Origin: Halarchaeum grantii | GTDB taxonomy: Archaea; Halobacteriota; Halobacteria; Halobacteriales; Halobacteriaceae | Length of the DNA stretch: 64,000 bases | Assembly (NCBI RefSeq): GCF_014647455.2 | Contig: NZ_BMPF01000002.1 | Coordinates: forward strand, 248,001-312,000 | Reading direction: 5' to 3' | Shown here: in pieces, positions 1-64,000 of the stretch | Numbering within the stretch: the first letter of the stretch is position 1 | Layout of the letters: the number at the start of each line of letters is the position of its first letter | Position numbers and translations under genes: made by a program | Notes under the pieces: generated by a model | Told to the model about the DNA's origin: nothing | Database searches by the model: none | Seen by the model: the letters and a program-made list of their open reading frames with translations, nothing else

Positions 1-449
1 CAGATCCCTTCGATACCGCGGAGTTTCTGCTCAACCTCCGGCGGCGCGCCGCTCGGCGCGTCCCGGACGCGGTGGTCGGGGATGAGGAGCGGCGCGGGGT
101 TCTCGGCGAGCGCGGTGCGCACGAGCTGGCGGTCCTCGTCGGCGTCGAGGCCGGGCGTCATGCGCGCGAGCGCTTCCACGCCGACCTGCTCGCCGTAGTC
201 GATTTCGCGCACCTTCTCGAGGACGGCGCGCTGGTCGGTCGGGAGCGTGAGGCCGACGGGGACGTCCGCGAAGTCGTCCTCGACGCCTTCGAGGTAGGCG
301 TCGATGCGCTCGAAGAGCGGGTGGTCGCTCGCGGCGTCCTCGTCGGGGTCTTTCGGGAAACTGACGCTGATGACGCGGTCGCCGGCGACGCCGAGTTGCA
401 CGTAGCGTTCGAGATACGTCGACTCCGTCGCGTAGATGCCGGCGTCCAT
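1..449 (-). CDS. Alkyltransferase-like (MGMT-fold) protein lacking the acceptor Cys; 3' end outside window
   Basis: The frame opens at ATG 449 and runs off the left edge, giving 149 residues. It resembles the haloarchaeal MGMT-family protein usually found beside trpC. The C-terminal active-site region of O6-alkylguanine-DNA alkyltransferases normally reads P-C-H-R-V; here residues 124-128 read PDHRV, so the alkyl-accepting cysteine is an aspartate. The helix before it (RTALAENP, about 111-118) matches the family arginine-finger/NP region. The protein therefore probably cannot accept alkyl groups and may act as an alkyltransferase-like DNA-damage sensor, or have lost DNA repair function. It is divergent from trpC, with a 93-nt gap that holds the trp operator. 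Family assignment is from recognition, function is inferred. Confidence 0.8.
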   Translation of the reverse strand, partial: MDAGIYATESTYLERYVQLGVAGDRVISVSFPKDPDEDAASDHPLFERIDAYLEGVEDDFADVPVGLTLPTDQRAVLEKVREIDYGEQVGVEALARMTPGLDADEDRQLVRTALAENPAPLLIPDHRVRDAPSGAPPEVEQKLRGIEGI

Positions 450-512
450 GTCCTACTCCTCGGACACGTCGGACTTGAAAGTTCGTGGTCGACGCGGCGT
501 GGGGAAACATTC

Positions 513-540
513 TTGTACAGATGAGTCCATTATTGTACAA
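513..540 (+). promoter_or_regulatory. Paired TGTACA boxes, probable trp operator
   Basis: TTGTACA (513-519) and TTGTACAA (533-540) lie 20 bp apart, and the second ends 2 nt before the trpC ATG. Each contains the palindrome TGTACA and together they form a 7+7 bp inverted repeat. TGTACA is the published TRP-box sequence of TrpY in Methanothermobacter. Two boxes two helical turns apart would cover the core promoter and start site of a leaderless trpC mRNA, which fits a repressor. The regulator itself is not in this window. Confidence 0.6.
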
Positions 541-542
541 CG

Positions 543-1313
543 ATGAACGATACACTCGCACCGCAGGTGCGCTCCATCCTGCGGGCGGCGCGCGAGCGCG
601 ACGTCGCGGCCGACGACCGCGTGTCGGTCTCGCCCCGGTCGCTCTCGGCGGCGTTCGCGGACGCCGAATCCGACGGACGCGTCCCGGTTATCGCCGAAGT
701 GAAGCCGACGAGCCCGACCACGGAGGGCGAGCGCCGCGACGACCCCGTCGAACTCGCCGAAGGGATGGTCGCCGGCGGCGCCGCCGCTCTCTCCGTGCTC
801 ACCGAACCCGAGCACTTCGGCGGCTCCACGGAGAACCTCGAACGCATCCGCGATGCCGTGGACGTCCCCGTCCTCCGCAAGGACTTCGTCGTGCGCGAGG
901 CGCAACTCGACGCCGTCGCGGCCGACGTCGTCCTCCTCATCGCGCGCTTCGTCGGCGACGACCTCGCCGACCTCAAGCGGGCCGCCGAGGAGCGCGGCTT
1001 CCAGGTGCTCGTCGAGGTCCACGACCGCGACGAACTCGAGCGCGCGCTCGACGTCGGCGCGGAGTACGTCGGCGTGAACAACCGCGACCTCGCGAAACTG
1101 GAGGTCGACCTCGAAACGTTCGAGAGGGTGGCGCCCCACACATCAGGGGACGTGACACTCATCGCGGAGAGCGGCGTCTCCACGCCAGCGGACGTCCGAC
1201 GGATGCGCGAGGCCGGCGCGGACGGCCTCCTCGTCGGCTCGGCCATCATGGACGGGGACGTCACCGAGAACACCGAGGCACTGACGCGCGCCGAATCGGA
1301 GGGGTCGGCGTGA
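543..1313 (+). CDS. trpC: Indole-3-glycerol-phosphate synthase
   Basis: This 256-residue cytoplasmic TIM-barrel enzyme closes the ring of CdRP to give indole-3-glycerol phosphate in tryptophan synthesis. The sequence shows the AEVKPTSPT strand with the catalytic lysine at about residue 54, the LRKDFVV motif, and the AESGV and GLLVGSAIM phosphate-binding strands near the C-terminus. Length is normal for the family. ATG 543 directly follows the paired TGTACA boxes and no ribosome-binding site is visible, so the mRNA is probably leaderless. It is the first gene of trpCBA; its TGA overlaps the GTG of trpB by 4 nt, which implies translational coupling. Confidence 0.97.
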
Positions 1314-2545
1314 GCTCCACGGACGACGCCGGCAAGTTCGGCGACTACGGCGGCCAGTACGTCCCCGAAGTCCTCATGCCCGCCGTCGAGGAGCTCGAGG
1401 ACGCCTACGAGCGCTACGTCCTCGACAACGAGGACGGCTTCATGGACGACTTCCGCGCGCGCCTCCGGGACTTCGGCGGGCGCCCGACGCCGCTCGGGCG
1501 GGCGGACAACCTCTCTGCCAGGTATGGCGTCGACGTCTACCTCAAACGCGAGGACCTCCTCCACGGCGGCGCGCACAAGCTGAACAACGCGCTCGGGCAG
1601 GTCCTCCTCGCGAAGTACATGGGTAAGGAGCGCATCATCGCGGAGACCGGCGCCGGCCAGCACGGCACCGCGACGGCGATGGCCGCGGCCTACCTCGACA
1701 TGCCCTGCGAGATCTACATGGGCCGCACCGACATCAACCGCCAGCGCCCGAACGTCTTCCGCATGCGCACGCACGGCGCCGAAGTCAACCCCGTCGACGT
1801 CGGTTCTGGTACCTTGAAGGAGGCGACGAACGAGGCCATGCGCGACTGGGCGACCACCGTCGAGGACACCCATTACGTCATCGGCTCCGTCGTCGGCCCG
1901 CATCCGTTCCCGACGATGGTGCGCGACTTCCAGTCCGTCATCAGCGAGGAAGCGCGCCGGCAGTCCGAAGAGCAACTCGGTCGCCTCCCCGAGGCCGTCA
2001 TCGCCTGCGCGGGCGGCGGGTCGAACACGATGGGGGCGTTCCACGAGTTCATCGGCGACGACGACGTCGCCCTCTACGCCGTCGAAGCCGGCGGCTCCGG
2101 CCTCGGCGTCGAGGAGGGCGAGGAGTACGCGCCGAACTCCGCGAGCCTCGGCACCGGGTCCGTGGGTGTGCTCCACGGCGCGAAGACGAAGCTCCTCCAG
2201 ACGGGCGAGGGCCAGATCGTCGAATCCCACTCCGTCTCCGCCGGCCTCGACTACGCCGGCGTGGGCCCCGAGCTCGCCAACCTCGTCGACGAGGGCAGGG
2301 TGACGCCCGTGAACGTCGACGACGACGCGGCGCTCGCCGCGTTCCACCGCCTCTCACGCGAGGAAGGCATCATCCCCGCGCTCGAGTCGAGTCACGCCGT
2401 CGCCTATCTGGAGGAGTACGACGGTGACGGCCCCGTCATCGTGAACGTCTCCGGGCGCGGCGACAAGGACCTCGACACCGTCATCGAGGAGTCCACCGAG
2501 CGCGACCTGCCCGAGGCCCCCGACATGGAGGTGTTCCGCTCGTGA
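1310..2545 (+). CDS. trpB: Tryptophan synthase beta subunit
   Basis: This 411-residue PLP enzyme condenses indole with serine to make tryptophan, working with TrpA. The PLP lysine lies in [12 protein letters not shown] (about K90), the glycine-rich phosphate-binding loop is AGGGSNTMG, and the sequence is of the TrpB1 type. The open frame extends far upstream through trpC, but the N-terminus typical of the family ([19 protein letters not shown]) begins at GTG 1310, which gives a 4-nt GTGA overlap with the trpC stop. Its own stop overlaps the trpA GTG in the same way. Confidence 0.97.
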
Positions 2546-3375
2546 GCGCGGACGACGTCACCGCCGCGTTCGACGCCGAACCCGCGCTCGTCCCCTACGT
2601 CGTCGCGGGCGACCCGAGCCCCGAGGCCACCGAGGCGTACGTCGAGGCGCTCGTCGAGGGCGGCGCGGACGTCATCGAACTCGGCCTCCCCTTCTCGGAG
2701 CCCATCGCGGACGGCCCGACCATCCAGGAGGCCATCCGGCGCGCGCTCGACGCGGGGATGACGCCCGCGAAATACCTCGACCTCGTGCGCGACCTCGACG
2801 TGGACGTCCCCATCGTCTGCATGACTTACTACAATCTCCTCCTCCAGTACGGCGACGGGAACGAGGTGGAGTCGTTCGTCCGCGACGCCGCCGAGGCGGG
2901 CGTCTCGGGGCTCATCATCCCCGACCTGCCCGTCGAGGAGTCGGGCGAACTCGAGGCGGCCTGCGAGAAACACGACGTCGCGCTCGTCTTCATCGTCGCG
3001 CCGACCACGACCGCCGAGCGCGTCGAGCGTATCCTCGAGCGCGCGTCCGGCTTCGTCTACGTGCAGGCGCGCATGGGGACGACGGGCGCGCGCACCGACG
3101 TCTCCGAGGACACCTACGCGAGCCTCGAACGCCTCCCGGCGAGCGAGTTGCCCTACGCGGTCGGCTTCGGCGTGAGCGAGCGCGAGCACGCGAGAGCCAT
3201 CGTCGAGGGCGGCGCGGACGGCGTCGTCGCCGGGAGCGTCTTCGTCGACCGCATCGCCGAGGCCGAGCGCGTCGCCGACGCCGCGGACGCGCTCCGCGAG
3301 AAGGCCGCCGAGCTGAAGGCGGGCATCCGCGACGCCGACCGCAACGGAACGGCCAAACCGGAAACCACAAAGTAA
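2542..3375 (+). CDS. trpA: Tryptophan synthase alpha subunit
   Basis: This 277-residue TIM barrel cleaves indole-3-glycerol phosphate to indole and glyceraldehyde-3-phosphate and channels indole to TrpB. The motif [17 protein letters not shown] carries the two catalytic acids (about E46 and D57, matching E. coli E49 and D60). [11 protein letters not shown] and [10 protein letters not shown] are the loop and phosphate-binding segments. It starts at GTG 2542 inside the trpB stop. A 27-nt gap follows before the aromatic-pathway gene at 3403, which could share the transcript. Confidence 0.96.
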
Positions 3376-3402
3376 CCCCTACGGTACCACGTACCACTCA
3401 CT

Positions 3403-4191
3403 ATGAATGCGGGCACACGGGCGCGACTCGAACGCATCGGCACCGACGGCAACTACCTCACGGTCCCCATGGACCACGGGGTCACGCTCGGCCCCGTGAA
3501 GGGGCTGAAGGACATCGAATCCACCATCGACGCGGTGACTCGCGGCGGCGCGGACGCCGTCCTCACCCAGAAGGGCATCGCGGGACGCGTCCACCCGAAC
3601 AAGAACGACGCCGGCTACATCGTCCACCTGAACGGCTCCACCGTCATCGGCCCCGACGAGAACGACAAGCGCATGACCGGGAGCGTCGAGGAGGCCGTCC
3701 GCGTCGGCGCGGACGCAGTCAGCTTCCACATCAACGTCGGGAGCGACCACGAACCCGACCAGCTCACGATGCTCTCGGAGGTCACGAAGGAGGCCGAGCG
3801 CTACGGGATGCCGGTGCTGGCGATGGCGTACGCGCGCGGCCCCGGCGTCGACGAGCAGGACGCCGAGTCGCTCGGCCACGCCGTCCGCCTCGCCGAAGAG
3901 CTCGGCGCCGACGTCGTGAAGACCGCCTATTCGGGCGACGCCGAGAGCTTCGCGCACGTCACCGAATCCACCGCGAAACCCGTCATCATCGCCGGCGGCA
4001 GCCCCGAGGGCGACCGGACGACGCTCGCGAACGTCCGCGGGGCGATGGACGCGGGCGGCGCCGGCGTCTCGATGGGGCGCTCCATCTTCCAGCACGACGA
4101 CCCCGAGGCCATCGCGACGGCCGTCTCCGCCGTCGTCCACGACGACGCGAGCGTCGACGACGCCCTCGAACGGGCCGGACTCGACGCCTGA
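3403..4191 (+). CDS. 2-amino-3,7-dideoxy-D-threo-hept-6-ulosonate synthase (ADH synthase)
   Basis: This 262-residue protein belongs to the class I aldolase (DhnA/FbaB) family and is closest to the MJ0400 type. In archaea that lack DAHP synthase, the enzyme condenses a 6-deoxy-5-ketofructose phosphate with aspartate semialdehyde as the first step to dehydroquinate. Seen in the sequence are VPMDHGVTLGP near the N-terminus, the Schiff-base lysine region GADVVKTAYSGD and the phosphate-binding GGSPEG and GVSMGRSIFQ segments. Dehydroquinate synthase II follows directly, which separates this gene from glycolytic aldolases. It sits immediately after trpCBA, making an aromatic amino acid cluster. Confidence 0.9.
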   Translation: MNAGTRARLERIGTDGNYLTVPMDHGVTLGPVKGLKDIESTIDAVTRGGADAVLTQKGIAGRVHPNKNDAGYIVHLNGSTVIGPDENDKRMTGSVEEAVRVGADAVSFHINVGSDHEPDQLTMLSEVTKEAERYGMPVLAMAYARGPGVDEQDAESLGHAVRLAEELGADVVKTAYSGDAESFAHVTESTAKPVIIAGGSPEGDRTTLANVRGAMDAGGAGVSMGRSIFQHDDPEAIATAVSAVVHDDASVDDALERAGLDA

Positions 4192-4263
4192 AGACACCGC
4201 CGCCCTTCTCCCTCGACTGCGGTATTCGCCACGTTCAAGCCGTCGCGTACTGAGGTGCAACCA

Positions 4264-5430
4264 ATGACACGCGAAGTCTGGCTGAAGGCCGACGACTCCG
4301 TCGGCGACTGGGAGACGCGCAAGCGACGCATCACCGCCGGCCTCGAAGCCGGCGTCGACTGGGTGCTCGTCGACGAAGCGGACGTCGCGCGCGTCCGCGA
4401 GCTCGGGCAGGTGAACGTCGCCGCGTTCACCAGTGACGACGTCGACGTCATCGGCGAGGCCGAGGAGGAGACCGCCGAACCGGACGCGTACGTCGTCGGG
4501 AAGGGCGGCGAGGGCGACGGCACCGTCGACCTCCCCGCCGACTTCTCCGGGAGCGCGGACCTCACGACGCTCCGACGAACCGACGACGTGCGCGGCGCCT
4601 ACGTCCGCATCCTCGGCAAGGAGTACGAGTCGTTCGCGGAGACCGCCGCGAGCGACGCCGACTACACGTTCATCGTCGGCGAGGACTGGACGATCATTCC
4701 CCTCGAGAACCTCATCGCGCGCATCGGCGACGAGACCACCATCGTCGCCGGCGTCACCACCGCCGAAGAGGCCGACACCGCCTTCGAGACGCTCGACATC
4801 GGCGCGGACGCCGTCCTCCTCGACACCGACGACACCGACGAGATCCGCCACACCGTCCGCGTGCGCGACCGCGCGGAGCGCGAGACGCTCGACCTCGAGT
4901 GGGCGGAGGTCGTCGAGATCGAGGAGGCGGGCGCCGCCGACCGCGTCTGCGTCGACACGGGCTCGCTCATGGACGACGACGAGGGAATGCTCGTCGGGTC
5001 GATGTCCCGGGGGCTCTTCTTCGTCTACGCGGAGACCGCCGAGTCGCCGTACGTCGCCTCCCGGCCGTTCCGCGTGAACGCCGGCGCCGTCCACGCCTAC
5101 GTCCGCACGCCCGGTGGCGGCACGAAATACCTCGCGGAGGTCGAGAGCGGCGACGAAGTGCAGATCGTCGACACCGAGGGCCACACCCGGGAGGCCGTCG
5201 TCGGGCGCGCGAAGATCGAGCGCCGCCCGATGTTCCGCGTCACCGTCGAGACCGATACGGGCGACCGCTTCGACACCCTCATCCAGAACGCCGAGACCAT
5301 CAAGGTCGAGACCGCCGACGGACGCACCCCCATCACCGAGGTCGAGCCCGGCGACGAGCTGAAGGTGTTCACGCAGGAGGGCGGCCGGCACTTCGGCGAG
5401 AAGGTCGAAGAGCGCATCATCGAGAAGTAG
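4264..5430 (+). CDS. 3-dehydroquinate synthase II
   Basis: This 388-residue protein is the archaeal NAD-dependent dehydroquinate synthase (MJ1249 type), unrelated to bacterial AroB. It deaminates and cyclises the ADH synthase product to 3-dehydroquinate. It shows the family N-terminus (TREVWLKADDSVGDWETRK), the central GSMSRGLFFVYAET segment and FRVNAGAVHAYV. An in-frame GTG lies 9 nt upstream at 4255, but ATG 4264 has GAGGTG (4253-4258) at good spacing and starts like its homologues. It forms a two-step pathway unit with the preceding gene. Its 3' end overlaps the convergent gene at 5417 by 14 nt. Confidence 0.93.
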   Translation: MTREVWLKADDSVGDWETRKRRITAGLEAGVDWVLVDEADVARVRELGQVNVAAFTSDDVDVIGEAEEETAEPDAYVVGKGGEGDGTVDLPADFSGSADLTTLRRTDDVRGAYVRILGKEYESFAETAASDADYTFIVGEDWTIIPLENLIARIGDETTIVAGVTTAEEADTAFETLDIGADAVLLDTDDTDEIRHTVRVRDRAERETLDLEWAEVVEIEEAGAADRVCVDTGSLMDDDEGMLVGSMSRGLFFVYAETAESPYVASRPFRVNAGAVHAYVRTPGGGTKYLAEVESGDEVQIVDTEGHTREAVVGRAKIERRPMFRVTVETDTGDRFDTLIQNAETIKVETADGRTPITEVEPGDELKVFTQEGGRHFGEKVEERIIEK

Positions 5431-6478
5431 CGCCGGAACCCGTTCCAGGGCACCCGCGCTGGGGTTCGTGTTCCGCTCGGATCGCGGTGTGGACGGCTAT
5501 TTCCGCGATCTCCGCGCCGCACTCGGCGGTGCGTTCGACGCCGTCGAGGACGCCAGCGAGCGCGCGCACGTCCGCTCGCGCGCCCGTTTCGCCGTCGTGA
5601 ACCGCGTGCCGAGCGTCGGCGGCGCGCGCCGCCACGTTCTCGGCGTCGACGAGGACGTCGCTCGCGTCGGCGAGCGTCGCGTCGTTCAACACGGCGGTCG
5701 TCGCGCGCTCGATGACGTCGCGTGCGGCCTCGGCGAGCGCGTCCACTTCGTCGGCGAACGCTTCCGGGACCGGGCGGTCGACGCGCTCCAGTTCCGCGAT
5801 GACGGTGCGCGCGTGTGCCACGACCGCCGTGAGCCGGCGCGCACTCAGGTAGTACGCGAAGAGGTCGAGGCGGCTCACCCCGAGCGCGTCGACCTCCTGC
5901 AGGCTCGCGAGCGCGCGCGTGAAGTGGTGCGTGACCAGCCCGAAGAAGCGCTCCACGTCGCCCTCGCGCTGGCGGAGGCCCTCGCGGCGCTCCTCGACGC
6001 CCGCGCCGACGTCGGCCGTGGCGGTGCGGTGGATGGCGAGCGTGAGGAACCGCAGTTGGCCGACCGCTTGGCGCATCGAGACCTCGCCGGAGTCGAGGAA
6101 GTTCCGCATCGCGATCTCCTCCTCGGTCGCGTCGAGCAGTTCGGCGCCGGCGAGCGTACTCGCGACGGAGCGGGCGGCGCGGCGGTCGGCGTCGGTGAAC
6201 GACTCGGTCGTGGTGAGCGTCACGTCCGTGAAACCGGCCGTGTAGGCGGCGTGCAGGACGCGCTCGACGTCGGCCGAGTCGCCGGCCGACACGTCGAGCG
6301 TCACCGACTCGATCGGCTCCTCGTCGCGGCGCGAGCTCCGGACGACGAGCGTCCCGTCGTCGTGCGTGTAGACGTGGACCGGCGCGCCGGCTTCGAGGTG
6401 GTGGTCGGTCGCCCACTCCTTCGGTATCGACACCGTGTAGGTCCCGCCGCCGACCTTCTGGAGTTTTCGCGTCTCCAT
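5417..6478 (-). CDS. AbrB-PhoU fusion protein, probable phosphate regulator
   Basis: The 353-residue protein has an AbrB/SpoVT-type swapped-hairpin DNA-binding domain at residues 1-45 (METRKLQKVGGGTYTVSIPKEW) followed by a PhoU-like helical region to the C-terminus. The combination suggests it couples PhoU-type sensing of the Pst transporter to DNA binding. The open frame extends upstream to 6964, but ATG 6478 gives the AbrB N-terminus and overlaps the phoU stop by one base (TGATG). It is the last gene of the pst operon. A candidate target is the dyad upstream of pstS. Family assignment is firm; the regulatory role is inferred. Confidence 0.88.
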   Translation of the reverse strand: METRKLQKVGGGTYTVSIPKEWATDHHLEAGAPVHVYTHDDGTLVVRSSRRDEEPIESVTLDVSAGDSADVERVLHAAYTAGFTDVTLTTTESFTDADRRAARSVASTLAGAELLDATEEEIAMRNFLDSGEVSMRQAVGQLRFLTLAIHRTATADVGAGVEERREGLRQREGDVERFFGLVTHHFTRALASLQEVDALGVSRLDLFAYYLSARRLTAVVAHARTVIAELERVDRPVPEAFADEVDALAEAARDVIERATTAVLNDATLADASDVLVDAENVAARAADARHAVHDGETGARADVRALAGVLDGVERTAECGAEIAEIAVHTAIRAEHEPQRGCPGTGSGATSR

Positions 6479-7152
6479 CAGTAGATGAGTTCGGGGTCGT
6501 TCTCGGTCATGTAGAGGGTGCGCGCGGCGATGTTCACGGCGTGGTCGCCGACGCGTTCGAGGTCGCGAACCGTCAGGAGCGTTCGGGAGACGCCGTCCAT
6601 CAGGCGCTCGACCGCCCACGCGTCCTCGCCGGCCTCGTGCTCGATGAGGTCGCGGACGACGCGCTCGTTCGCGCGCTGGCAGTGCGCGTCGAGTTCGTCG
6701 TCGCGCTCGGCGATGGCGTGGCAGGCGGCCGTGTCGGCGCCGGCGTACGCGTCGAGCGCGTCCGCGACCATCTCGCGGGCGTCCGCACCGATCGCCGCGA
6801 CGTCGACGTCCAGCGGCGTCTCGTCGGTCGTGGCGAGCGCGTACTCGCCGAGGTTGACGGCGAGGTCGCCGACGCGTTCGAGGTCGGTGATGATCTTGAA
6901 CGACGCCGCGACGAATCGCAGGTCGCCGGCGACGGGCTGCTGGAGGGCGAACAGGTCGATGCACTCCCGTTCGAGGTCGAGATACCGGTCGTTGATCGCG
7001 TCGTCGCCCGCGATGACAGCGCGCGCGAGGTCGTCGTCGCCCGCCTCGAGCGCGTCGAGGCCGTCGTCGAGTTGGGAGAGGACGTCGCGGCCCATCGCCT
7101 CGACGTCGGCCTCTAGGTCCTCGAGCGACGACTGGTATTCTTCGCGTGGCAT
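6478..7152 (-). CDS. phoU: Phosphate signalling protein PhoU
   Basis: The 224-residue all-helical protein has two PhoU repeats. The metal-binding E/DxxxD motifs appear in ITDLERVGDLAVNLGEYA in the first repeat and VRDLERVGDHAVNIAART in the second. PhoU proteins damp Pst activity when phosphate is plentiful. The gene lies 4 nt after pstB on the same strand and its stop overlaps the next ATG, so it belongs to the pst operon. Length and architecture are normal. Confidence 0.94.
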   Translation of the reverse strand: MPREEYQSSLEDLEADVEAMGRDVLSQLDDGLDALEAGDDDLARAVIAGDDAINDRYLDLERECIDLFALQQPVAGDLRFVAASFKIITDLERVGDLAVNLGEYALATTDETPLDVDVAAIGADAREMVADALDAYAGADTAACHAIAERDDELDAHCQRANERVVRDLIEHEAGEDAWAVERLMDGVSRTLLTVRDLERVGDHAVNIAARTLYMTENDPELIY

Positions 7153-7156
7153 CGAA

Positions 7157-8074
7157 TCACCCGAACTTGCCGGTGATGTAGTCTTCGACGCGCTGGCTGC
7201 GTGGGTTTTCGAAGATCTGGTCGGTGTCGCCGTACTCGACGAGTTCGCCGCCGGTGAGGAAGACGGCGGTTTGGTCGCTGATGCGGGCGGCCTGCTGCAT
7301 GTTGTGGGTGACGATGACGACGGTGTAGTCTTGGGCGAGGTCCTCGACGAGGTCCTCGATTTTGGAGGTGGCGATGGGGTCGAGGGCGCTGGCGGGTTCG
7401 TCCATGAGGATGACGTCGGGGTCGACGGCGAGGGCGCGCGCGATGCAGAGGCGCTGCTGTTGGCCGCCTGATAGCCCGAGCGCGTTGTCGTCCAAGCGGT
7501 CGCTCACCTCCTCCCAGAGCGCCGCCCCACGCAGGCACCGCTCCACCAGCTCGGCTTCGCGGTCGGCGTCGTCGCGGCCGAGGAGGCGCGCGAGGAACCC
7601 CTTCTCGATGTCGCCGTGCTTGCGCGGGCCGTAGGCGACGTTGTCGCGGATGGACTTCGGGAACGGGTTCGGCGACTGGAACACCTGCCCGATGCGCTTG
7701 CGGAGTTCCACGAGGTTCGTGTTCGGGTCGTAGACCTCGTCGCCGTCGAGTCGGACGGAGCCCTCAACGCGGGCGGCCGTGATGCGGTCGTTCATGCGGT
7801 TGAGACACCGGAGGAAGGTGGACTTCCCACAGCCGGACGGACCGATGAGAGCGGTGACGGAGTTTTCGGGGATCTCCATGGAGATGTCGGTGAGCGCGTG
7901 GTCGTCACCGTACCAGACGTTCAGGTCCTCGACGGTGAACTTCGCTTCACCCTCGAAGTCGTACTCCGTCCATTCCGGGTCGACCTCCTCCACGCTCTCG
8001 CCGTCGGTCGTCTGGCTGGCCGTCTCGATGCCGGTGCTCGCGTCGCTGTCGTGTTCGCTGATGGCGTTAGTCAT
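7157..8074 (-). CDS. pstB: Phosphate ABC transporter ATP-binding protein
   Basis: The 305-residue ATPase drives phosphate import through PstCA. It shows Walker [10 protein letters not shown], the ABC signature [15 protein letters not shown], Walker [13 protein letters not shown] and the switch histidine in [12 protein letters not shown]. An acidic extension of about 50 residues precedes the ATPase domain. The frame opens further upstream, but ATG 8074 ([11 protein letters not shown]) fits and overlaps the pstA end by 8 nt. An acidic insert ([18 protein letters not shown]) follows the Q-loop region, as in other haloarchaeal PstB proteins. Confidence 0.95.
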
Positions 8075-10721
8075 GGCTGATCTTCCTCCGGAAGTACGTG
8101 CGCGCACTGATGCCGACGGCGTAGAACGTCAGAACGACCGCGAGGAGGACGAACGCGGTCGCCCACCCCATCGAGGGGGAGCCGCTGACGCCCGCCGCGA
8201 TGACCGCCCAGACCTGCGTCGGCAGGGAGGCCGAGGCGGAGACGAGCTGGTCGTTCACGACGAACGGCGGGCGGGTCACGAAGCGGAACCCGCCGAGGAC
8301 GTCGACGGATTCGGTGGCGTTGAGCGTCGAGCCGAGGACGAGGATGAGGGGCGCGGTCTCGCCGGCGACGCGCCCGACACCGAGGATGCCGCCGGTGATG
8401 ACGCCGGGCATCGCGGCGGGGAGGACGACGCTCCGAATCGTCTGCCACCGGGTCGCACCGAGCGCGGCGCTCGCGTCCCGGTACTCGTCCGGGACGGCCT
8501 TGATCGCCTCGCGACTCGTGATGAGGACGAGCGGGAGGAGCATGAACCCGAGGACGAGCTGGCCGGCGAGCAGTGAGGTGTCGCCGCCGAGGCGCGGAAT
8601 GAGGAACGCCGCGCCGAAGAGGCCGAAGACGACGCTCGGCGTGCTCCAGAGCGCGTTCGTCGCGACTTCGACGAGCGCGGTGAAGCGGCCCTGCTCGGCG
8701 TACTCGGTGAGGAAGACGGCGGCACCGACGCCCAGCGGCACCGCGAAGAGCGTCGAGCCGATGACGAGCCAGACGGTGCCGACGACCGCCGGCATGATGC
8801 CGCCGGGTTCCGCGCCGAGCGGGATGTACGCCTGCATCGTCATCGGCCACGAGAGCGTCCCGCCGGCGGCGACGGTGACGCCGAGGACGCCGAAGGGCGA
8901 ATCGGTGGTCCAGACGTGGAGGCCGGCGAGCGCGACGAACCCGGCGGTTCCCGCGACACCGAGCGTCGTCTCGTCCGCGAGGACCGCGCGTTGGAGCGGG
9001 CCGATCCCGTCGGCGCGGCGACGCGCGAGCGCCGTCACGACTGCGACGCCCGCGGAGGCGAGCGCGGCGACGAACGCGACGGCCGGGAGGACGTCGACGG
9101 CGCCGACGCCGGGTGCGACGCCGGCCGCCCACTCGAGAGCGAGCGCCGCCGTCAGGACGCCGAGGCCGCCGAAGACGCCGAGCGAGAGCAGTGGAGCGCG
9201 ATCCTGCGCGTGCGCGGCGAGCGTGCGTTCACCGCGGCCGGTGAGGAGGCCGACGAGCGCCGCGAGGAGGAGCGCAAGCGCCGCGAGCGCGCCGGCGACG
9301 CCGAGCGTCCCGACGAACGGGAGGCCGGCGAGAGCCGGGCCGGCGAGCACGAACAGCGCCGCGACGAAGACGAGCGCGGCGATGACGGTCGGAACGGCCG
9401 CGCGAGCGCGCTCGACGGTCGCGCTCGCGCTCCCGACGCCACGGAGCGAGCCGTAGCGCCGATAGAACGCCGCGAAGAGGGCGAGCGCGACGAGCGCGAG
9501 GAGGAGCGAGCCGACCGAGAACTCGGGCGTGACGGTGACGGCGGTGTCGAGGACGCGCGACTCGCGGTTCACCTGCACCGTGTACGTGTACGCGTAGACG
9601 AGCGGGGCGCGGGTGAGGAGGACGGAGCAGAGGAGCGCGACGGCGGCGCCGACGGCCGCGAGCGGGAGGACGCGGACGAGGGCGCGAGCGCCGTCGTGCC
9701 ACGCCTCCGTCCCGGCGGGCGTCCGGGCGGCGACGACGGCGAGCACCATCGCGGGGAGGAGGACGACGAGCGCGGCGAGCGCGCTGATGGTGAAGCCGTG
9801 CAGGGCGTAGCCGACGCCCTTCAGCGTGACGAACACGACGACGGCAGCCATCACGACGAGCATCAGGGAGGCGTTGAGGTTGATGACGAGGAACGCGCCG
9901 AACTCGCGGCCCTGCGCGCCGAACCCCGCGCGGCACTTCGCCGCCGCCCACGCGGAGACGATGGCGCCGAAGACGACGAATATCGGGACGACCGCGCCAC
10001 CGGTGAACCCACCGGAGACCGCCTGCGGGTCCCACTGCCAGCCGACGCCGATCATCGCCGTCGCGATCGTCGCCCCGAGCGCGCCGACGAGGAGCGCCGG
10101 CGGGAGCGTCGAGCCGAGGTCCTCGCGCGGCGCGACGGTGAGGACGAGCAGACCGACGCCCGCGAGGAGCGCGACGACCAGCCAGAGCGGCGTGTCGAAG
10201 CCGACGCGCGACCCGCCGACGGCGGCGCCGACGAGCAGGCCGAGGACGCCGAAGACGAGACCCGCGAGGAGGCCCGCGCTCGAATCCGGCGTGGTGGTGA
10301 CGACGCCGGTGCGCGAGGCGACGCCGGCGACGAGGACGCCGGCGGCTTCGACGAGGAGGATCGCGCCGAGGATGACGGCGAGCGAGAGCCCGGTGACGGC
10401 CGCGATAGCGGTGAGCGCGAGCGCCGCGACGGCGACCGCGGTTCCGATACCGCGAACGCGGCGCGACCGGATGGGCGCGACGTTCGTCCACGAGGCGAGC
10501 GCGAGCGCGCCGACCGCGCCGACGACGACCGCCGCGAACGCCCCGAGGAACCGCGTGAGTGCCGCCCCGGTCGCGTCGAGCGCGACGAGTTCGACGAGCG
10601 CGCAGAGCGCGACCGTGAAGCTCACGACGCCGAGCGCGATGACGCCGTCCAGCCCCCGGTCGTAGACGCTCGAGGACTCGTCGACGAGCGCGGTCTCCGA
10701 CGCGTCGTGGGCGGCGCTCAT
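8067..10721 (-). CDS. pstA: Phosphate ABC transporter permease PstA with very long hydrophobic N-terminus
   Basis: The protein has 884 residues, whereas classic PstA has about 300. The last 250-260 residues form a canonical PstA permease domain, including the coupling loop [25 protein letters not shown]. The preceding ~620 residues contain many predicted membrane segments broken by short loops, among them an extracytoplasmic stretch with [20 protein letters not shown]. Extended PstA is known in haloarchaea, but I recall shorter ones. The start overlaps the pstC stop by 4 nt. No frameshift or stop interrupts it and codon use matches the neighbours, so the length is real. Confidence 0.92.
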
Positions 10722-11839
10722 TGGCTCCCCTCCAAGCGCTCCTTCATCCGCTGTTCGACGTAGCGCGAGACGACGCTCATGCTCGCGACGATGGCGAAGA
10801 GGAGGACGCCCGCGACGAACAGGACGTCGAGCGTGCTCTCCGAGGCGCTCCCGTACTGGGTGGCGATGAGACTCGTCAGCGTCGCCCCCGCGTCGAAGAT
10901 ATCGAAGAGCGGGTTCGCGAGGCCGACGCCGGCCGCCATGATCGCGGCGACCGCCATCGTCTCGCCGATCGCGCGACCGAGCCCGAGGATGATGCCCGCC
11001 GAGATCCCCGAGAACGCCGCCGGGATGGAGATGCTCTTCATCGTCTGCCAGCGCGTCGCGCCCATCGCGATCGAGCCGTCACGCATCGACTCCGGCACGC
11101 TCGAGAGCGCGTCCTCGGCGACGGAGACCACCGTCGGGAGCGCCATCACGCCGACGACGATGCCCGCGATGAGGAAGCTCGCGCCGTCGTCGAGGAAGGA
11201 CGTCTGGATGAAGCCGTTCAGGACCTGGAAGCCGATGAAGCCGTAGACGATGGATGGGATGCCCGCGAGCACCTCGATCCCGGGCTTGACGACCTCACGA
11301 ACGCGCGGACTCGCGATCTCCGCGATGAAGAGCGCGCCGAAGAGCCCGAGCGGTCCCGCGACCGCGCCCGCGATTATCGTCACGATCACCGTCGCCCAAA
11401 TCGTCGGAACGAGCGAGTAGACGTCCGCGCTCGGGTTCCACGTCGAGTCGCTCGCCGGGAGGACGGCGTCGAGCCAGAAGAACCACCTCGTCTGGCCGTC
11501 CTCGACGGGGATGACGAGGAGGCCGGTGCCGTGCTCGACGAACGCGGGAAACGCGCTCGCGAACAGGAAGTAGGTGATGAAGCCGACCGTGAGCACGGTA
11601 GAAGCGGTGGCGACGAGCGTCAGCAGCCGCGCGACGGCGGCCTGGTGGGTGACCCACCCGATTGCGGTGACGGCCACGAACGCCCCGAGGACCGGGACGG
11701 CGTACGCGGGGACGAAGAGGAACACGACCGCCAGCGCCGCGAGCAGGACGCCCAGCGTCGCGACGAGGAGGTTCGCGCCCGACCCGGCGTCCTCGCCGAC
11801 CGCCAGTTTACGGAACGTCGTCTGTGCGTCTTCGAACAT
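10718..11839 (-). CDS. pstC: Phosphate ABC transporter permease
   Basis: The 373-residue membrane protein pairs with PstA to form the phosphate channel. It has about eight hydrophobic segments: an N-terminal pair (residues ~25-60) and the core permease domain with the coupling loop ESMRDGSIAMGATRWQTMKS and GLGRAIGETMAVAAIMAAG. PstC is recognised by the combination of an extracytoplasmic segment near residues 110-145 and its position directly downstream of pstS. A 78-nt gap with a stem-loop separates it from pstS; the stop overlaps pstA by 4 nt. Confidence 0.94.
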   Translation of the reverse strand: MFEDAQTTFRKLAVGEDAGSGANLLVATLGVLLAALAVVFLFVPAYAVPVLGAFVAVTAIGWVTHQAAVARLLTLVATASTVLTVGFITYFLFASAFPAFVEHGTGLLVIPVEDGQTRWFFWLDAVLPASDSTWNPSADVYSLVPTIWATVIVTIIAGAVAGPLGLFGALFIAEIASPRVREVVKPGIEVLAGIPSIVYGFIGFQVLNGFIQTSFLDDGASFLIAGIVVGVMALPTVVSVAEDALSSVPESMRDGSIAMGATRWQTMKSISIPAAFSGISAGIILGLGRAIGETMAVAAIMAAGVGLANPLFDIFDAGATLTSLIATQYGSASESTLDVLFVAGVLLFAIVASMSVVSRYVEQRMKERLEGSQ

Positions 11840-11896
11840 GTAGTGGTGTGTTAAATAGGAGTGTCGCTGGTCGATTGGACGGCGACGCGGTCTCCG

Positions 11897-11919
11897 AGAG
11901 CGCCCGCGGCGAGCGCTCT
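11897..11919 (-). terminator. Stem-loop between pstS and pstC
   Basis: A perfect 7-bp inverted repeat (AGAGCGC at 11897-11903, GCGCTCT at 11913-11919, 9-nt loop) sits exactly at the pstS stop codon. In binding-protein transporter operons such hairpins commonly stabilise or partly terminate the message so that the binding protein is made in excess. No T-run follows, so RNA processing or stabilisation is as likely as termination. Confidence 0.4.
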
Positions 11920-13042
11920 AGACCTGGTCGGGGAGCTTCGCGCGCTCCTCTTCGAGGCGTCGCTCGCCGAGCGTGAAGTAGTTGTTCGGCGCGACGAACG
12001 TGTCCTGCCCGAACTCGGAGAGGATCATGTTGATGAAGGCGCCCTCCTTCTCGGAGGTGCCCTCCCACGTGTACATGTGGAGGTCGCGCGAGAGCGGGTA
12101 GGACTTCGAGTCGAGGCCGTTCTGGTCGTCGCCGTAGGAGTACGTCGTCCCCTCCCACTCGAGCGAGATCGGCGTGACGCCCTCGGTGTCGAGGAACGCG
12201 AGCGCGAGGTAGCTGATCGCGTTGTCCGCTTGCGCGATCGCCTGCGCGAGACGCTGGTTCTGCCCGTAGCGGTTCGCGACCGTCGTCTCCTCCTCGGGGT
12301 TGCCGTAGACGTTCGAGACGAAGGACGTCCGCGTCCCGGAGCCCTTGACGCGGCCGAGGACCTGAATCTCCTTGTCCGGGCCGCCGAGTTCGGACCAGTT
12401 CGTGATGCGGCCCTTGTAGAGGTCCTTGAGCTGCTGGCCGGTGATCTTCGAGACGCCCGCCTCCGCGATTTCGCTGGAGACGACGAGCGGCTGGCCGTCG
12501 ACGCCGACGACGTGGTCGATGAAGCTCTCGTAGGAGTCCCGATCCGGGAGCTCGTCCTGCACGCTCCCGCTCGCGTTCCCGATGTCGAGCTGGCCGTTCA
12601 TCACCTTCTCGACGCCCGTCCCGGAGTGGCTGAGCGCGACCGAAGCCGTGAACGGCGGGTCGCCGTTCTCCTTCGCTTCGAAGCCGTAGAGGCCCGCCCA
12701 GTAGTCCGCGAGCGCTTTCTCCGTGTCGATGTTGTACTCGCCGTGGGGCCAGTACTCCGTGTCGCTCGCCGGACGGTTCGCGTTCCAGTAGGACGCCGCC
12801 GTGTTCGCGATCGGGTAGACCGTCGAGGACCCGCCGGCCTCAAGCGGACTGATACTCTGGCTCGCGCTCGAACCGCTACTCGTGGTCGTCTGCTCCGTCG
12901 TTCCGGACGACGTGGTCGTCGATTCACTCGAGTTCGATCCCCCACAGCCCGCGAGTGCCGCCGCCCCCGCAGCGCCCGATGTGACGAGGAAGTTACGCCG
13001 CGACACCAGACTCGACAGGTCATCTCCGTCGTGCGTCATCAC
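11918..13042 (-). CDS. pstS: Phosphate-binding lipoprotein PstS (Tat substrate)
   Basis: The 374-residue extracytoplasmic protein captures phosphate for PstCAB. The N-terminus carries a twin-arginine signal (SRRNFL, residues 14-19), a hydrophobic Ala-rich segment and a lipobox LAGC with the anchored cysteine at about residue 33. A Ser/Thr-rich linker (about 37-65) follows, then the phosphate-binding fold with GGSSTVYPIA and the GSGTRTSF motif. The first two codons are both ATG (13042 and 13039), and either could start. It is the first gene of the operon, behind a TATA box and two dyads. Confidence 0.95.
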   Translation of the reverse strand: MMTHDGDDLSSLVSRRNFLVTSGAAGAAALAGCGGSNSSESTTTSSGTTEQTTTSSGSSASQSISPLEAGGSSTVYPIANTAASYWNANRPASDTEYWPHGEYNIDTEKALADYWAGLYGFEAKENGDPPFTASVALSHSGTGVEKVMNGQLDIGNASGSVQDELPDRDSYESFIDHVVGVDGQPLVVSSEIAEAGVSKITGQQLKDLYKGRITNWSELGGPDKEIQVLGRVKGSGTRTSFVSNVYGNPEEETTVANRYGQNQRLAQAIAQADNAISYLALAFLDTEGVTPISLEWEGTTYSYGDDQNGLDSKSYPLSRDLHMYTWEGTSEKEGAFINMILSEFGQDTFVAPNNYFTLGERRLEEERAKLPDQV

Positions 13043-13065
13043 CAGATACCACCCGGTTCTCTACT

Positions 13066-13082
13066 AAACCGGTTTATAATAG
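13066..13082 (-). promoter_or_regulatory. pst operon core promoter with overlapping palindrome
   Basis: On the minus strand the sequence reads CTATTATAAACCGGTTT. The TATA core (13073-13080) centres about 35 nt before the first pstS ATG, so the predicted 5' leader is only about 10 nt. The perfect palindrome AAACCGGTTT (13066-13075) overlaps the downstream edge of the TATA box. A protein bound there would block TBP/TFB, so this is a candidate repressor site. Confidence 0.55.
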
Positions 13083-13092
13083 GGGTACGAAC

Positions 13093-13132
13093 CGATCAGA
13101 GCCGTCCCGACTGCAATAGCGTGCTCTGATCG
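13093..13132. promoter_or_regulatory. 10+10 bp inverted repeat upstream of the pst promoter
   Basis: CGATCAGAGC (13093-13102) and GCTCTGATCG (13123-13132) are perfect inverted arms 30 bp apart, about three helical turns. They lie 13-52 bp upstream of the pstS TATA box, where archaeal activators usually bind. The element is intergenic with nothing else overlapping it. A phosphate-responsive regulator, possibly the AbrB-PhoU protein of the same operon, could bind here; that link is inference. Confidence 0.5.
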
Positions 13133-13232
13133 TCTATTATCGAACCCCACCGCTATTGATGCCTATATAGGTTGACGGGTGCGCGCGGGACTCGTCGCCG
13201 CCGCCCCGCGAGGAGAGACTGTTCGAGGAGAG

Positions 13233-13667
13233 TCAGTTCGCGTCCCGCCCGCTCTCGCTCGGGTAGTGCCACTCGATCTCGGTCGTACACCACGGGCAGA
13301 AGTCGAGCTCCGTATCGAGACTCCGCCCGCAGGCCGGACACGCCGGTTCGCCGTCGCGCGTCTGCGACGGCGTCGCCTCCCGAACGGCGAGCACGTAGGC
13401 GTCCACGACGTTACAGAGGCGGACGACGAGCACGCCGACCGCGGCCTCGAGCGGGACCGCGACCGACCCGAGCGCCCCGAAGTTCCCGGCGACGATCGCC
13501 TGCTCGTAGGCGGCGAGCGTCGCGTCCGGAACGAGCACGTAGGACGTCACGAGCGAGAGCGCGACCCAGCCGATCGCGCGGAGCCACGCACGGAGATAGA
13601 GGTGGCCGACGCCCGGATAGACGACCGAGAGGGCGGCAGCGACGACGCCCCTGCGATTGACACTCAC
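13233..13667 (-). CDS. Small membrane protein with C-terminal zinc ribbon
   Basis: The 144-residue protein has two or three hydrophobic segments in residues 1-90, including YPGVGHLYLRAWLRAIGWVA, the glycine-rich pattern of TM2-like and zinc-ribbon membrane proteins. A C-terminal zinc ribbon follows: CPACGRSL and CPWCTTEI, with four cysteines in two CxxC pairs. The family is widespread and conserved in haloarchaea but uncharacterised. It stands alone between pstS and lonB, all on the minus strand, with gaps of about 190 and 110 nt. Confidence 0.8.
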   Translation of the reverse strand: MSVNRRGVVAAALSVVYPGVGHLYLRAWLRAIGWVALSLVTSYVLVPDATLAAYEQAIVAGNFGALGSVAVPLEAAVGVLVVRLCNVVDAYVLAVREATPSQTRDGEPACPACGRSLDTELDFCPWCTTEIEWHYPSESGRDAN

Positions 13668-13778
13668 GGATAGCTACCTATCGGGGATACTCGGCCTTAA
13701 GGCCACGCCTTCCGTCACGACCCGCGTCGAAGGCGGGCCGGGCCGACGGCGCGGACGAGAAAGACGGAAAGAGGGCGT

Positions 13779-15854
13779 CTACTGCGGGGACGGGCTACCG
13801 CTACCGCCCTGCGGAGTCGCACCGCGCTCGAGGGCGCCGCCCGTGATGTTCTTCAGTCGGTCGACGAGCGAGTCCTTCTCCGGTTCGCCGACGAGCGCGA
13901 TGTCGAGGACTTCGCTGATGTGGCTGACCGGGATGACCTCGATCTGGTCCTTGTACTCGTCCTCGATCATGACGTCCTGCTCGTTCGCCTTCGGGATGAT
14001 GACGCGCTTACAGCCCGCCTTCGCGGCGGCCTCGATCTTGTGCGTCACGCCCCCGACGGGGAGGACGTCGCCGCGCACGGAGAGACTGCCGGTCATCGCG
14101 ATGTCCTGCGCGATGGGGATGCCTTCGAGCGCGCTGATGACGGCGGTGGCGACCGTGATCGACGCCGAGTCGCCCTCCACGCCCTCGTAGGACTGCACGA
14201 ACTGGATGTGGATGTCCTTGTCCGCGATCCCCTCGCCGCTGTACTTCTTGATGATCGCGGAGACGTTCTCGACGGCCTCCTGGGCGATCTCCTGCAGTTT
14301 GCCGGTGGCGAATATCTCGCCACCCTCGCCCTGTCGCGGGGTCACTTCGGCCATGACGGGCATCATGATGCCGGAGTCCCCGCCCATGACGGCGAGGCCG
14401 TTCACGCGGCCGACCGCTTCGCCCTCGGAGGTCTTCAGCTCGTAGTCCTTCCGGCGGGCGATGTAGTTGTCCGCGACCTGCTGCTCGATAGAGCGCGAGC
14501 GCTTCTTCGCCTCGAGGACGTCCGAGCGCTCGGTCTGCTCCTTGTCCTTCGAGCGCGCGATGTCGCCGGCGACGCGGACGAGCCCACCGAGGTTACGCAG
14601 TTCGAGCGTGAGGTGGTCCTTCCGGCCGGCGCGGCGCTTCGCTTCGAGGATGACCTCGCGGACGGCGTCCGGCGTGAAGTGCGGCAGGCGGCCGTCCTTC
14701 TCGACTTCCTGTGCGACGAAGCGCGCGTACTTGCGGCGCATCTCCGCCGTGTCGTCGATGGTGTCGTCCATGTACACCTCGTAGCCGTACCCCTTGATAC
14801 GGCTCCGAAGCGCCGGATGCATGTTCTCCATCGCGTCCATGTTCCCCGCGGCGACCATGATGAAGTCACAGGGGACGGGTTCGGTCTGCACCATCGCGCC
14901 CGAGGAGCGCTCGGACTGGCCGGTGATGGAGAACTCGCCCTCCTGAATCGCCGTCATCAGGTGCTGCTGGGAGCGGACGTCGAGCGTGTTGATCTCGTCG
15001 ATGAAGAGCACGCCCTTGTTCGCCTTGTGGATCTCGCCGGCCTCGACGCGGTCGTGGCTCGGCGTCTCCATTCCACCGCTCTGGAACGGGTCGTGGCGAA
15101 CGTCGCCGAGGAGCGCGCCGGCGTGCGCGCCCGTCGCGTCCTCGAAGGGCGCCGTCTGCCGCTCGGCGTTGTTGATGAGGAGCTTCGGAATCATCGCGTC
15201 GCTCCCGCGGTTCGAGTAGCGGAACGCGAAGTAGATGACCGCCGCGGCGATGATCCCCATCAGGATCTGGCCGACGACGAGGAAGGCGTAGCCGACGACG
15301 ACCGCGAGGACGATCCACATGAGGAACGAGCGCATCTGGTTGCGCTTGCGGACTTCCTCCTGGTGGGCCTCGACGATCTGGTTCCCCTTCCCGGCCGGGA
15401 CGGTTCGGACCTTCGGCTCGTTCGAGTCGTCCGGGTTGTGGTAGACGAGGACGTCCTGCAGGTTCTCCTGCGGTAGGAGCTGGCTCATCGCCTTCGCGAG
15501 CATGGACTTCCCCGTCCCCGGAGTGCCGATCATCATCACGTGGCGGTGCTGTTTGGCCGCGCGCATCACGATGTCGCGAGCCTCCTCTTGGCCGATGACC
15601 TGATCGACCAAGCGGTCGGGCACCTTGATGTCCGCGGTCGAGTCGACCTGGAGACCGCCGAGGAGGTCGTCCCCGGCGTTCTCCTCGTCGATCTCGACGT
15701 CGCCCTCGACGTCGACCTGACTGCCGAGGTCGTCGAGGTCACCGTCGGGAGCGGGGTCGACCTCGTCGAGATCGCCGTCGGACGAGGGGTCGGACTCTGG
15801 GTCGGTGTCGTTCTCCCCCTCTAAGGGAGTATTAGTCGTGCGGTCGTTGCTCAT
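13779..15854 (-). CDS. lonB: ATP-dependent protease LonB (archaeal, membrane-anchored)
   Basis: The 691-residue protein is the essential archaeal membrane Lon. An acidic N-terminus (residues 1-75) precedes the AAA+ module with Walker A GTPGTGKS at about 110-117. Two membrane helices are inserted at about 176-211, placing both enzymatic domains on the cytoplasmic face. Walker B is VLFIDEINTL. The C-terminal protease domain has the Ser-Lys dyad at about S563 (EGDSASI) and K606 (THKIEAAAKAG). Length and domain order are typical. In haloarchaea LonB degrades, among others, phytoene synthase and other membrane-linked substrates. Confidence 0.97.
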   Translation of the reverse strand: MSNDRTTNTPLEGENDTDPESDPSSDGDLDEVDPAPDGDLDDLGSQVDVEGDVEIDEENAGDDLLGGLQVDSTADIKVPDRLVDQVIGQEEARDIVMRAAKQHRHVMMIGTPGTGKSMLAKAMSQLLPQENLQDVLVYHNPDDSNEPKVRTVPAGKGNQIVEAHQEEVRKRNQMRSFLMWIVLAVVVGYAFLVVGQILMGIIAAAVIYFAFRYSNRGSDAMIPKLLINNAERQTAPFEDATGAHAGALLGDVRHDPFQSGGMETPSHDRVEAGEIHKANKGVLFIDEINTLDVRSQQHLMTAIQEGEFSITGQSERSSGAMVQTEPVPCDFIMVAAGNMDAMENMHPALRSRIKGYGYEVYMDDTIDDTAEMRRKYARFVAQEVEKDGRLPHFTPDAVREVILEAKRRAGRKDHLTLELRNLGGLVRVAGDIARSKDKEQTERSDVLEAKKRSRSIEQQVADNYIARRKDYELKTSEGEAVGRVNGLAVMGGDSGIMMPVMAEVTPRQGEGGEIFATGKLQEIAQEAVENVSAIIKKYSGEGIADKDIHIQFVQSYEGVEGDSASITVATAVISALEGIPIAQDIAMTGSLSVRGDVLPVGGVTHKIEAAAKAGCKRVIIPKANEQDVMIEDEYKDQIEVIPVSHISEVLDIALVGEPEKDSLVDRLKNITGGALERGATPQGGSGSPSPQ

Positions 15855-15888
15855 AGAACCCTTATCGCTAGTCGGACGAAGGGGAGCG

Positions 15889-15903
15889 CGATTGATATAC
15901 TTT
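15889..15903 (-). promoter_or_regulatory. lonB promoter
   Basis: On the minus strand AAAGTATATCAAT lies about 44 nt before the lonB ATG, a TATA-like element predicting a short leader of about 17 nt. The 179-nt intergenic region also has to hold the divergent nadM promoter, for which CCTTATG near 15985 is the best candidate. Confidence 0.4.
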
Positions 15904-16033
15904 CTCCCTCCAGTAAGCGACGAAAACGCCGGACTCCGGCGGGGAGCGCCCCGTATTCGGCGTTCCAGCCACGGCGACTCGCCACCCTTATGCGCGAGGG
16001 GAGGATGAGTGGGGATAACGCGGCCACTACACT

Positions 16034-16558
16034 ATGACCCGTGGGTTCTACATCGGTCGGTTCCAGCCCTATCACCAGGGCCACCACCGCGTCGTCCAGG
16101 AGATCGCCGAGGAAGTCGACGAGCTCGTTCTCGGTATCGGGAGCGCCGACCAGTCGCACAGCGTCCGCAACCCGTTCACGGGCGGCGAACGCATCATGAT
16201 GATCACGAAGGCGCTCGTCGACGTCGACCTCGTGACGTACGCCGTCCCCATCGAGGACATCAACCGGAACGCCGTCTGGGTAAGTCACGTCCAGTCGATG
16301 AGCCCGAACTTCGACGTCGCGTACTCGAACAACCCGCTCGTCGTTCGGCTCTTCGAGGAGGCCGGCATCGAGGTGCGCGGCTCGCCGATGTTCGACCGCG
16401 AGGTGCTGCGCGGCACCGAGGTCCGCGAGCGCATGGTCGCCGGCGACGACTGGGCGGACCTCGTCCCCGACCCCGTCGAGCGCGTCGTCCACGAGGTCGA
16501 CGGCGTCGAGCGAATCCGGCAGGTGGGCGACACCGACATCGACTCGCCCAACGACTGA
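16034..16558 (+). CDS. nadM: Nicotinamide-nucleotide adenylyltransferase
   Basis: The 174-residue enzyme joins ATP to nicotinamide mononucleotide, the last steps of NAD synthesis and salvage. It starts with the nucleotidyltransferase motif GFYIGRFQPYHQGHHRVV, which contains the (H/T)xGH signature as HQGH, and has the GSADQSHSVRNPFTGGER segment and a C-terminal RGTEVRERM (the archaeal counterpart of ISSTxxR). Length and motifs match the archaeal NadM family. It is divergent from lonB and followed after 82 nt by the SAM hydrolase gene. Confidence 0.95.
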   Translation: MTRGFYIGRFQPYHQGHHRVVQEIAEEVDELVLGIGSADQSHSVRNPFTGGERIMMITKALVDVDLVTYAVPIEDINRNAVWVSHVQSMSPNFDVAYSNNPLVVRLFEEAGIEVRGSPMFDREVLRGTEVRERMVAGDDWADLVPDPVERVVHEVDGVERIRQVGDTDIDSPND

Positions 16559-16640
16559 CGCGCGCCCACCCGGCACGGTCGCGCCGACGCGGCGGCGCGG
16601 GGCCGTGCGCTTTTACTCGCGCCCGCCCGTTCGCCCGCCC

Positions 16641-17393
16641 GTGATCACGCTCGCATCAGACTTCGGGTCGCCGTATCCGGCGGCGATGCGCGGCGTCCTC
16701 TGCTCGCGCTCGGACGCCCGCCTCGTCGACGTCGCACACGACTTCCCGCGACAGGACGTCCGCGCGGCGGCGTTCTGGCTTCGCGAACTCCTCCCGTCGT
16801 TCCCGGCGGCGACGCACCTCGCCGTCGTCGACCCGGGCGTCGGCACCGACCGCCGGCCGCTCGCCATCGAGGCGGGCGAGCACGCGCTCGTCGGCCCGGA
16901 CAACGGCCTCCTCATGCCGGCGGCGCGGGAACTCGCCGGCGACGCGCCGCTCGCGTGCTACGAGATTCCCGTCGAGGACCCGGAGAGCGCGACGTTCCAC
17001 GGCCGCGACGTCTTCGCGCCCGCCGCCGCCGCAGTCCACGACGACGGCCTCGACGCGCTCGACTATCCGGAAGTCGAGGACCCCGTCGACCTCTCCTTCC
17101 CCGAGCCGTCCGTCGCGGACGGCGAAGCGCGCGGCGAGGTCCTCGTCGTCGACGGCTTCGGGAACGCCATCACGAACCTCGACGGGGCGCTACTCGCCGG
17201 CCGCTGGGGCGAGTACGCCCGCGTGAACGGGGACCGCGTCCCGGTCGCTCGGACGTACGACGCCGTCGACGCCGACGAGCGCCTGCTCACGGTCGGGAGC
17301 CATGGCGCCGTCGAGCTCGCGGTGAACCGGGGACGGGGTGAGGAAGCGTTCGGCGTCCGACCCGGTAGTCGGGTGGTGCTCGACCGCCCCTAG
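16641..17393 (+). CDS. SAM hydrolase / S-adenosyl-L-methionine hydroxide adenosyltransferase (DUF62)
   Basis: The 250-residue protein belongs to the DUF62/SAM hydroxide adenosyltransferase family, which splits SAM to adenosine and methionine using an activated water. Family segments visible are ITLASDFGSPYPAAMRG, HLAVVDPGVGTDRRPL, VGPDNGLL, TFHGRDVFAPAAA and VDGFGNAITNL. GTG 16641 is chosen because the conserved N-terminus starts there and TTTTACT lies about 27 nt upstream. An in-frame start at 16605 would add an unlikely Arg/Pro-rich tail. The stop shares the tetranucleotide CTAG with the convergent gene. Confidence 0.88.
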   Translation: MITLASDFGSPYPAAMRGVLCSRSDARLVDVAHDFPRQDVRAAAFWLRELLPSFPAATHLAVVDPGVGTDRRPLAIEAGEHALVGPDNGLLMPAARELAGDAPLACYEIPVEDPESATFHGRDVFAPAAAAVHDDGLDALDYPEVEDPVDLSFPEPSVADGEARGEVLVVDGFGNAITNLDGALLAGRWGEYARVNGDRVPVARTYDAVDADERLLTVGSHGAVELAVNRGRGEEAFGVRPGSRVVLDRP

Positions 17394-19231
17394 TCGTCGG
17401 TCGTCGCCTCGACGGTCGGGTCGGCCTCCGCGCTCGCGCCGTCGACGGCCTCGGTGAGCGAGACGTTCAGCGTGAGCATGCTGACGACGCCGCCGGCGAC
17501 CGTGACGGCGTTCTTCACGGCGTGGTCGACGAGCGCGATGGCGAGCGCCGCCGGCGCCGCGACGGGCGTGAGCGCAACGACGAGGAGCGTGAACGCGCCC
17601 TCGTAGAGGCCGATGCCGCCCGGGGAGAGCGGGAGGACTTTCGCGAGGTTGCCGACGGAGACGGCGAAGAAGCCAGTGGCGAGGAGCGCGGCGAGCGGGA
17701 GGTCGACGCCGAACGCGGCGAAGACGCAGAGCGCGGTGAGCACGTCGATAACCCAGACGAGGACGCTCGTCGCGCCGACGCGCGCGAACGCGCGGCCGTC
17801 GGCGGCGACCGTCTGGACGTCGCGGACGAACCCCTCGACGGTGGTGGCGACGAGTTCGACGTAGCCGTCGTCGCTCGCCCACTCGACGACGCGCCGGACG
17901 TAGCCCCCATCGGAGCGCGCGGAGAGGACGATGACGGCGACGGCGGCGACGGCGGCGAACCCGACGAACCCGGCGACGGCGAGCGCGACCGTGCCGCTCT
18001 GCTGGTGGCCGTCCGCGATCGCGCGTTCGCCCGTGATGGCGGCGAGGAGCGTGCTCACCTCGCCGGGCGCGAAGACCGCGAGGCCGAGGAGGACGCCCCC
18101 CGCGAGCAGCGTGATGGTGAGGAGGTCGAAGACGCGCTCGACGGCGAGCGACGCGAGCCCCGAGGTGTAGGGGACGCGCCGGCGGGCCTTCACGACGTAC
18201 GCCCGGATGAGGTCGCCGCCGCGCGCCGGGAAGACGAGGTTCCCCGTCTGTGAGACGAACACCGCACCGGTGAGGAACGTCGCGTCCTCGTGATACCCTA
18301 ACTCGGCGAGGATGTCGCGATAGCGCACGCCGCGCAGCGGCCACGAGAGCGCGTACACGACGCCGGCGACGGCGATCAGCGCGGGGTCGGCGCCGGCGGC
18401 GGCGTCGAGAACCGCGCTCGGGTCGAGGTAGACGAACATGAGGCCGAGCGCGACGAGCGTGAGCGCGGCGCCGGCGACCGCGCCCGTCCGCCGGTTCACG
18501 TACGGGGAGACGGCGAACTCCCACCAGCAGCGCAGTATCTGCGAGCCCATCCCGAGGACGTCGCGCACGAGGTCGACCTTCGAGTCGCCCTTCGGCTCCC
18601 AGTCGACGGCGAACTCCTCGACGCGAAACCCACGGCGCTGGGCGCGCACGAGGAGTTCGGTGTCCCAGAACCAGTGTTCGTCCTCGACGGCGGGCCGGAG
18701 GTCCCGAAAGGCCGCCCGGGAGACTGCCTTGAAGCCGCACTGGTGGTCGCGGAGCTCGGAGCCGAGCAGGGTGCGCACGGCGAGGTTGAAGCCGCGCGAG
18801 GGGATGCCGCGCTTCGCGGGGCGGTCGGCGACGTTCTCCGGCATCCAGCGCGACCCCGTCGCGACGTCGTACTCCCCGCTCCGAACGCTCTCGACGAGGT
18901 GTTCGAGGTGGCGCATGTCCGTCGCGAGGTCCGTGTCGAAGTAGACGAGGACGTCGCCCTCGGCGGACTCGAAGGCGGCGTTCAGCGCGCCGCCGCGACC
19001 CAGGCGCTCGTCGCTGTGGAAGTGTCTGACGTCGGGGAACTCGGCCTCGAGTTCGTCGGCGATTTCGGGGGTCCGGTCGTCGCAGCCGTCCTCGGCGACG
19101 ACGACCTCGTAGGTGCCCGGTTCGAGGAAGGCCGTGAGCGCCTCGCGCGTCCTCCGAACGGTGTGCTCGATGGTGTCCTCCTCGTTGTAGGCGGGGAGGA
19201 CGACGCTCACCTCGACGGACGCACCACTCAT
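17390..19231 (-). CDS. GT2 glycosyltransferase fused to flippase-like (UPF0104/LPG synthase TM) domain, AglD-like
   Basis: The 613-residue protein has an N-terminal GT-A glycosyltransferase (VSVVLPAYNEEDTIE, YFDTDLATD as DxD region, RGIPSRGFNLAVR) of the dolichyl-phosphate hexose synthase type, about residues 1-250. The remainder is a membrane domain of 8-9 helices containing PARGGDLIRAYVVK, the signature of the lysylphosphatidylglycerol-synthase-like TM family. This is the architecture of Haloferax AglD, which charges dolichol phosphate with mannose for N-glycosylation. The gene is not in an agl cluster here, so the precise substrate is uncertain. Confidence 0.85.
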   Translation of the reverse strand: MSGASVEVSVVLPAYNEEDTIEHTVRRTREALTAFLEPGTYEVVVAEDGCDDRTPEIADELEAEFPDVRHFHSDERLGRGGALNAAFESAEGDVLVYFDTDLATDMRHLEHLVESVRSGEYDVATGSRWMPENVADRPAKRGIPSRGFNLAVRTLLGSELRDHQCGFKAVSRAAFRDLRPAVEDEHWFWDTELLVRAQRRGFRVEEFAVDWEPKGDSKVDLVRDVLGMGSQILRCWWEFAVSPYVNRRTGAVAGAALTLVALGLMFVYLDPSAVLDAAAGADPALIAVAGVVYALSWPLRGVRYRDILAELGYHEDATFLTGAVFVSQTGNLVFPARGGDLIRAYVVKARRRVPYTSGLASLAVERVFDLLTITLLAGGVLLGLAVFAPGEVSTLLAAITGERAIADGHQQSGTVALAVAGFVGFAAVAAVAVIVLSARSDGGYVRRVVEWASDDGYVELVATTVEGFVRDVQTVAADGRAFARVGATSVLVWVIDVLTALCVFAAFGVDLPLAALLATGFFAVSVGNLAKVLPLSPGGIGLYEGAFTLLVVALTPVAAPAALAIALVDHAVKNAVTVAGGVVSMLTLNVSLTEAVDGASAEADPTVEATTDD

Positions 19232-19472
19232 TGCCGGGCTAAAGGGTGCTGTTCGGTAAAGCCTTTCTGGACTGCGAGAGCGCGTGCGTTCGCGGTCGGG
19301 CGCCGCCGTCTAGCCGACCGTTCCCCGTCCGTACCAGTCGTCGGCCCAGAGGCGCGCCACGGCCCACCGTGGGCACGACGAAAGTGCCGTATCTGTCGGT
19401 TAGGGCACTCAGAGAGCCGTTTTTACCGGCCGTACCAAACCCCCTATGTGGGACTCCGCCGTTGTGACGAGT

Positions 19473-19712
19473 ATGAGCACGAGCGCGGCGGCGGCGAGCA
19501 CCCTCACCCCGAAGCAGGAGCGCATCCTCGCGTACCTCCGCGAGAACGCCGACACGCAGACCTACTTCAAGTCGCGACTCATCGGCGACGCGCTCGGCCT
19601 CTCCGCGAAGGAGGTCGGCGCGAACATGGCGGCGATACAGGAGGGAGAGTTCGCCCTCGACGTCGAGAAGTGGGGCTACTCGTCCTCGACGACGTGGAAG
19701 GTCAGCTGCTAG
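19473..19712 (+). CDS. Small winged-helix-like protein (haloarchaeal DUF7123-type)
   Basis: The 79-residue protein reads like a short DNA-binding winged helix: LTPKQERILAYLRE, SRLIGDALGLSAKEVGANM (recognition-helix-like) and a wing EKWGYSSSTTWKVSC. Close homologues are common in haloarchaea and I recall them as DUF7123. An upstream in-frame ATG at 19446 would add MWDSAVVTS, but the TATA-like TTTTTAC at 19419-19426 predicts transcription from about 19449, past that codon, so ATG 19473 is preferred. The 3' end overlaps the convergent gene by 11 nt. Confidence 0.78.
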   Translation: MSTSAAAASTLTPKQERILAYLRENADTQTYFKSRLIGDALGLSAKEVGANMAAIQEGEFALDVEKWGYSSSTTWKVSC

Positions 19713-20304
19713 GCTCGTAGCGGATGAGGCCGTCGGCCTCGCGGGCGAGCGCGGCGGCCTCGGGGCCGAAGGAGTCCGCGTAGCGGAGGACGAGCGTGAG
19801 GACGGTCTCGGGGCGCGTGAGCGCGTAGCCGTCCTCGCGAGAGAGGAGGCCGACGTTCTCGAGTTCTGCGGCGTACTTGCTTACCGTGCCCCGTGAGACG
19901 TCGGCGGCGTCCGCGAGGTCGCCACCGGTCGCGTCGGGGTCCCGAAGGAGCGTGACGAGCATCGCCGACGGCGTCGCGCGCCGGAGGTAGCCGAGGACGA
20001 CCTTCTGGAAGTCGGAGAACTCACCGGCGGGGTAGAAGCGCCGATAGTCGCCGTCCCGATAGCTCTCGACGACGCCGTCGTCGAGCAGGCGGCGGAGGTG
20101 GTGTTGGGACTCTCCGGTGCCGAGTTTGAGGTCGTCGCGGAGCTTCGAGAAATGCGCGCCCGGCGTCGTCGTCAGGTAGCCGGCGATGGCGTCCCTGACC
20201 TCGCTCTCGCCCTCGGAGGCGCCGGCGAGCCCGACGAGCGGGCTGGCGGCGCCGACGGCGGCGAACCGGCGGAGCGTGGCGCGCTTGTCCTCGTCGATTC
20301 CCAT
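19702..20304 (-). CDS. Transcriptional regulator with two winged-helix domains
   Basis: The 200-residue protein has an N-terminal segment with a possible hydrophobic patch (FAAVGAASPLVGLAGA) followed by two winged helix-turn-helix modules at about 35-95 (HFSKLRDDLKLGTGESQHHLRRLLDDGVV) and 105-165 (GGDLADAADVSRGTVSKYAAELENVGLL). This pairing is a common haloarchaeal regulator type. CCTTTTGAC on the minus strand about 28 nt before ATG suggests a leaderless message. It precedes the SPFH gene region on the same strand but is transcribed after it; the 44-nt gap allows co-transcription. Target unknown. Confidence 0.8.
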   Translation of the reverse strand: MGIDEDKRATLRRFAAVGAASPLVGLAGASEGESEVRDAIAGYLTTTPGAHFSKLRDDLKLGTGESQHHLRRLLDDGVVESYRDGDYRRFYPAGEFSDFQKVVLGYLRRATPSAMLVTLLRDPDATGGDLADAADVSRGTVSKYAAELENVGLLSREDGYALTRPETVLTLVLRYADSFGPEAAALAREADGLIRYEPSS

Positions 20305-20348
20305 TCGTGTACCTCTACCGCACCAGCAGTCAAAAGGCTTATGTTGGG

Positions 20349-21551
20349 TTACTCGTTCTCCGTCCCGGGTTCGGCGTCGTCGGGCGGCGACGCGGCCGTT
20401 TCGGAGGGGTCTCCGGTTCCGCTCGCCCCCTCACCCTGGAGTTCGGCGTCCATCTCCTCGATGACCTGATCCGTCTCCTGCGCGCCGGTGTCGGAGCCGG
20501 CCATGACCTCCTCGGCCTGCTGTTCGAGCTCCTCGGGGTCGATGTCGGCCTCCTCGGTGATCTCGTTCAGGAGTTCGTCGATGCTGTCGAGGCCGAGGAG
20601 CTCGCGCGTCTCCTCGTCGAAGTCGAGGCTGTCGAGGCCCTCCGTGGGCGTCGCGACGTCGCTGTCCGTCAGGTGCTTGCCGTAGCGCCCGACGAGGGAG
20701 GTGAGTTCCTGCGGGAGGACGAACGTCGTCGACTCGCTCTCGCCCATCCGCTCGATGGCCTCCATCCCGCGCTCGATGACGGCGCGCTCGCCCATCGACT
20801 CGGCGGACTTCGCGCGGAGGACGGTCGAGACGGCGTCACCCTGCGCTTCGAGGACCTGGGACTGCTTCTGCCCCTGTGCGCGGATGATGTCGGACTGCTT
20901 CTGCCCCTGCGCCTCCTCGATGGAGGACTGGCGTTCGCCCTGCGCTTCGAGGATCATCGCACGGCGTTTGCGCTCCGCGGACGTCTGCTGCTCCATCGCC
21001 TGCTGGACGTCCTTCGAGGGGTTGACCTCGCGCACCTCGACGGACTCGACGCGGATGCCCCACTCGTCGGTGGGCTCGTCGAGTTCCTTGCGGATGCGCG
21101 CGTTGATCTCCTGGCGCTTGTTGAGCGTGTCGTCGAGCTCCATGTCGCCGATGACGGCGCGCAGCGTCGTCTGCGCGAGGTTGGAGACGGCGCGCTTGTA
21201 GTCGTCGACTTCGAGGAAGGCGCGCTTGGCGTCCATCACGCGGATGTAGACGACGGCGTCGGCCGTCACGGGCGAGTTGTCGCGCGTGATGGCTTCCTGA
21301 CGCGGCACGTCGATGGTCTGCGTCCGCATGTCGAACGTGTAGGTTCGAGAGACAAACGGCGGGACGAAGTTGATACCGGGTTCGAGGAGTCCTCGGTACT
21401 CCCCGAAGACGGTGAGGGCTTTCTTCTCGTAGGCGTCCACGATCTCCACCATCTGGTAGACCGTGACCGCCGCGAGTGCGACGAGGAGCACCGCCACGAC
21501 CGTGAGCGGGAAGCTCCCGCCGAGCGACTGCAGCGGGGTGGGTGGGACCAT
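20349..21551 (-). CDS. SPFH/band 7 (stomatin/HflK-like) membrane protein
   Basis: The 400-residue protein has one N-terminal membrane helix (about 13-35), the SPFH domain (EYRGLLEPGINFVPPFVSRTY through WGIRVESVEVREV), a long coiled coil and an acidic disordered tail from about residue 320. The coiled coil contains four 11-residue repeats starting AQG: AQGERQSSIEE, AQGQKQSDIIR, AQGQKQSQVLE and AQGDAVSTVLR. Such proteins form large membrane-bound cages or rafts and often modulate membrane proteases. The usual NfeD partner is not adjacent. Confidence 0.9.
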   Translation of the reverse strand: MVPPTPLQSLGGSFPLTVVAVLLVALAAVTVYQMVEIVDAYEKKALTVFGEYRGLLEPGINFVPPFVSRTYTFDMRTQTIDVPRQEAITRDNSPVTADAVVYIRVMDAKRAFLEVDDYKRAVSNLAQTTLRAVIGDMELDDTLNKRQEINARIRKELDEPTDEWGIRVESVEVREVNPSKDVQQAMEQQTSAERKRRAMILEAQGERQSSIEEAQGQKQSDIIRAQGQKQSQVLEAQGDAVSTVLRAKSAESMGERAVIERGMEAIERMGESESTTFVLPQELTSLVGRYGKHLTDSDVATPTEGLDSLDFDEETRELLGLDSIDELLNEITEEADIDPEELEQQAEEVMAGSDTGAQETDQVIEEMDAELQGEGASGTGDPSETAASPPDDAEPGTENE

Positions 21552-21640
21552 GCGTCAATCATCGGCGAAGCGAAGGATAAAGCTTCGCCTCGCCCTGCCG
21601 CTGTGTGCGTTTCGCTCCGACACGGGCGGGAGATCGGCGC

Positions 21641-22321
21641 TCACTCCCGGCGCAGGTCGTCCACCAACCGCCGGAGCGTCGCGAGGTCGTACTGGCCGGG
21701 TGCGGTGGCGTCCACCGGGTCGACGGGCGCGTAGCCGATCCGCGAGCCGTACGCCGGAAGGACGGCGCGGGAGTGGCGCCCCGCCTCGCCCATCGCCATC
21801 GTCGCGACTCGCTCGCCCGCGACGTCGTACTCGTGCGTGACGGTGGTGAGGTCGAGGACGTCCGTGCGGTCCGTCGCCGTCACCGCGAGCTTCGCGACGT
21901 CGCCGTGTTCGAGGGCGTTCCCGAGGATGCCCCGGAGGTCCTGCCGGAGCGGCGTCCCCTCGAAGTCGTGCGCGGAGACGATGACGGCGGCGTCGTTCGC
22001 GTGCGCGGCCTCGCGGACGCGCTCGCCGCGACCGTCGAGCATCGCGGTGAGTTCGACGTCCACCGCCGCCACCGCGTCGCGCTCAGCGGCGTCCGCGAGC
22101 GCGTCGAGTCTCGCGTCGTCGTCGGCGGCCTCGCCGCCCTCTGCGGCGGGGCGATTGGAGACGACGAGCGGGAGGGCGCCGTCGTAGGATCGGAGCTGCG
22201 CCGCGGGTCGGCGCGCGCGGTCCATGCAGAACTCGACGGCGTCGGCGTGGTCGCGCGCGGCGGGTTCATCAGCGAGGTCCGCCGTCGCCGCGCAGAGCGT
22301 GAAATCGTCGAAAGCGAGCAT
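21641..22321 (-). CDS. aroD: Type I 3-dehydroquinate dehydratase
   Basis: The 226-residue TIM-barrel enzyme dehydrates 3-dehydroquinate to 3-dehydroshikimate through a Schiff base. Catalytic motifs are present: VIVSAHDFEGTP with the histidine, GDVAKLAVTA with the Schiff-base lysine, and the C-terminal GSRIGYAPV loop that binds the substrate carboxylate. The N-terminal half is shorter and more divergent than in bacteria, as is usual in haloarchaea. It acts directly downstream of the dehydroquinate synthase II encoded about 17 kb away in this window. Confidence 0.92.
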   Translation of the reverse strand: MLAFDDFTLCAATADLADEPAARDHADAVEFCMDRARRPAAQLRSYDGALPLVVSNRPAAEGGEAADDDARLDALADAAERDAVAAVDVELTAMLDGRGERVREAAHANDAAVIVSAHDFEGTPLRQDLRGILGNALEHGDVAKLAVTATDRTDVLDLTTVTHEYDVAGERVATMAMGEAGRHSRAVLPAYGSRIGYAPVDPVDATAPGQYDLATLRRLVDDLRRE

Positions 22322-22345
22322 GCGGGCGTTTCGCCCGCTCGCGAC

Positions 22346-22714
22346 TTAGGTTCGCGGGATTCGGGCGGCGAGGAGGCGCCCGCCGTACTCGGCGGCGACG
22401 AAGACGGCGGCGGCGGTGAGGCCGACGGCCGCGTACTCGGAGAGCGAGAGCGCGCGCACGGCGGACGCGACGGCGAACCCGGCGAGCACGCCGAGGAGCG
22501 CGGCGCCGACGCCGACCGAGAGCGCGCGTCGCGGGTCCTCGGGCACGTTCTGCGGGTAGAGCGCGACGTCCATCACGGGGACGGCGACGGCGAACCCGGC
22601 GGCGAGCGGGTACGGGTCGGGGAGGGCGGTGGAGACGCCGGCGGCGACGAGGCCGGCGAGCGCGGCGCCGGCGAGGAAGACGACGGCGCGGACGGGGAGC
22701 GAGGGCGCGTTCAC
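22346..22714 (-). CDS. Small integral membrane protein, unknown
   Basis: The 122-residue protein is almost entirely hydrophobic with about four membrane segments (approximately 8-28, 38-55, 63-85, 92-115) and a short connecting loop YPQNVPEDPRRA. I do not recognise a functional family, though similar short membrane proteins occur beside aroD in haloarchaea. It lies 24 nt upstream of aroD on the same strand and is probably co-transcribed. It has no charged residues placed like a transporter motif. Confidence 0.65.
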   Translation of the reverse strand: MNAPSLPVRAVVFLAGAALAGLVAAGVSTALPDPYPLAAGFAVAVPVMDVALYPQNVPEDPRRALSVGVGAALLGVLAGFAVASAVRALSLSEYAAVGLTAAAVFVAAEYGGRLLAARIPRT

Positions 22715-22832
22715 GCGTCGGTGTTCGGACGCGGGCGGGTAAAAGCCAGCGTCGGCGGGAGGGACGGCCGCGTCGCTTCGGGTGTCGGCACGAGCGCGGC
22801 GGAGAACGGTACTCGGACGCGGGGGACGGCGA

Positions 22833-23801
22833 TTACGCGGGGAGGGTGTCCTCGGCTTCGAGGAGTTCGTGGTAGCGGTTGCGGATGGTCACTTCGCTGA
22901 TGTCCGCGACTTCGCTCACTTTCGCCTGCGTCGTCTTCTCGTTCGTGAGGAGCGCGGCGGCGTAGACGGCGGCGGCGGCGAGGCCGACCGGCGACTTCCC
23001 GGAGTGGACGCCCTTGTCCTTCGCGGTCTTCAGGAGTTCGCGCGCGCGGTGTTCGGACTCGTCGCTGAGGCCGAGCGAGGAGGCGAAGCGCGGGACGTAG
23101 CTCTCGGGGTCGGCGGGCCGGACTTCGAGGCCGAGCTCCCGGATGACGTAGCGGTACGTCCGGGCGATCTCGGCCTTCTCGACGCGCGAGACGTCGGTGA
23201 TCTCGTCGAGGCTGCGCGGGACGCCGGCCTGTCGGGCGGCCGCGTAGACGCAGGAGGTGGAGACGCCCTCGATGGAGCGTCCCGGGAGGAGGTCCTCCTC
23301 GAGGGCGCGCCGGTAGATGACGGATGCGGTCTCGCGGACGTTGTCGGGGAGGCCGAGCGCGCTCGCCATCCGGTCGATCTCGCCGAGCGCCTGCTTCAGG
23401 TTCCGCTCCTTGGCGTCGCGGGTGCGGAAGCGCTCGTTCCACTTGCGCAGGCGCTGCATCTTCTGGCGCTGGTTCGAGGAGAGACTGTTGCCGTAGGCGT
23501 CCTTGTCCCGCCAGTCGATGTTCGTGGAGAGGCCCTTGTCGTGCATCGTGTTCGTCGTCGGGGCCCCGACGCGCGATTTCTGGTCCTTCTCCTGGGAGTC
23601 GAACGCCCGCCACTCCGGGCCGCGGTCGATGTCGTCCTCCTCGACGACGAGCCCACAGTCCATGCAGACGGACTCGCCGTGCTCCTCGTCGGCGACGACG
23701 AGACCGCCACACTCGGGGCACTCGTCGGTCGATTCGGTCGCCTCTTCGTCCTCGGTCTCTCGTTCGCCGTGTCGTCGTGCTCTGGTTCGTGCGTTTTGCA
23801 T
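22833..23801 (-). CDS. Transcription initiation factor IIB (TFB)
   Basis: The 322-residue general transcription factor bridges TBP and RNA polymerase. It has an N-terminal zinc ribbon (CPECGGLVV and CMDCGLVV, about residues 28-50), the B-reader/linker region and two cyclin-like repeats, the second ending with KVSEVADISEVTIRNRYHELL that contacts BRE DNA. The open frame extends 1.3 kb upstream, but ATG 23801 begins the normal TFB N-terminus (MQNARTRARR). Haloarchaea carry several TFBs; which paralogue this is cannot be told from the window. Confidence 0.96.
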   Translation of the reverse strand: MQNARTRARRHGERETEDEEATESTDECPECGGLVVADEEHGESVCMDCGLVVEEDDIDRGPEWRAFDSQEKDQKSRVGAPTTNTMHDKGLSTNIDWRDKDAYGNSLSSNQRQKMQRLRKWNERFRTRDAKERNLKQALGEIDRMASALGLPDNVRETASVIYRRALEEDLLPGRSIEGVSTSCVYAAARQAGVPRSLDEITDVSRVEKAEIARTYRYVIRELGLEVRPADPESYVPRFASSLGLSDESEHRARELLKTAKDKGVHSGKSPVGLAAAAVYAAALLTNEKTTQAKVSEVADISEVTIRNRYHELLEAEDTLPA

Positions 23802-23924
23802 GGTGCGAATAGCCCCCGGAAAACCCGGAATCGTCGTGGCACTTTCGTTGTCCCAAATCGCACTTAACGGTTCCGTAATCGAGCGACAACGCCATGTGCG
23901 AGCGGCGCACACGTGCGAACGATA

Positions 23925-24665
23925 GTGAGAGTCTGCTCGCTCGCACCCGCCGCGACCGCCACCGTCGTCGCGCTCGGCGCCGACCCCGACCTCGTGGGCG
24001 TGACGCACAACGCCACCGTCGACGTGGACGCCCCGGCGGTCGGCGGCTGGCTGAACCCCGACTACGACCGCCTCGACGACCTCGACCCGGACGTCGTGCT
24101 CACGGGCGACCCCCTCCAGCGCGATGTCCGCGACGAACTCAGAGCGCGCGGCCACGCGGTCCACCACCACGAGCCGTCGCGTCTCGACGACGTGCTCGCG
24201 GGGTTCGCGGCGCGCGGCGAGGCGGTCGGGTGCCCCGAGGCGGGCGCGGAGCTGGCGGCGTCGGGACGCGAGCGCGTCGCCGCCGTCGAGGCCGCCGTCG
24301 CGGACGCCGAGCGTCCGCGCGTCTACTGCGAGGAGTGGGACGACCCGCCGATGGCGGCGGGGAACTGGGTGCCGGACGCCGTGCGCGCGGCGGGCGGCGA
24401 GCACCTGCTCGTCCCGCCGGGCGAACGCTCCCGCGAGGTCGAGGGTGCGGCCGTCGAGGCCGCCGACCCCGACCACGTCGTCGCGCACTACTGCGGGCGC
24501 GGGGGTCGCGGCGAGCGCTCGACGCCGGACTTCGACGCGCGCGGGTGGGACATCGACGCCGACGTGCACGTCCTCGACGACGCCCTGCTGAACCAGCCGA
24601 GTCCCGCGCTCCTCGACGGCATCGAGGCGCTCGCGGAGCGCCTCCACCCCGACCGGTTCGCTTAA
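23925..24665 (+). CDS. Helical-backbone metal receptor / BtuF-like protein without signal peptide
   Basis: The 246-residue protein resembles BtuF-type periplasmic binding proteins for cobalamin or metal chelates: CSLAPAATATVVALGA, LVGVTHN, LDPDVVLTGD and ARVYCEEWDDPPMAAGNWVPD-like segments around residues 120-145. No signal peptide, Tat motif or lipobox is present, so it is probably cytoplasmic, a variant common in haloarchaea. GTG 23925 is preferred because homologues start near VRVCSLAP; an in-frame GTG at 23913 would add four residues. No transporter genes are adjacent, so ligand and partner are unknown. Confidence 0.75.
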   Translation: MRVCSLAPAATATVVALGADPDLVGVTHNATVDVDAPAVGGWLNPDYDRLDDLDPDVVLTGDPLQRDVRDELRARGHAVHHHEPSRLDDVLAGFAARGEAVGCPEAGAELAASGRERVAAVEAAVADAERPRVYCEEWDDPPMAAGNWVPDAVRAAGGEHLLVPPGERSREVEGAAVEAADPDHVVAHYCGRGGRGERSTPDFDARGWDIDADVHVLDDALLNQPSPALLDGIEALAERLHPDRFA

Positions 24666-24689
24666 TCCCCGGCGGCGGCGAGGGGGCGT

Positions 24690-25187
24690 ATGCGAGTCGC
24701 GGTCGGGAGCGGGAATCCGGTGAAGCGCGCGGCGACCGAGCGGGCGCTCGGCGACGACCACACCGTGGTCGCCGAACCCGTCGCCTCCGGGGTCGCCGAG
24801 CAACCACGGGGCGAGACCGAGACCGTCACGGGCGCGCGCAATCGCGCGGAGCGCGCGCTCGCTGCGGGCGACTACGCGCTGGGCGTCGGCCTCGAGGGCG
24901 GCGTCGCGCGCGTCGAGTCGGTGGACGGGCTCTTCCTGACGATGTGGGCGGCCGTCGCGGACGGCGAGCGCGTCGAGTACGGCGCGGGCCCCCGCCTCCG
25001 CCTCCCGGGGCGCGTCGCGAACCGCGTCGAGGCGGGCGCGGAACTCGGCCCGGTGATGGACGAGGCCTACGACATGGAGAACGTCGCGGAGAACGAGGGC
25101 GCGGCGGGCGTCCTCACGTCGGGGCGGGTGGATCGGACGAGCGCGCTCGAACACGCCGTCGCGGGCGCGCTCGGGCCGTTCCTGTAG
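24690..25187 (+). CDS. Inosine/xanthosine triphosphatase (DUF84)
   Basis: The 165-residue protein matches the YjjX/DUF84 family, which hydrolyses ITP and XTP to keep deaminated purines out of nucleic acids. Family segments are RVAVGSGNPVKRAATERAL, TVTGARNRAERAL, GVGLEGGV and the C-terminal ENEGAAGVLTSGRVDRTSALEHAV. A TTAATC element about 27 nt before ATG suggests a leaderless transcript. The gene ends 3 nt before the convergent permease gene. Confidence 0.9.
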   Translation: MRVAVGSGNPVKRAATERALGDDHTVVAEPVASGVAEQPRGETETVTGARNRAERALAAGDYALGVGLEGGVARVESVDGLFLTMWAAVADGERVEYGAGPRLRLPGRVANRVEAGAELGPVMDEAYDMENVAENEGAAGVLTSGRVDRTSALEHAVAGALGPFL

Positions 25188-25190
25188 GAC

Positions 25191-26534
25191 TCAGAGGTGG
25201 TCCTCGTCGGCGTCGACGCCGGGGACGCGGTCCTCGAGTTCGCCGCGCTCGAAGTAGAGGAGTTCGACGGCGACGACGAAGACGGTGAGGGCGAGCACCA
25301 TCCAGAACGTGTGCGGTTCGCGGTGGGAGAGGTTCCAGAGCATCACGGGCGCGAACGCGAACGCGCCGAGGGCGCCGACTGCCGGCGGGACCGGACTGAT
25401 GTCGTCCCGGTCGCGTCGGCGGAACGCGAGCACGCTCACCGCGCCGAACACCACGATGAACGCGAGGCTCGCGAACGACGTGATGGCGCCGAGGCTGCCG
25501 ACTGCGGTGAACGCGGCGGTGACGACGCCGAGGACGAGCACGGTTCGCTCGGGAACGCCGTCGGCGTCTCCGTCGCCGATCTGGTCGGGGAGGAGGTCGC
25601 CCGCGATCAGGTTCTTCGCGAAGTGCCCGGCGGAGAACAGGGTGGCGTTGATCGCCGACCCGGTGGAGAACAGCGCGGAGACGGAGATGACGAGGAAGCC
25701 GAGGGAGGCGAGGCCGAAGTAGCCGAGCATCGCGGACGCGGCGTCGGCGAGCGCGACGTGCGGGTGGAGCTGAATCGCGTCCGGCGCGAGGTTCGTCGTC
25801 ACCACGGCGACGAGGACGTAGATAGCCACCGCAGCGGGGATGGAGACGTAGACCGCCTTCCGGATGGTCTCCGTGGGGTTCTCGATGCTCCCCTGGTCGT
25901 AGAAGAGCAACTGCCAGCCCTGGAACGCGACGAAGGAGACGCCGGCGGCGACGACGGGCGTGATGCCGGTGAGCCGTCCGAACCCGAGCGGCACGGACTG
26001 CCCGGAGACCGGCCCGAGGTAGACGATTCCCCAGAGGCCGAAGGCGAGGAGGATGCCGACTTTCACGGCGACGAGGGCGTTCTCGGCCGATCCGGTGACG
26101 CGGGCGCCGGCGACGTTGAGCACGACGAACAGCGCCACCGCGAGCACGGAGATGACGGGTCGGAGCGGAACGCCGGCGTAGCTGTCGGGAACCGCAGCGA
26201 ACCCGATCGCGAACTCCGCGAACGCGAACGCGTACATCGCCATCGAGCCGACGTAGCCGAAGAGGAGGCTCCAGCCGACCATCCCCGCGAGCGTGGCGTT
26301 CCCGACGAACTCCTGGACGAAGGAGACGGAGCCGCCGCGCTGGTCGCCCGCTGCGTTGAGTTCGTTGTAGGAGTAGCCGGCGCAGAGCGCGACGACGCCG
26401 GCGGCGACGAACCCGAACCAGGTGGCGTACATCGCGACGCCGGCGACGACGCCGAGCACGGCGTAGATGCCGCCCCCGATCATCCCCCCGAGCGCGATGG
26501 AGACGGCCTCCGTCAGCCCGAACTGGTCAGCCAT
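25191..26534 (-). CDS. APC-superfamily amino acid permease (copy 1)
   Basis: The 447-residue protein has about 12 membrane helices and the APC helix-1 signature TEAVSIALGGMIGGGIYAVLGV with the unwound GGGI substrate-binding region, plus SFVAFQGWQLLFYDQGSIENP in the middle. It probably imports amino acids or related amines with cations. The substrate cannot be inferred. A strongly similar gene lies 122 nt upstream on the same strand (26657-27973), so the two are a tandem duplication. Confidence 0.88.
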   Translation of the reverse strand: MADQFGLTEAVSIALGGMIGGGIYAVLGVVAGVAMYATWFGFVAAGVVALCAGYSYNELNAAGDQRGGSVSFVQEFVGNATLAGMVGWSLLFGYVGSMAMYAFAFAEFAIGFAAVPDSYAGVPLRPVISVLAVALFVVLNVAGARVTGSAENALVAVKVGILLAFGLWGIVYLGPVSGQSVPLGFGRLTGITPVVAAGVSFVAFQGWQLLFYDQGSIENPTETIRKAVYVSIPAAVAIYVLVAVVTTNLAPDAIQLHPHVALADAASAMLGYFGLASLGFLVISVSALFSTGSAINATLFSAGHFAKNLIAGDLLPDQIGDGDADGVPERTVLVLGVVTAAFTAVGSLGAITSFASLAFIVVFGAVSVLAFRRRDRDDISPVPPAVGALGAFAFAPVMLWNLSHREPHTFWMVLALTVFVVAVELLYFERGELEDRVPGVDADEDHL

Positions 26535-26656
26535 CGCGACTCACCCCGAGCACGCGGAGACGCACGCGGTCTCCCATGGGCGAGTGAGTCGACCGCCACA
26601 CATATCCGTTCTGTGGCCCCGCAACGGACGGATTCCCCAACGTTCCCAGGAGGTCT

Positions 26657-27973
26657 TCAGAAGCGGTCCTCGGCGCGCTTGGCGGCGCGCGCGAGACGGG
26701 TGCGCTCGAAGTAGGAGAGCTCGACGACGAAGACGGCGGCGAGCGTGAGCACGACGAAGCCGAACGTCCGTGGCTCGTGGGCGGCGAGGTGGTAGCAGAG
26801 GAGGGGGAGGAGGACGAGCGCGCCGAGCGCGCCGACGAGCGGTGGGACGCCCGAGACGGAGTCGCGCCCGCGCTCCGTGAACGCGATGGCGCTCATCGCG
26901 CCGAAGACGACGAGGAAGGCGAACGACGCGAGCGCCGTGATGCCGTCGAGCGTCCCGTAGACGGTGAGGCCGAGCGTGACGATGCCCAGCAGGAGGACGG
27001 TGCGTTGTGGGACGCCGTCGCCGTCCGCGTGGTCGGCGATGCGGTCCGGGAGGATATCCTCGTCCGTCATCCCGTTCGCGAAGTGCGCGGCGGAGAAGAG
27101 CGTCGCGTTGATCGCGCTGCCCGTGGAGACGACGGCCGCCACGGAGATGACGCCGTAGCCGAGCGACCCGAGGACCGGTTCGGCGGCCTTCGCGAGCGCC
27201 ACCTCGCCGTACTGGGCGATCTGCGCGGGCGTCAGGAGACTCGTCGTCGTGACGCCGACGAGGACGTACGTGAGGACGGCGACCGGGATCGCGACGTAGA
27301 CGGCGCGCGGGATGGTGGTGTCGGGGTCGGCGATACTCGAGCGGTCGTAGAAGAGCAGCTGCCAGCCCTGGAACGCGACGAAGGAGACGGCGGCGGCGAC
27401 GACGGGCGCGGTGCCGAGCGACCCGCCGACGCCGTAGTCGAGGCCGCCGTGCGCGGAGCCGTAGACGGCCGCGAGAACGCCGAATCCGAGGAGGACGAGC
27501 ATCTTCGCGGCGACGAGCGCGTTCTCGGCGGTGCCGGTGGCGCGCGCGCCCATGCGGTTGAGCGCGACGAAGCCCGCGACGGCGAGCGCGGAGACGAGCG
27601 GGCGGGCGAGCGCGCCGAGGACGTCCCGGAGGCCGAGCACGCCGACCGTGTACTCGCCGAAGGCGTAGGCGTACATCGCCATCGAGCCGACGTAGCCGAA
27701 GAGGAGAGTCCAGCCGACCATCCCCGCGACGGTCGTGTTGTCCGTGTAGCGCTGGACGAACGTCACCGACCCGCCGGTGCGGCCGGACACCGCGTTCAGT
27801 GCGGTGTACGAGTAGCCCGCGCAGAGCGCGACGACGCCCGCGACGACGAACGCGAGCCACGTCCGCGCGCCCGCGAGCTTCGCGACGACGCCGAGCACGC
27901 TGAAGATGCCGCCCCCGATCATCCCCCCGAGCGCGATCGAGACGGCGGACGGCAGGCCGAGTCGGTCCGACAT
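26657..27973 (-). CDS. APC-superfamily amino acid permease (copy 2)
   Basis: The 438-residue protein is a close paralogue of its downstream neighbour: PSAVSIALGGMIGGGIFSVLGV at helix 1, GMVGWTLLFGYVGSMAMYAYAFGEY and SFVAFQGWQLLFYDRSSI are nearly the same in both. About 12 membrane helices are visible. ATG 27973 (MSDRLGLPS) aligns with the start of copy 1; an upstream in-frame start at 28009 would add 12 residues with no counterpart. The pair may form one transcript or have split substrates after duplication. Confidence 0.87.
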   Translation of the reverse strand: MSDRLGLPSAVSIALGGMIGGGIFSVLGVVAKLAGARTWLAFVVAGVVALCAGYSYTALNAVSGRTGGSVTFVQRYTDNTTVAGMVGWTLLFGYVGSMAMYAYAFGEYTVGVLGLRDVLGALARPLVSALAVAGFVALNRMGARATGTAENALVAAKMLVLLGFGVLAAVYGSAHGGLDYGVGGSLGTAPVVAAAVSFVAFQGWQLLFYDRSSIADPDTTIPRAVYVAIPVAVLTYVLVGVTTTSLLTPAQIAQYGEVALAKAAEPVLGSLGYGVISVAAVVSTGSAINATLFSAAHFANGMTDEDILPDRIADHADGDGVPQRTVLLLGIVTLGLTVYGTLDGITALASFAFLVVFGAMSAIAFTERGRDSVSGVPPLVGALGALVLLPLLCYHLAAHEPRTFGFVVLTLAAVFVVELSYFERTRLARAAKRAEDRF

Positions 27974-28069
27974 CAGTGGGGAGTAGCGGGTCGAGCGCCC
28001 AAAGGTCATGCGGGCGGTTCCGAGTCCGCGAGAGCGCGCGACGTGGACGAAAGAACGGGGAGGGTGCGT

Positions 28070-29638
28070 CTATTCGACGGCGATGATGTCGTCGATGCGG
28101 ACGATCATGGTCGCGGCGTCGGTGGCGGAGGCGAGCGCCTCGCGCTTGACGGCGGCGGGGTCGATGACGCCGTGCGCGACGGGGTCGGCGATCTCGCCGC
28201 GCTCGCCGCTCGTGATGAGGCCGGCGCGGCCGGACTCGTTCGCGGCGCGGAGGTCGACGAGCGCGTCGATGGGGTCCATGCCGGTGTTCTCGGCGAAGGT
28301 GCGCGGGAGGGCGTCGAGGGCGTCCGCGAACGCGTCGGCGGCGAGCTGGGCGCGGCCCTCGATGCTCGCGGCCTCGCTGCGGATGCGGTCGGCGACGACG
28401 ATCTCCGCACAGCCCGCGCCGGGGACGACTCCCTCCTCGTCGAGCGCCACGATGACGACGTCGACGGCGTCGCCGATGGCGCGCTCGAGTTCGCTGAGGA
28501 CGTGCGCGGTGGAGCCACGGACGAGGAGCGTCACGGCGGCGGCGTCGGCGCCGCCCTCGATGAAGGTGAGGTCGTCGTCGCCGAAGCGCTCGACGTGCAC
28601 GCGCTCGGCGGCGCCGAGGTCCGCGGCCTCGATGTCGGCGACGTCGCCGACGACGGCGGCACCGGTGGCGTTCGCGATGGCGACGACGTCGGATTTCTTC
28701 ACGCTCTTGAACGCGAGGACGCCCGCGTCGGCGAGGAAGGCGGCGACGCGGTCGTCGATGCCCTTCTGGGAGACGAGGACGTCGACGCCGGCGTCGCGGA
28801 CGGCCGCCGCGTAGCGCCGGAGCTCGGACTCCTCGGCGTCGAGCGCGGCGTTCAGTTGGTCGACGCTCGTGACGTTGTACTCGACGTCCGCGCTCGTCTC
28901 ACGCGTCTCGAGTTTCGTGTCGATGACGGCGACGGTGGCGTCCGCGAGGTCGCGTGGCATGTCGTCGCGAACGGGTTCCGTGTCGGTGACGATTCCCTCG
29001 ACGAGTTCGGTGGCGCTGGAGGCGGCGCCGACCTGCGTGTGGACGCGGACGTCGTCGCGGTTCGTGCCGGCGTCGGTCTCGACGTGACGGACGGCCCGGA
29101 CGACGAGGTCGGCGAGCGCCTCGGCGTTCACGTCGCCGGTCCCCTTGCCGGTCATGGAGGTGGCGGCGACCGTCCGGAGGAGGTCGTCGTCGAGTTCGCC
29201 CTCGAGGACGAGGTCGCGGACGGCCTCGTAGCCGATGTCGCGCGCGGCGGCGTACCCCTCGACGACGGCGGTCGGGTGGACGTCCCGTCCGAGGAGGTCC
29301 TCGGCCTTCGCGAGGAGTTGGCCGGCGAGGACGGACGCGGTGGTGGTGCCGTCGCCGACCTCGCTCTCCTGTGTCTGGGCGACTTCGACGAGCATCTGCG
29401 CGGCGGGGTGCTCGATGTCCATCTCCTCGAGGATGGTGACGCCGTCGTTCGTGATGACGACCTCACCCGTCGAGTCGACGAGCATCTTGTCCATCCCCCG
29501 CGGACCGAGCGTCGTGCGGACGGCCTCCGCGACGGCCTTCCCGGCGGCGATGTTCGACGTCTGCGCGTCGCGCCCACGGGTCCGCTGGGCGTCGTCGCCG
29601 AGGATGAAGATCGGGTTACTCGTACCCTGATAGGACAT
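28070..29638 (-). CDS. Thermosome subunit, tailless (CCT3-like)
   Basis: The 522-residue group II chaperonin subunit folds proteins in an ATP-driven double ring. ATPase motifs are [25 protein letters not shown] and [14 protein letters not shown]. The protein ends at DDIIAVE and lacks the acidic Gly/Met-rich (GGM) tail of the major haloarchaeal subunits, and the nucleotide loop reads VPGAGCAE instead of the usual VPGGGAxE. Both features and the length fit the third, minor Haloferax subunit (CCT3). It is single-gene, with a clear TATA box and a leaderless start. Confidence 0.92.
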
Positions 29639-29658
29639 GCTACTCTGGAGGCCAGCGG

Positions 29659-29675
29659 TTCTACATATAGGTTTC
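29659..29675 (-). promoter_or_regulatory. Thermosome promoter (BRE/TATA)
   Basis: On the minus strand CGAAACCTATATGTAG places a purine-rich BRE-like element (CGAAA) directly before a TATA box (CTATATGT, 29663-29670). The TATA centre is 28 nt from the ATG, so the message should be leaderless. This is one of the best core promoters in the window. Confidence 0.6.
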
Positions 29676-29701
29676 GCGGAGAACGCTGTGAAAGAGCGCG
29701 T

Positions 29702-30622
29702 TCAGGGCTCGTAGCGCGACATCGCCCGGTCCATGCGCGTGGAGACGCCGTTCGGGTTCCGGCGCGGTGAGCGGTCGCGTCGGCGCGCCGCGAGGCCGTC
29801 CTCGACGCCCGCGACGACGCCGGTGACGACGGCGCGGCCGTTTCGCACCCACGCGGACGGGCGTTCGTCGCCGCCGAACACGCGGTCGGCCGCCGACTTC
29901 GCGTCCGCGAGCGCGTTGCGGAGCGCGCGCCACGCGACGCTCGCCCGCAGCCCGTAGTTCTTCGCGAGGCGATAACCGAGCGCGCGGTACTTCAGCCCCC
30001 ACGCGGGCACGTCCGAGTCGTCCGCCATCCGGTCCGCGACGTCGTCGCCGTCCGTGCGCAACACCGCGAAGTCGGGCCGCCACGCTACCTCGTACTCCAT
30101 CCCGGCGAGGCGGTGGGCGGCGTCGCGGGCCGCGCCCGTCTGGAGGTACTCGTCGAAGCCGTCGAGCGCCTCGGCGACCTCGCGGCGGAACGCGACGTTC
30201 CCGCCGTCGAAGTAGGTGACGTCGCGGCCGGCGACGGTGTCGGTCTCACAGGCCTCGGTAGTGACGCCGCCGGAGACGGAGCGGTGGACCGGCCCCGCGA
30301 CGACGTCCCCGCCCTCCGCGATGGCGTCCGCGAGGGCGTCGTGCCAGCCGTCGCGGACCACGGAGCCGTGGCTGACGAACGCGATGACGTCGCCGGTCGC
30401 GGCCGCGAGCCCAGCGTTCCGCGAGGCGTTCAGGTTCCGCTCCGGGAGTTCGAGGAGGACGTCGGCGGCCGCGTGCTCGCGGACGAGCCCCGAGGTACCG
30501 TCGCTCGACGGGCCGTTGACGACGAGCACCTCGGCGTCGGGGAGGCGCGCGCCGAGCGCGTCGAGCGCGCGCGAGAGACGCTGGCGCGCGTTCAGCGTGG
30601 GGACGACCACCGACAACTGCAT
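29702..30622 (-). CDS. Glycosyltransferase family 2
   Basis: The 306-residue protein has a GT-A domain: MQLSVVVPTLNARQRL, EVLVVNGPSSDGT, NLNASRNAGLAAATGD and the acceptor-side region YFDGGNVAFRREVAEALDGFDE, where family members bind the acceptor. The C-terminal 80 residues are Arg-rich with KYRALGYRLAKNYGLRAS. No membrane helices are evident. ATG 30622 is chosen over the in-frame start at 30658 because the Rossmann-like strand begins at residue 2. The neighbouring methyltransferase lies 66 nt upstream on the same strand. Sugar and acceptor are unknown. Confidence 0.85.
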   Translation of the reverse strand: MQLSVVVPTLNARQRLSRALDALGARLPDAEVLVVNGPSSDGTSGLVREHAAADVLLELPERNLNASRNAGLAAATGDVIAFVSHGSVVRDGWHDALADAIAEGGDVVAGPVHRSVSGGVTTEACETDTVAGRDVTYFDGGNVAFRREVAEALDGFDEYLQTGAARDAAHRLAGMEYEVAWRPDFAVLRTDGDDVADRMADDSDVPAWGLKYRALGYRLAKNYGLRASVAWRALRNALADAKSAADRVFGGDERPSAWVRNGRAVVTGVVAGVEDGLAARRRDRSPRRNPNGVSTRMDRAMSRYEP

Positions 30623-30688
30623 AGCACCACCGAGCGGGCCTGTGCGTAAAAACACCACGGGAGCCGACGAGCGCGCGTCTGACGGGTG

Positions 30689-31393
30689 TTAGACGTGCGC
30701 GTGCCAGTAGGAGACGGAGGCGACGGCGTCGCCGACCGGCGTCTCGCCGACGGCGAGGTCGGCGTCACGGATCGGGTCGGCGAGCCAACTCGGGAGCTTC
30801 CGGTAGAAGCCGTAGGGGAGGACGAAGTCGTGCTCGGCGTTCCGGAGGGTGAGGCCGGCGCTATCGAGGAGGTCCTCGACCTCGGCGTTCGAGTAGAGTC
30901 GCGAGCCCATCGGGAGGAGCCAGTTGTAGGCGACGCGCGTGCTGTAGCGCTTGAACGTGTCGAAGAAGACGTGGTCCTTCGAGACGCGCGCCATCTCGCT
31001 GAGGAACTTCGCGGGCGTATCGGCAAGGTGGAAGAAGCGCATCGCGAAGACGGCGTCGAAGTAGTCGTCGGGGAACGGGAGGCGCGCGGCGTCGCCGCGC
31101 ATGAACTCGAGGGTGTCCGCGACGCCGGCGCTCCGGGCCTTCGCGCGGCCCTCCTGAAGCATCGCCGCCGAGATGTCCATCCCGGTGATGTCGGCGCCCT
31201 GCTGGGCGCAGAGGACGGTGAATCGGCCGGTCCCACACGCCACTTCGAGGACGCGCTTCCCGTCGAGCGGTGCGAGGGCGTCGAGGACCGCGCGTTTCTC
31301 ACGTCGGTCGATGAGGCGGCCGCCGCCGGAGAAGCGTTTGTCCTCGTACTCCTCGGCGACCTCGGCGGCCTGATACCACTCCTGTCCCTTCAC
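30689..31393 (-). CDS. Class I SAM-dependent methyltransferase
   Basis: The 234-residue protein has the SAM-binding Rossmann motif VLEVACGTGRFTVLCAQQGA (motif I), GMDISAAMLQEGRAKA (motif II) and LPFPDDYFDAVFAMRFFHL (motif III region), like the UbiE/methyltransferase-11 family. The start is GTG 31393. The C-terminal third (YSNAEVEDLLDSAGL) is typical of small-molecule methyltransferases. The substrate is unknown; the adjacent glycosyltransferase suggests a lipid or glycan, but this is weak context. Confidence 0.85.
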   Translation of the reverse strand: MKGQEWYQAAEVAEEYEDKRFSGGGRLIDRREKRAVLDALAPLDGKRVLEVACGTGRFTVLCAQQGADITGMDISAAMLQEGRAKARSAGVADTLEFMRGDAARLPFPDDYFDAVFAMRFFHLADTPAKFLSEMARVSKDHVFFDTFKRYSTRVAYNWLLPMGSRLYSNAEVEDLLDSAGLTLRNAEHDFVLPYGFYRKLPSWLADPIRDADLAVGETPVGDAVASVSYWHAHV

Positions 31394-31526
31394 GGTCTAC
31401 CTGTTCTACTTCGGCCGGGAGATAAAACGATACTGGATACGTCCCGCCGATGACGCGTCCGGCCGCCACCCCTCGGACCAACTCGACCTATTATCATATA
31501 AGGTGTATATTCACAGGGAGGGCGAA

Positions 31527-31536
31527 CCTTTATCTA
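31527..31536 (+). promoter_or_regulatory. Promoter of the small HTH gene
   Basis: CCTTTATCTA (TATA core 31529-31535) centres 27 nt before ATG 31559, predicting a leaderless message. Upstream, 31487-31503 is an AT-rich imperfect palindrome (CCTATTATCATATAAGG, about 13 of 17 positions symmetric) that may serve the divergent methyltransferase gene or autoregulation. Confidence 0.45.
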
Positions 31537-31558
31537 CAGCCGTGTGCGATTCTCTCGC

Positions 31559-31828
31559 ATGAGTACGACGGCAGAGCAGCGTCAATCACCCATCAAGAAC
31601 GACGAGGAGTTCCGCGAGCGACTGCGCGAACTCCCGCCGAGCGCGAAGCTCGTCGCGAAAGTCCTCGAAACCGACGCCCCGCTCTCCCAAGGCCAGCTCG
31701 CCGAGGAGTCCCTGCTGCCGGACCGGACCGTCCGCTACGCGCTCAACCGCCTCGACGAGGCCGACCTCGTCGACTCCCGATACAGCTTCCGCGACGCCCG
31801 CAAGCAAGTCTACTTCCTCGATCACTGA
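31559..31828 (+). CDS. Small winged-helix (MarR/TrmB-like) regulator
   Basis: The 89-residue protein is essentially a single winged HTH: LPPSAKLVAKVLETDAPLSQ, QLAEESLLPDRTVRYALNRL as recognition helix, and DSRYSFRDARKQVYFLDH as the wing. Highly similar short proteins are widely conserved in haloarchaea. ATG 31559 is supported by the TATA box at the right distance; the longer frame from GTG 31544 would be left off a leaderless transcript. Function beyond DNA binding is unknown. Confidence 0.85.
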   Translation: MSTTAEQRQSPIKNDEEFRERLRELPPSAKLVAKVLETDAPLSQGQLAEESLLPDRTVRYALNRLDEADLVDSRYSFRDARKQVYFLDH

Positions 31829-31894
31829 CGCCGACGGTCGCGGGTTCCGGAGCGAACCACAGCCGCTACGGTGACGTCTCCCCACGGGGGACGT

Positions 31895-32659
31895 ATGCCC
31901 ACGGTCGAGCGCGTGAGCGTCCCCGTTCCCGGGTCGGTGCCCGGCGGCGCGACGAACGCCTATCTCGTCGGTGACGTCCTCGTTGACCCCGCCGCACGGA
32001 GCGCCGAGCTCGACGCGCTCGTCGCCGACGCCGACGTCTCGCACGTCGTCTGCACGCACACCCACCCGGACCACGTCGGCGCGCTCGCGCAGTACACCGC
32101 CGAGACGGACGCGACCGTCTGGGCGCACGCCCCGCACGCCGCCCGCTTCGAGCGCGCGACCGGCGTCGCGCCAGACCGGACGTTCCGCGAGGGCGACGCG
32201 ATCGGCCCGCTCGTCACGCTCGCGACCCCCGGGCACGCCCCCGACCACGTCGCGTTCGCGCACGGCGACGGCTACCTCGTCGGCGACTGCTGTCGCGCGG
32301 ACGGGAGCGTCGCCATCGGAACTGATGGGGATATGCGCGCCTACCTCACGAGCCTCCGGCGCCTCCACGCGCGGGCCCCCGAGCGCCTTTACCCCGGGCA
32401 CGGCCCGCCGGTCGAGGCGCCCCGCGAGCGCCTCGCCGAACTCGTCGCCCACCGCCGCGAGCGCGAGACGTGCGTCCTGCACGCCGTCGAGTCGGGCGCG
32501 CGAACGCTCGACGCCGTCGTCGACGCCGCCTACGACGCCGACCTCTCCGGCGTCCGCGAGCAGGCGAAGGCGACCGCGAGCGCCCACCTCGAGAAGCTCG
32601 CCGTCGAGGGGCGCGTCGAGTGGGACGGCGCGCGGGCGACCCCGGTCGGGTCGGACTGA
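31895..32659 (+). CDS. MBL-fold metallohydrolase (LACTB2-like)
   Basis: The 254-residue protein has the metallo-beta-lactamase metal ligands in order: CTHTHPDHVG (HxHxDH), TPGHAPDHVAF, VGDCCRAD (Asp bridging region) and YPGHGPPVEAP. The C-terminal 80 residues resemble the winged-helix tail of LACTB2-type hydrolases (REQAKATASAHLEKLAVEGRVEW). ATG 31895 is preferred to the in-frame 31871 start because MPTVERVSVPVPG is the usual N-terminus. LACTB2 homologues act on RNA or thioesters; the substrate here is unknown. Confidence 0.86.
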   Translation: MPTVERVSVPVPGSVPGGATNAYLVGDVLVDPAARSAELDALVADADVSHVVCTHTHPDHVGALAQYTAETDATVWAHAPHAARFERATGVAPDRTFREGDAIGPLVTLATPGHAPDHVAFAHGDGYLVGDCCRADGSVAIGTDGDMRAYLTSLRRLHARAPERLYPGHGPPVEAPRERLAELVAHRRERETCVLHAVESGARTLDAVVDAAYDADLSGVREQAKATASAHLEKLAVEGRVEWDGARATPVGSD

Positions 32660-32704
32660 GGAGTCGGTCGCTCGCTTTTTCCACGCGCGGCACGCATCGG
32701 GGGT

Positions 32705-33400
32705 ATGGAACGCCTCGAGGACGAACTCGACCGCGCGCGCGACCTCGACGTCGGCGACCTCGCGGACGCCATCGAGGCCATCGGCTTCGAGTGCACGCGC
32801 TGTGGCGGCTGCTGTAAGAGCGCGGGCGAGGAGGCGCACACCGCGACGGTCTTCCCCGACGAAGTGCGCGAGCTCGCGGCCGCCGAGGACCTCGAGTGGC
32901 GCGACGTCGCGCGCCCGATGCCGTTCGGCCTCGACGAGGAGGGGCACGGCGAGACGTTCGAGTGGGCGCTCCAGACCGACGACTGCGGCGACTGCACCTT
33001 CTACACCGAGGACCGCGAGGAGTCGCCCGAGGAGAGTGACGGCGGCGGGGAGGGGGAGACGCGGGGGAGCGGCGCGTGCACCGTCCACGAGAGCCGACCC
33101 CTCATCTGTCGGACCTACCCGTTCTCGGTGGCCCTCGGCGGCACGAGTCAGCCGATGGGCGAGGCCGTCGACGAGGCGGGGATGGTGCGCGCCCACGAGT
33201 GCGAGGGGCTCGGGCGCGACATCAGCCGCTCGGACGCCGAGGAGTTGGCGGCGGCGCTGAAGGAGCGCGCCGTCACCGAGCTCGAGGAGGCGATCGGCGT
33301 CCGGGACGCCTACGAACCCGTCGACGCCGGGGCCGACGAGGCGGTCGTCCACGACTCCGAAGGCGCGAAGCGCCCGGACGGCACGCCGTATCGCGGCTAG
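32705..33400 (+). CDS. YkgJ-family cysteine cluster protein
   Basis: The 231-residue protein has the UPF0153/YkgJ metal-binding pattern: CTRCGGCCKSAG near residue 30, a central CGDCTFYTED, then CTVHESRPLICRTYPF. These cysteines probably bind zinc or an Fe-S cluster. A low-complexity acidic insert (EESPEESDGGGEGE) follows the second Cys group and is likely a haloarchaeal surface loop. It lies 45 nt behind the MBL hydrolase on the same strand. No biochemical role is known for the family. Confidence 0.85.
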   Translation: MERLEDELDRARDLDVGDLADAIEAIGFECTRCGGCCKSAGEEAHTATVFPDEVRELAAAEDLEWRDVARPMPFGLDEEGHGETFEWALQTDDCGDCTFYTEDREESPEESDGGGEGETRGSGACTVHESRPLICRTYPFSVALGGTSQPMGEAVDEAGMVRAHECEGLGRDISRSDAEELAAALKERAVTELEEAIGVRDAYEPVDAGADEAVVHDSEGAKRPDGTPYRG

Positions 33401-33428
33401 TCGGGCGCGAAGAAAGAGCCGCGAGGCG

Positions 33429-33857
33429 TTACTCCTCGTCGTCCTCGTCGTCCTCGTCGATGATCTCGCCGACCGCGAAGTTCGACTTCACCTCGGTGAT
33501 CTCGATCTTCACGCGCTCGCCGACGTCGGCGCCGGGGACGATGATGACGTATCCGCGCTCGACGCGCGCGATGCCGTCGCCCTGCTTGCCGATGTCCTCG
33601 ACCTCGACGTAGCGGATCTCGCCCTCCTCGACGGGCGGTTGCGGGCCCTCCGAGGCGGTGGACGGGGACGACTCGGTCGCGGGCGCGCCGCTCTCGTCGT
33701 CGCCGTCGCCGCGTTCGATGAGCGCGACACGATAGACGTCGCCCGGTTCGACCGACCCGTTCTCGACCTCGCTGGTGGGGACGCGGACGACGTACTCGTC
33801 GTCGCTGACGGTGACTTCGGCGTTGAACAGACAGAGGAGTTTATCGGAGATTTCCAC
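33429..33857 (-). CDS. TRAM-domain protein
   Basis: The 142-residue protein has a C-terminal TRAM beta-barrel, GEIRYVEVEDIGKQGDGIAR, followed by RGYVIIVPGADVGERVKIEI, preceded by a short N-terminal domain (MEISDKLLCLFNAEVTVSDD) and an acidic linker. Small archaeal TRAM proteins bind RNA and have been linked to cold adaptation and RNA chaperoning. The start is GTG 33857, with GAATTATAACG on the minus strand about 40 nt upstream as a TATA element. The tail is purely acidic (DEDDEDDEE). Confidence 0.88.
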   Translation of the reverse strand: MEISDKLLCLFNAEVTVSDDEYVVRVPTSEVENGSVEPGDVYRVALIERGDGDDESGAPATESSPSTASEGPQPPVEEGEIRYVEVEDIGKQGDGIARVERGYVIIVPGADVGERVKIEITEVKSNFAVGEIIDEDDEDDEE

Positions 33858-33917
33858 TATAGATCCCTCTGTGGAGGTATCGGTATCGTCCGTTATAATT
33901 CTAGCCCACCGGCGCGC

Positions 33918-35615
33918 TCAGCCGCGCGTGAAGCGCCCGAGGTCCGCGTCCCCCGGCGCGTCGCCCGCGCGGTCGTACGGGCGGTTGACGACGATGTCGC
34001 CCGCGGTCCCGCTCCCGACGCCGGGAATCGCGGTGAGTTCGTCCATCGACGCGTCGTTCACGTCAAGCGGGTAGGGGACGCCGGTGACGGAGCGATAGCC
34101 GTGGTCGGTGATGGCGACGTCGGTGACGGTGCCGAGTTCGCGCTCGCCGGGGACGGCGACGAGGAGCGCGTAGGTGCCGAGGGAGCGCCCGAACGTCTTT
34201 CCGTCCTGGTGGTACTCGAAGTGGACGTCCTCGAGCACGGTGCCGGGCGGGCAGACCCGTTCGAGCATCGGCTGGTCGATCTCCTCGCGGACCGCGCTCT
34301 TGTACTGCTTGAAGCGCTTCTTGTTCTGCTTCGCGACGTCCGCGCCCGTCTCCGCCATCTCCGTCCCCTCGAACGCCATCACCTGCCGGATGTTGATGCG
34401 CCGAAGCATCAGCCCCTCCTCATAGACGCGCTCGAGGAAGCGCCGGTTGTGCTCGTAGGTCTCCGGGCGCTCGCCCTTCAGGCCGTGCAGGAGGTTGATC
34501 CCGGGGAGGAGCTTCGGGAGGCGACTCACTTCGTCGCCCGTCGAGGGGCCGACTTTCTCCGATTCGCCGGGCCGCCAGCCCCCTTCCTCGTTCACGATGC
34601 GGACGGCCTCGAGACACTCGTCGGCGTCCACGAGGAGGTGGTTCTCCTCCTGTACGACGGGGTCGGCGGACTCGAGGCCGAACGCCGCCGTGTCGCCGGG
34701 CGTGTTGTGCTCGGCGATGACGCGGATGGCCTCCCTCGATTTCTCCGGGTAGTCCACGATGGTCACCGGGTTCATGTTGTCGAGGTGGAGCGTCCCGAGG
34801 TCCGGGACGACCGAGCGAATGCCCCCGTAGAGCTCGCGGAGGGCCTCGGGGTTCGGCGCCTCGCCGTCCCCGCCGTACGCGAGGATGTCGGCCTGCCGGC
34901 CGATGCGGAAGTCGTTCACGCCGGCGTCAGCGAGCGCCGCGACCTCGGAGACGACCGAGTCGGGCGTCCGGAAGTCCGGGTCGCCGTACATCGGCTCCGT
35001 GCAGAACGAACACCGGTACGCACACCCGCGGGAGGTCTCGAGCTCCGCGATGAGGTACTCCGGATGGTTCGGGTGCTGCTCGACGACGAACGCGCCCGCC
35101 TCCGCCCACCGGTCGAGTTCGTCGTTGTCGCGGTAGCGGTCCTCGAAGCCCTCGAGGCCGCTGGCGACGAGGTCGTGGGCGGCCGCCTCGACGTCCGCCA
35201 TCGCGAGGAAGTCGAAGTCGAGGTCGTCGCGCGCCATGTCCTGCGCGCCCGCGTTCTCCTCGCCGACGCCGAACCGGATTGGCCCGCCCATCAGCGACGT
35301 GCCGTTCGCCGTCCACGCGAGCTCGCGCACCTCGTCTGGTTCGGCTGGCGTCCCCCCCACGTACTTCCCGGGGACGGTCATCCCACCGAGGTAGATCATG
35401 AGGTCCGCCTCCTCGACGTCCAGCCATCGCGCGCGCTCGTCGCGGAGCGCGTCGATGGTGTGGTAGGTGATCTGCGAGGCGGGGACGCCAGCCGCACGGA
35501 GCGCGCCCGCCGTGTAGCGCGGATACGTGGAGATGTAGGGCGGCACGCCGAAGTGTGCCGGTTCGTCGACGTAGCCGTCCACGATGGTCACGTCGAGTCC
35601 CGCAGGATCGGTCAT
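33918..35615 (-). CDS. Radical SAM protein with C-terminal helix-hairpin-helix
   Basis: The 565-residue protein has an N-terminal Rossmann/cobalamin-like region (DVTIVDGYVDEPAHFGVPPY), the radical SAM cluster motif CAYRCSFC (CxxxCxxC) near residue 215, a long TIM-barrel region and a C-terminal segment with a helix-hairpin-helix motif (DASMDELTAIPGVGSGTAGDI). The layout is like MiaB/YgiQ-type enzymes and conserved archaeal proteins, but I do not know the reaction. ATG 35615 is chosen; the open frame runs further upstream without similarity. The TRAM protein gene follows 60 nt downstream. Confidence 0.83.
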   Translation of the reverse strand: MTDPAGLDVTIVDGYVDEPAHFGVPPYISTYPRYTAGALRAAGVPASQITYHTIDALRDERARWLDVEEADLMIYLGGMTVPGKYVGGTPAEPDEVRELAWTANGTSLMGGPIRFGVGEENAGAQDMARDDLDFDFLAMADVEAAAHDLVASGLEGFEDRYRDNDELDRWAEAGAFVVEQHPNHPEYLIAELETSRGCAYRCSFCTEPMYGDPDFRTPDSVVSEVAALADAGVNDFRIGRQADILAYGGDGEAPNPEALRELYGGIRSVVPDLGTLHLDNMNPVTIVDYPEKSREAIRVIAEHNTPGDTAAFGLESADPVVQEENHLLVDADECLEAVRIVNEEGGWRPGESEKVGPSTGDEVSRLPKLLPGINLLHGLKGERPETYEHNRRFLERVYEEGLMLRRINIRQVMAFEGTEMAETGADVAKQNKKRFKQYKSAVREEIDQPMLERVCPPGTVLEDVHFEYHQDGKTFGRSLGTYALLVAVPGERELGTVTDVAITDHGYRSVTGVPYPLDVNDASMDELTAIPGVGSGTAGDIVVNRPYDRAGDAPGDADLGRFTRG

Positions 35616-35801
35616 ACGGGCGAGAACGGGCTCGACGCGTAAAAGCGCGGCTCTACCGACTCGGGCGCGTCCCGCGAACGGGGCGGCTCCCTCGCCGAAC
35701 GCGCCAGCCGTCGCGCGCCGGCCGCCCGACCCGGTGATGCGGCCGCGGCCGAGACCACCGTAGCCCGCGTGTTTATTGAGCGGGCACCCGAACACCGGGG
35801 T

Positions 35802-35960
35802 ATGCCCGCCACGATGGAACTCAAGTGCACGGACGACGCGTGCGAGCTGGACATGGCCGAACTCCACTTCACCTACGACATGCCCGACGACGTCAGCGCG
35901 GCGGACTTCCAGTGCCCGTACTGCGGGGGAACGGACTGCTTGGAGGAGATCGAGCTGTGA
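35802..35960 (+). CDS. 52-residue zinc-ribbon protein (DUF7559-type)
   Basis: This very small protein has two Cys pairs, CTDDACELD at the N-terminus and CPYCGGTDC near the C-terminus, that would fold as a zinc ribbon. I recall close haloarchaeal homologues under DUF7559. TTTATT at 35772-35777 centres 27 nt before ATG 35802 and supports a leaderless start; ATG 35814 is an alternative. Its TGA overlaps the GTG of the small heat-shock gene by 4 nt (GTGA), so the two are translated together. Confidence 0.8.
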   Translation: MPATMELKCTDDACELDMAELHFTYDMPDDVSAADFQCPYCGGTDCLEEIEL

Positions 35961-36361
35961 GCGACCCCGGGACGTACGGTGCGGCGGCGACGCGCGCCGT
36001 CCTGAAGCGCGTCGGCCGCGCCGCGAGTCGCCTCCAAGCGCGCACCCCGCTCGCCGTCGACGTCCTCGAGAGCGACGCGGAGTACCTCGTCGTCTTCGAC
36101 GCGCCCGGCGCCGAAGAGCGCGACGTCGACGTCGAGGTGAGCGACGCGGCGGTGCGCGTCAGCCTCGACCGTTTCCGGGACTACCGCGAGGGCTTCGAGA
36201 CGGTGCTTCCCGGCCGCGCGCTCTCGCTCGACGGGCGCGCGGAGCTCCCGCGGGACGCCATCGTCGACCCCGAGGCCGCGAGGGCGCGGCTGAACGACGA
36301 CGGCACCCTCTACGTCTTCGTCCCGAAAGCCGAGCCGGTCGACATCCGGGCCGACGAGTAG
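35957..36361 (+). CDS. Hsp20/alpha-crystallin-like protein
   Basis: The 134-residue protein has a compact alpha-crystallin-like domain: LAVDVLESDAEYLVVFDAPGAEERDVDVEV at about 33-62 and LPRDAIVDPEAARARLNDDGTLYVFVPK at the end, which matches the small heat-shock protein strand order including the region before the I-x-I motif. The sequence is divergent, so chaperone activity is inferred. It starts at GTG 35957 within the stop of the zinc-ribbon gene; the longer frame to 35825 is the neighbour's shadow. Confidence 0.75.
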   Translation: MSDPGTYGAAATRAVLKRVGRAASRLQARTPLAVDVLESDAEYLVVFDAPGAEERDVDVEVSDAAVRVSLDRFRDYREGFETVLPGRALSLDGRAELPRDAIVDPEAARARLNDDGTLYVFVPKAEPVDIRADE

Positions 36362-36431
36362 CGCGCTCACCTGCGGTCACGCGCCCCCGTCGGTTCTCAC
36401 GCCTGACGGCGTTCGCTCGTTCGGCCGCTCC

Positions 36432-37502
36432 TTATCGGTCGTGGCCGGCGTCCCGCGTCGGGTCGAAGGCCGCGATGCCCTCCCGCTCGCCGAGCACCTG
36501 TAACGCGAGGCGCTCGCCGAGCGCGGGCGCGCGCATGAAGCCGTGGCCCGCCCAGCCCGCGCCGACGTAGAGCCCCTCGGCGAGTTCGCCGAGGAGCGGG
36601 TCGTTGTCCGGCGTGCCCGCGCAGACGCCGGCCCACGAGCGCGCGAGCGGCACGTCCGCGTTCACGAGGCGCTCGCCGAGCCGGCGGCGCATCGACGCGT
36701 GGAACGCGTCGTCCGCGTCCTCGTCGTAATCGTCCGGGTCGACGTCCTCCGTCACGCCGTCGCCCGCGAGCACGCCCTCGGGGTGGGGGCGGGCGTAGTA
36801 CTCCTCGTCCGCGTCGTAGAAGATGGGGACGCTCGGCCCGCCGGTGACGAGCGCCTGCACGCGATACGGCTCCAGCGGCACGCGGACGCCGGCGTCGGCG
36901 AGCACGCGCTTCGTCCACGCGCCCGCGGTCACGACGACGGCGTCGTAGCGCTCGCCGTTCACCCGCGGCGGGTCGAGCGCCACGGTTGCGGGCGTCTCCG
37001 GTCTGAGGTCCGCGCCCGCCTCCCGGGCCTTCGCGACGAGGAGGTCGACGTAGCCGCGCGGGTCCGCGACGCCCGCCGTCCGCGCGAGCGCCCCGACCTC
37101 GATGTCCTCGGTGCGCAGGACGGGGAACTCGCGTCTGATCTCCTCGGCCGTGAGCAGGGTGACGTCGCGGTCGTGGTGTTGCATGCGCTCGGCCTGCTCG
37201 CGGATCGCCGCCGCGCTCGCCCCGGCCTGCGTCGTGAACCAGAGGTAGGGCGCGCTCGTGAAGCGGAAGCCGCGCTCGCCGGAGAACGCGCGGAAGCGCT
37301 CGATCGCCCGCGCCGCGACGCCGACATCGACGTCCTCGGCGTACGCGTCGTAGACGATGCCGGCCGCGCGCTCCGTGCTCCCCGCACCGAACGCACCACG
37401 GTCGAACACCGTGACGTCCGCGTCGCGCGCCGCGAGGTCGTACGCCGCAGTGAGACCGACCGCGCCGCCGCCGACGACGGCGACGCGTAGTGCGCCCGTC
37501 AC
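36432..37502 (-). CDS. FAD-dependent amine/glycine oxidase-like oxidoreductase
   Basis: The roughly 356-residue protein has the dinucleotide-binding motif VAVVGGGAVGLTAAYDLAAR at its N-terminus, a DAO-family central region and the C-terminal GLYVGAGWAGHGFMRAPALGERLA that closes over FAD. It belongs to the DAO family (glycine oxidase, sarcosine oxidase), so an amine substrate is likely. Several in-frame starts exist (GTG 37502, 37511, 37529, ATG 37565); GTG 37502 puts the first FAD strand at residue 6, as in homologues. It is divergent from the small gene at 37686. Confidence 0.82.
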   Translation of the reverse strand: MTGALRVAVVGGGAVGLTAAYDLAARDADVTVFDRGAFGAGSTERAAGIVYDAYAEDVDVGVAARAIERFRAFSGERGFRFTSAPYLWFTTQAGASAAAIREQAERMQHHDRDVTLLTAEEIRREFPVLRTEDIEVGALARTAGVADPRGYVDLLVAKAREAGADLRPETPATVALDPPRVNGERYDAVVVTAGAWTKRVLADAGVRVPLEPYRVQALVTGGPSVPIFYDADEEYYARPHPEGVLAGDGVTEDVDPDDYDEDADDAFHASMRRRLGERLVNADVPLARSWAGVCAGTPDNDPLLGELAEGLYVGAGWAGHGFMRAPALGERLALQVLGEREGIAAFDPTRDAGHDR

Positions 37503-37653
37503 CGCGACCACCGCGCCGTCGCTCGACACTGGTCGTGCATACCGACACCTCCTCGGGGCAGCCACTTCAAGGCGCGTGGGCGCTCCCGGATCGAGGGAAG
37601 CAGGCGTCTCGGGCGCTCACGCTACCACTTTCACTTTCACTGCGCACGGATGA

Positions 37654-37660
37654 GATATTA
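37654..37660 (+). promoter_or_regulatory. TATA-like element for the 54-residue gene
   Basis: GATATTA at 37654-37660 centres 29 nt before ATG 37686. It is the only AT-rich hexamer in this part of the intergenic region and predicts an almost leaderless message. Confidence 0.4.
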
Positions 37661-37685
37661 GACGATACGACACGTCGGGTCACGT

Positions 37686-37850
37686 ATGAGCGCCGACGGA
37701 ATCGACGTCGCCGGGAGGGAGCGAACCGAGCACGAACCGACGCGCATCGACGTGAGCGACGTCTCCTTCGAGTGGGTGCGGTCGTTCGTCCGCGAGCGCG
37801 ACGCCCACTTCGAGCGGACGACGGAGACGACCTACCTCGTCCTCGACTAG
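37686..37850 (+). CDS. 54-residue acidic protein of unknown function
   Basis: The frame encodes 54 residues ending TTETTYLVLD, with an aromatic core segment VSFEWVRSFVRERDAHFE. It is acidic and basic mixed in the way of a real haloarchaeal protein, has a TATA-like element 29 nt upstream and no ribosome-binding site, and its TAG forms a CTAG shared with the stop of the convergent gene. I do not recognise a family. It was included because promoter, composition and fit between neighbours all agree. Confidence 0.55.
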   Translation: MSADGIDVAGRERTEHEPTRIDVSDVSFEWVRSFVRERDAHFERTTETTYLVLD

Positions 37851-38626
37851 CGGAAATCCTCGGGGCCGCGCGCCGGATAGCCGACGACGGTGTCCGCGCC
37901 CGCCGCCTTCAGCTCCGCGACGCGCTCGCCGACCGCCGCCGCGTCGCCGACGAGGGCGTAATCGCGGACCGCCGCCGAGAGCACCTCGCGCGCCCGTCCG
38001 GACGCCGACCCGTCCGTCGCCGCGCCCTCCGGGAGCGCGCGCGCCACGGGGCCGCGCCGCGCCGCGTAGCCCCCGACGGCGTCGAGCACCGCGTCCTCGT
38101 CCTCGGTGAGCACGACGGGCGCGTAGAGCGAGACGTGCCCGTCGAAGCCCGCCGCGCGCAGCGCGCGCAGGTCGTGTTCGGTCGAGCGCGAGAGCAGCTC
38201 GAACTGGCCGGCGCCCGTCGCGAGCGCCACCCGCTCGACGCCCTCCGTCCCCACCCACGCGTCCGGGTGGTCCTCGACCGCCGCCCCGAGTCGCGGCGCG
38301 ACGCGTTTCGCGCGCTCGTCCTCGTCGAGGTAGGCGCTGTGGCCGGCGACGAACACGCGACCCGCCTCCTCGGGGAGGTCGCTCGCGAGCGCGTCGTCGC
38401 CGAGCGGGTCGAACCCCGACGCGCGCACCGGGACCGTCACTCGGAGGTCGCGCTCGCTTGCGATTCGCCGGAGGACGTCCGTCTCGGGGAGGTGCTCGCG
38501 GCCCTCGTAGTCCACGACCACCGTCTCGAACGGGAGGGACGCCGCCTCCGCGACGTCGCACTCCATCGGCTTCAGCGCCACCGCGTCGATGCCGGTCTCG
38601 CGGACGCGCGCCTCGGCGGTCAACAT
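37847..38626 (-). CDS. Conserved haloarchaeal protein (DUF7388-type), luciferase-like barrel
   Basis: The 259-residue protein has features of a flavin-type TIM barrel: ETGIDAVALKPMECDV, HVSLYAPVVLTEDEDAVLDAVGGYAARRGPVARAL and the terminal VRDYALVGDAAAVGERVAELKAAGADTVVGYP, the last being typical of F420/FMN luciferase-like monooxygenases. The first half is unusually short and divergent. I recall homologues as DUF7388. No cofactor-binding residues can be assigned with confidence. It has a 14-bp palindrome 29 nt before its ATG. Confidence 0.7.
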   Translation of the reverse strand: MLTAEARVRETGIDAVALKPMECDVAEAASLPFETVVVDYEGREHLPETDVLRRIASERDLRVTVPVRASGFDPLGDDALASDLPEEAGRVFVAGHSAYLDEDERAKRVAPRLGAAVEDHPDAWVGTEGVERVALATGAGQFELLSRSTEHDLRALRAAGFDGHVSLYAPVVLTEDEDAVLDAVGGYAARRGPVARALPEGAATDGSASGRAREVLSAAVRDYALVGDAAAVGERVAELKAAGADTVVGYPARGPEDFR

Positions 38627-38654
38627 CGCGATACCCCCCGGTCGGCGACTCGTG

Positions 38655-38668
38655 TCACGTGCACGTGA
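38655..38668. promoter_or_regulatory. 14-bp perfect palindrome in the promoter of the 37847-38626 gene
   Basis: TCACGTGCACGTGA is fully self-complementary and ends 29 nt before the ATG at 38626, exactly where TBP/TFB would bind on a leaderless promoter. It is therefore a candidate operator for a dimeric repressor. Confidence 0.4.
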
Positions 38669-38757
38669 GAACTCTCAGAACGCTGCCGGAACTCGACCAC
38701 TCGTCTCTGCGACCATGCTTGGTCGTGTTACCCGAGCGCGCGGCAAAAGCGTAGCGG

Positions 38758-39351
38758 TCACGGCTCAGCGTCCGGGTCCAGGACGTAGTCCGGGCGCTCC
38801 GGCGGCGTCCAGTCCGCCGCGAGTTCGAGGAACTGCGCGAGGATGCGCCCCGTCGCCCCCCAGACCGTGTAGCCGGCGACGTGGAAGAAGTGGACGTCGA
38901 GCTCGCCGAACTCCGGGTGCTCGCGGCGCTCCAGCTCGTAGTTCCCCGGGTCCGTGAGGGCCGCGACCGAGAGCACCGCGATCTCCGCGACCTCGCGCTC
39001 GTCCGGATCGTACGCGCGGTCCGGAACGCGCGCCACCACCGGCGTGATGGAATAGCGCGAGACCGTGTGGATGTCGTCGAGTCGCCCGACGACGCGCGCC
39101 TCCTCCGAGCGGAGGCCGATCTCCTCCTCGGCCTCGCGGAGCGCCGTCGCCGTCAGGTCCCGGTCGCTCGGCTCGCGCCCGCCGCCGGGGAAGCTCATCT
39201 GGCCCGGATGCTCGCCGAGGTGGGACGCCCGCTTCGTGAAGAGCAGCGCCGGCCCGTCCGCGCGCTCGATCACGGGCACGAGCACGGCGGCGTCGCGCTC
39301 CGCGTCCGTCACCGCGACGGGGTCGTGGGCGGCGATGCGACCGAAGTCCAT
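38758..39351 (-). CDS. Nudix hydrolase, CoA pyrophosphatase type
   Basis: The 197-residue protein carries the UPF0035/CoA-pyrophosphatase signature LLFTKRASHLGEHPGQMSFP immediately before the Nudix box with TALREAEEEIGL. The family cleaves CoA or oxidised CoA to 4'-phosphopantetheine and adenosine 3',5'-bisphosphate. The Nudix box spacing is the same as in NUDT7/NUDT8. ATG 39351 starts shortly before the N-terminal strand; the frame upstream to 39453 is non-conserved. Confidence 0.87.
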   Translation of the reverse strand: MDFGRIAAHDPVAVTDAERDAAVLVPVIERADGPALLFTKRASHLGEHPGQMSFPGGGREPSDRDLTATALREAEEEIGLRSEEARVVGRLDDIHTVSRYSITPVVARVPDRAYDPDEREVAEIAVLSVAALTDPGNYELERREHPEFGELDVHFFHVAGYTVWGATGRILAQFLELAADWTPPERPDYVLDPDAEP

Positions 39352-39424
39352 ACGCGAAGGCAGAGGCCACGCGCCCTTAATTGGCTCGCGTGTCGCGGCC
39401 GGGCGCGACCCGAACACGGCGGGC

Positions 39425-39949
39425 TCACGCGGCGCCATCCCCATCGTCTCCACCGTCGCCCCCGTCGAGCATCGCGCGCGTCCGCGAGAAGTCCCCGCCG
39501 GTGAGCAACTCCGCGTCGTACGTCACGTCGAGGAGGCGCGCGGCCCGCTCGTCGTCCGGGTCGTCGTCGAGGGCCGCAACCTCGGCGGCGAGGCGCGCGC
39601 GGACGGCGCGCTCCACCGCCGCGCCCGGGACGTCGCGGCGCGGCACGTCGAGGATGTGGGGCAGGTCGGTCCCGCCGTCGGGCACCACGGGGAACGCGCG
39701 CGGCCCCGGGGCGACGAGCGGCGGGTCGACGTCCGCGCCGGCGTCGGCGAGCGCGTCCGCCACCGACTCCCCGAGCACCACGAGCACGTACGCCTCGCGG
39801 GCCGACTCGACGGCCGCGTCGTGGGCCTCGCGCTCGAAATCGACGCCGCGCCGGAACGCGAGTTCCTCGACGGCCGCCGCCAGTTCATCGCGCGTGAGCG
39901 CGCCGAAGAGGTCGCAGACGCCCGCGAGTTCGTCCGGGTCGAGGTCCAT
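39425..39949 (-). CDS. Conserved haloarchaeal protein (DUF7109-type)
   Basis: The 174-residue acidic protein starts MDLDPDELAGVCDLFGALTRDEL, helical and HTH-like, and has a central GPRAFPVVPDGGTDLPHILDVPRRDVPGA strand region. I recall haloarchaeal homologues as DUF7109 but no function. It lies 26 nt downstream of the glycosyltransferase gene on the same strand. ATG 39949 is preferred to longer in-frame starts that overlap that gene. Confidence 0.65.
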   Translation of the reverse strand: MDLDPDELAGVCDLFGALTRDELAAAVEELAFRRGVDFEREAHDAAVESAREAYVLVVLGESVADALADAGADVDPPLVAPGPRAFPVVPDGGTDLPHILDVPRRDVPGAAVERAVRARLAAEVAALDDDPDDERAARLLDVTYDAELLTGGDFSRTRAMLDGGDGGDDGDGAA

Positions 39950-39975
39950 GCGTAGCGTATCGCCGCCGGGGGCTT

Positions 39976-41067
39976 TCAGCGTACCGCGTCCAAGTCGGCC
40001 GCCGCGGCCTCCCGGACGTCCGCCGGCGCGAGCGGCGCGTCCACCCACGCGGGCAGGCGCGTGTCCGGGCCGGGCGGCGAGACGGCCTCGCGATACGTCT
40101 CGACCTGCTCGTGTTCGGCCGCCGGCTCGTGCGTGAAGTCGTTGAACGCCGCGTCAGCCGCGTAGCCGCGCTCGAAGCGCCGCGCCGCCTCGACGTATCG
40201 CTCGGCGAGCGTGTCGTACGCCGGGTCGACGCCCGCCGCCTCCACCGCACGCAGGAGCGCGTCGCCGACCCCCTCGCTCATGTCGCCGAGGCCGGTCGGC
40301 CCCGACACCGCGCGGTGGTCGTGCTCGTAGAAGCCGAGGTCGACCTGCGCCGACCCCGAGAAACCGGCGAGGCGATACGCCTCCCCGAGTGTGCCGACCT
40401 CGAGCCCCCAGCGCCGCTGGACGCGCAGCGACCGCGCGACGTCGGCCGTCATCGCGCACTCGCCCGCGAGCGCGTAGCGGAACGCCCCGAGGTAGTCGAG
40501 CACGTCGTGGTCGTGCGCGTCCGCGAGTGCGTCCACCAGCGGCTCGTAGAACAGCCGGAAGAGCCGGCCGTAGAGCCGCCCGGACTCGACACGGGCGTAG
40601 TAGCCCTTCACGAACTCGAAGTCGTTCGAGAGGGGGGCGAGGAGCTTCGGCACGTCGCGCTCGCTGTAGCTCGCGGCGTCCGCGTCGTGGAGCGCGACGT
40701 ACTCCGAGCGCGCCGCGAGCCCGAGCGCCAACCAGACGTCACGGCCCTTCCCCGATTCGCCCGCGAGCCCCGCGTCGTCGAGGAGCGCGGAGAGGCGCGG
40801 CCCCGTACACCAGAGCACGTCGAGCGAGAGGTCGAAGCCCTCCAGCCACTCGCAGAACGCCGGCACGCGCTCGGCGGGCGCGCGCAGCGCCACGAGCACG
40901 CGCCCCGGATCGACGTCCTCGAGCGTCGAGAGCACGCCCTCGGCGGCGAGCCCCGCGTACTCGCGCTCCGTCATCGGGACGACCACCGTCGCCCGGTCCA
41001 CCGGCGCGTCCGGGTGGGCGTCCCCGTAGTCGTGGAGCGTCGCCACCCGCTCCTGCGTGTAGTCCAT
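39976..41067 (-). CDS. Glycosyltransferase family 2, GpgS/MpgS-like
   Basis: The 363-residue protein resembles glucosyl-3-phosphoglycerate synthase: ATVVVPMTEREYAGLA, SGKGRDVWLALGLA and HDADAASYSERDVPKLLAPL with the DxD metal site, then RRWGLEVGTLGEAYR and the C-terminal FYEHDHRAVSG. In bacteria and archaea the family makes compatible-solute or lipid glucosyl-phosphoglycerates. Which sugar this one uses is not visible. It is followed closely by the DUF7109-type gene. Confidence 0.83.
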   Translation of the reverse strand: MDYTQERVATLHDYGDAHPDAPVDRATVVVPMTEREYAGLAAEGVLSTLEDVDPGRVLVALRAPAERVPAFCEWLEGFDLSLDVLWCTGPRLSALLDDAGLAGESGKGRDVWLALGLAARSEYVALHDADAASYSERDVPKLLAPLSNDFEFVKGYYARVESGRLYGRLFRLFYEPLVDALADAHDHDVLDYLGAFRYALAGECAMTADVARSLRVQRRWGLEVGTLGEAYRLAGFSGSAQVDLGFYEHDHRAVSGPTGLGDMSEGVGDALLRAVEAAGVDPAYDTLAERYVEAARRFERGYAADAAFNDFTHEPAAEHEQVETYREAVSPPGPDTRLPAWVDAPLAPADVREAAAADLDAVR

Positions 41068-41164
41068 ACGCGTCGATGGGACGCGGCCGGCAAAAACGGG
41101 ACGACTCCGGCGGGCGGCTCGGCGGCGGGGACGGTGACGGTCCCGAGAACCGACCGAGGACGCG

Positions 41165-42055
41165 CTACCGCTCGGACTCGCGGTAGGCCGCGACGGCGTC
41201 CGCGTACCCCTCGCGGAACGTCGGATACGCGAACTCGTAGCCCAGCGAGCGCAGGAGGCGGTTCGAGCAGCGCTTGCTCGTCGTGAGGCGGCGCCGCGCC
41301 GCCTCCGAGAGGTCGTCGGCGTCGAGGCGCTCCGCGCGCGTCACCGTCTCCGGCGCCTCGACCCCGCAGGCGTCCGCGAGCCACTCCGCGAGCGCGATCC
41401 GCGACACCGGCTCGTCGTCCACCGCGAGCAGGACGGGTTCGTCCGTCTCCGTCAGCGCGAAGCGGACGACGCCCGCCGCGTCGTCGCGGTGCAGCATGTT
41501 CAGGTAGCCCTCGACGACCGTCCCCGAGAGGTAGCGCTCCAACCGATATCTGTCGGGCCCGTAGAGGCCGGCGAAGCGGACGACGCGCCCGGCCATCCCG
41601 TGCTCGGCCGCCCGCTCACGGGCGACGCGCTCGGCCTCGACGAGCACCTCCGTCTTCGCCGTCGTCGGCTCGAGGTCGGTCTCCTCGTCCACCCAGTCGC
41701 CGCCGTGGTCGCCGTAGACGCCCGTGCTCGACGTGTAGACGAACTGTTCCGGCGGGCTGTCGCGTTCGCCGAACGCGTCGATGGCGGTACGCAGCCCCTC
41801 GACGTAGACGCGGCGCGCGGCCGCCGCGTCGCGCCCGCCCGAGGACGCCGCGAAGACCACCGCGTCGACGTCCGGGACCCTCGTCAGGTCGTCCGCGTCC
41901 GTCACGTCCGCGCGGACGGCCTCGAAGCCCGCGTCCTCGATAGCGGCGGCGCCCGACTCGGAGCGCCGGACGCCCACGGGGTCGTGGCCCGACTCGCGGA
42001 GCTGGCGGCCGAGCTCGATGCCGACGTAGCCACAGCCCAGTATCGCGACGCGCAT
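41165..42055 (-). CDS. NAD-dependent epimerase/SDR-family protein
   Basis: The 296-residue extended SDR has the Rossmann motif RVAILGCGYVGIELGRQLRE, FVYTSSTGVYGDHGG near residue 110 (active-site Ser/Thr with TGVYG), and RFAGLYGPDR with the GLYGP loop. The family includes YeeZ/nucleoside-diphosphate-sugar epimerases. The catalytic YxxxK is not obvious: KTEVLVEAERVARE replaces the usual Tyr region, as in YeeZ-type members. It is directly adjacent (0-nt gap) to the DUF5791-type gene upstream. Confidence 0.82.
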   Translation of the reverse strand: MRVAILGCGYVGIELGRQLRESGHDPVGVRRSESGAAAIEDAGFEAVRADVTDADDLTRVPDVDAVVFAASSGGRDAAAARRVYVEGLRTAIDAFGERDSPPEQFVYTSSTGVYGDHGGDWVDEETDLEPTTAKTEVLVEAERVARERAAEHGMAGRVVRFAGLYGPDRYRLERYLSGTVVEGYLNMLHRDDAAGVVRFALTETDEPVLLAVDDEPVSRIALAEWLADACGVEAPETVTRAERLDADDLSEAARRRLTTSKRCSNRLLRSLGYEFAYPTFREGYADAVAAYRESER

Positions 42056-42487
42056 CTACCAGGGGTTCTCCGACGCCAGATACTGCGTGACGCGCGCGTA
42101 CTCGGAGAGCGACATCGCGCGTCGGCCCTCGACCTTCTGCTGGAGTTCCTTCGCGTCGAGCTCCGTCTCGATGCCGCGACGGAGCGAGTCGACGTCGACG
42201 ACCGCCGAGCTCATCTGGAGCATCAGGTGGTCGCGGACCTCGAGGAGGTAGTCCTCGGCCGACGGGTAGTCCGGCGAGCAGGCGAGCAGCGCTGCCGCCT
42301 CCTCGAGCGTCACGTCGTCGGCGTCCCCCGCGACGATGGCCTCGACGCGCTCCGCGGAGAGGTCCGTTTCGCCCGCGACGGCGTCCACGCCGCGCTCCTC
42401 GGTGACAGCCGTCAGCGCCGCCAGATACCGCGTTCGGATCTCCGTTGCCGACGTCGCCTCCGGGTCCGCGATTTCCTCGGTGAGCAT
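42056..42487 (-). CDS. Conserved haloarchaeal protein (DUF5791-type)
   Basis: The 143-residue protein is predominantly helical with VAGETDLSAERVEAIVAG resembling an HTH and a conserved EVRDHLMLQMSSAVVDVDSLR segment. I recall haloarchaeal homologues as DUF5791, of unknown function. It ends immediately before the epimerase ATG, which suggests co-transcription, and begins about 50 nt downstream of the pilus-like cluster on the same strand. Confidence 0.75.
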   Translation of the reverse strand: MLTEEIADPEATSATEIRTRYLAALTAVTEERGVDAVAGETDLSAERVEAIVAGDADDVTLEEAAALLACSPDYPSAEDYLLEVRDHLMLQMSSAVVDVDSLRRGIETELDAKELQQKVEGRRAMSLSEYARVTQYLASENPW

Positions 42488-42538
42488 GTGCGGAACTAGC
42501 GGGTCGAGCTAAAAGGGGCTTCCCCATCGGGGCGCGTG

Positions 42539-45241
42539 CTACCAGCCGGCAGAGCGCTCGTCCGCGTCGCCCACGTCGCCGACGCCGCGCGGGCCCGGCG
42601 GGACGACGACCACGACGCCCGTCCGGTACGCGAAGTCGAGTCGCGCGTTCCGGCCGAGCGTCTCGGGGACGCCGTCGCCGTCCACGTCGACGGCGACCGG
42701 CGCGTCCTCGCGGACGTACCGCAGTGAGCCGTCGCCGACGCCCGGGCGGCCGAGCGCCGCCGCCACCTCGAAGCGCTCGTAGCCGCCGTGCGCGGCGACG
42801 TCCCACGCGTTCACCGTGACGTACCACTGGCCGGGGAGCGGGAGCAGCGGTATCCCCGCCGGGAGCAATCGGAGCGCGGAGCGCTCGACGGCGCGCTCGC
42901 CCGCACTCTGGGTGGCGTCCGCGACGGCGCGGTGCGCAGCGTCGCGAACCGAGGACTCGACGGACGCTCGCGCCGACGAGACGGTCGACTCGCCGACGGA
43001 GAGCGCGCCCGAGGACTCGAGGTCGCGGAGCGCGACGCGGAGGCGCGCGGCGAGGACACCGGAACGGCCACCCTCGCGCTCGTTCGCGGCGGCCGCGACC
43101 GACTCGGCGACCGACCCGTTCGCGACGGCGAGTCCGCGAGCCGCTACCGTTCCGTACTGTCCGAACCCCGCATCGAGCGCCTGTTCGCGCTCGTTCGCGG
43201 AGAGCGCGGTGTGGGTATCGAGCGCGGTGTCGAGCCCGTCGCGTGCGCTCTCGACGGACGCGGAGACGCCGCGACGGAGGCCGGCGTCCGCGACGGGCAC
43301 CTCGTCGGCCGCCCGGAGCGTCCCGGCGGCGGTCGCGAGCGCCACCCGCTCGCGGCGGTCCCCGAAGACGATGTCGAGCACGGCGTCCGCGAGGTCCTCG
43401 GAGGGAATCGTCGCGAGGTTCGTGTTCCGCGCACCGAGCGGGTAGTGCGCCGATTCGACCGCCGCGTCGGTCGGCGTGACGCGTGCGAGCGAGAGGTACG
43501 CGGGCTCACTCGACACGCGCATCGCGACCGGGGGCGCGGCCGGTCCAGCGACCGGTGGCGGCGTCGTCGGGACGTCGCGCTCGGCGAGCGCGTCACCGAT
43601 CCGGGACTGGGCCCGCGCGAGCGTGGAGCGCCGGTCCTCGACGAGCGCGCGCACGCGGTCGGCGTACGACGCGCGGACGGCGACGGCCGCCCGCTCGCGC
43701 AGCGTCGTCGCGCCTGCCGTGTCGGTGTCGACCGCCGCGTCCACGGCCGTGGTGAGCGACGCGAGCGGCTCCCCGTCGAGGAACGAGCGCCGGTCGACGT
43801 GGCTCGTGACGGTCCGGAGCGTCGCGTGCGTCTCCGCGAGCGCGTCGAGCGCCGCCGCGCGCCGCGCGCCCGAGACCGTCGGCTCGACCGTGAACGAGTC
43901 GTCGAGTGCGCCGTCGAGGGCGCGCTCGCCGACCGAGTCGGGAAGAGCGCTCCGGACGGCGCGGCGGACGGCAGCGGACGCGAGCCACCTCGAGTCGTCG
44001 CCGACGACCGGGAGGGCCGCGTCCGTGTGGAGGCGGACGCCGACGGTGACGGCGACCGCGCGGGTCCGGTTGTCGCGCGAGACGGTGCGGTGGAGCGTCG
44101 CGTGATGACGGTAGCCGGCGGGCGTCGGGGGCGCGGCGACGCTCGCGTTCGCGTCGCCGACGCGCGTCGCGAGGCGGACGTCGACGGCGTACGCCCGCGA
44201 GAGCGCGGCGTCGAACCCGCCCCCGTCGACGGACGCGACGAACGCGTCGTCCGCGACCGGTGCGAGCGGCACCGGCTGGGGGCTCGCCGCGCCGGGGTGG
44301 AGGTCGGCAGTCGCGTCCGCGACGGTCGCGGCCGCGGACGAACCGTTCGCCGCGGTCACGTTCGCGTTCGCCGCTGCGACGCCGACGCCGGCGAGTGCGT
44401 CGCGGCCGGCGGTGGCGACGGCCGCGCGCCGAGTCGCGGCGCGGGCGTCCGGGTCCGCCGCGCCGAACGCCGCTCGCTGGAGGGCGACGACGCCGCGGTT
44501 CGTCACGAGCGCGACGTGGCGGTTCGCGACGACGTTGTCGACCGGCGCGCCGCCGTACTGGGCGAGGCCGCGTGTCTCCGCGAGAACCGTGAGCGAGGCG
44601 GTGGCGCGGCGCGCGAGTCCGGACCCCGCGAAGACGCCGGTGTTCAGGCGCTCCTCGAACGTCGCGACGCGCCCGTGGACGGCGAGCACGGGCGTGGGAG
44701 CGGTGACGACGAGCGGGCGGGCGATGCGCTCTATGACGGCGCCGTTCCGCGTCGCGGTGACGGTCACGTCCCGGACGTGAACGCGGAGCGCGCTCCCGTC
44801 GTCGACGCCGGCGAGCGTGACGCGCTCGACGGCGGCACGAGCGTCGGCCGGCGTCTCGATCGGCGGGAGCGACGCGACGGCGCGGACGCCTTCGACGGTG
44901 ACGGGACTCGCCGCGAGCGCGTCCCGGACACCGACGTAGATGCGGAGGCGGAGCGCGTCGCGGAACGGCTGGCTCGCGTTCAGGGCGCGCCCGTAGGACG
45001 TGTTCGCGACCGCCACGACAGGCGACCGCGCGGCGTCGACGCTCGCGGTGAGGGCGGCGCGCTCGGCGGCGGCGCCGGCGGCGCTCCACGACGCGCCGAT
45101 GGCGGGCCCGGCGTCGTAGCCCGTCTGCGACGGCTTCACGGCGATGCCGGTGGCGAGCGTCGCGCTCGTGACGAGGAGGAGCGCGCCGATCACCGCGAAC
45201 GGGATGCGAGCGCGCTGGTCGGGGAACGGATCGACTCTCAC
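42539..45241 (-). CDS. 900-residue exported protein of the pilus-like cluster (DUF7286-type)
   Basis: The protein opens with RVDPFPDQRARIPFAVIGAL and one hydrophobic helix (about 13-35), like a pilin-type or signal-anchor N-terminus, followed by about 850 residues of Ala/Val/Thr-rich, extracytoplasmic-looking sequence. Near the C-terminus, GIPLLPLPGQWYVTVNAWDV is followed by FRYRTG-like positive residues and a Pro/Gly-rich end. I recall it as DUF7286. GTG 45241 gives the 4-nt GTGA overlap with the upstream stop typical of this cluster. Probably the major surface component or scaffold of the machine; this is inferred. Confidence 0.78.
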   Translation of the reverse strand: MRVDPFPDQRARIPFAVIGALLLVTSATLATGIAVKPSQTGYDAGPAIGASWSAAGAAAERAALTASVDAARSPVVAVANTSYGRALNASQPFRDALRLRIYVGVRDALAASPVTVEGVRAVASLPPIETPADARAAVERVTLAGVDDGSALRVHVRDVTVTATRNGAVIERIARPLVVTAPTPVLAVHGRVATFEERLNTGVFAGSGLARRATASLTVLAETRGLAQYGGAPVDNVVANRHVALVTNRGVVALQRAAFGAADPDARAATRRAAVATAGRDALAGVGVAAANANVTAANGSSAAATVADATADLHPGAASPQPVPLAPVADDAFVASVDGGGFDAALSRAYAVDVRLATRVGDANASVAAPPTPAGYRHHATLHRTVSRDNRTRAVAVTVGVRLHTDAALPVVGDDSRWLASAAVRRAVRSALPDSVGERALDGALDDSFTVEPTVSGARRAAALDALAETHATLRTVTSHVDRRSFLDGEPLASLTTAVDAAVDTDTAGATTLRERAAVAVRASYADRVRALVEDRRSTLARAQSRIGDALAERDVPTTPPPVAGPAAPPVAMRVSSEPAYLSLARVTPTDAAVESAHYPLGARNTNLATIPSEDLADAVLDIVFGDRRERVALATAAGTLRAADEVPVADAGLRRGVSASVESARDGLDTALDTHTALSANEREQALDAGFGQYGTVAARGLAVANGSVAESVAAAANEREGGRSGVLAARLRVALRDLESSGALSVGESTVSSARASVESSVRDAAHRAVADATQSAGERAVERSALRLLPAGIPLLPLPGQWYVTVNAWDVAAHGGYERFEVAAALGRPGVGDGSLRYVREDAPVAVDVDGDGVPETLGRNARLDFAYRTGVVVVVPPGPRGVGDVGDADERSAGW

Positions 45242-45726
45242 GGCGACCACGTCCGGACGGTGAGGTGGACGGGCGCGTCCCCGCAGGCGTCGTCAGCGGT
45301 CGGAACGGAGAGCGTGACGGCGTCGACGCCGACGCCACGGGGCGGGGTCGGGCCGGCCGTGACGTCGACCGCGCGGCAGGGGTCCTCGGGCCGCCACGTC
45401 GCGGTGAGCGCGGCGGTCCGCGTGGTGTCCGCGAGGGAGCGCGTCGCGGCGGTCGAGACGGCGTCGGCGTAGCCGGGCACGCGGTCGCGGCCGTCGGCGA
45501 CGGCGGCGTCGACGAGGAGCGCGGCGAGCGTGCCGTGGACGGTTCGGTTCGCGACGGTGACGGACGCCGTGCTGTCGAGGACGGCCCGCGCCGTCGCGCT
45601 CGGGTCCGTCGTGTCGGGCGCGCTGTCGTCGGGGACGACGGTCGTGAGCGCGACGACGCCGGCGGCGACGAGGATGACGCAGACGGCGACGTCGAGGACG
45701 GTGCTGAGGCCGCGGTCGTCGCTCAT
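45238..45726 (-). CDS. Pilin-like protein of the cluster
   Basis: The 162-residue protein has a short charged N-terminus (MSDDR) and a hydrophobic helix GLSTVLDVAVCVILVAAGVVAL, the layout of archaeal pilin-like (class III-type) signal peptides without a perfect prepilin peptidase site. The rest is a soluble, Thr/Val-rich domain with two cysteines (EDPCRAVDV, DDACGDAPV) that may form a disulphide. ATG 45726 overlaps the upstream stop by 4 nt. I recall it as one of the DUF7283-7288 families. Confidence 0.75.
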   Translation of the reverse strand: MSDDRGLSTVLDVAVCVILVAAGVVALTTVVPDDSAPDTTDPSATARAVLDSTASVTVANRTVHGTLAALLVDAAVADGRDRVPGYADAVSTAATRSLADTTRTAALTATWRPEDPCRAVDVTAGPTPPRGVGVDAVTLSVPTADDACGDAPVHLTVRTWSP

Positions 45727-46112
45727 CGCCACACCACCACGGAGAGCCGGCCGGGGCGGACGGTCGCGTTCGAGACGCGGACCGGGAGCGCCGTCGCGGC
45801 GGTGTCGGCGCGCGCGGCGGGACGCGGCGGGCCGACCGCCCACGTCCGGGTCGCGGTGCGGAGCGTCGCGTTCATCGAGTACGTACCGGGAACCCCGCGA
45901 ACGGCGGCCGCCAGCCCCGCTGGGTCGGCGGGGCCGGGGCCGAGGTGGCCGTCGACGTGCGCGAGCGCGGCGTCGGCATGCGCGGGCGAGGCGGCGTCGA
46001 GCGGGACCTGCGCGTACGCGACGCCATAGACGCCGAGCGCGGCGGTGAGTGCGAGGACGGCGGCGAGCGCGGCCGTGGGCTCGACCTGTGCCCTACCCGA
46101 GGAGCGTGACAT
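45723..46112 (-). CDS. Pilin-like protein of the cluster
   Basis: The 129-residue protein begins MSRSSGRAQVEPTAALAAVLALTAALGVYGVAYA, a pilin-like hydrophobic helix after a basic stretch and an E-P near the helix start (as in RAQVEP). The remaining 95 residues are exported-type, with GTYSMNATLRTATRTW. Start could also be GTG 46118, two codons upstream. It overlaps the upstream gene by 20 nt and the downstream one by 4 nt. Confidence 0.73.
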   Translation of the reverse strand: MSRSSGRAQVEPTAALAAVLALTAALGVYGVAYAQVPLDAASPAHADAALAHVDGHLGPGPADPAGLAAAVRGVPGTYSMNATLRTATRTWAVGPPRPAARADTAATALPVRVSNATVRPGRLSVVVWR

Positions 46113-46557
46113 CGACACCTCCGTTGACGACGTGGCGAACAGTCAGCGGTCCGTCAGTGGATCGCCAGTCGGCGTCGGTCGCGTTCGCGCCGGCGTCGGC
46201 GACGGCGGCCCGGAACGCCGCAGACGAGGGATAGACGGCGAGCGGCGGATCGCCGTGGAGGACGCGCCGGAGCGCGGGCGTGCTCGCCGGCGTGACCCCC
46301 GGAAGCGACGCGTGCGCGGCGCCGGCGTCGTTCCGGAGGCCGAGACTCGTCGGCCGGACGCGGACGGCGGACGCGTCGACGGGGATGGTGCGTGCGGCGG
46401 CGTGCTCGCCGGCGGCGACCACGCTAACGGCGTTGGCGACGGCAGTCGTGTCGGGCGGCGGCGTACCGGGGATCGCGAGGACGGCGCCGAGCGCGACGGC
46501 ACCGACGGCTGTCAGAGCGATCCAAACGGGGAGCGTGTCGCCGAACGTGTCGGTCAT
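46093..46557 (-). CDS. Small exported protein of the cluster (DUF7283-type)
   Basis: The 154-residue protein has a single N-terminal hydrophobic segment LPVWIALTAVGAVALGAVLAI (about 9-29) and an Ala/Val-rich extracytoplasmic domain ending RHVVNGGVDVTLLG. I recall it as DUF7283. It lies 32 nt behind the TadC-like gene, the only real gap inside the cluster. Confidence 0.75.
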   Translation of the reverse strand: MTDTFGDTLPVWIALTAVGAVALGAVLAIPGTPPPDTTAVANAVSVVAAGEHAAARTIPVDASAVRVRPTSLGLRNDAGAAHASLPGVTPASTPALRRVLHGDPPLAVYPSSAAFRAAVADAGANATDADWRSTDGPLTVRHVVNGGVDVTLLG

Positions 46558-46589
46558 AGGACCCGAGTGGGGCGGTCATCGCGTATAAA

Positions 46590-48278
46590 CTAGAGGAGGA
46601 GTGCGGCGGCCGCGGCGGCGCACGCGTAGCACGCGCCGGCGCTGGCGAGCGCGGTGCCGACGCGAAAGGCGAGTTGGGCGCGCCGGACGCCGCCGTCGAG
46701 GCAGACGCCGAGCGCGGTGAGGACGACGGCAGACCACGCGACGTAGACGCCGACGACGAGGCCGAGCGAGGCGACGGGGAGGACGCTCCCGGTCGCGTCT
46801 TCGAGCGAGCCGACGTGGCCGGCGAGCGTGACGGTGACGCCGGCGACGACGGGCGCGAACAGCCCGCCGGTCCGGACGAGTGTGTCCGCGAGGTCCGCGA
46901 GGTCGGCGCGGGCGTCGTTTTCGAGGCGCTGGACGGCGTCGAGGCCGTCCGCGACTTCCGCGAGGACGCGCCCGCCCGCTCGGCCGCCGGATGCGGCGTC
47001 GAGGAGGAGACCGAGCGTCCCGGAGACGCGCGTGCCGTGCTCGGGGCCGACGACGCCGTGGCGGCCGAAGAAGGCGTCCTCGAGCGGCCGGCCGAGCGCG
47101 CGGCGGGTGCGGTCGGCGGCGGCGAACAGCTCGCCGGTCGGTCCGGGGATGGTCGTGCCGGCGGCGGCGACGGCGGTCTCGGGCGGATCGCCGCCGGCGA
47201 GGCGGCGGCCGACGACCGCGACGGCGTCCGGCAGACCCACGGAGACGGCACGCGCGTGGTCGTCGAGGTCCACGGCCGGGCGGGCGGCGACGGCGAGCGC
47301 GACGCCGACGCCGCAGCAGGGGGCGGCGACGGGGAGCGCCCACGCGACGTCGAGAACGAGGGTTCCGACGGCGGCGAGGAGGGCGGCGCCGAGGCCGAGT
47401 CCGGCGGCGCGGCGTCGGTCGACGCCGGCGGCGGTGTCGGCGCGGCCGGCGGGGAAGACGGCGGGGCGGTGCGCGAGCACCCACGCGGCGGCGCCGACGA
47501 GCGCGAGCGGCAGGAAGACGTCGTAGACGAGCGCGACGGTGCCGAGCGGGAGCGCGACGCCGGCGGCGGGGGCGACGGGAACGAGGCCGACGAGCGCGAG
47601 CGGCAGAACGACGCCGAAGGCGTAGACGGCGTTCACCGGGCCGCGGACGGCGCGAACCCCCTCGCGGACGTGGCGTTCGGTGGCGTCGCGGGCGGCGGCG
47701 AGCGCCCGGTCGAGGACGCGCCCACGGTCGGCTGCGGGCGTCTCGACGGCGGCGTGAACGAGCGCGACGGCGCGCCGGAGTCCCGGGTCCGAGAGGTCGT
47801 CGGTGACGGCGTCGAGCGCCGTCTCGGGCGTGCCGGCCGTGGCCCGAATCCGACGGGCGAGCGCCTCCGCGAGCGGACCGTCGCCGGTTCGGGCGGCGAA
47901 CGCGGCGGCGGCTTCGGCGGACGGGTCGAGGCGGACGCGGAGCGCGAGGCGCGCGACGAACGCCGGCCCGGAGCCGACGACGCGGCTCCCGTGGAGGGCG
48001 AGCGCGAGGTCGGGGACGCGGAGGACGGCGTAGCCGACGGCGACGGCGTACGTCACGGCGACGAGGCCGACGAGCGGGGCGACGGCGAGCGCGGGGAAAG
48101 CGAGGAGGGCGAGGAGACCGCAGGCGGCGGCGAGCCGAGCGAGGCCCTCGGGCGCCGTCCGCCAGCCGAGGTCGTCGAGCGTCGCGGCGAGGCCGTCGGG
48201 GGCGGGGACGGGCCAGTCCGGAAGTCGGGCGGCGGCACGGCCGAGCGCGTCGTCGATGGCGGGGAAGGGGCGGGTCAC
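46590..48278 (-). CDS. Type II/IV secretion platform protein (TadC/PilC/FlaJ-like), two T2SSF domains
   Basis: The 562-residue membrane protein has two T2SS-F-type domains. Each has a cytoplasmic helical bundle followed by paired membrane helices: LARRIRATAGTPETALDAVTDDLSDPGLRRAV then a C-terminal copy GGRVLAEVADGLDAVQRLENDARADLADLAD. Eight or so membrane segments are visible. This is the inner-membrane platform on which the ATPase works in archaeal type IV pilus-like systems. Its ATG overlaps the ATPase stop by 4 nt. Confidence 0.85.
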   Translation of the reverse strand: MTRPFPAIDDALGRAAARLPDWPVPAPDGLAATLDDLGWRTAPEGLARLAAACGLLALLAFPALAVAPLVGLVAVTYAVAVGYAVLRVPDLALALHGSRVVGSGPAFVARLALRVRLDPSAEAAAAFAARTGDGPLAEALARRIRATAGTPETALDAVTDDLSDPGLRRAVALVHAAVETPAADRGRVLDRALAAARDATERHVREGVRAVRGPVNAVYAFGVVLPLALVGLVPVAPAAGVALPLGTVALVYDVFLPLALVGAAAWVLAHRPAVFPAGRADTAAGVDRRRAAGLGLGAALLAAVGTLVLDVAWALPVAAPCCGVGVALAVAARPAVDLDDHARAVSVGLPDAVAVVGRRLAGGDPPETAVAAAGTTIPGPTGELFAAADRTRRALGRPLEDAFFGRHGVVGPEHGTRVSGTLGLLLDAASGGRAGGRVLAEVADGLDAVQRLENDARADLADLADTLVRTGGLFAPVVAGVTVTLAGHVGSLEDATGSVLPVASLGLVVGVYVAWSAVVLTALGVCLDGGVRRAQLAFRVGTALASAGACYACAAAAAALLL

Positions 48279-50062
48279 GAGACCACCGTGTTCGCGAACG
48301 CGTCCTCGCGCGCCGCGAGCGCGTCGCGGACGTCCGCCTCCGTCTCGCCGGGATGGGCGAGCGACTCGAGCAGCCGGCTCGGGCCATCAACGAGCCGGCG
48401 GGTCGGGGCGAGGCGCGTGCCGTCGAGGGCGTAGAGCGCGTGGAACGCCTCACCGGTGTACTCCTCGACGCTGACGACGCGGTGGACGCCGTCGACGAGT
48501 CCGGCGGTGACGACGAGGTCAGTCGCGGCGAACGCCGAGGGCTCGACGCCGAGGTCGGAGACGACGCGCTCGCGGACGGCGTCGCCGTTCTCGCCGTGGA
48601 TGGTGCCGAGGACCGCGCTGACGTGTGCGCCGATACGCATCGCCTCGTAGAGCGTCCCGGCTTCGGTGCCCCGGACTTCGCCGACGACGAGTGCGCCCTC
48701 GCCGAGGCGGAGCGCGGTGCGCAGGGCGTCGTCGGGCGTGAGGCCGTCGCCGTCGAGGTCGGTCATGAGGCCCTGGACGTCGCGGCCGTCGCGCTGGAGT
48801 GCGGTGACCGGGAGTTCGGGGGTGTCCTCGACGACGACGGTGCGGACGTCGCGCGGGAGCTCGCGGAGGAGCGCGGCGAGGAGGGTGGTCTTCCCGGCGC
48901 CACGGGCGCCCGCGACGAGGCCGGCGGCACCGCGCTCGACGGCGAGCGAGCAGAGCGCGGCCGCCTCGGCGGGGAGCGAGCCGGCGGCGACGAGGCGGGC
49001 GAGCGTCCACGCGTCGTCGCCGTGTGCGCGGAACGCGAAGCCGGGTCCGTCGCTGGCGGGGCCGGTGACGCCGGCGACGCGGACGCGGCGGCCCGCGACG
49101 TCCTCGGCGACAGCGTCGAGCGTCGGGTCGGCGCTGGAGAACGCGCGGCCGCTCCCGGCGCGGAAGCGCGAGGCGAGCGCGGCGGCGCCCTCGGCGGTGA
49201 GCCGAACGTTCGTCCGGTGGCGCTCGCCCGCGCAGCGGACGTAGAGCGGCGTCGCGTCGGCGGGCGCGGGCGCGAAGACGTCAGTGACGCGCTCGTCGGC
49301 GAAGAGGTCGTCGAGGACGCCGTAGCCCTGCGTGTGCTTGCGGAGGACGCGCGCGAGCGACTGGACGCGCGCCGGGTCGTCGCAGACGGCGGCGACGGCG
49401 CGGTCGGCTCGGGGTTCGTCGCCGGCGACGAGTCGGTCGGTGGCGGCGTCGAGGACGCCGTAGTCGGCGTCGGTGAGCCGCGCCTCGGGCGGGTCGAGGT
49501 GGTAGACGGGGAGCGCGCCCGGCCGGTCGTAGCAGCGCACGGTCGTCTCGGTGGCGACGTCGCTCACGTCACGGAGCGCGGCGTCACCGGGCGGCGACGG
49601 ATCGACGCGCGCGAGCGCGACGGCCGGCCCGACGTAGGCGGCGTAGGGATCGTCGACGGCGGCGGCGTCCGCGAGGCCGCTCTCGTCGAGGAGCGACGCG
49701 ACGGGACCGACGCGGCCGGCGGCTTCGCGGGCGGCGGCGAGCGGGTCGCGGCGGGCGTGCGCGGCGAGCCCGGGGTCGGTGGCGGCGACCCGCGCGGCGA
49801 ACGACCCGGCGGCGCCGAGGAGCGCGGCGGTCCGGTCGGCGTAGCGGCGTTCGAGGCCGGCGGATTCGACGCGGACGGTGTCGGTGCGCCGGCCGTCGAG
49901 GGCAGTGACGGCGGCCTCGCGGCAGTCGGGGGCCTCGGCGAGCGACCCACGGCCGGGGCAGTCGCTCGCGTCGATGCGGAGGGCGCCGTCGGCGTACGTC
50001 GGGACGCACGTACACGCCGGCGTGTCGGGGGCCGTGGTGGGGAGGAGGTCGCGGAGCGTCAT
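48275..50062 (-). CDS. Type II/IV secretion ATPase (TadA/FlaI/PilB-like)
   Basis: The 595-residue ATPase has an N-terminal domain with four cysteines in the first 45 residues (CTCVPTYADGALRIDASDC and APDC), probably a zinc site, then the VirB11-type module: Walker A GARGAGKTTL, the Asp box VVVEDTPELPVTALQRDG, Walker B EGALVVGEVRGTEAGTLYEA and the His box VLGTIHGEN. It should power the platform protein encoded next. ATG 50062 (MTLRDLLPTTAP) is preferred to 50086. Confidence 0.88.
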   Translation of the reverse strand: MTLRDLLPTTAPDTPACTCVPTYADGALRIDASDCPGRGSLAEAPDCREAAVTALDGRRTDTVRVESAGLERRYADRTAALLGAAGSFAARVAATDPGLAAHARRDPLAAAREAAGRVGPVASLLDESGLADAAAVDDPYAAYVGPAVALARVDPSPPGDAALRDVSDVATETTVRCYDRPGALPVYHLDPPEARLTDADYGVLDAATDRLVAGDEPRADRAVAAVCDDPARVQSLARVLRKHTQGYGVLDDLFADERVTDVFAPAPADATPLYVRCAGERHRTNVRLTAEGAAALASRFRAGSGRAFSSADPTLDAVAEDVAGRRVRVAGVTGPASDGPGFAFRAHGDDAWTLARLVAAGSLPAEAAALCSLAVERGAAGLVAGARGAGKTTLLAALLRELPRDVRTVVVEDTPELPVTALQRDGRDVQGLMTDLDGDGLTPDDALRTALRLGEGALVVGEVRGTEAGTLYEAMRIGAHVSAVLGTIHGENGDAVRERVVSDLGVEPSAFAATDLVVTAGLVDGVHRVVSVEEYTGEAFHALYALDGTRLAPTRRLVDGPSRLLESLAHPGETEADVRDALAAREDAFANTVVS

Positions 50063-50082
50063 GCGTCGCCGTGGGCGCGCCC

Positions 50083-50574
50083 TCACGTATAAACCCGCGC
50101 GCCGCGTTGCGCGGTCACGAGGACGGTCGGGCGGCCGTCGTAGCGGACGTAGCGGAGGCCGAGCGTCGCGCGGTCGGTGACGGCGAGGCCGGTGTCGTCG
50201 GGTGCGACGGTGCCGTTCGCGACGATGCGGACGTCGACGGGCAGAGGAGTAGTGTGCGTCCGAGTGCCGGCACGGACGACGAGGACGTCGGTCGTCGCGG
50301 CGTCACCGTGACCGGTCCCGACGAGGAGCGCCGCGCGCGCCGTCGTGACGTCGGCGGGCGGGACGGAGACGGTGACGGTGCGGGTCGCGGCGGGCGCACC
50401 GGGCGGTGCGGGCGTGCTCGCGGCGAGCGCGACGACGGCGTCACGGACGTCGTCGGCGGCGGTCTGGCCGGCGTGTGCGGCGTTACTCGCGCGTGCGTCC
50501 TCGACGGCGGGGGCGGCGGCGACGGTGAGGGCGGCGGCGAGCACGACGGCGAGCGCGACGCGGAGCGGCGTCAC
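50083..50574 (-). CDS. Exported protein of the cluster (DUF7311-type)
   Basis: The 163-residue protein has an N-terminal hydrophobic segment LRVALAVVLAAALTVAAAPA like a signal peptide, then an exported-type domain ending YDGRPTVLVTAQRGARVYT. I recall it as DUF7311, always beside the ATPase. It overlaps the upstream gene by 4 nt. Confidence 0.72.
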   Translation of the reverse strand: MTPLRVALAVVLAAALTVAAAPAVEDARASNAAHAGQTAADDVRDAVVALAASTPAPPGAPAATRTVTVSVPPADVTTARAALLVGTGHGDAATTDVLVVRAGTRTHTTPLPVDVRIVANGTVAPDDTGLAVTDRATLGLRYVRYDGRPTVLVTAQRGARVYT

Positions 50575-50993
50575 TTCCCGAGGAGACGTGCGAGGAACCC
50601 GGCGTCACGGCTATCGGCATTCTGCGCCGGTTCCGGCGTGGGGTCCGGGTCGGGGAGGTCGGGAATCGGGTGGGCGGCGGGCGGCCGCTCGGCGGCGGCG
50701 AGCGCGGCGTTCGCGCGGCGCTCGACCGACTCGTTCACCGCCTCAAAGTCGCCGACGTACCCCTGGAGGGCCTGCGTCGCCGCGTCGAGGTCGTCGAGGC
50801 GGCGTTCGACGGTGTCGAGGCGGTCGGCGAGCGCGGCGATGTCGTCGGCCGGGGTGTCGCCGCCGGGGTCGGTGTCGTGCGCGAGGCGTTCGACGGCGCG
50901 GAGGCGCGCGTCCAGCGACGCGACGTCGGGAGCGCGGGCGTCACGTCGGGTCTCGCGGTGGGCGGTTTCGGGGCGGGGTGTCTCGGGCGGCAT
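50571..50993 (-). CDS. Coiled-coil protein heading the pilus-like cluster (DUF7310-type)
   Basis: The 140-residue cytoplasmic protein has a heptad coiled coil at about 24-95 (SLDARLRAVERLAHD, ALADRLDTVERRLDDLDAATQALQG), a Pro-rich acidic linker and a short C-terminal tail GFLARLLGK. It has no membrane segment. It is the first gene of the cluster, with overlapping ATGA to the next, and may be an assembly or regulatory partner. I recall it as DUF7310. Confidence 0.72.
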   Translation of the reverse strand: MPPETPRPETAHRETRRDARAPDVASLDARLRAVERLAHDTDPGGDTPADDIAALADRLDTVERRLDDLDAATQALQGYVGDFEAVNESVERRANAALAAAERPPAAHPIPDLPDPDPTPEPAQNADSRDAGFLARLLGK

Positions 50994-51026
50994 GCGCCGG
51001 GGTGGGCCCGCGACCCTACAAGAAGG

Positions 51027-52376
51027 TTAGCCCCGGACGAGGCTGCCGCCGTCGAACTCGGTGGCGTCGAAGTCGATCTCCATGAGGTCGAGCATCGTCG
51101 GCGTCAGGTCGAAGAGGTTGGCCTCGTCGATGGAGACGCGGGGGTCGTCGGTGACGAGCGTCGCGTTCTCGAAGGAGTGCATGCCGTTACGCGGGCCCTT
51201 CTCGAATATCTCCTCGGACCCACGGAAGCCGGCCTTCAGGTCGAAGCCGTGGTTCGGGATGGCGACGAGGTCGGGCGCGATTTCGTCGTGCGCGCCCGCG
51301 AAGGCGTCCTCCTTCTCGACGACGCGCTCGACGACCGGTTCGCCGTCCGGGCCTTCGAGGGATTCGATGGCCGCCTTGAGTTCGTCGCGGACCTCGTGGT
51401 AGTCCTCCTCGGGGACGCTCCCGTCGGGTTCGCGCCCTTCGAGGTTGAGGTAGAAGCGCCCGGGGACGAAGGCGTACGCGCGGGTGTCGTTGTCGATATC
51501 GCCGAGGCTGTCGTGCTCGTCGGACTCGAAGGAGAGCCATCCCTCGTCCTCGAGCCACTGGTTGAGGTGGACTTCGTAGTCGAGCGTGGTGAAGCCGTGG
51601 TCGGAGGCGATGACGAAGGTGACGTCGTCGGGCGCGGCGTCGCGGAGCTTCCCGATGTACTCGTCGACCTGCCGGTAGAAGTCGAGGAACTCCTCCTTGT
51701 GCTCGCCGTCGCGCTGGTAGTCCTCGAAGAGGAAGTGGTTCACGCGGTCGGTGGTCATGAAGACCCCGAAGAAGAGGTCCCAGTCGTCTCCGGTGAGGTA
51801 GTGGTCGAAGGCCTCGTAGCGTTTGTCGAGGGTGCGGTGGGCGTCGTCGATGAACTCCGATTTGTCCTCCTTGTGGCCGAGTTTGGCGTTGACGTCGATG
51901 CGGTAGCCCTGCTCGTCGAGGTAGTCGGCGACGTCGCTCGGGTTGGAGGCCTTCTTCACGCCGGGGGAGAGGAACCCGGAGACCATCCGGTCGACGTTGC
52001 GCTGGGGCGGGAAGGTGACGGGGACGTTGAAGACGGACGCGGAGCGGTCGGCGTCGGTGACGCGGTCCCAGACCCGGGTCGCCTGCACGTCGCGGCCCAT
52101 CGGAACGTAGGTGTCGTAGGTTCCTGTCTCGCGGTCCTGAAAGCCGTAGACGCCGGTCTTTCCGGGGTTGACGCCGGTGGTCAGGGAGGGCCAGCAGGCG
52201 CTCGATTCGGGGGGCACGATGCTCTCGATGGCGCCGCCGGCACCGTTCTCGGCGATCTCGGTGAGGTTCTCGAACACCCCGGGGTTGTCCGCGACGAGCG
52301 AGTACGGCACGCCGTCGATACCGATGAAGGCGACCCGTGGCCCGTCGTCACCACGGAGTCGGTCGAAGAGTCCCAT
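51027..52376 (-). CDS. Alkaline-phosphatase-fold phosphodiesterase/nucleotide pyrophosphatase
   Basis: The 449-residue protein has the metal-binding layout of type I phosphodiesterases: VAFIGIDGVPYSLV with the first Asp, SSACWPSLTTGVNPGKTGVYGF with the nucleophile Ser/Thr region, VFMTTDRVNHFLFED and FVIASDHGFTTL (DH metal ligands), and the C-terminal GMHSFENATLV histidine. Substrate is not evident; haloarchaeal members sit near glycosylation or sulfur-metabolism genes, but none is adjacent here. ATG 52376 (MGLFDRLRGDDGP) is preferred over longer in-frame starts. Confidence 0.85.
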   Translation of the reverse strand: MGLFDRLRGDDGPRVAFIGIDGVPYSLVADNPGVFENLTEIAENGAGGAIESIVPPESSACWPSLTTGVNPGKTGVYGFQDRETGTYDTYVPMGRDVQATRVWDRVTDADRSASVFNVPVTFPPQRNVDRMVSGFLSPGVKKASNPSDVADYLDEQGYRIDVNAKLGHKEDKSEFIDDAHRTLDKRYEAFDHYLTGDDWDLFFGVFMTTDRVNHFLFEDYQRDGEHKEEFLDFYRQVDEYIGKLRDAAPDDVTFVIASDHGFTTLDYEVHLNQWLEDEGWLSFESDEHDSLGDIDNDTRAYAFVPGRFYLNLEGREPDGSVPEEDYHEVRDELKAAIESLEGPDGEPVVERVVEKEDAFAGAHDEIAPDLVAIPNHGFDLKAGFRGSEEIFEKGPRNGMHSFENATLVTDDPRVSIDEANLFDLTPTMLDLMEIDFDATEFDGGSLVRG

Positions 52377-52505
52377 ACGGTTCCTTTCACCGAGCGCCAT
52401 AAGAACCTTCGTTCGTGACGACGTTTCGCCTCTGCCTACGACTCGCGCCACACCGCTACCGGGGCACAGAACCCGTCGGCGCGTGTCGCGCCGGCCCCGG
52501 TGGCG

Positions 52506-52607
52506 TTACGCGTCCTCGCGGTCGCCGTCCTCGTCGGCGTCGGGATCGAAGTTCTCGGGGACGACGGTGAGGTGGTCGAGACCCGCCGTGGCGTGCTCCG
52601 TGGACAT
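52506..52607 (-). CDS. Putative 33-residue acidic peptide
   Basis: The frame encodes MSTEHATAGLDHLTVVPENF followed by a 13-residue acidic tail. TAATCTTTT on the minus strand lies about 30 nt before the ATG, so a leaderless message is possible. It resembles small conserved haloarchaeal proteins in its acidic tail and LDHLTVVPENF core, but I cannot name a family and it could be a chance frame. Confidence 0.4.
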   Translation of the reverse strand: MSTEHATAGLDHLTVVPENFDPDADEDGDREDA

Positions 52608-52738
52608 ACGTGTTCGAAGGGCGGATACGGGCAAAAGATTACCCATACGCATAACGAATCGGTCGGGGCGGCGCGATTCCTACCGGTAATCGGGACGGGA
52701 GAAACGTGAGAGCGGGACCATACGGTTCGGCGTTTCTC

Positions 52739-52764
52739 GGCGGTCGTGCGTTCCGAGGACCGCC
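52739..52764. repeat. Inverted repeat downstream of ppa
   Basis: GGCGGTC (52739-52745) and GACCGCC (52758-52764) form a 7-bp stem with a 12-nt loop in the 223-nt intergenic region. The region holds no supported gene. Confidence 0.35.
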
Positions 52765-52810
52765 GGAGTCGTGTTACTCGCGGGTCACTTCGTTCCCCGC
52801 TCGCGAGCTC

Positions 52811-52831
52811 GTCCGACGCGCCGCGTCGGAC
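52811..52831 (-). terminator. Strong hairpin abutting the ppa stop
   Basis: GTCCGACGC (52811-52819) and GCGTCGGAC (52823-52831) are perfect 9-bp arms with a 3-nt loop, and the second arm ends in the ppa stop codon. There is no T-tract, so it may mark an RNA 3' end or protect the message rather than act as an intrinsic terminator. Confidence 0.45.
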
Positions 52832-53364
52832 TACTCGAAGTGCTCCTCGTAGAGGTCCTGGGCGTGTTCGATGGCGTCCTTGGCGGATCGGGCGTCCTCC
52901 CAGTCGCCGACGGAGACCTCCTTGCCCTCTTCGAGGTTCTTGTACGTCTCGAAGAACTCCGCGATCTCGGCCTTCTTCTGGTCGGTGAGGTCCTCGACGT
53001 CCTCGATGTGGTCGTAGCGCGGGTCCTCCTCGGGGACGGCGATGACCTTGTCGTCCTGCTCGCCGTCGTCGTCCATCTTCATGAGTGCGACGGGGCGAGC
53101 CTCGATGACGCACTCGGGGAACGTCTGGTCCTTCACGAGGACGAGGACGTCGAAGGGGTCCCCGTCGTCGTAGTAGGTCTGCGGCATGAAGCCGTAATCC
53201 GAGGGGTAGTGGACGTTGCTGTGGAGGACGCGGTCGAGCACCGTGCCCGGGATGTCCTTGTCGTACTCGTACTTGTTGCGTTCGCCCTTCAGGCACTCGA
53301 CGACCGCGTAGACGGTGTCGGGCGCGTCGGGCCCGGTTTCGAGGTCTTCCCAGAGATTGACCAT
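52831..53364 (-). CDS. ppa: Inorganic pyrophosphatase, family I
   Basis: The 177-residue hexameric enzyme hydrolyses pyrophosphate and pulls biosynthetic reactions forward. Active-site motifs: KYEYDKDIPG, HYPSDYGFMPQTYYDDGDPF DVLVLV-type metal cluster (DxDPxD) and the terminal KDAIEHAQDLYEEHFE. The start at ATG 53364 follows CTTTACGG on the minus strand by 28 nt, so the message is leaderless. A divergent PadR regulator shares the intergenic region, and a strong hairpin lies at its stop. Confidence 0.97.
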   Translation of the reverse strand: MVNLWEDLETGPDAPDTVYAVVECLKGERNKYEYDKDIPGTVLDRVLHSNVHYPSDYGFMPQTYYDDGDPFDVLVLVKDQTFPECVIEARPVALMKMDDDGEQDDKVIAVPEEDPRYDHIEDVEDLTDQKKAEIAEFFETYKNLEEGKEVSVGDWEDARSAKDAIEHAQDLYEEHFE

Positions 53365-53385
53365 GGCGGTTCTGTCTGTGTCGGA

Positions 53386-53455
53386 CGCCGTAAAGGGCCT
53401 TTCGGGTTACAGAGCCATGATAAAACTTCCCGTTCGCTTGAGAAGCGTTTAAATA
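53386..53455. promoter_or_regulatory. Divergent ppa / padR promoters
   Basis: The minus-strand TATA (CTTTACGG, around 53391-53395) serves ppa and the plus-strand TATA (TTTAAATA, 53448-53455) serves padR. Both centre about 28 nt from their ATG and predict leaderless messages. The 114-bp space between the genes would allow one bound protein, such as PadR, to affect both. Confidence 0.55.
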
Positions 53456-53478
53456 CACTGCATGTCATTAAATTAGGT

Positions 53479-53832
53479 ATGTCAGAGGCACAACCCACGG
53501 TGCGCACCGTCGCCCGTGATCTGACAGCGTTCCAGAAGAACATCCTCGTAGTCCTCGCGGAAGAACCGCGATACGGGCTCGCCGTCAAGCGCGAGCTCGA
53601 GGACTATTACGACGAGGAGGTCAACCACGGGCGGCTCTACCCGAACCTCGACGACCTCGTCAACAAGGGGCTCGTCGAGAAGAGCGAACTCGACAAGCGC
53701 ACCAACCAGTACGCGCTGACCGACGACGGCCTCGAGGCCGTCCTCGACGACCTCTCGTGGGCGCTCGGGAAGTTCATCGTGAACGACGAGCGCGCCGCGA
53801 CGGTCCGCGACGTCGTCGCCGAGAACCAGTAA
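53479..53832 (+). CDS. PadR-family transcriptional regulator
   Basis: The 117-residue protein has a winged helix typical of PadR: TAFQKNILVVLAEEPRYGLAVKRELEDYY, VNHGRLYPNLDDLVNKGLVEK and the wing KRTNQYALTDDGLEAV, followed by a short C-terminal dimerisation helix. It is a widely conserved haloarchaeal gene next to ppa. The frame extends upstream, but ATG 53479 lies 28 nt after a clear TATA box. Ligand unknown. Confidence 0.9.
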   Translation: MSEAQPTVRTVARDLTAFQKNILVVLAEEPRYGLAVKRELEDYYDEEVNHGRLYPNLDDLVNKGLVEKSELDKRTNQYALTDDGLEAVLDDLSWALGKFIVNDERAATVRDVVAENQ

Positions 53833-53866
53833 CGTATCGACGCGTGGACGACGCCGGGGCCGTCGT

Positions 53867-54418
53867 CTACGTCGGCAGTTCTTTTCCGGCCGCTTCGAAC
53901 GCGTAGCGAAGCGACTCCGTGACGGCGTCGCGCTGGTCCGCGCTCGGCCACGCGTTGCGCACGAAGTAGTCCTCGCGGAACTCCGCGAGTTCCTCGGCGG
54001 TGAGTTCCTCGACGGCTTTCGCGTAGTGGTTGCTCGCGAACGCCGCGAGCGCCGTCGCCGTCTCGCCGTGGAGGCTCCCGTGGGCCTCGTGGACGCGCCG
54101 GGCGATCTCGCGGTTGTGCTCGGCGACGTCGTCCCAGCGCTCGGGGTCGCCGGGGCCGCCGAGCGGTCGCTCGACGGCGTCCGTGGGGTCGACGGCGTCC
54201 ATGCGGATCGTCCCGGAGTCGTCGAGCCACGACTCGGGGTAGCAGACGAGCGTGACGTGGCCGTCGTCCTCGCGCTCGCGCGCGACGTAGCCGTGTTCGC
54301 CGAGGAGGGTTGCGCGCTCCTCGCGGTAGACGCTCGCTTCGTCCTCGTCGGTCGCGCGGCGCGCGAGCCGAGTGAGCCGTTCGGCCTCCTCGACCGTGTC
54401 GTCCGGCAGGTCAAGCAT
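53867..54418 (-). CDS. Conserved haloarchaeal protein next to rnhA (DUF7108-type)
   Basis: The 183-residue protein is mainly helical ([22 protein letters not shown]) with a central GTIRMDAVDPTDAVERPLGG and a C-terminal EFREDYFVRNAWPSADQRDAV. I recall it as DUF7108, consistently adjacent to rnhA. ATG 54418 overlaps the rnhA stop by 8 nt; ATG 54430 four codons upstream is possible. It ends 35 nt from the convergent padR. Confidence 0.75.
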   Translation of the reverse strand: MLDLPDDTVEEAERLTRLARRATDEDEASVYREERATLLGEHGYVAREREDDGHVTLVCYPESWLDDSGTIRMDAVDPTDAVERPLGGPGDPERWDDVAEHNREIARRVHEAHGSLHGETATALAAFASNHYAKAVEELTAEELAEFREDYFVRNAWPSADQRDAVTESLRYAFEAAGKELPT

Positions 54419-55007
54419 CGTCGAGTGCATCGTTGGCGAGTTCGTCCGCGCGCTCGTTCACTTCGCGCGGGACGTGCGTTATCGACCAGTCGTCGAACTC
54501 GGACAGGAGCTCGCGGGCGCGAACGCGGCGCTCGCGGAGGTCGGGGTCGTTCGTGTCCCACTCGCCGGTCACCTGCTTGGCGACGAGTTGGGAGTCACCG
54601 CGCAGTTCGATCTCGTCGAAGCCGAAGTCGACGGCGGCTTCGAGGACGGCGAGGAGGGCCTCGTACTCCGCGCGGTTGTTCGTCATCGTCCCGATGGTCG
54701 CGCCGCCCTCGGCGACGATGCCGTCCCCGGGCGAGACGAGCACCCAGCCGACGGCGGCCGGCCCCGGGTTCCCGCGCGACGCGCCGTCGAAGTAGCCGTG
54801 AACGCGCCCGCCGTGCTCCTCGATGACGGCGAGGGCGTCCATCGGGCTCGCGCCCTGCACGACCACTTGGTCGTCGTAGGCGACGACGGTGGCGTCGCCG
54901 ACGGTGGCGCGCCAGCGCTCGTGCTCGGTGTTCCCCTCGGTGACGTCCGCGTCCGCCGCGTCGAGGCGCTCGCGGGCGACGTCGGGGTCGCAGTCGATGA
55001 CCGGCAT
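54411..55007 (-). CDS. rnhA: Ribonuclease HI (with N-terminal extension)
   Basis: The 198-residue enzyme cuts RNA in RNA-DNA hybrids. Catalytic residues: Asp in [16 protein letters not shown] (about D74), Glu in NNRAEYEAL, Asp in ELRGDSQLV and the last Asp in [13 protein letters not shown] 65-residue N-terminal domain precedes the catalytic fold, as in other haloarchaeal type 1 RNase HI. ATG 55007 (MPVIDCDPD) is the conserved start; the frame upstream runs through repetitive non-coding DNA. Confidence 0.92.
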
Positions 55008-55084
55008 TCGGTGTATCGTGGGGCGGCGGCGAGTAAATGGGTTGTCGTTCGGTGCGAGGCCGAGCGTAGCGAGGCCTCGATACG

Positions 55085-55179
55085 GCGAGCGGCGAAGCCG
55101 TGAGTCACGCGGCAACCGAACGAACGTGAGGGCGCCGCACCCAGAGCGAGCGGCGAAGCCGCGAGCCGCGCGGCAGCCG
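55085..55179. repeat. Two 34-nt direct repeats upstream of the GGGP synthase gene
   Basis: Positions 55085-55118 and 55146-55179 share a 34-nt sequence beginning GCGAGCGGCGAAGCCG and differ at only four transitions (30 of 34 identical). They are 61 bp apart in the 274-nt non-coding gap between rnhA and the GGGP synthase gene. Such GAGCG-rich elements are frequent in haloarchaeal intergenic DNA. Confidence 0.6.
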
Positions 55180-55281
55180 GGCGCCATCGGGGGGGGACGC
55201 ACCCGGAGTCCAACGAAGAGCGAGCGTCGCGCTCGCGGCGGTCCGAAGGGGTTTTGCTCGCCCGGAGTGATACCCCGAGGC

Positions 55282-55992
55282 ATGAACTCCCCGTGGGCCG
55301 ACTGGGATCACGTTCTCAAGGTCGACCCGGACAAGGACCTCGTGGACGACGAGACGTTCGACGACGTCTGCGAGACCGGGACGGACGCCATCGAGATCGG
55401 CGGGACGCTCGACGTGACGAGCGACAAGATGCGGCGCGTCATCGACGCCTGCCGGACGCACGACGTCCCGCTCTATCAGGAGCCGTCGAACCCGGCGGTG
55501 GTCGTGGACGACGACGCCCTCGACGGCTATCTCGTCCCGGTGGTGTTGAACGCGGGCGACGTGGCGTGGGTGACGGGCGCGCACAAGGAGTGGGTCCGCA
55601 TCGACACCATCGACTGGTCGCGCACGACGACGGAGGCCTACATCGTGTTGAACGAGGAGGCGTCGGTCGCGGAGTTGACGGACGCGGACTGCGAGCAGAC
55701 GGCGGATGACGTCGCGGCATATGCGAAAGTCGCCGAGCGGATGCTCGGACAGGAGGTCGTCTACGTGGAGTACTCGGGGACGCTGGGCGACCCGGAGAAG
55801 GTCGCGGCCGCCCACGACGCTCTGGAGGAGGCGACGCTGTTCTACGGCGGCGGCGTCCACGACTACGACGACGCCTACCTGATGGGCCAGCGCTCGGACG
55901 TCGTCGTCGTCGGCGACCTCCTGCACGACGAGGGCGTGGAGGCGGTCCGCGAGACGGTGGAGGGCGCGCGCGACGGCAAAGCGGAGCAGTAG
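55282..55992 (+). CDS. Geranylgeranylglyceryl phosphate synthase
   Basis: The 236-residue TIM-barrel prenyltransferase makes the first ether bond of archaeal membrane lipids, joining glycerol-1-phosphate to geranylgeranyl diphosphate. Family segments are [50 protein letters not shown] and [14 protein letters not shown], the last two being the phosphate-binding loops. It is of the haloarchaeal PcrB/GGGPS group. ATG 55282 gives the conserved N-terminus; the longer frame runs through the repeats. Confidence 0.92.
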
Positions 55993-56054
55993 CCCGTCGG
56001 GCGCCGAGCGTCGCGGGTGCGCGACGGCCTCGCACACGCGCGGCGAAAGGCCGC

Positions 56055-56062
56055 AATTTAAG
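56055..56062 (+). promoter_or_regulatory. aspS promoter
   Basis: AATTTAAG centres 29 nt before ATG 56087 and predicts a leaderless aspS message; this also argues against the in-frame GTG at 56078. Confidence 0.45.
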
Positions 56063-56086
56063 CGCGGGACGCCGGTAGTGGCGCGC

Positions 56087-57388
56087 ATGGAGAACCGAAC
56101 GTACACGGCCGACGCCGAGCCGGGCGACCACGTGACGGTCGCGGGCTGGGTGCACGAGGTCCGTGACCTCGGCGGCATCGCTTTCCTCATCCTCCGGGAC
56201 ACCTCCGGGAAGATCCAGGTGAAGTTCGAGAAGGACGAGATGGACGAGGAGCTCGTGGAGACGGGCCTCGGCGTCCACCGCGAGTCCGTCATCGCGGTGA
56301 CGGGCGACGTCGAGGAGGAGGACCGCGCGCCCACGGGCGTCGAGATGCTCCCCGAGTCGGTGGACGTCCTGAACGAGGCGGACGCGGAGCTCCCGCTCGA
56401 CCCCTCCGGGAAGGTCGACGCCGACCTCTCGACGCGCCTCGACAACCGCACGCTCGACCTCCGCAAGGAGGAGGTGCAGGCGGTCTTCGAGATCCGCGCG
56501 GAGATCCTGCGCGCGGTTCGCGACTACTTCCGCAGCATCGGGAGCACGGAGATCAACACGCCGAAGATCGTCGCCACGGGGACCGAGGGCGGCACGGAGC
56601 TCTTCCCGATCACGTACTTCGGCGAGGAGGCGTTCATGAACCAGAGCCCGCAGCTCTTCAAGCAGCTGATGGTCGGGAGCGGGCTGGAGCGCGTCTTCGA
56701 GGTCGGGCCCATCTTCCGCGCGGAGGAGCACAACACGCCCCGCCACCTGAACGAGGCGACGATGATCGACTTCGAGTCCGCGTTCATCGACCACGAGGAG
56801 GCGATGGACGTCTGTGAGGGCACCCTGAAGGCGGCCTACGAGGCCGTCGAGGAGAACTGCGCGGCGGAGCTCGAACTCCTCGGCTACGACGACTTCGCGT
56901 CGCCGGACGACGACTTCCCGCGTCTCACCTACGAGGAGGCCATCGAGCGCATCAACGCGACGGGCGAGCTCGACGAGCAGCTCGTCTGGGGCGACGACCT
57001 CTCGACGGAGGCCGAGCGCGCGCTCGGCGACGACGTCGGCGGGCACTACTTCATCACGGACTGGCCCTCCGAGATCAAGCCCTTCTACATCCAGGACTAC
57101 GAGGACGACCCGGAGCTCTCGAAGGGCTTCGACCTGATGCATCCGCGCATGGAGCTCGTCTCCGGCGGACAGCGCGAGCACCGCTACGACGCGCTCGTCG
57201 AGGGGTTCCGCCAGCAGGGCCTCGACCCCGACCAGTTCGACTACTACACGAAGATGTTCAAGTACGGGATGCCGCCCCACGCGGGGTGGGCGTACGGCGT
57301 CGAGCGCCTCGTGATGACGATGCTCGACCTCGACAACATCCGGGAAGCGGTCCTCTTCCCGCGAGACCGACAGCGCCTGTCGCCGTAA
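56087..57388 (+). CDS. aspS: Aspartate-tRNA ligase (AspRS, archaeal type)
   Basis: The 433-residue class II synthetase charges tRNA-Asp (and tRNA-Asn in non-discriminating forms). It has an N-terminal OB anticodon-binding domain ([20 protein letters not shown]), motif 2 ([21 protein letters not shown]) and motif 3 ([20 protein letters not shown]), and ends [12 protein letters not shown]. Whether it is discriminating cannot be told here; haloarchaea usually also have asparagine amidation. Downstream copies of its 3' end (57453-57618) are described separately. Confidence 0.96.
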
Positions 57389-57618
57389 GGCGACGGCGCT
57401 GTTCGGCGAGTGGGAGCAAGGAGTGAAGCGAAGCGGAACGACTGAGTTCCCGCGTGATCGGGAGCGGCTCTCGCCATAGGCGAGAACGCTGACGAGCGAG
57501 TGAGGCACGCGGAGCGTGTCTCACGTGATTGGCAGCGTCTGAGCCCGTAAGGGGAAGACTTTCCGGACGGGGAAGACGCGCCAGCGTCGTCCGTGATCGG
57601 CAACGGCTCTCGCCGTAG
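57362..57618 (+). repeat. Four copies of the aspS 3' end (one genuine, three extra)
   Basis: The last 27 bases of aspS (57362-57388), encoding RDRQRLSP plus stop, recur three times downstream: 57453-57479 (reads RDRERLSP-stop), 57524-57550 (RDWQRLSP-stop) and 57592-57618 (RDRQRLSP-stop). Spacings are 91, 71 and 68 bp. The second copy is also preceded by codons for FP as in aspS, and the second and fourth share GCGAGAACG just after the stop. Each copy has diverged in the third codon positions but keeps the peptide and a stop codon. No gene lies here. Confidence 0.8.
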
Positions 57619-57750
57619 GCGAGAACGTCGACGAGCCAGTAGGGACACGCCGCACGTCGCGCGGTGTCGCCGTACCGTTTCGCCGACCGCGTGGGCGCGG
57701 ACGACTGCTTCTCGAATCGTTTAACCGCGACGGTGCGGAAGGGTGGCGCA
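57389..57750. other. Non-coding interval between aspS and pantoate kinase gene
   Basis: This 362-nt gap holds the three extra aspS-end copies, an inverted repeat (TGAGGCACGC at 57501-57510 against GCGTGTCTCA at 57514-57523, one mismatch) between copies two and three, and the pantoate kinase promoter (TTTAA near 57720-57724). No other supported gene was found. Confidence 0.6.
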
Positions 57751-58617
57751 ATGAGTGACGAGGCGACGGCGTTCGTCCCCGGGCACGTGACGGGGTTCTT
57801 CTCCGTACACCGCGCGGCGACGCCCGCGAAGGCGGGGTCGCGGGGCGGGGGGCTGACGCTGACGGACGGCGTGGACGTCCGCGTCGAGCGGGCGGACGAG
57901 CGACGGGTGACGCTGAACGGCCGGGAGACGTCCGTGCCGGCGGTCGAGTACGTCCTCGATGCGCTGGACGTGACGGCGGCGGTCGCGGCGGAGACGGCGC
58001 TCCCGGTCGGCGCGGGGTTCGGCGTCTCGGGCGGGATGGCGCTCGGGACGGCGCTCGCGGCGAACGAGGTGTTCGGCGCGGCGCGCACGGAGAACGACCT
58101 CGTGCGGGTCGCACACGAGGGCGAGGTGGAGGCCGGGACGGGGCTGGGCGACGTCGTCGCGCAGGCGCGCGGCGGCGTGCCGCTGCGTCTCGACCCGGGC
58201 GCGCCGCCGCACGGCGAGCTCGACGGCGTGCCGGCGGCCGCGCGCGTCGAGTACGTCTCGCTGGGCGAGCTCTCGACGGCGGACGTGCTCGAGGGGTCGA
58301 CGGCGCGCCTCTCGACGGCGGGCGTACAGGCCCTCGAGGAGGTCCGCGAGGAGCCGACGCTCGCGACGTTCGTCGAGCGCTCGCGCTGGTTCGCGGAGCA
58401 GGCGGGCTTGCTGACGGACGAGGTGTCGGGCATCGTCGACGACGTCGTGGAGGCGGGTGGCGAGGCGTCGATGGCGATGCTCGGCCACACGGTGTTCGCG
58501 CTCGGGCACGGCCTGACGGACGCGGGCTACGACGCGGCGGCGACGCGCGTCCACCCGGGTGGTGCGGGGTTGACTGCGGCGGACGGAGCGAACGGTGCAG
58601 GCGAGCGCGGCGAGTAG
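57751..58617 (+). CDS. Pantoate kinase
   Basis: The 288-residue GHMP-fold kinase phosphorylates pantoate with ATP, the archaeal first half of the route to 4'-phosphopantothenate. The GHMP ATP loop is PVGAGFGVSGGMALG and the N-terminal FVPGHVTGFFSVH is conserved in archaeal pantoate kinases. ATG 57751 is supported by the upstream TTTAA; a longer in-frame start at 57664 would run into the repeat region. The ligase that uses its product follows 56 nt downstream. Confidence 0.92.
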   Translation: MSDEATAFVPGHVTGFFSVHRAATPAKAGSRGGGLTLTDGVDVRVERADERRVTLNGRETSVPAVEYVLDALDVTAAVAAETALPVGAGFGVSGGMALGTALAANEVFGAARTENDLVRVAHEGEVEAGTGLGDVVAQARGGVPLRLDPGAPPHGELDGVPAAARVEYVSLGELSTADVLEGSTARLSTAGVQALEEVREEPTLATFVERSRWFAEQAGLLTDEVSGIVDDVVEAGGEASMAMLGHTVFALGHGLTDAGYDAAATRVHPGGAGLTAADGANGAGERGE

Positions 58618-58673
58618 GTTGACTACGGGCGTGGAGACGCGGCGTTTTTGGCGCGAGCGCGTCGAGTGAGGGT

Positions 58674-59459
58674 ATGAGCGACGAGGTCGAGGTCCCGGAG
58701 GACCACCCGCGGTATCAGTCACTGCTGACGCGCCACCGCATCGAGGCGGGCGTGGAGAAGGGGATCACGAGCCAGCAGGGGTTGATCGCGGAGGGGCGCG
58801 GCGAGGCCTTCGATTACCTGCTGGGCGAGGAGACGATTCCGAGCGCCGAGGAGGCCGAGCGGGTCGCGGCGGCCCACTTCCTGCTCGCGGAGCACCCGGT
58901 CATCAGCGTGAACGGGAACGTCGCGGCGCTCGTGCCCGAGGCGGTCGTCGACCTCGCCGAGGCGACGGGCGCGGACGTCGAGGTGAACCTCTTCGGGCGG
59001 ACGGAGGAGCGGGTGCGGGCGATCGCCGAGCACTTGCGCGAGCACGGCGCAGAGGACGTGAAGGGCGTGACGGCGGACGCGCGCATCCCCGGCCTGTCGC
59101 ACGAGCGCGCGAAGGTGGATTCCGACGGCATCTACGACGCGGACGTGGTGCTCGTGCCGCTGGAGGACGGCGACCGCGCGGAGGCGCTCGGGGAGATGGG
59201 GAAGACGGAGGTCGTGATCGACCTGAACCCGCTCTCGCGGAGCGCGCAGACGGCGACGGTGCCGATCATCGACAACGTCGTGCGCGCGGTTCCGAACATC
59301 GCGGCGCAGGCCCGCGACCTCCGGGGGGCGTCCCGGGAGGAACTGGAGGCGATCGTGGAGGGGTTCGACCGCGAGGCCGCCTTAGCGGCGGCGGAGCGTC
59401 GCTTGCGTGAGGGGTCGCTCGACCGCGACGGGGAGGCGGGACGCGACGGAGCGGAGTGA
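58674..59459 (+). CDS. 4-phosphopantoate-beta-alanine ligase
   Basis: The 261-residue enzyme joins 4-phosphopantoate and beta-alanine with ATP, completing the archaeal version of pantothenate activation before CoA synthesis. Conserved segments: EDHPRYQSLLTRHRIEAGVEKGI, HPVISVNGNVAALV, VNLFGRTEERV and IDLNPLSRSAQTA, the last being an ATP-binding signature of this family. It forms a two-gene CoA unit with the pantoate kinase. The C-terminal 20 residues are a low-complexity acidic tail. Confidence 0.93.
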   Translation: MSDEVEVPEDHPRYQSLLTRHRIEAGVEKGITSQQGLIAEGRGEAFDYLLGEETIPSAEEAERVAAAHFLLAEHPVISVNGNVAALVPEAVVDLAEATGADVEVNLFGRTEERVRAIAEHLREHGAEDVKGVTADARIPGLSHERAKVDSDGIYDADVVLVPLEDGDRAEALGEMGKTEVVIDLNPLSRSAQTATVPIIDNVVRAVPNIAAQARDLRGASREELEAIVEGFDREAALAAAERRLREGSLDRDGEAGRDGAE

Positions 59460-59537
59460 GTCGCGGGCGAGACGGTGTGTGCGGTGGACGAGCACGCTGG
59501 TTGCGGGATACCGTCGCACACCGCAACCGCTAAGTTG

Positions 59538-59555
59538 TTTTAGGCCAGCCTAAAA
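59538..59555. promoter_or_regulatory. 18-bp DtxR/IdeR-like metal-responsive palindrome
   Basis: TTTTAGGCCAGCCTAAAA has perfect 8-bp arms (59538-59545 and 59548-59555) around a 2-nt spacer. Its core TTAGGCCAGCCTAA matches the DtxR half-site core TTAGGTTAGCCTAA at 12 of 14 positions. Archaeal DtxR/SirR-type iron regulators are known to use TTAGG(n)CCTAA boxes. It overlaps the expected TATA region of the gene at 59592. Confidence 0.6.
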
Positions 59556-59558
59556 GAT

Positions 59559-59591
59559 ATGCGTCGGAGCAGCATCCGGGAGGTGGCGTAG
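59559..59591 (+). other. Possible 10-residue leader minicistron with internal ribosome-binding site
   Basis: ATG 59559 opens a frame MRRSSIREVA ending TAG 59589-59591, and ATG 59592 of the next gene follows directly in frame. The minicistron contains GGAGGTG (59579-59585), a good Shine-Dalgarno at about 6 nt before ATG 59592. The SD is unusual here, where most starts are leaderless. A regulatory role for the short peptide is speculative. Confidence 0.35.
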
Positions 59592-60422
59592 ATGGTCGGA
59601 CGGACGCTCGACGAGATACGGCAGCGTCTCGACGGGCACGCGACCCGCGACGGGCGCTACTATCTCGCGTGCGCCCGGACCGGCGAGCGCCCCGTACCGT
59701 CGGGCGACCGGCGCTTCCCCGACCGGGAGAGCGCCGCGCGCGCCGCCGACCTCGTCGACGCCTACCGCGACGAGCTCCGCCAGTACGATCCGCGACTCCC
59801 GCACTACGACGTCATCGTCCGCGAGCTCCCCGCGCCGGCGGCCGAGCGCGACGTCGTCGCGCCCGCGTCACCCTCGCGGAGCGAGTTCTGTCACGAGGTC
59901 GCGGCCGCCGTCTTCGAGACGCTCTCCGGGGGTGGGTTTCGCGACGCCGAGCGCGCCGTCATGGACGCCTACCTCGACGCCGCCGAGACCGTCACCGACC
60001 CGGACGACCTCTGTCTGCTCCTCCTGCGAAGCATGGGCGCGGTGCTGGACGCGACGCTCGATGACCACGAACAGGAGGTCGTGCTGAACCGCGCGGCCGG
60101 CCGACTCACACCAACCGGCGGGCGTGACGACGCCCTCGTGAGTAGCCTCACGAGCGTCGCGGACGCCGGGCTCATCGAGGACTATCGCGTCGAGGACGAC
60201 GCCGACGACGCGGGCGCGTACACGGTCGAGTTGGACGGCTACGCGCTCGGGCAGCGCGAGCACGTGCTGACGCTCCCCGTCGCCGTCGAGCTCCTGCGGC
60301 GGCGTCCGGGGACGGACGTCCAGTTCACGCCGGTGGAGGGCGACCGCCCCGGGTTCCGCGTGGCGCTCGCCGACCGCACGCGCCACCAGCCGCGCGGGCT
60401 CTTCCGCGTCGCCGCGCCCTAG
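59592..60422 (+). CDS. Conserved haloarchaeal protein under a metal box (DUF7551-type)
   Basis: The 276-residue protein has an N-terminal part GRYYLACARTGERPVPSGDRR, a central HDVAAA-type helical region (CHEVAAAVFETLSGGGFRDAERAVMDAYLDAAETV) and a beta-rich C-terminus FRVALADRTRHQPRGLFRV. I recall it as DUF7551 but know no function. It starts at ATG 59592 with a clear ribosome-binding site. The DtxR-like box 37 nt upstream suggests iron or manganese control. Its TAG shares CTAG with the convergent gene. Confidence 0.75.
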   Translation: MVGRTLDEIRQRLDGHATRDGRYYLACARTGERPVPSGDRRFPDRESAARAADLVDAYRDELRQYDPRLPHYDVIVRELPAPAAERDVVAPASPSRSEFCHEVAAAVFETLSGGGFRDAERAVMDAYLDAAETVTDPDDLCLLLLRSMGAVLDATLDDHEQEVVLNRAAGRLTPTGGRDDALVSSLTSVADAGLIEDYRVEDDADDAGAYTVELDGYALGQREHVLTLPVAVELLRRRPGTDVQFTPVEGDRPGFRVALADRTRHQPRGLFRVAAP

Positions 60423-61318
60423 AGGAGGTCGCGGACGGCCGCGACGGCGTCGGGCGCGTCGTCGCCGAGCACGTAGACGTTCGGCTCGACGCCGAAGCCG
60501 CCGGTCTGGTAGAGGACGCGCGCTTCCGGGTTCGCGTCGACGACCGCGCGTATCTCCGCGCGCAGGTCCTCGGCCTCCGCCGGGAACTCGACGGGTGAGA
60601 GCCCGCGTTCGGCGAGCGCCGCTATCGTCTCCTCGGAGTACGCGACGTTGAGCGCGGCTCGCGCGTCGCTCCCCGCGTCGCGGGCGGCGAGCAGGACGAG
60701 CGCGACGTGCTCGGAGACGCCGAACTCGGGGTCGGCGGGGACCTCAGCGCGCCCCATCACGTCGAAGATGCGCCCCGGGACGCCCGCGACGTCCTCCGGC
60801 GTCTCGGCGTCCGCGAGACACTCCACGAGGTTCGAGCCGACCGCCGGGATGAGCGTCGCGAACCCCGAGGTGCGCTCGAGGAGGCGGACGCCGCGACGGA
60901 CGTCTGCGAGGACGTGCTCGCGCTCGCGGAGGGCGTCCTCGCCCGTCCCCCGGAAGTCGACGTCCATCCCCGCGAGCTCCGGCATCTGCTCGGCGTGGAT
61001 GTCCGCGAGGACGTCCCCGGGGGCTTCGAGGTCGCGGACGAGCGCTTCGGCCTCCGCGAGCGCGCCGACCCGGGAGAGCGTGCCGTCCGCGAGGCCGTCC
61101 GCGACCTCCGCGACGTGCGCCTGCACGCGCTCATCGTCGGCGATGGCGTCGCGAACACCGACGTCGCCCTTCGCGTACTTCGAGACCGCGCTCTGGCTCA
61201 CACCGAGAAGATCGGCGACCGCCTGCTGCGTGAGACCGCGCTCGCGGAGCGCCGCCGCGAGCAGCGAGCGATACGTCGGGAGGAACTCCTCGACGACGAC
61301 CTCTTCGAGGAAGCGCAT
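60419..61318 (-). CDS. ThiR-like regulator (HTH plus ThiN domain)
   Basis: The 299-residue protein combines an XRE-type HTH ([20 protein letters not shown], about 26-45) with a C-terminal ThiN domain (about 120-299, ending [20 protein letters not shown]). HTH-ThiN fusions are the archaeal thiamine-phosphate-sensing repressors ThiR, and the ThiN part here lacks an attached ThiD, so it is regulatory. Its start abuts the dCTP deaminase stop with no gap. No thiamine genes are adjacent in the window. Confidence 0.88.
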
Positions 61319-61927
61319 CTAGCGCCCACCCCTGCGGTCGTGCTGGTCGCCGCCGAACTCCTCGTCGCCCTGGATGCGCGAGGCCTGCGGGCCGTCCTGA
61401 TCCTGATACTTCGAGCCGCGCCCGCTCCCGTAGGGCCGGTCGGCGGGCGTCGCGAGCTCCGTGAAGACGAGTTGGCTGATGCGCATGCCGGGCGAGAGCG
61501 CGACGGGCGCGGTACCGAGGTTGGAGAGTTCGAGCGTGATCTTCCCGCGGAATCCGGGGTCGATGAAGCCCGCGGTCGCGTGCACGACGATGGCGAGTCG
61601 GCCGAGCGAGGAGCGCCCCTCGACCTGCGCGACGAGGTCGGGCGGGACTTCGACGCGCTCCTTCGTCGTCCCGAGGACGAAGTCGCCGGGGTGGAGGATG
61701 AACTCCTCGTCGTCCTCGATGTAGGTCTCGTCGACGTACTCCTCGACCTCGGTCTCGTCGGTCGGGTGGATGCAGGGGATGTTCGCGTGCTGGAACTCGA
61801 GGAAGCGCTTGCCGAGTCGGACGTCGATACTCGCGGGCTGTATCTGGAGTTCGGGGTCGTCGAGCGGCTCGACGACGAGGTCGCCGGCCTCCATCCGGTC
61901 GAGGAGGTCGGCGTCGGAGAGTATCAT
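61319..61927 (-). CDS. dcd: dCTP deaminase
   Basis: The 202-residue trimeric enzyme deaminates dCTP to dUTP, the first step to dTTP. Motifs: [44 protein letters not shown] with the Ser-Arg and Glu environment of the active site, and [30 protein letters not shown]-terminal 30-residue acidic/Gly tail ([20 protein letters not shown]) is present. ATG 61927 follows GTTTAA on the minus strand (61953-61958) by 27 nt and is leaderless. Confidence 0.95.
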
Positions 61928-61947
61928 ATCGGACCCGAGGAGCCGCT

Positions 61948-61958
61948 GGCTGTTAAAC
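61948..61958 (-). promoter_or_regulatory. dcd promoter
   Basis: On the minus strand CGTTTAACAGC provides a TATA-like core centred about 27 nt before the dcd ATG, which supports start 61927 over the longer in-frame start at 62089. Confidence 0.45.
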
Positions 61959-62017
61959 GACCCTCTCTCGGGGCGCGGGTCGCCACGCCTATGTCCGCGC
62001 GACCCCCGTCTCTCGGT

Positions 62018-62356
62018 ATGAAGCAGGTCATCGCCGCCCGGACCGACCTCGGGATGGGGCGGGGGAAGCTCGCCGCGCAGGTCGCTCACGCCGCCCTCCA
62101 GGCGGCCGAGAAAGCGGACCCCGACGCCGTCCGCGCGTGGAAGGACGCCGGGCAGCCGAAGATCGTCGTGAAGGTCGGCTCCGAGGACGAACTCCTCGGC
62201 GTCGCGGAGGAGGCGCGGCGCGCCGGCCTCCCGAGCGCGATCGTCCGGGACGCCGGCCGCACCGAGCTCGAACCCGGCACCGCGACGACGTGCGCGGTCG
62301 GCCCCGCGCCCGGCAATCAGGTGGACGCCGTCACGGGCGACCTCTCGCTCTACTGA
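62018..62356 (+). CDS. pth2: Peptidyl-tRNA hydrolase, Pth2 type
   Basis: The 112-residue archaeal/eukaryotic-type enzyme frees tRNA from stalled peptidyl-tRNA. It has the N-terminal [22 protein letters not shown] helix, [17 protein letters not shown], and the terminal [20 protein letters not shown] with the conserved active-site region. ATG 62018 gives the usual length. Its TGA overlaps the truD ATG by one base (TGATG), so the two are coupled. Confidence 0.94.
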
Positions 62357-63696
62357 TGCGCGAGGCCCACCCGCTCGAGCGCGCGGTCGGCATGGAGTAC
62401 TACGCGAGCGACGCGCCCGGCACCGGCGGGTCGCTGCGCGAGTCGGCCGCCGACTTCCGCGTGCGCGAACTCGAGGCCTTCGACACCGAACCCGCGGACG
62501 CCGACACCGGCGACTACCCGCACCTCGTCTTCCGCGCGACGCTCACGAACTGGGACACGAACGGCTTCGCGCGCGACCTCTCGAACAAGCTCGGTATCAG
62601 CCGCGAGCGCGTCTCGTGGGCGGGGACGAAGGACCGCAACGCCGTCACCACACAGCTCTTCAGCGTGCGCGGCGTCGCCGCCGACGACCTCCCCGAGGTC
62701 TCGAACGCGGAACTCGACGTCGTGGGGCGCGCCGGCCGCCCCATCCGCTTCGGCGACCTCCGGGGGAACGACTTCACCATCGTCGTCCGCGACGCCGACT
62801 CGGAGCCCGTGGCGGCGGTCACCGACGAACTCGCGGCGTTCGGCGGTGACTGCGGTGACGGCGACGCCGGGACGAGCACGACCGTCGGCGTCCCGAACTA
62901 CTTCGGCCAGCAGCGCTTCGGGAGCTATCGCGCGATCACCCACGAGGTCGGCCTCCACGTCCTCCGGGGGGAGTGGGAGGACGCCGTGATGACGTACGTC
63001 GGGAACCCCTCCGAGCACGAACCGCCGGAGACCCGCGAGGCCCGCGCGCGCGTCGAAGAAGAGCGCGACTGGAGCGCGGCCATCGAGGCGTTCCCGCGCC
63101 ACTTGCGCTACGAGCGCGCCGTCCTGAACACGCTCGCGGAGAACGGCGGAAGGAGTGCGGGGGACTTCCGCGAGGCCCTCGAGACGTTCCCGTCGAACCT
63201 CCAGCGCCTCTTCGTGCACGCCGCCCAGTCCTACGTCTTCAACCTGATCCTCTCCGAGCGCCTCGAGCGCGGCCTGCCGTTCGACCGAGCGGTCGAGGGC
63301 GACGTCGTCTGCTTCGCCGACGACGACGGCGACCCCGTCCTCCCCGACACGGACCGCCGCCAGCGCGTCACCGGGCGGCGGGTCGACGTCGTGAACCGCC
63401 ACGTCGAGCGCGGGCGCGCGTTCGTCACCGCGCCCCTCGTCGGCACCGACACCGAGTTCGGCGACGGCGAACCCGGGGAGATCGAGCGCGGGGTCTGCGA
63501 GACGGTCGGCGTCGAGCCCGGCGATTTCGACCTCCCGGGCGCGTTCGACTCCACGGGGACGCGGCGCGCGATCCTCCTCACCACGGACCTCGACGTCACG
63601 CGCGACCCGCTGACGTTCGATTTCGCGCTCCCGAAGGGGAGCTACGCGACCGTGCTCCTGCGCGAGTACCTCAAGGCCGGCCCGCTCGACCTCTGA
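62356..63696 (+). CDS. truD: tRNA pseudouridine(13) synthase TruD
   Basis: The 446-residue enzyme isomerises uridine 13 in tRNAs. The catalytic Asp is in [17 protein letters not shown] (about D93), with [18 protein letters not shown] before it and the TRUD insertion domain in the middle ([25 protein letters not shown]). The end [19 protein letters not shown] is a family hallmark. ATG 62356 begins [16 protein letters not shown]. Length is typical of archaeal TruD. Confidence 0.95.
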
Positions 63697-63765
63697 GCGC
63701 TCGCACCCGCACCGACCCCCACTGAACCCACACGGGTTTTACGTCCGAGTCGCCTTCCCGGCGGT

Positions 63766-64000
63766 ATGGAGTGTTCGCGCTGCGGGACGCCTCTCGAGAA
63801 ACCGGGCGACTACTGCCTGGTCTGCGAGACCCGCAACGCGGACACCGTCGTCGTGCACGCCGACCCCGACCACGCGACGCTGACGTTCCTCGACGAGGAC
63901 GACGTCGTCGGCCGGACGGACATCGCCACCACACCCGAGGAGGACGCCGACCTCGAGGGGCGACGCCTGCGGAACTTTGCGGGCCGGATCGCCGACGAGG
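63766..64000 (+). CDS. DUF2103 zinc-binding protein, 3' end outside window
   Basis: 78 residues are visible. The N-terminus MECSRCGTPLEKPGDYCLVC has two CxxC pairs, forming a zinc ribbon, followed by a region with TLTFLDEDDVVGRTDIATTP and RRLRNFAGRIADE that matches the archaeal DUF2103 family (predicted metal-binding, unknown function). TTTTAC at 63737-63742 centres 26 nt before ATG 63766 and predicts a leaderless transcript. Confidence 0.82.
   Translation, partial: MECSRCGTPLEKPGDYCLVCETRNADTVVVHADPDHATLTFLDEDDVVGRTDIATTPEEDADLEGRRLRNFAGRIADE

Follow-up and report, generated by a model that had tools for sequence, protein, structure and literature searches.

Three phased TGTACA-type boxes before trpCBA in haloarchaea: a probable tryptophan operator and its candidate TrpY regulator

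The trpCBA operon and its upstream element

The window, here meaning the whole 64-kb stretch of DNA that was analysed, carries the genes trpC, trpB and trpA near its start, followed by genes assigned to the first two steps of the archaeal aromatic pathway. The features of the locus, all on the + strand, are as follows.

500..513, +: trpC basal promoter region, placed by alignment with 80 trpC upstream regions; putative BRE/TATA
514..519, +: box 1, TGTACA; in most relatives it shares bases with the TATA-like end CTTATGTA
524..529, +: box 2, AGTCCA (consensus NGTNCA), 10 bp past box 1
534..539, +: box 3, TGTACA, 10 bp past box 2 and 3 nt before the trpC ATG
544..549, +: possible box 4, TGAACG, in 10-bp register with boxes 1 to 3 and overlapping the trpC start codon
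543..1313, +: trpC, indole-3-glycerol phosphate synthase (NF041303)
1310..2545, +: trpB, tryptophan synthase beta
2542..3375, +: trpA, tryptophan synthase alpha
3403..4191, +: aldolase-family gene (PF01791), 27 nt past trpA, in the position of H. salinarum OE1472F
4255..5430, +: 3-dehydroquinate synthase II, second step of the archaeal aromatic pathway

The aldolase gene in the OE1472F position corresponds to the first step of this pathway, and in H. salinarum its homologue (OE1472F) is a member of the first trp operon (PMC4162585).

The sequence immediately 5' of trpC, TCTTGTACAGATGAGTCCATTATTGTACAACGATGAAC, contains two copies of TGTACA, at 514-519 and 534-539 (TTGTACA from 513 and 533), which lie 20 bp apart. 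The earlier note had described two TTGTACA copies at this spacing that end 2 nt before the trpC ATG, and its coordinates agree with the sequence: the ATG is at 543, and box 3 with its trailing A ends at 540. The account understated the element, having overlooked the degenerate box AGTCCA at 524-529, which stands midway between the two TGTACA copies and gives the whole array a 10-bp pitch. A TGNAC sequence also covers the trpC start codon in 54 of 80 haloarchaeal relatives; this may be a real fourth box, or it may reflect mere second-codon coding for MN or MD.

Within the window TGTACA occurs four times, against 1.14 expected from shuffles, and 2 of 100 shuffles reach four; the other two copies (12070 and 14771) fall within genes. 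Such a count is only mildly unusual, as it would be if the pair were a palindrome repeated by chance. Genome-wide statistics were obtained by pattern searches with reversed-pattern controls. The pattern TGTACA-N5-34-TGTACA has a single occurrence in the 3.02-Mb genome, at trpC. When up to 3 mismatches are allowed, the three-box pattern is found at four places, namely trpC (0 mismatches), trpD (3) and two weak sites, and the two-box pattern with up to 2 mismatches is found exactly at trpD, at trpC in three overlapping registers, and elsewhere at control level; the other near matches in the genome are as frequent as those of the reversed pattern (12 vs 13). Only trpC and trpD thus stand out from the genome background.

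Conservation before trpC and trpD

Eighty haloarchaeal trpC loci were fetched via the TrpC protein, independently of the motif, and scored for their match to TGTACA/NGTNCA/TGTACA (three-box score, maximum 16). The upstream element was present in 80/80 loci with scores of 12-16, a count that overstates the number of independent events because haloarchaeal genomes share kinship, although 31 genus-level representatives nonetheless agree. The 639 control intervals from the same loci scored at most 10, and conservation against this background puts the element beyond chance. The consensus of the 31 representatives reads GACGCAAGCCTTA-TGTACA-GATG-AGTACA-TTAG-TGTACA-ATA-ATG, in which the BRE/TATA-like CGCAAGYCTTA continues into box 1; most haloarchaea have this basal stretch, and its counterpart at 500..513 is the weaker TGGGGAAACATTCT. 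Position and phasing are equally constant. The codon 3 nt past box 3 is ATG in 78 of the 80 loci, and among 57 close pairs of TGNACA copies at trpC the spacing is 20 bp in 51, 10 bp in three, 30 bp in two and 13 bp in one. With fixed spacing and place in every locus, a chance repeat has next to no probability left, and the fixed pair that the earlier note predicted before trpC in related genomes is borne out. Its constant place in every relative checked makes the element almost certainly a switch that turns tryptophan synthesis on and off.

The second strong site of the genome lies before the trpDFEG operon, where CTTATAGTGG-TGTACA-GACT-TGTACA is followed 20 bp further by CGTACA, all upstream of the trpD ATG. 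The same arrangement was found at fixed places in 30 of 30 haloarchaeal trpD promoters fetched by protein (scores of 14-16 out of 16; 210 controls at most 11), so that the boxes anticipated at a trpE/G operon occur, in related form, before the first gene of trpDFEG. Of 391 haloarchaeal genomes, 111 contain the strict three-box pattern and 2 its reversed control, with 29 of 30 fetched loci at trpC; the adjacent TGTACA pair is present in 88, with 24 of 30 fetched loci at trpD. Enrichment at trp genes is therefore seen across the haloarchaea as well as in the single genome, and the sites are restricted to trp and aromatic genes.

A reading of the boxes as the core promoter (TATA and initiator) of strong leaderless promoters, with no specific regulator, draws on the overlap of box 1 with the TATA-like CTTATGTA in most relatives and on the closeness of box 3 to the presumed start site. 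It is very unlikely, as the pair is unique to the trpC promoter in the genome, the trpD site has a separate TATA of its own (CTTATA/CTTAAG) upstream of the boxes, and the 10-bp register recurs at unrelated promoters of the tryptophan pathway. Both this reading and that of chance were rejected on conservation and uniqueness.

Boxes at tnaA, which the earlier note had listed beside the trp genes, held up in part. No tnaA match was found in the genome under study. Among 70 haloarchaeal tnaA promoters the three-box score was at least 11 in 24 (63 of 3500 shuffles) and at least 12 in 11 (4 of 3500 shuffles); the boxes read TGTACA/CGTACA/CGTCCA and follow one another every 10 bp, and their position upstream of the start varies. 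Loci carrying them are L318 and L338 (genus g3), L272, L273, L275 and L277 (g23), L271 (g41), L336 (g11) and L344 (g5). A universal tnaA site was rejected, the signal being limited to some genera and variable in place, though enriched over shuffles. The signal is thus no more than suggestive, and the regulator of the boxes may also act on tryptophan breakdown via tnaA.

Two further sites were observed in haloarchaea. The sequence TGTACAGACGTGTACA lies 18 nt before a gene for an SNF-family sodium-dependent transporter in two genomes of one genus (L158 and L159, 1501-1516), and the gene with this upstream pair is a candidate tryptophan transporter. In several genomes of genus g9 (L219 at 2281, L220 at 2195, L221 at 2065), TGTACAACCCTGTACA is found in the interval separating a TFB gene from a gene for a membrane protein.

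A TrpY-family protein and related sites in other archaea

A search of the genome for ACT domains led to a 167-aa protein encoded near 585.2 kb of contig C2. It matches NCBIfam NF053754, "TrpY family transcription regulator", over its full length (E=7.7e-67, 224 bits; cut-off 180), and the TrpY-like regulator proposed in the earlier note is thus present in the same genome. It is taken to consist of an N-terminal DNA-binding part and an ACT ligand domain. Its match to the Pfam ACT domain (21.6 bits) is under the cut-off of 27; no Pfam HTH match was obtained and the HTH was assigned by alignment, and a comparison with PDB chains gave no meaningful match. Of 391 haloarchaeal genomes, 390 encode a member of the family, all but one of them with a single match. 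It was also detected in 105 of 110 genomes sampled from the phylum and, of 14 named control genomes, only in Haloferax volcanii and Methanosarcina acetivorans. Because TrpY is near-universal, its co-occurrence with the boxes is by itself weak evidence. The haloarchaeal branch of TrpY was called unexamined in 2019 (PMC6737238).

The trpY gene (C2, 585 kb) is unlinked to the trp genes, with trpC on C2 at 248 kb and trpD on C1. Autoregulation was sought in 31 haloarchaea, and no TGTACA was found upstream of trpY; single boxes precede trpY in a few non-haloarchaeal relatives. The lack of linkage and of boxes at its own promoter counts against TrpY as the regulator. In four genomes of one family (f18), and there only, trpY is divergent from and adjacent to trpCDFE, which counts in favour of TrpY; that no TGTACA was found in the intergenic stretch inspected in this family counts against it. 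The DNA-binding part of the protein encoded here shows 64-76% identity to homologues from families that have trp-linked sites, with only 32-39% identity in the ACT part, and only 36% identity to the family that has trpY beside trp without TGTACA. The better preservation of the DNA-binding part argues for TrpY as the reader of the boxes.

Outside the haloarchaea, 67 genomes of the same phylum contain 11 occurrences of the pair TGTACANNNNTGTACA, in 9 genomes. Four precede trpC, trpD, trpEG and a trpB2-like gene, and one precedes the gene for 2-amino-3,7-dideoxy-D-threo-hept-6-ulosonate (ADH) synthase, the first archaeal aromatic-pathway step. One pair stands before a gene for an ECF transporter ATPase and another before that of a small membrane protein that matches no family; the remainder lie in coding DNA or a repeat array or are without assignment. 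The small membrane protein and ECF ATPase sites (L197 and L189, ~1501) come from one genome, and the two genes perhaps encode parts of a tryptophan uptake system. The pair in an apparent CRISPR array of a methanogen relative (repeat TTTCAATCCCACAATGGTCTGATTTTAAC; L192, ~1501) is a chance match.

The hexamer of these sites is that of a known system: in 2005 Xie and Reeve reportedly gave TGTACA as the TRP box of Methanothermobacter thermautotrophicus TrpY. They are also said to regard a tryptophan at residue 2 as characteristic of TrpY and as a possible further layer of control, through charged tRNA. All 24 non-haloarchaeal TrpY homologues examined start with Met-Trp, and all 31 haloarchaeal proteins start with Met-Phe and contain no tryptophan at all. 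If Trp-2 has that role, haloarchaea would be without the charged-tRNA layer. M. thermautotrophicus (trpY-trpEGCFBAD, trpB2) and the haloarchaea have in common, besides the hexamer, several boxes over a trp promoter and a TrpY-family protein in the genome, the two proteins being compared through the NCBIfam family only; some non-haloarchaeal relatives resemble M. thermautotrophicus further in having boxes at trpB2-like genes or, in one family, trpY divergent from trp. In contrast, haloarchaeal trp genes are split into two operons, trpY lies apart from them and has no boxes at its own promoter, residue 2 is Phe in a protein without Trp, and the boxes are three in number, in strict 10-bp register immediately ahead of the start codon. 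The suggestion of the earlier note that tryptophan control by this box extends beyond the methanogen case gains support from comparative genomics, through trpC, trpD, TrpY and the non-haloarchaeal sites. Those sites and the known Methanothermobacter case together support a TrpY-TRP box pairing that extends beyond a single methanogen lineage and probably predates it.

A model for control of tryptophan synthesis

The element at 514-539 is very probably the operator of trpCBA(-aroA'), at which, as before trpDFEG, a single regulator, TrpY, would bind in the presence of tryptophan and block transcription. TrpY as the binder, tryptophan as the corepressor and a steric block are each the most likely choice, and all three we infer from the comparisons above. 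The place of the TATA-like sequence suggests that the trpC transcript probably starts at or next to the ATG and, if so, the boxes cover the region from TATA to start. Three TRP boxes spaced one helical turn apart would then lie on one face of the DNA across this region. Tryptophan-loaded TrpY dimers would bind the trpC and trpD boxes cooperatively and exclude TBP/TFB and polymerase, so that initiation fails; when tryptophan is scarce, TrpY would be released and both trp operons transcribed. At trpE of M. thermautotrophicus, TrpY reportedly blocks TBP/TFB and polymerase in this manner. TrpY of that organism is a repressor that acts with Trp at TRP boxes (PMC6737238). In H. salinarum all seven trp genes, arranged in two operons, show strong induction when aromatic amino acids are lacking, in agreement with the repression model (PMC4162585). 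Pointing the other way, a passage of a 2026 paper that cites Large et al. 2007 calls the H. volcanii trpCBA promoter not tightly regulated (PMC13147458). The TrpY homologue of Thermococcus kodakarensis, which takes no part in trp control, likewise counts against TrpY; there trp and other aromatic operons are regulated by Tar (TK0271), also an archaeal regulator but, unlike the proposed TrpY, an activator, encoded in the aro operon (PMC6737238).

The boxes might instead form a tryptophan or aromatic operator read by another regulator, such as the Lrp-type LrpA2. The haloarchaeal Lrp/AsnC proteins (LrpA1, LrpA2) combine a DNA-binding domain with an ACT-like ligand domain, the make-up also proposed for TrpY, and act in amino-acid metabolism, and Lrp proteins, too, bind phased sites. 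In H. salinarum lrpA2 (trh1) shows a 14.9-fold induction when aromatic amino acids are lacking, and its product has been put forward as a regulator of their synthesis. This proposal counts against TrpY; the one link from LrpA2 to trp is the induction of lrpA2 itself (PMC4162585). We consider this reading unlikely. The Lrp/AsnC proteins belong to a different family for which no TGTACA boxes are described, and the study of LrpA1/Lrp does not mention trp genes (PMC2894021). TGTACA is the TrpY box in Methanothermobacter, and methanogen relatives with a TrpY of their own have the same sites at trp, trpB2 and ADH synthase genes.

Taking TrpY as the regulator, a broader scheme can be drawn, speculative and on present evidence rather doubtful, in which a TrpY-type protein would govern an ancient phylum-wide regulon of trp, trpB2, aromatic-entry and transporter genes. 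In some haloarchaea this regulon would include tnaA with opposite sign, boxes at the start site repressing synthesis and boxes upstream of the promoter activating breakdown, and the haloarchaea would have kept the switch while dropping the tryptophan codon and autoregulation.

The literature searched holds no description of TRP boxes or of a TrpY regulon in haloarchaea; an earlier one in a subscription paper is possible. Control of haloarchaeal tryptophan synthesis appears unsettled, in that aromatic amino acids affect both trp operons and the regulator (LrpA2) has only been guessed. The present analysis provides a precise predicted operator and a candidate regulator, encoded once in almost every haloarchaeon, and both can be tested directly in Haloferax and Halobacterium, which are amenable to genetics. 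The analysis is also relevant to the tryptophan-inducible tnaA promoter, a tool of haloarchaeal laboratories, and suggests that the pairing of TrpY with the TRP box is older than the single methanogen in which it was worked out.

Follow-up and report, generated by a model that had tools for sequence, protein, structure and literature searches.

Layout and conservation of the cluster

In the window, that is, the whole stretch of 64,000 nucleotides of Halarchaeum grantii DNA analyzed here, we found eight open reading frames on the minus strand running from position 50993 to position 42539, so that the eight-gene cluster of the original prediction is real. The gene order is DUF7310, DUF7311, ATPase, T2SSF-like platform, DUF7283, DUF7285, DUF7284, and DUF7286, and seven of the eight proteins match a Pfam family above its curated cut-off (DUF7310, DUF7311, T2SSE, DUF7283, DUF7285, DUF7284, and DUF7286). 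According to the ORF list, the junctions DUF7310/DUF7311, DUF7311/ATPase, and ATPase/platform overlap by 4 nt, and those of DUF7283/DUF7285, DUF7285/DUF7284, and DUF7284/DUF7286 overlap as well, whereas 32 nt separate the platform gene from DUF7283. Its encoding as a single unit is supported. The likelier start of DUF7286 is not 45250 but the GTG at 45241, where the overlap is 4 nt (GTGA). A bacterial-type scan, which is uninformative for archaea, returned no promoter for the cluster.

A survey of gene order, as proposed in the original prediction, recovered the full eight-gene order in 70 of 80 named haloarchaeal loci, which excludes chance; in the remaining 10 loci, members are missing, split, or incompletely detected. 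The flanks, also on the minus strand, are conserved: a type I phosphodiesterase/nucleotide pyrophosphatase gene upstream (51027..52373; Pfam E 5e-52) and, on the other side, a gene for a DUF5791 protein (42056..42487) followed by an epimerase/SDR-like gene (41165..42055). The DUF5791 gene lies outside the machine and is kept also where the operon is gone. A CetZ match occurs in 55 of the 80 named loci and not in the window. Moreover, across the 50 loci that have most of each protein, evolutionary distances of the operon proteins correlate tightly among themselves (r 0.88-0.94).

Proteins of the cluster

The first gene, in the window as in 70 of the 80 loci, encodes DUF7310 (50571..50993; 140 aa; Pfam E 7e-23), a predicted cytoplasmic protein that bears out the expected coiled-coil component. 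DUF7311 (50083..50574; 163 aa; Pfam E 1.5e-26) has a short N-terminal hydrophobic segment and a domain, with no prepilin motif. The third gene encodes a PilB/TadA-type secretion ATPase (48275..50086; 603 aa), whose T2SSE match (E 7e-17) is above the Pfam cut-off and places it in the PilB/VirB11 family; its best NCBIfam family is TadA (TIGR03819), at 117 bits and below the cut-off of that family. The N-terminal Cys4 module (CxC..C..C) noticed earlier is present in all 102 haloarchaeal ATPase rows, a count restricted to filtered rows from which matches starting beyond model position 60 were dropped.

The next gene encodes a PilC/TadC-like membrane platform (46590..48278; 562 aa) with seven hydrophobic segments. 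The window's protein itself has no Pfam match, T2SSF included, and its T2SSF-like character comes from its family, in which 24 of 30 aligned members, a set that leaves out the window's protein, match T2SSF (best E 2e-7). A doubling of T2SSF finds no support: an hhalign comparison of the N-terminal with the C-terminal half gave P 0.029 and a probability of 1.7 %. A comparison of the platform family (eight members) with two PilC proteins of the same genome was likewise too weak to link them (P 0.006, probability 6 %).

Four further proteins complete the cluster. DUF7283 (46093..46557; 154 aa; Pfam E 3e-37) has an N-terminal membrane anchor with no prepilin motif, while prepilin-like N-termini are found in DUF7285 (45723..46118; 131 aa; Pfam E 2.5e-21; R[GA]Q[VT]EP) and DUF7284 (45238..45729; 163 aa; Pfam E 3e-14; RGLSTVLD). 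DUF7286 (42539..45250; about 900 aa; Pfam E 8e-208) combines a RARIPFAVIG anchor helix with a large alpha/beta ectodomain. As a sequence motif, [KR][GA] followed by a hydrophobic stretch occurs at the N-terminus of 77 of 79 DUF7285 and 78 of 79 DUF7286 proteins, the latter with a conserved R[GA]R[VI]PFA-type anchor (78/79), and in 34 of 78 DUF7284 proteins, about half of the orthologues having lost it; the internal controls DUF7283 (0/77) and DUF7311 (6/71) contrast with this pattern. The statement that the cluster contains no known pilin was thus too strong for DUF7285, DUF7286, and part of DUF7284. A prepilin peptidase is indeed missing from the cluster; the genome has one Arc_PepC_II match at a different locus (G000:C1:1010935; E 9e-7, 30.9 bits over 29.9). 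DUF7285 is weakly homologous to DUF7287, which is encoded in a different pil operon of this genome. When profiles of the four small proteins were compared with one another, none were significantly linked. No major pilin was found within the cluster.

The predicted structure of DUF7285 (pLDDT 88.6) consists of a transmembrane helix, two helices, and a four-stranded sheet, and its modeled soluble part is closest to the fold of a ribosomal S3 domain (Z about 8), an arrangement that occurs widely; no pilin is among the fold matches listed for this model. The DUF7286 model (pLDDT 79.7) places a C-terminal beta-domain at residues about 812-903, and its fold search gave no PDB match with E < 0.001 and a VIA Z of at most 6.4. 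The size of DUF7286 is unusual for a pilin subunit. A viral origin is unsupported: at the search sensitivity applied, viral contigs yielded no relative of DUF7286.

A candidate pilus and its described relatives

The features of the cluster fit the subclade 4F type IV pilus defined in silico by Makarova, Koonin, and Albers (2016, PMC4858521). In the available part of that paper, the halobacterial 4F variant comprises an ATPase with an N-terminal cysteine-rich domain, a platform, several pilin-like proteins, and a cytoplasmic coiled-coil protein (arCOG07564) unique to the halobacterial form; the subclade has methanogen relatives and, in Halobacteria, a CetZ-family gene nearby. Apart from cetZ, which is absent beside the window copy, the cluster has counterparts of these features, and their gene-by-gene identity is inferred; the coiled coil DUF7310 is the probable counterpart of the 4F coiled-coil component. 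Brown and Duggin (2023, PMC9856176), in the portion available, describe a pilB2/C2 regulon with one surface protein and seven predicted pilins, the latter count including the ATPase and the platform. Its neighbors (an epimerase, a small hypothetical or transcription-factor-like protein, and a phosphodiesterase) match those of the cluster, and judging from order and description, the epimerase and DUF5791 genes would be arCOG03095 and arCOG04674. That regulon adjoins cetZ2, in contrast to the window copy. The name PilB2 is unsettled, as the excerpt of PMC6491452 puts H. volcanii PilB2 in subclade 4C. Because a system with matching neighbors and components has thus been described in silico, at least as far as the accessible text of PMC4858521 and PMC9856176 extends, the cluster can no longer be called an undescribed system: the machine is already catalogued computationally, and what is new here is the relics at its site and a cassette pattern in methanogens. 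The names DUF7283, DUF7284, DUF7286, and DUF7310 are absent from the literature searched, and in its available parts we found no filament, cleavage, phenotype, or any experiment for the cluster.

Other pili are more distant. The Haloferax PilB1-C1 (4C) and PilB3/PilB4 pili have in common with the cluster the ATPase-platform-pilin logic, N-termini of the R[GA]Q and R[GA]VS type, and the weak DUF7285-DUF7287 homology. However, the paralogous ATPases of the same genome share only about 26-29 % identity with the cluster ATPase and do not group in its clade, and the operons have different pilin families and no DUF7286 was found in them. The bacterial Tad pilus, whose TadA family is the closest to the cluster ATPase in NCBIfam, has two single-domain platform genes, tadB and tadC, where the cluster has one, and its TadZ and secretin are absent from the cluster. 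In the ATPase tree, cluster and methanogen ATPases form one clade, split from 11 paralogues with 100/100 support; the tree excludes two bad rows (L107 and L180) and the long paralogue own7, and with these three included, the split had 94/93 support. As a test of 4F membership, this methanogen grouping comes from a tree that contained no labeled 4F reference sequence.

The cluster probably makes up a complete unit for assembling a type IV pilus-like filament of the archaeal subclade 4F or pilB2-C2 kind, consistent with the earlier call of a pilus-like surface machine of unknown product. This reading is supported because the cluster joins seven Pfam families and a T2SSF-like platform in an order kept in 70 of 80 loci, because prepilin-like N-termini are specific to DUF7285, DUF7286, and part of DUF7284 when set against the DUF7283 and DUF7311 controls, and because DUF7285 is weakly related to a pil operon protein in a genome that has a prepilin peptidase. 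It also draws on the shared clade with methanogens, which carry the DUF7285-7284-7286 set, and on the co-evolution of the operon proteins. In the model that we infer from the observed gene content, order, motifs, homologies, and co-inheritance, DUF7285, DUF7286, and motif-bearing DUF7284 would enter the membrane as prepilin-like proteins, where the stand-alone archaeal prepilin peptidase would cleave them after R-[GA]. A hexameric ATPase would then turn on the platform protein, lifting subunits from the membrane; the small subunits would assemble into a minor-pilin complex from which the filament starts, with DUF7286 held at or near the filament tip as a recognition subunit. The filament body may consist of small cluster proteins or of a major pilin from another locus. 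DUF7310 and the Cys4 module would work on the side of the cytoplasm, with docking or control as their probable role, and the filament may serve in adhesion to surfaces or cells. Several points stand against this reading: the DUF7284 motif is kept in a minority, the DUF7285 model has no pilin among its listed matches, the haloarchaeal DUF7286 C-terminal domain is one of the more conserved parts in most pairs, unlike a variable adhesin tip, no major pilin was recognized, and the size of DUF7286 is atypical of pilin subunits.

The same parts could instead build a short pseudopilus that serves as a T2SS-like secretion or release machine, whose cargo would be DUF7286 or the product of a gene at another locus. 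T2SS-type machines have an ATPase, a T2SSF protein, and pseudopilin-like small proteins in common with the cluster, the lack of a major pilin would suit them, and methanogen DUF7286 is paired with a small secreted protein. However, the conserved anchor makes DUF7286 look held in the membrane and not released as cargo, and single-membrane archaea require no piston through an outer membrane; we consider such a machine unlikely. More doubtful still is a stationary envelope complex, a sensor or S-layer anchor built from pilus-type parts with no filament, which would suit the large DUF7286 ectodomain, with its several domains and lack of PDB matches, the missing major pilin, and the S-layer-like proteins reported with 4F systems (PMC4858521, available part), but which is at odds with a dedicated ATPase and platform retained in near-constant order, an arrangement that is costly in energy and argues for assembly and extension.

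Across much of the haloarchaea, this candidate pilus type is found at a single chromosomal site, and methanogens carry homologous gene sets. Its named parts (seven Pfam DUF/T2SSE families), prepilin-like proteins, and loss scars are concrete targets for Haloferax genetics.

Putative methanogen cassettes and relics of the operon

In methanogens, DUF7285, DUF7284, and DUF7286 occur as a gene set with the ATPase encoded elsewhere, and the cysteine-rich N-terminus is present in three of six ATPases, those whose full frame was recovered. Downstream of the full DUF7286 gene lie export-less copies of its C-terminal part with partner genes. The C-terminal domain is the variable part of methanogen DUF7286, as expected of an exposed tip. 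In one genome, the sequences agree at 1019 of 1020 nt and then part abruptly over the last ~100 residues, which suggests cassette exchange in a putative tip protein, a pattern new to this analysis. In haloarchaeal DUF7286, by contrast, the C-terminal domain is among the more conserved parts in most pairs. We tentatively propose, at somewhat less than even odds, that a widespread archaeal pilus has DUF7286 as its tip protein, and that in Methanosarcina-type archaea the outermost beta-domain of this protein and a paired secreted partner are renewed by recombination from silent export-less cassettes, whereas the haloarchaeal tip is constant and the whole machine has been lost repeatedly by deletion. 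We found no print of the Methanosarcina cassette variation in the literature searched. If these cassettes truly generate diversity, they would form an archaeal counterpart to bacterial pilin and tip variation, possibly under selection by viruses or partner cells.

In haloarchaea, broken remnants persist at the same chromosomal site in eight genomes, as DUF7286 tails, DUF7310, or the ATPase Cys4 module. Five relatives retain DUF7286 tails, with DUF7310 kept in three of them and weakly in a fourth; in one genome (G329), the tail carries an internal stop, and in two genomes the Cys4 module is fused in one open frame with DUF5791. Because of these remnants, our data favor repeated loss, newly proposed here, over the recent mobile acquisition favored by Brown and Duggin (2023, PMC9856176, available part). 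Under that account, the operon would be a recently acquired unit beside cetZ2 with an accessory and exchangeable function, which suits its patchy distribution and the identical neighbors with and without it, found in that paper and here. However, insertion predicts clean empty sites, and we consider this account improbable. Gain may have occurred at some sites, because 17 of 20 further DUF5791 sites have no clear relic in 1.5 kb flanks. Also against a mobile unit, operon proteins vary with the flanking genes (r 0.57-0.81, 50 loci) at least as closely as the flanking genes vary with each other (0.47); an earlier set of 68 loci that included partial sequences had given r 0.25 between the operon and two flanking genes.

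The eight-gene operon and its identity

The cluster at 42539-50993 consists of eight minus-strand genes, tight or overlapping in succession, that encode a DUF7310 coiled coil, DUF7311, a T2SSE ATPase, a platform protein, DUF7283, DUF7285, DUF7284, and DUF7286, and seven of the eight products have a Pfam match above cut-off. The original prediction of an eight-gene pilus-like machine was correct: all eight ORFs are present. A scan of named genomes yielded 195 relatives; among the 80 loci retained from these for order analysis, 70 keep the complete order DUF7310-DUF7311-ATPase-platform-DUF7283-DUF7285-DUF7284-DUF7286. In the other 10, members are absent, the operon is split, or detection is incomplete. 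Rearrangements were seen at L084, where DUF7310 and DUF7283 are placed after DUF7286, and at L086 and L139, where the ATPase-platform block is separated from the pilin block, by strand or by location. The host genome is haloarchaeal, as are all orthologues retained from the named genomes. Of 26 genomes from the host's family, 24 carry DUF7286, as do 113 of 392 sampled from the phylum. The host assembly (3.0 Mb, 13 contigs; window at G000:C2:248001-312000) carries seven T2SSE matches in all.

Judged by sequence, the cluster belongs to an already known kind of archaeal type IV pilus, predicted in silico, and its features agree with subclade 4F of Makarova 2016 (PMC4858521). Brown and Duggin 2023 (PMC9856176) place the pilB2/C2 regulon beside cetZ2 and genes for an epimerase, a phosphodiesterase, and a small conserved protein; apart from cetZ2, the window cluster has these neighbors too. 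A system with matching neighbors being already in print there, the cluster is not the undescribed system that had been proposed. Of the 80 named loci, 55 have a CetZ match, which in 53 cases is encoded on the opposite strand; the window has none, and the best match in the host genome, 51% identical, is located elsewhere. At 50993-51027, cetZ2 is absent; in relatives it commonly separates the operon from the phosphodiesterase gene. Six pilBC pairs are counted in Haloferax volcanii (PMC7921747), and the name PilB2 is used inconsistently (PMC6491452).

The Cys4 pattern is found at the ATPase N-terminus in all 102 rows tested. In an ATPase tree with three poor or long rows dropped beforehand and no labelled 4F sequence included, the window and methanogen ATPases group together (100/100), separate from 11 paralogues, and N-termini are cysteine rich in three of six methanogen ATPases, those with full frames recovered. 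The window platform protein has no Pfam match; in an alignment of 30 proteins of its family, 24 match T2SSF, and a search for the second T2SSF domain of the supposed double platform gave no support.

Prepilin-like subunits

A motif survey covered the five membrane-anchored proteins, with DUF7283 and DUF7311 as internal controls. The residues [KR][GA] immediately precede a hydrophobic stretch in 77/79 DUF7285, 78/79 DUF7286, and 34/78 DUF7284 proteins, compared with 0/77 for DUF7283 and 6/71 for DUF7311; prepilin-like subunits are therefore present in a cluster thought to contain no known pilin. A separate regular-expression count, using other patterns on pooled loci, gave 62/116 for DUF7284, 91/116 for DUF7285, and 116/118 for DUF7286. 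Among the processing sites that PMC4371748 tabulates for archaeal pilins already known are RAQI, KGQV, and RAVS, and the R[GA]Q[VT] of DUF7285 and R[GA][VIL]S of DUF7284 resemble them. At loci of Haloarcula, Haloplanus, Haloferax, and Halorubrum, DUF7284 often begins without the RG leader, directly at MTST[VI]LD or a similar sequence, as though the protein could do without it. Outside the cluster, the host genome has a match to a prepilin peptidase.

DUF7285 shows weak homology to DUF7287 (13 of 55 members match, best E 0.001), and a DUF7287 protein of the host genome, encoded in another pil operon beside DUF7288 and DUF7266, matches DUF7285 with E 4e-4. The DUF7285 model (pLDDT 88.6) contains four strands and three helices, one of which is the anchor; its predicted soluble part resembles ribosomal S3 domains (Z ~8), which we regard as a common arrangement. 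The model of DUF7286, built from 58 sequences (mean pLDDT 79.7, pTM 0.53), has a C-terminal beta-domain and, apart from its anchor helix, several segments that are helix rich or alpha/beta. For this model, no Foldseek hit in the PDB had E < 0.001 and no VIA-align Z exceeded 6.4; the protein may still contain a known fold, because the model covers the whole chain and not domains predicted apart.

Methanogen relatives and DUF7286 copies

Genomes inferred to be Methanocella-like and Methanosarcina-like share a recurrent gene set, DUF7285-DUF7284-DUF7286, which at several loci is preceded by two further small membrane proteins and followed by a secreted protein of ~200 residues. The closest methanogen ATPase, with 41-47% identity and E near 1e-70 (about 1e-20 for the next best), is located away from this set. 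Behind the full gene, some genomes carry copies of the DUF7286 C-terminal part, about 270-445 aa long, that lack the export anchor and are each paired with a secreted protein of their own; the Methanosarcina-type examples are at L093:3100-10006 and L094:8456-18925, and in G144, G158, G325, G355, G369, and G407. In G335, the full gene and one copy are identical at 1019/1020 nt over 17 blocks, beyond which they abruptly diverge; the proteins are 100% identical for ~330 residues, followed by 93, 63, 53, and 40% per 30 residues. Across species of this genus, full-length DUF7286 identity falls from about 80-100% to 50-75% over the last ~100 residues. Within the G335 family, 44 of 80 genomes have a DUF7286 match and ten have more than one; in one of the ten, G078, this is a single gene split in two, and several of the additional pieces are short or have stops. 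We read the export-less copies as possible silent cassettes for a presumed tip domain. The divergent region corresponds to window DUF7286 residues from about 822, and carrying this reading over to the window is disfavored, since the haloarchaeal C-terminal part is at least as conserved as the middle of the protein in most of 13 pairs.

Gain or loss of the operon

Brown and Duggin 2023 (PMC9856176) suggest mobile or recent acquisition of the pilB2/C2 regulon. Broken remains at the operon site and distance correlations between operon and flanks, taken together, favor ancient presence with repeated deletion, some gains being possible. In five relatives, what is left of DUF7286 is a C-terminal tail before DUF5791; three of them keep DUF7310 and a fourth shows it weakly. 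In a further genome, G329, the tail at the operon site has an internal stop; deletion scars of this kind, often with DUF7310 kept, are found at L054, L055, L056, L057, L058, and L102. Within the operon, distance correlations over 50 loci are 0.88-0.94, compared with 0.57-0.81 for operon versus flanks and 0.47 for flank versus flank; with a looser set of 68 loci, operon versus flanks was 0.25. A survey covered 20 DUF5791 sites with 1.5 kb flanks from 22 genomes, 21 of them selected because DUF7286 gave no match and G329 because its match is broken. It found operon relics at 3 sites and none within those flanks at 17, one of which has a DUF7310 match of borderline strength (E 0.009). Two congeneric species (L198:868-1878 and L199) have the Cys4 module of the ATPase, roughly residues 4-150, joined to DUF5791 in a single continuous open frame, perhaps a retained functional domain of the lost ATPase.
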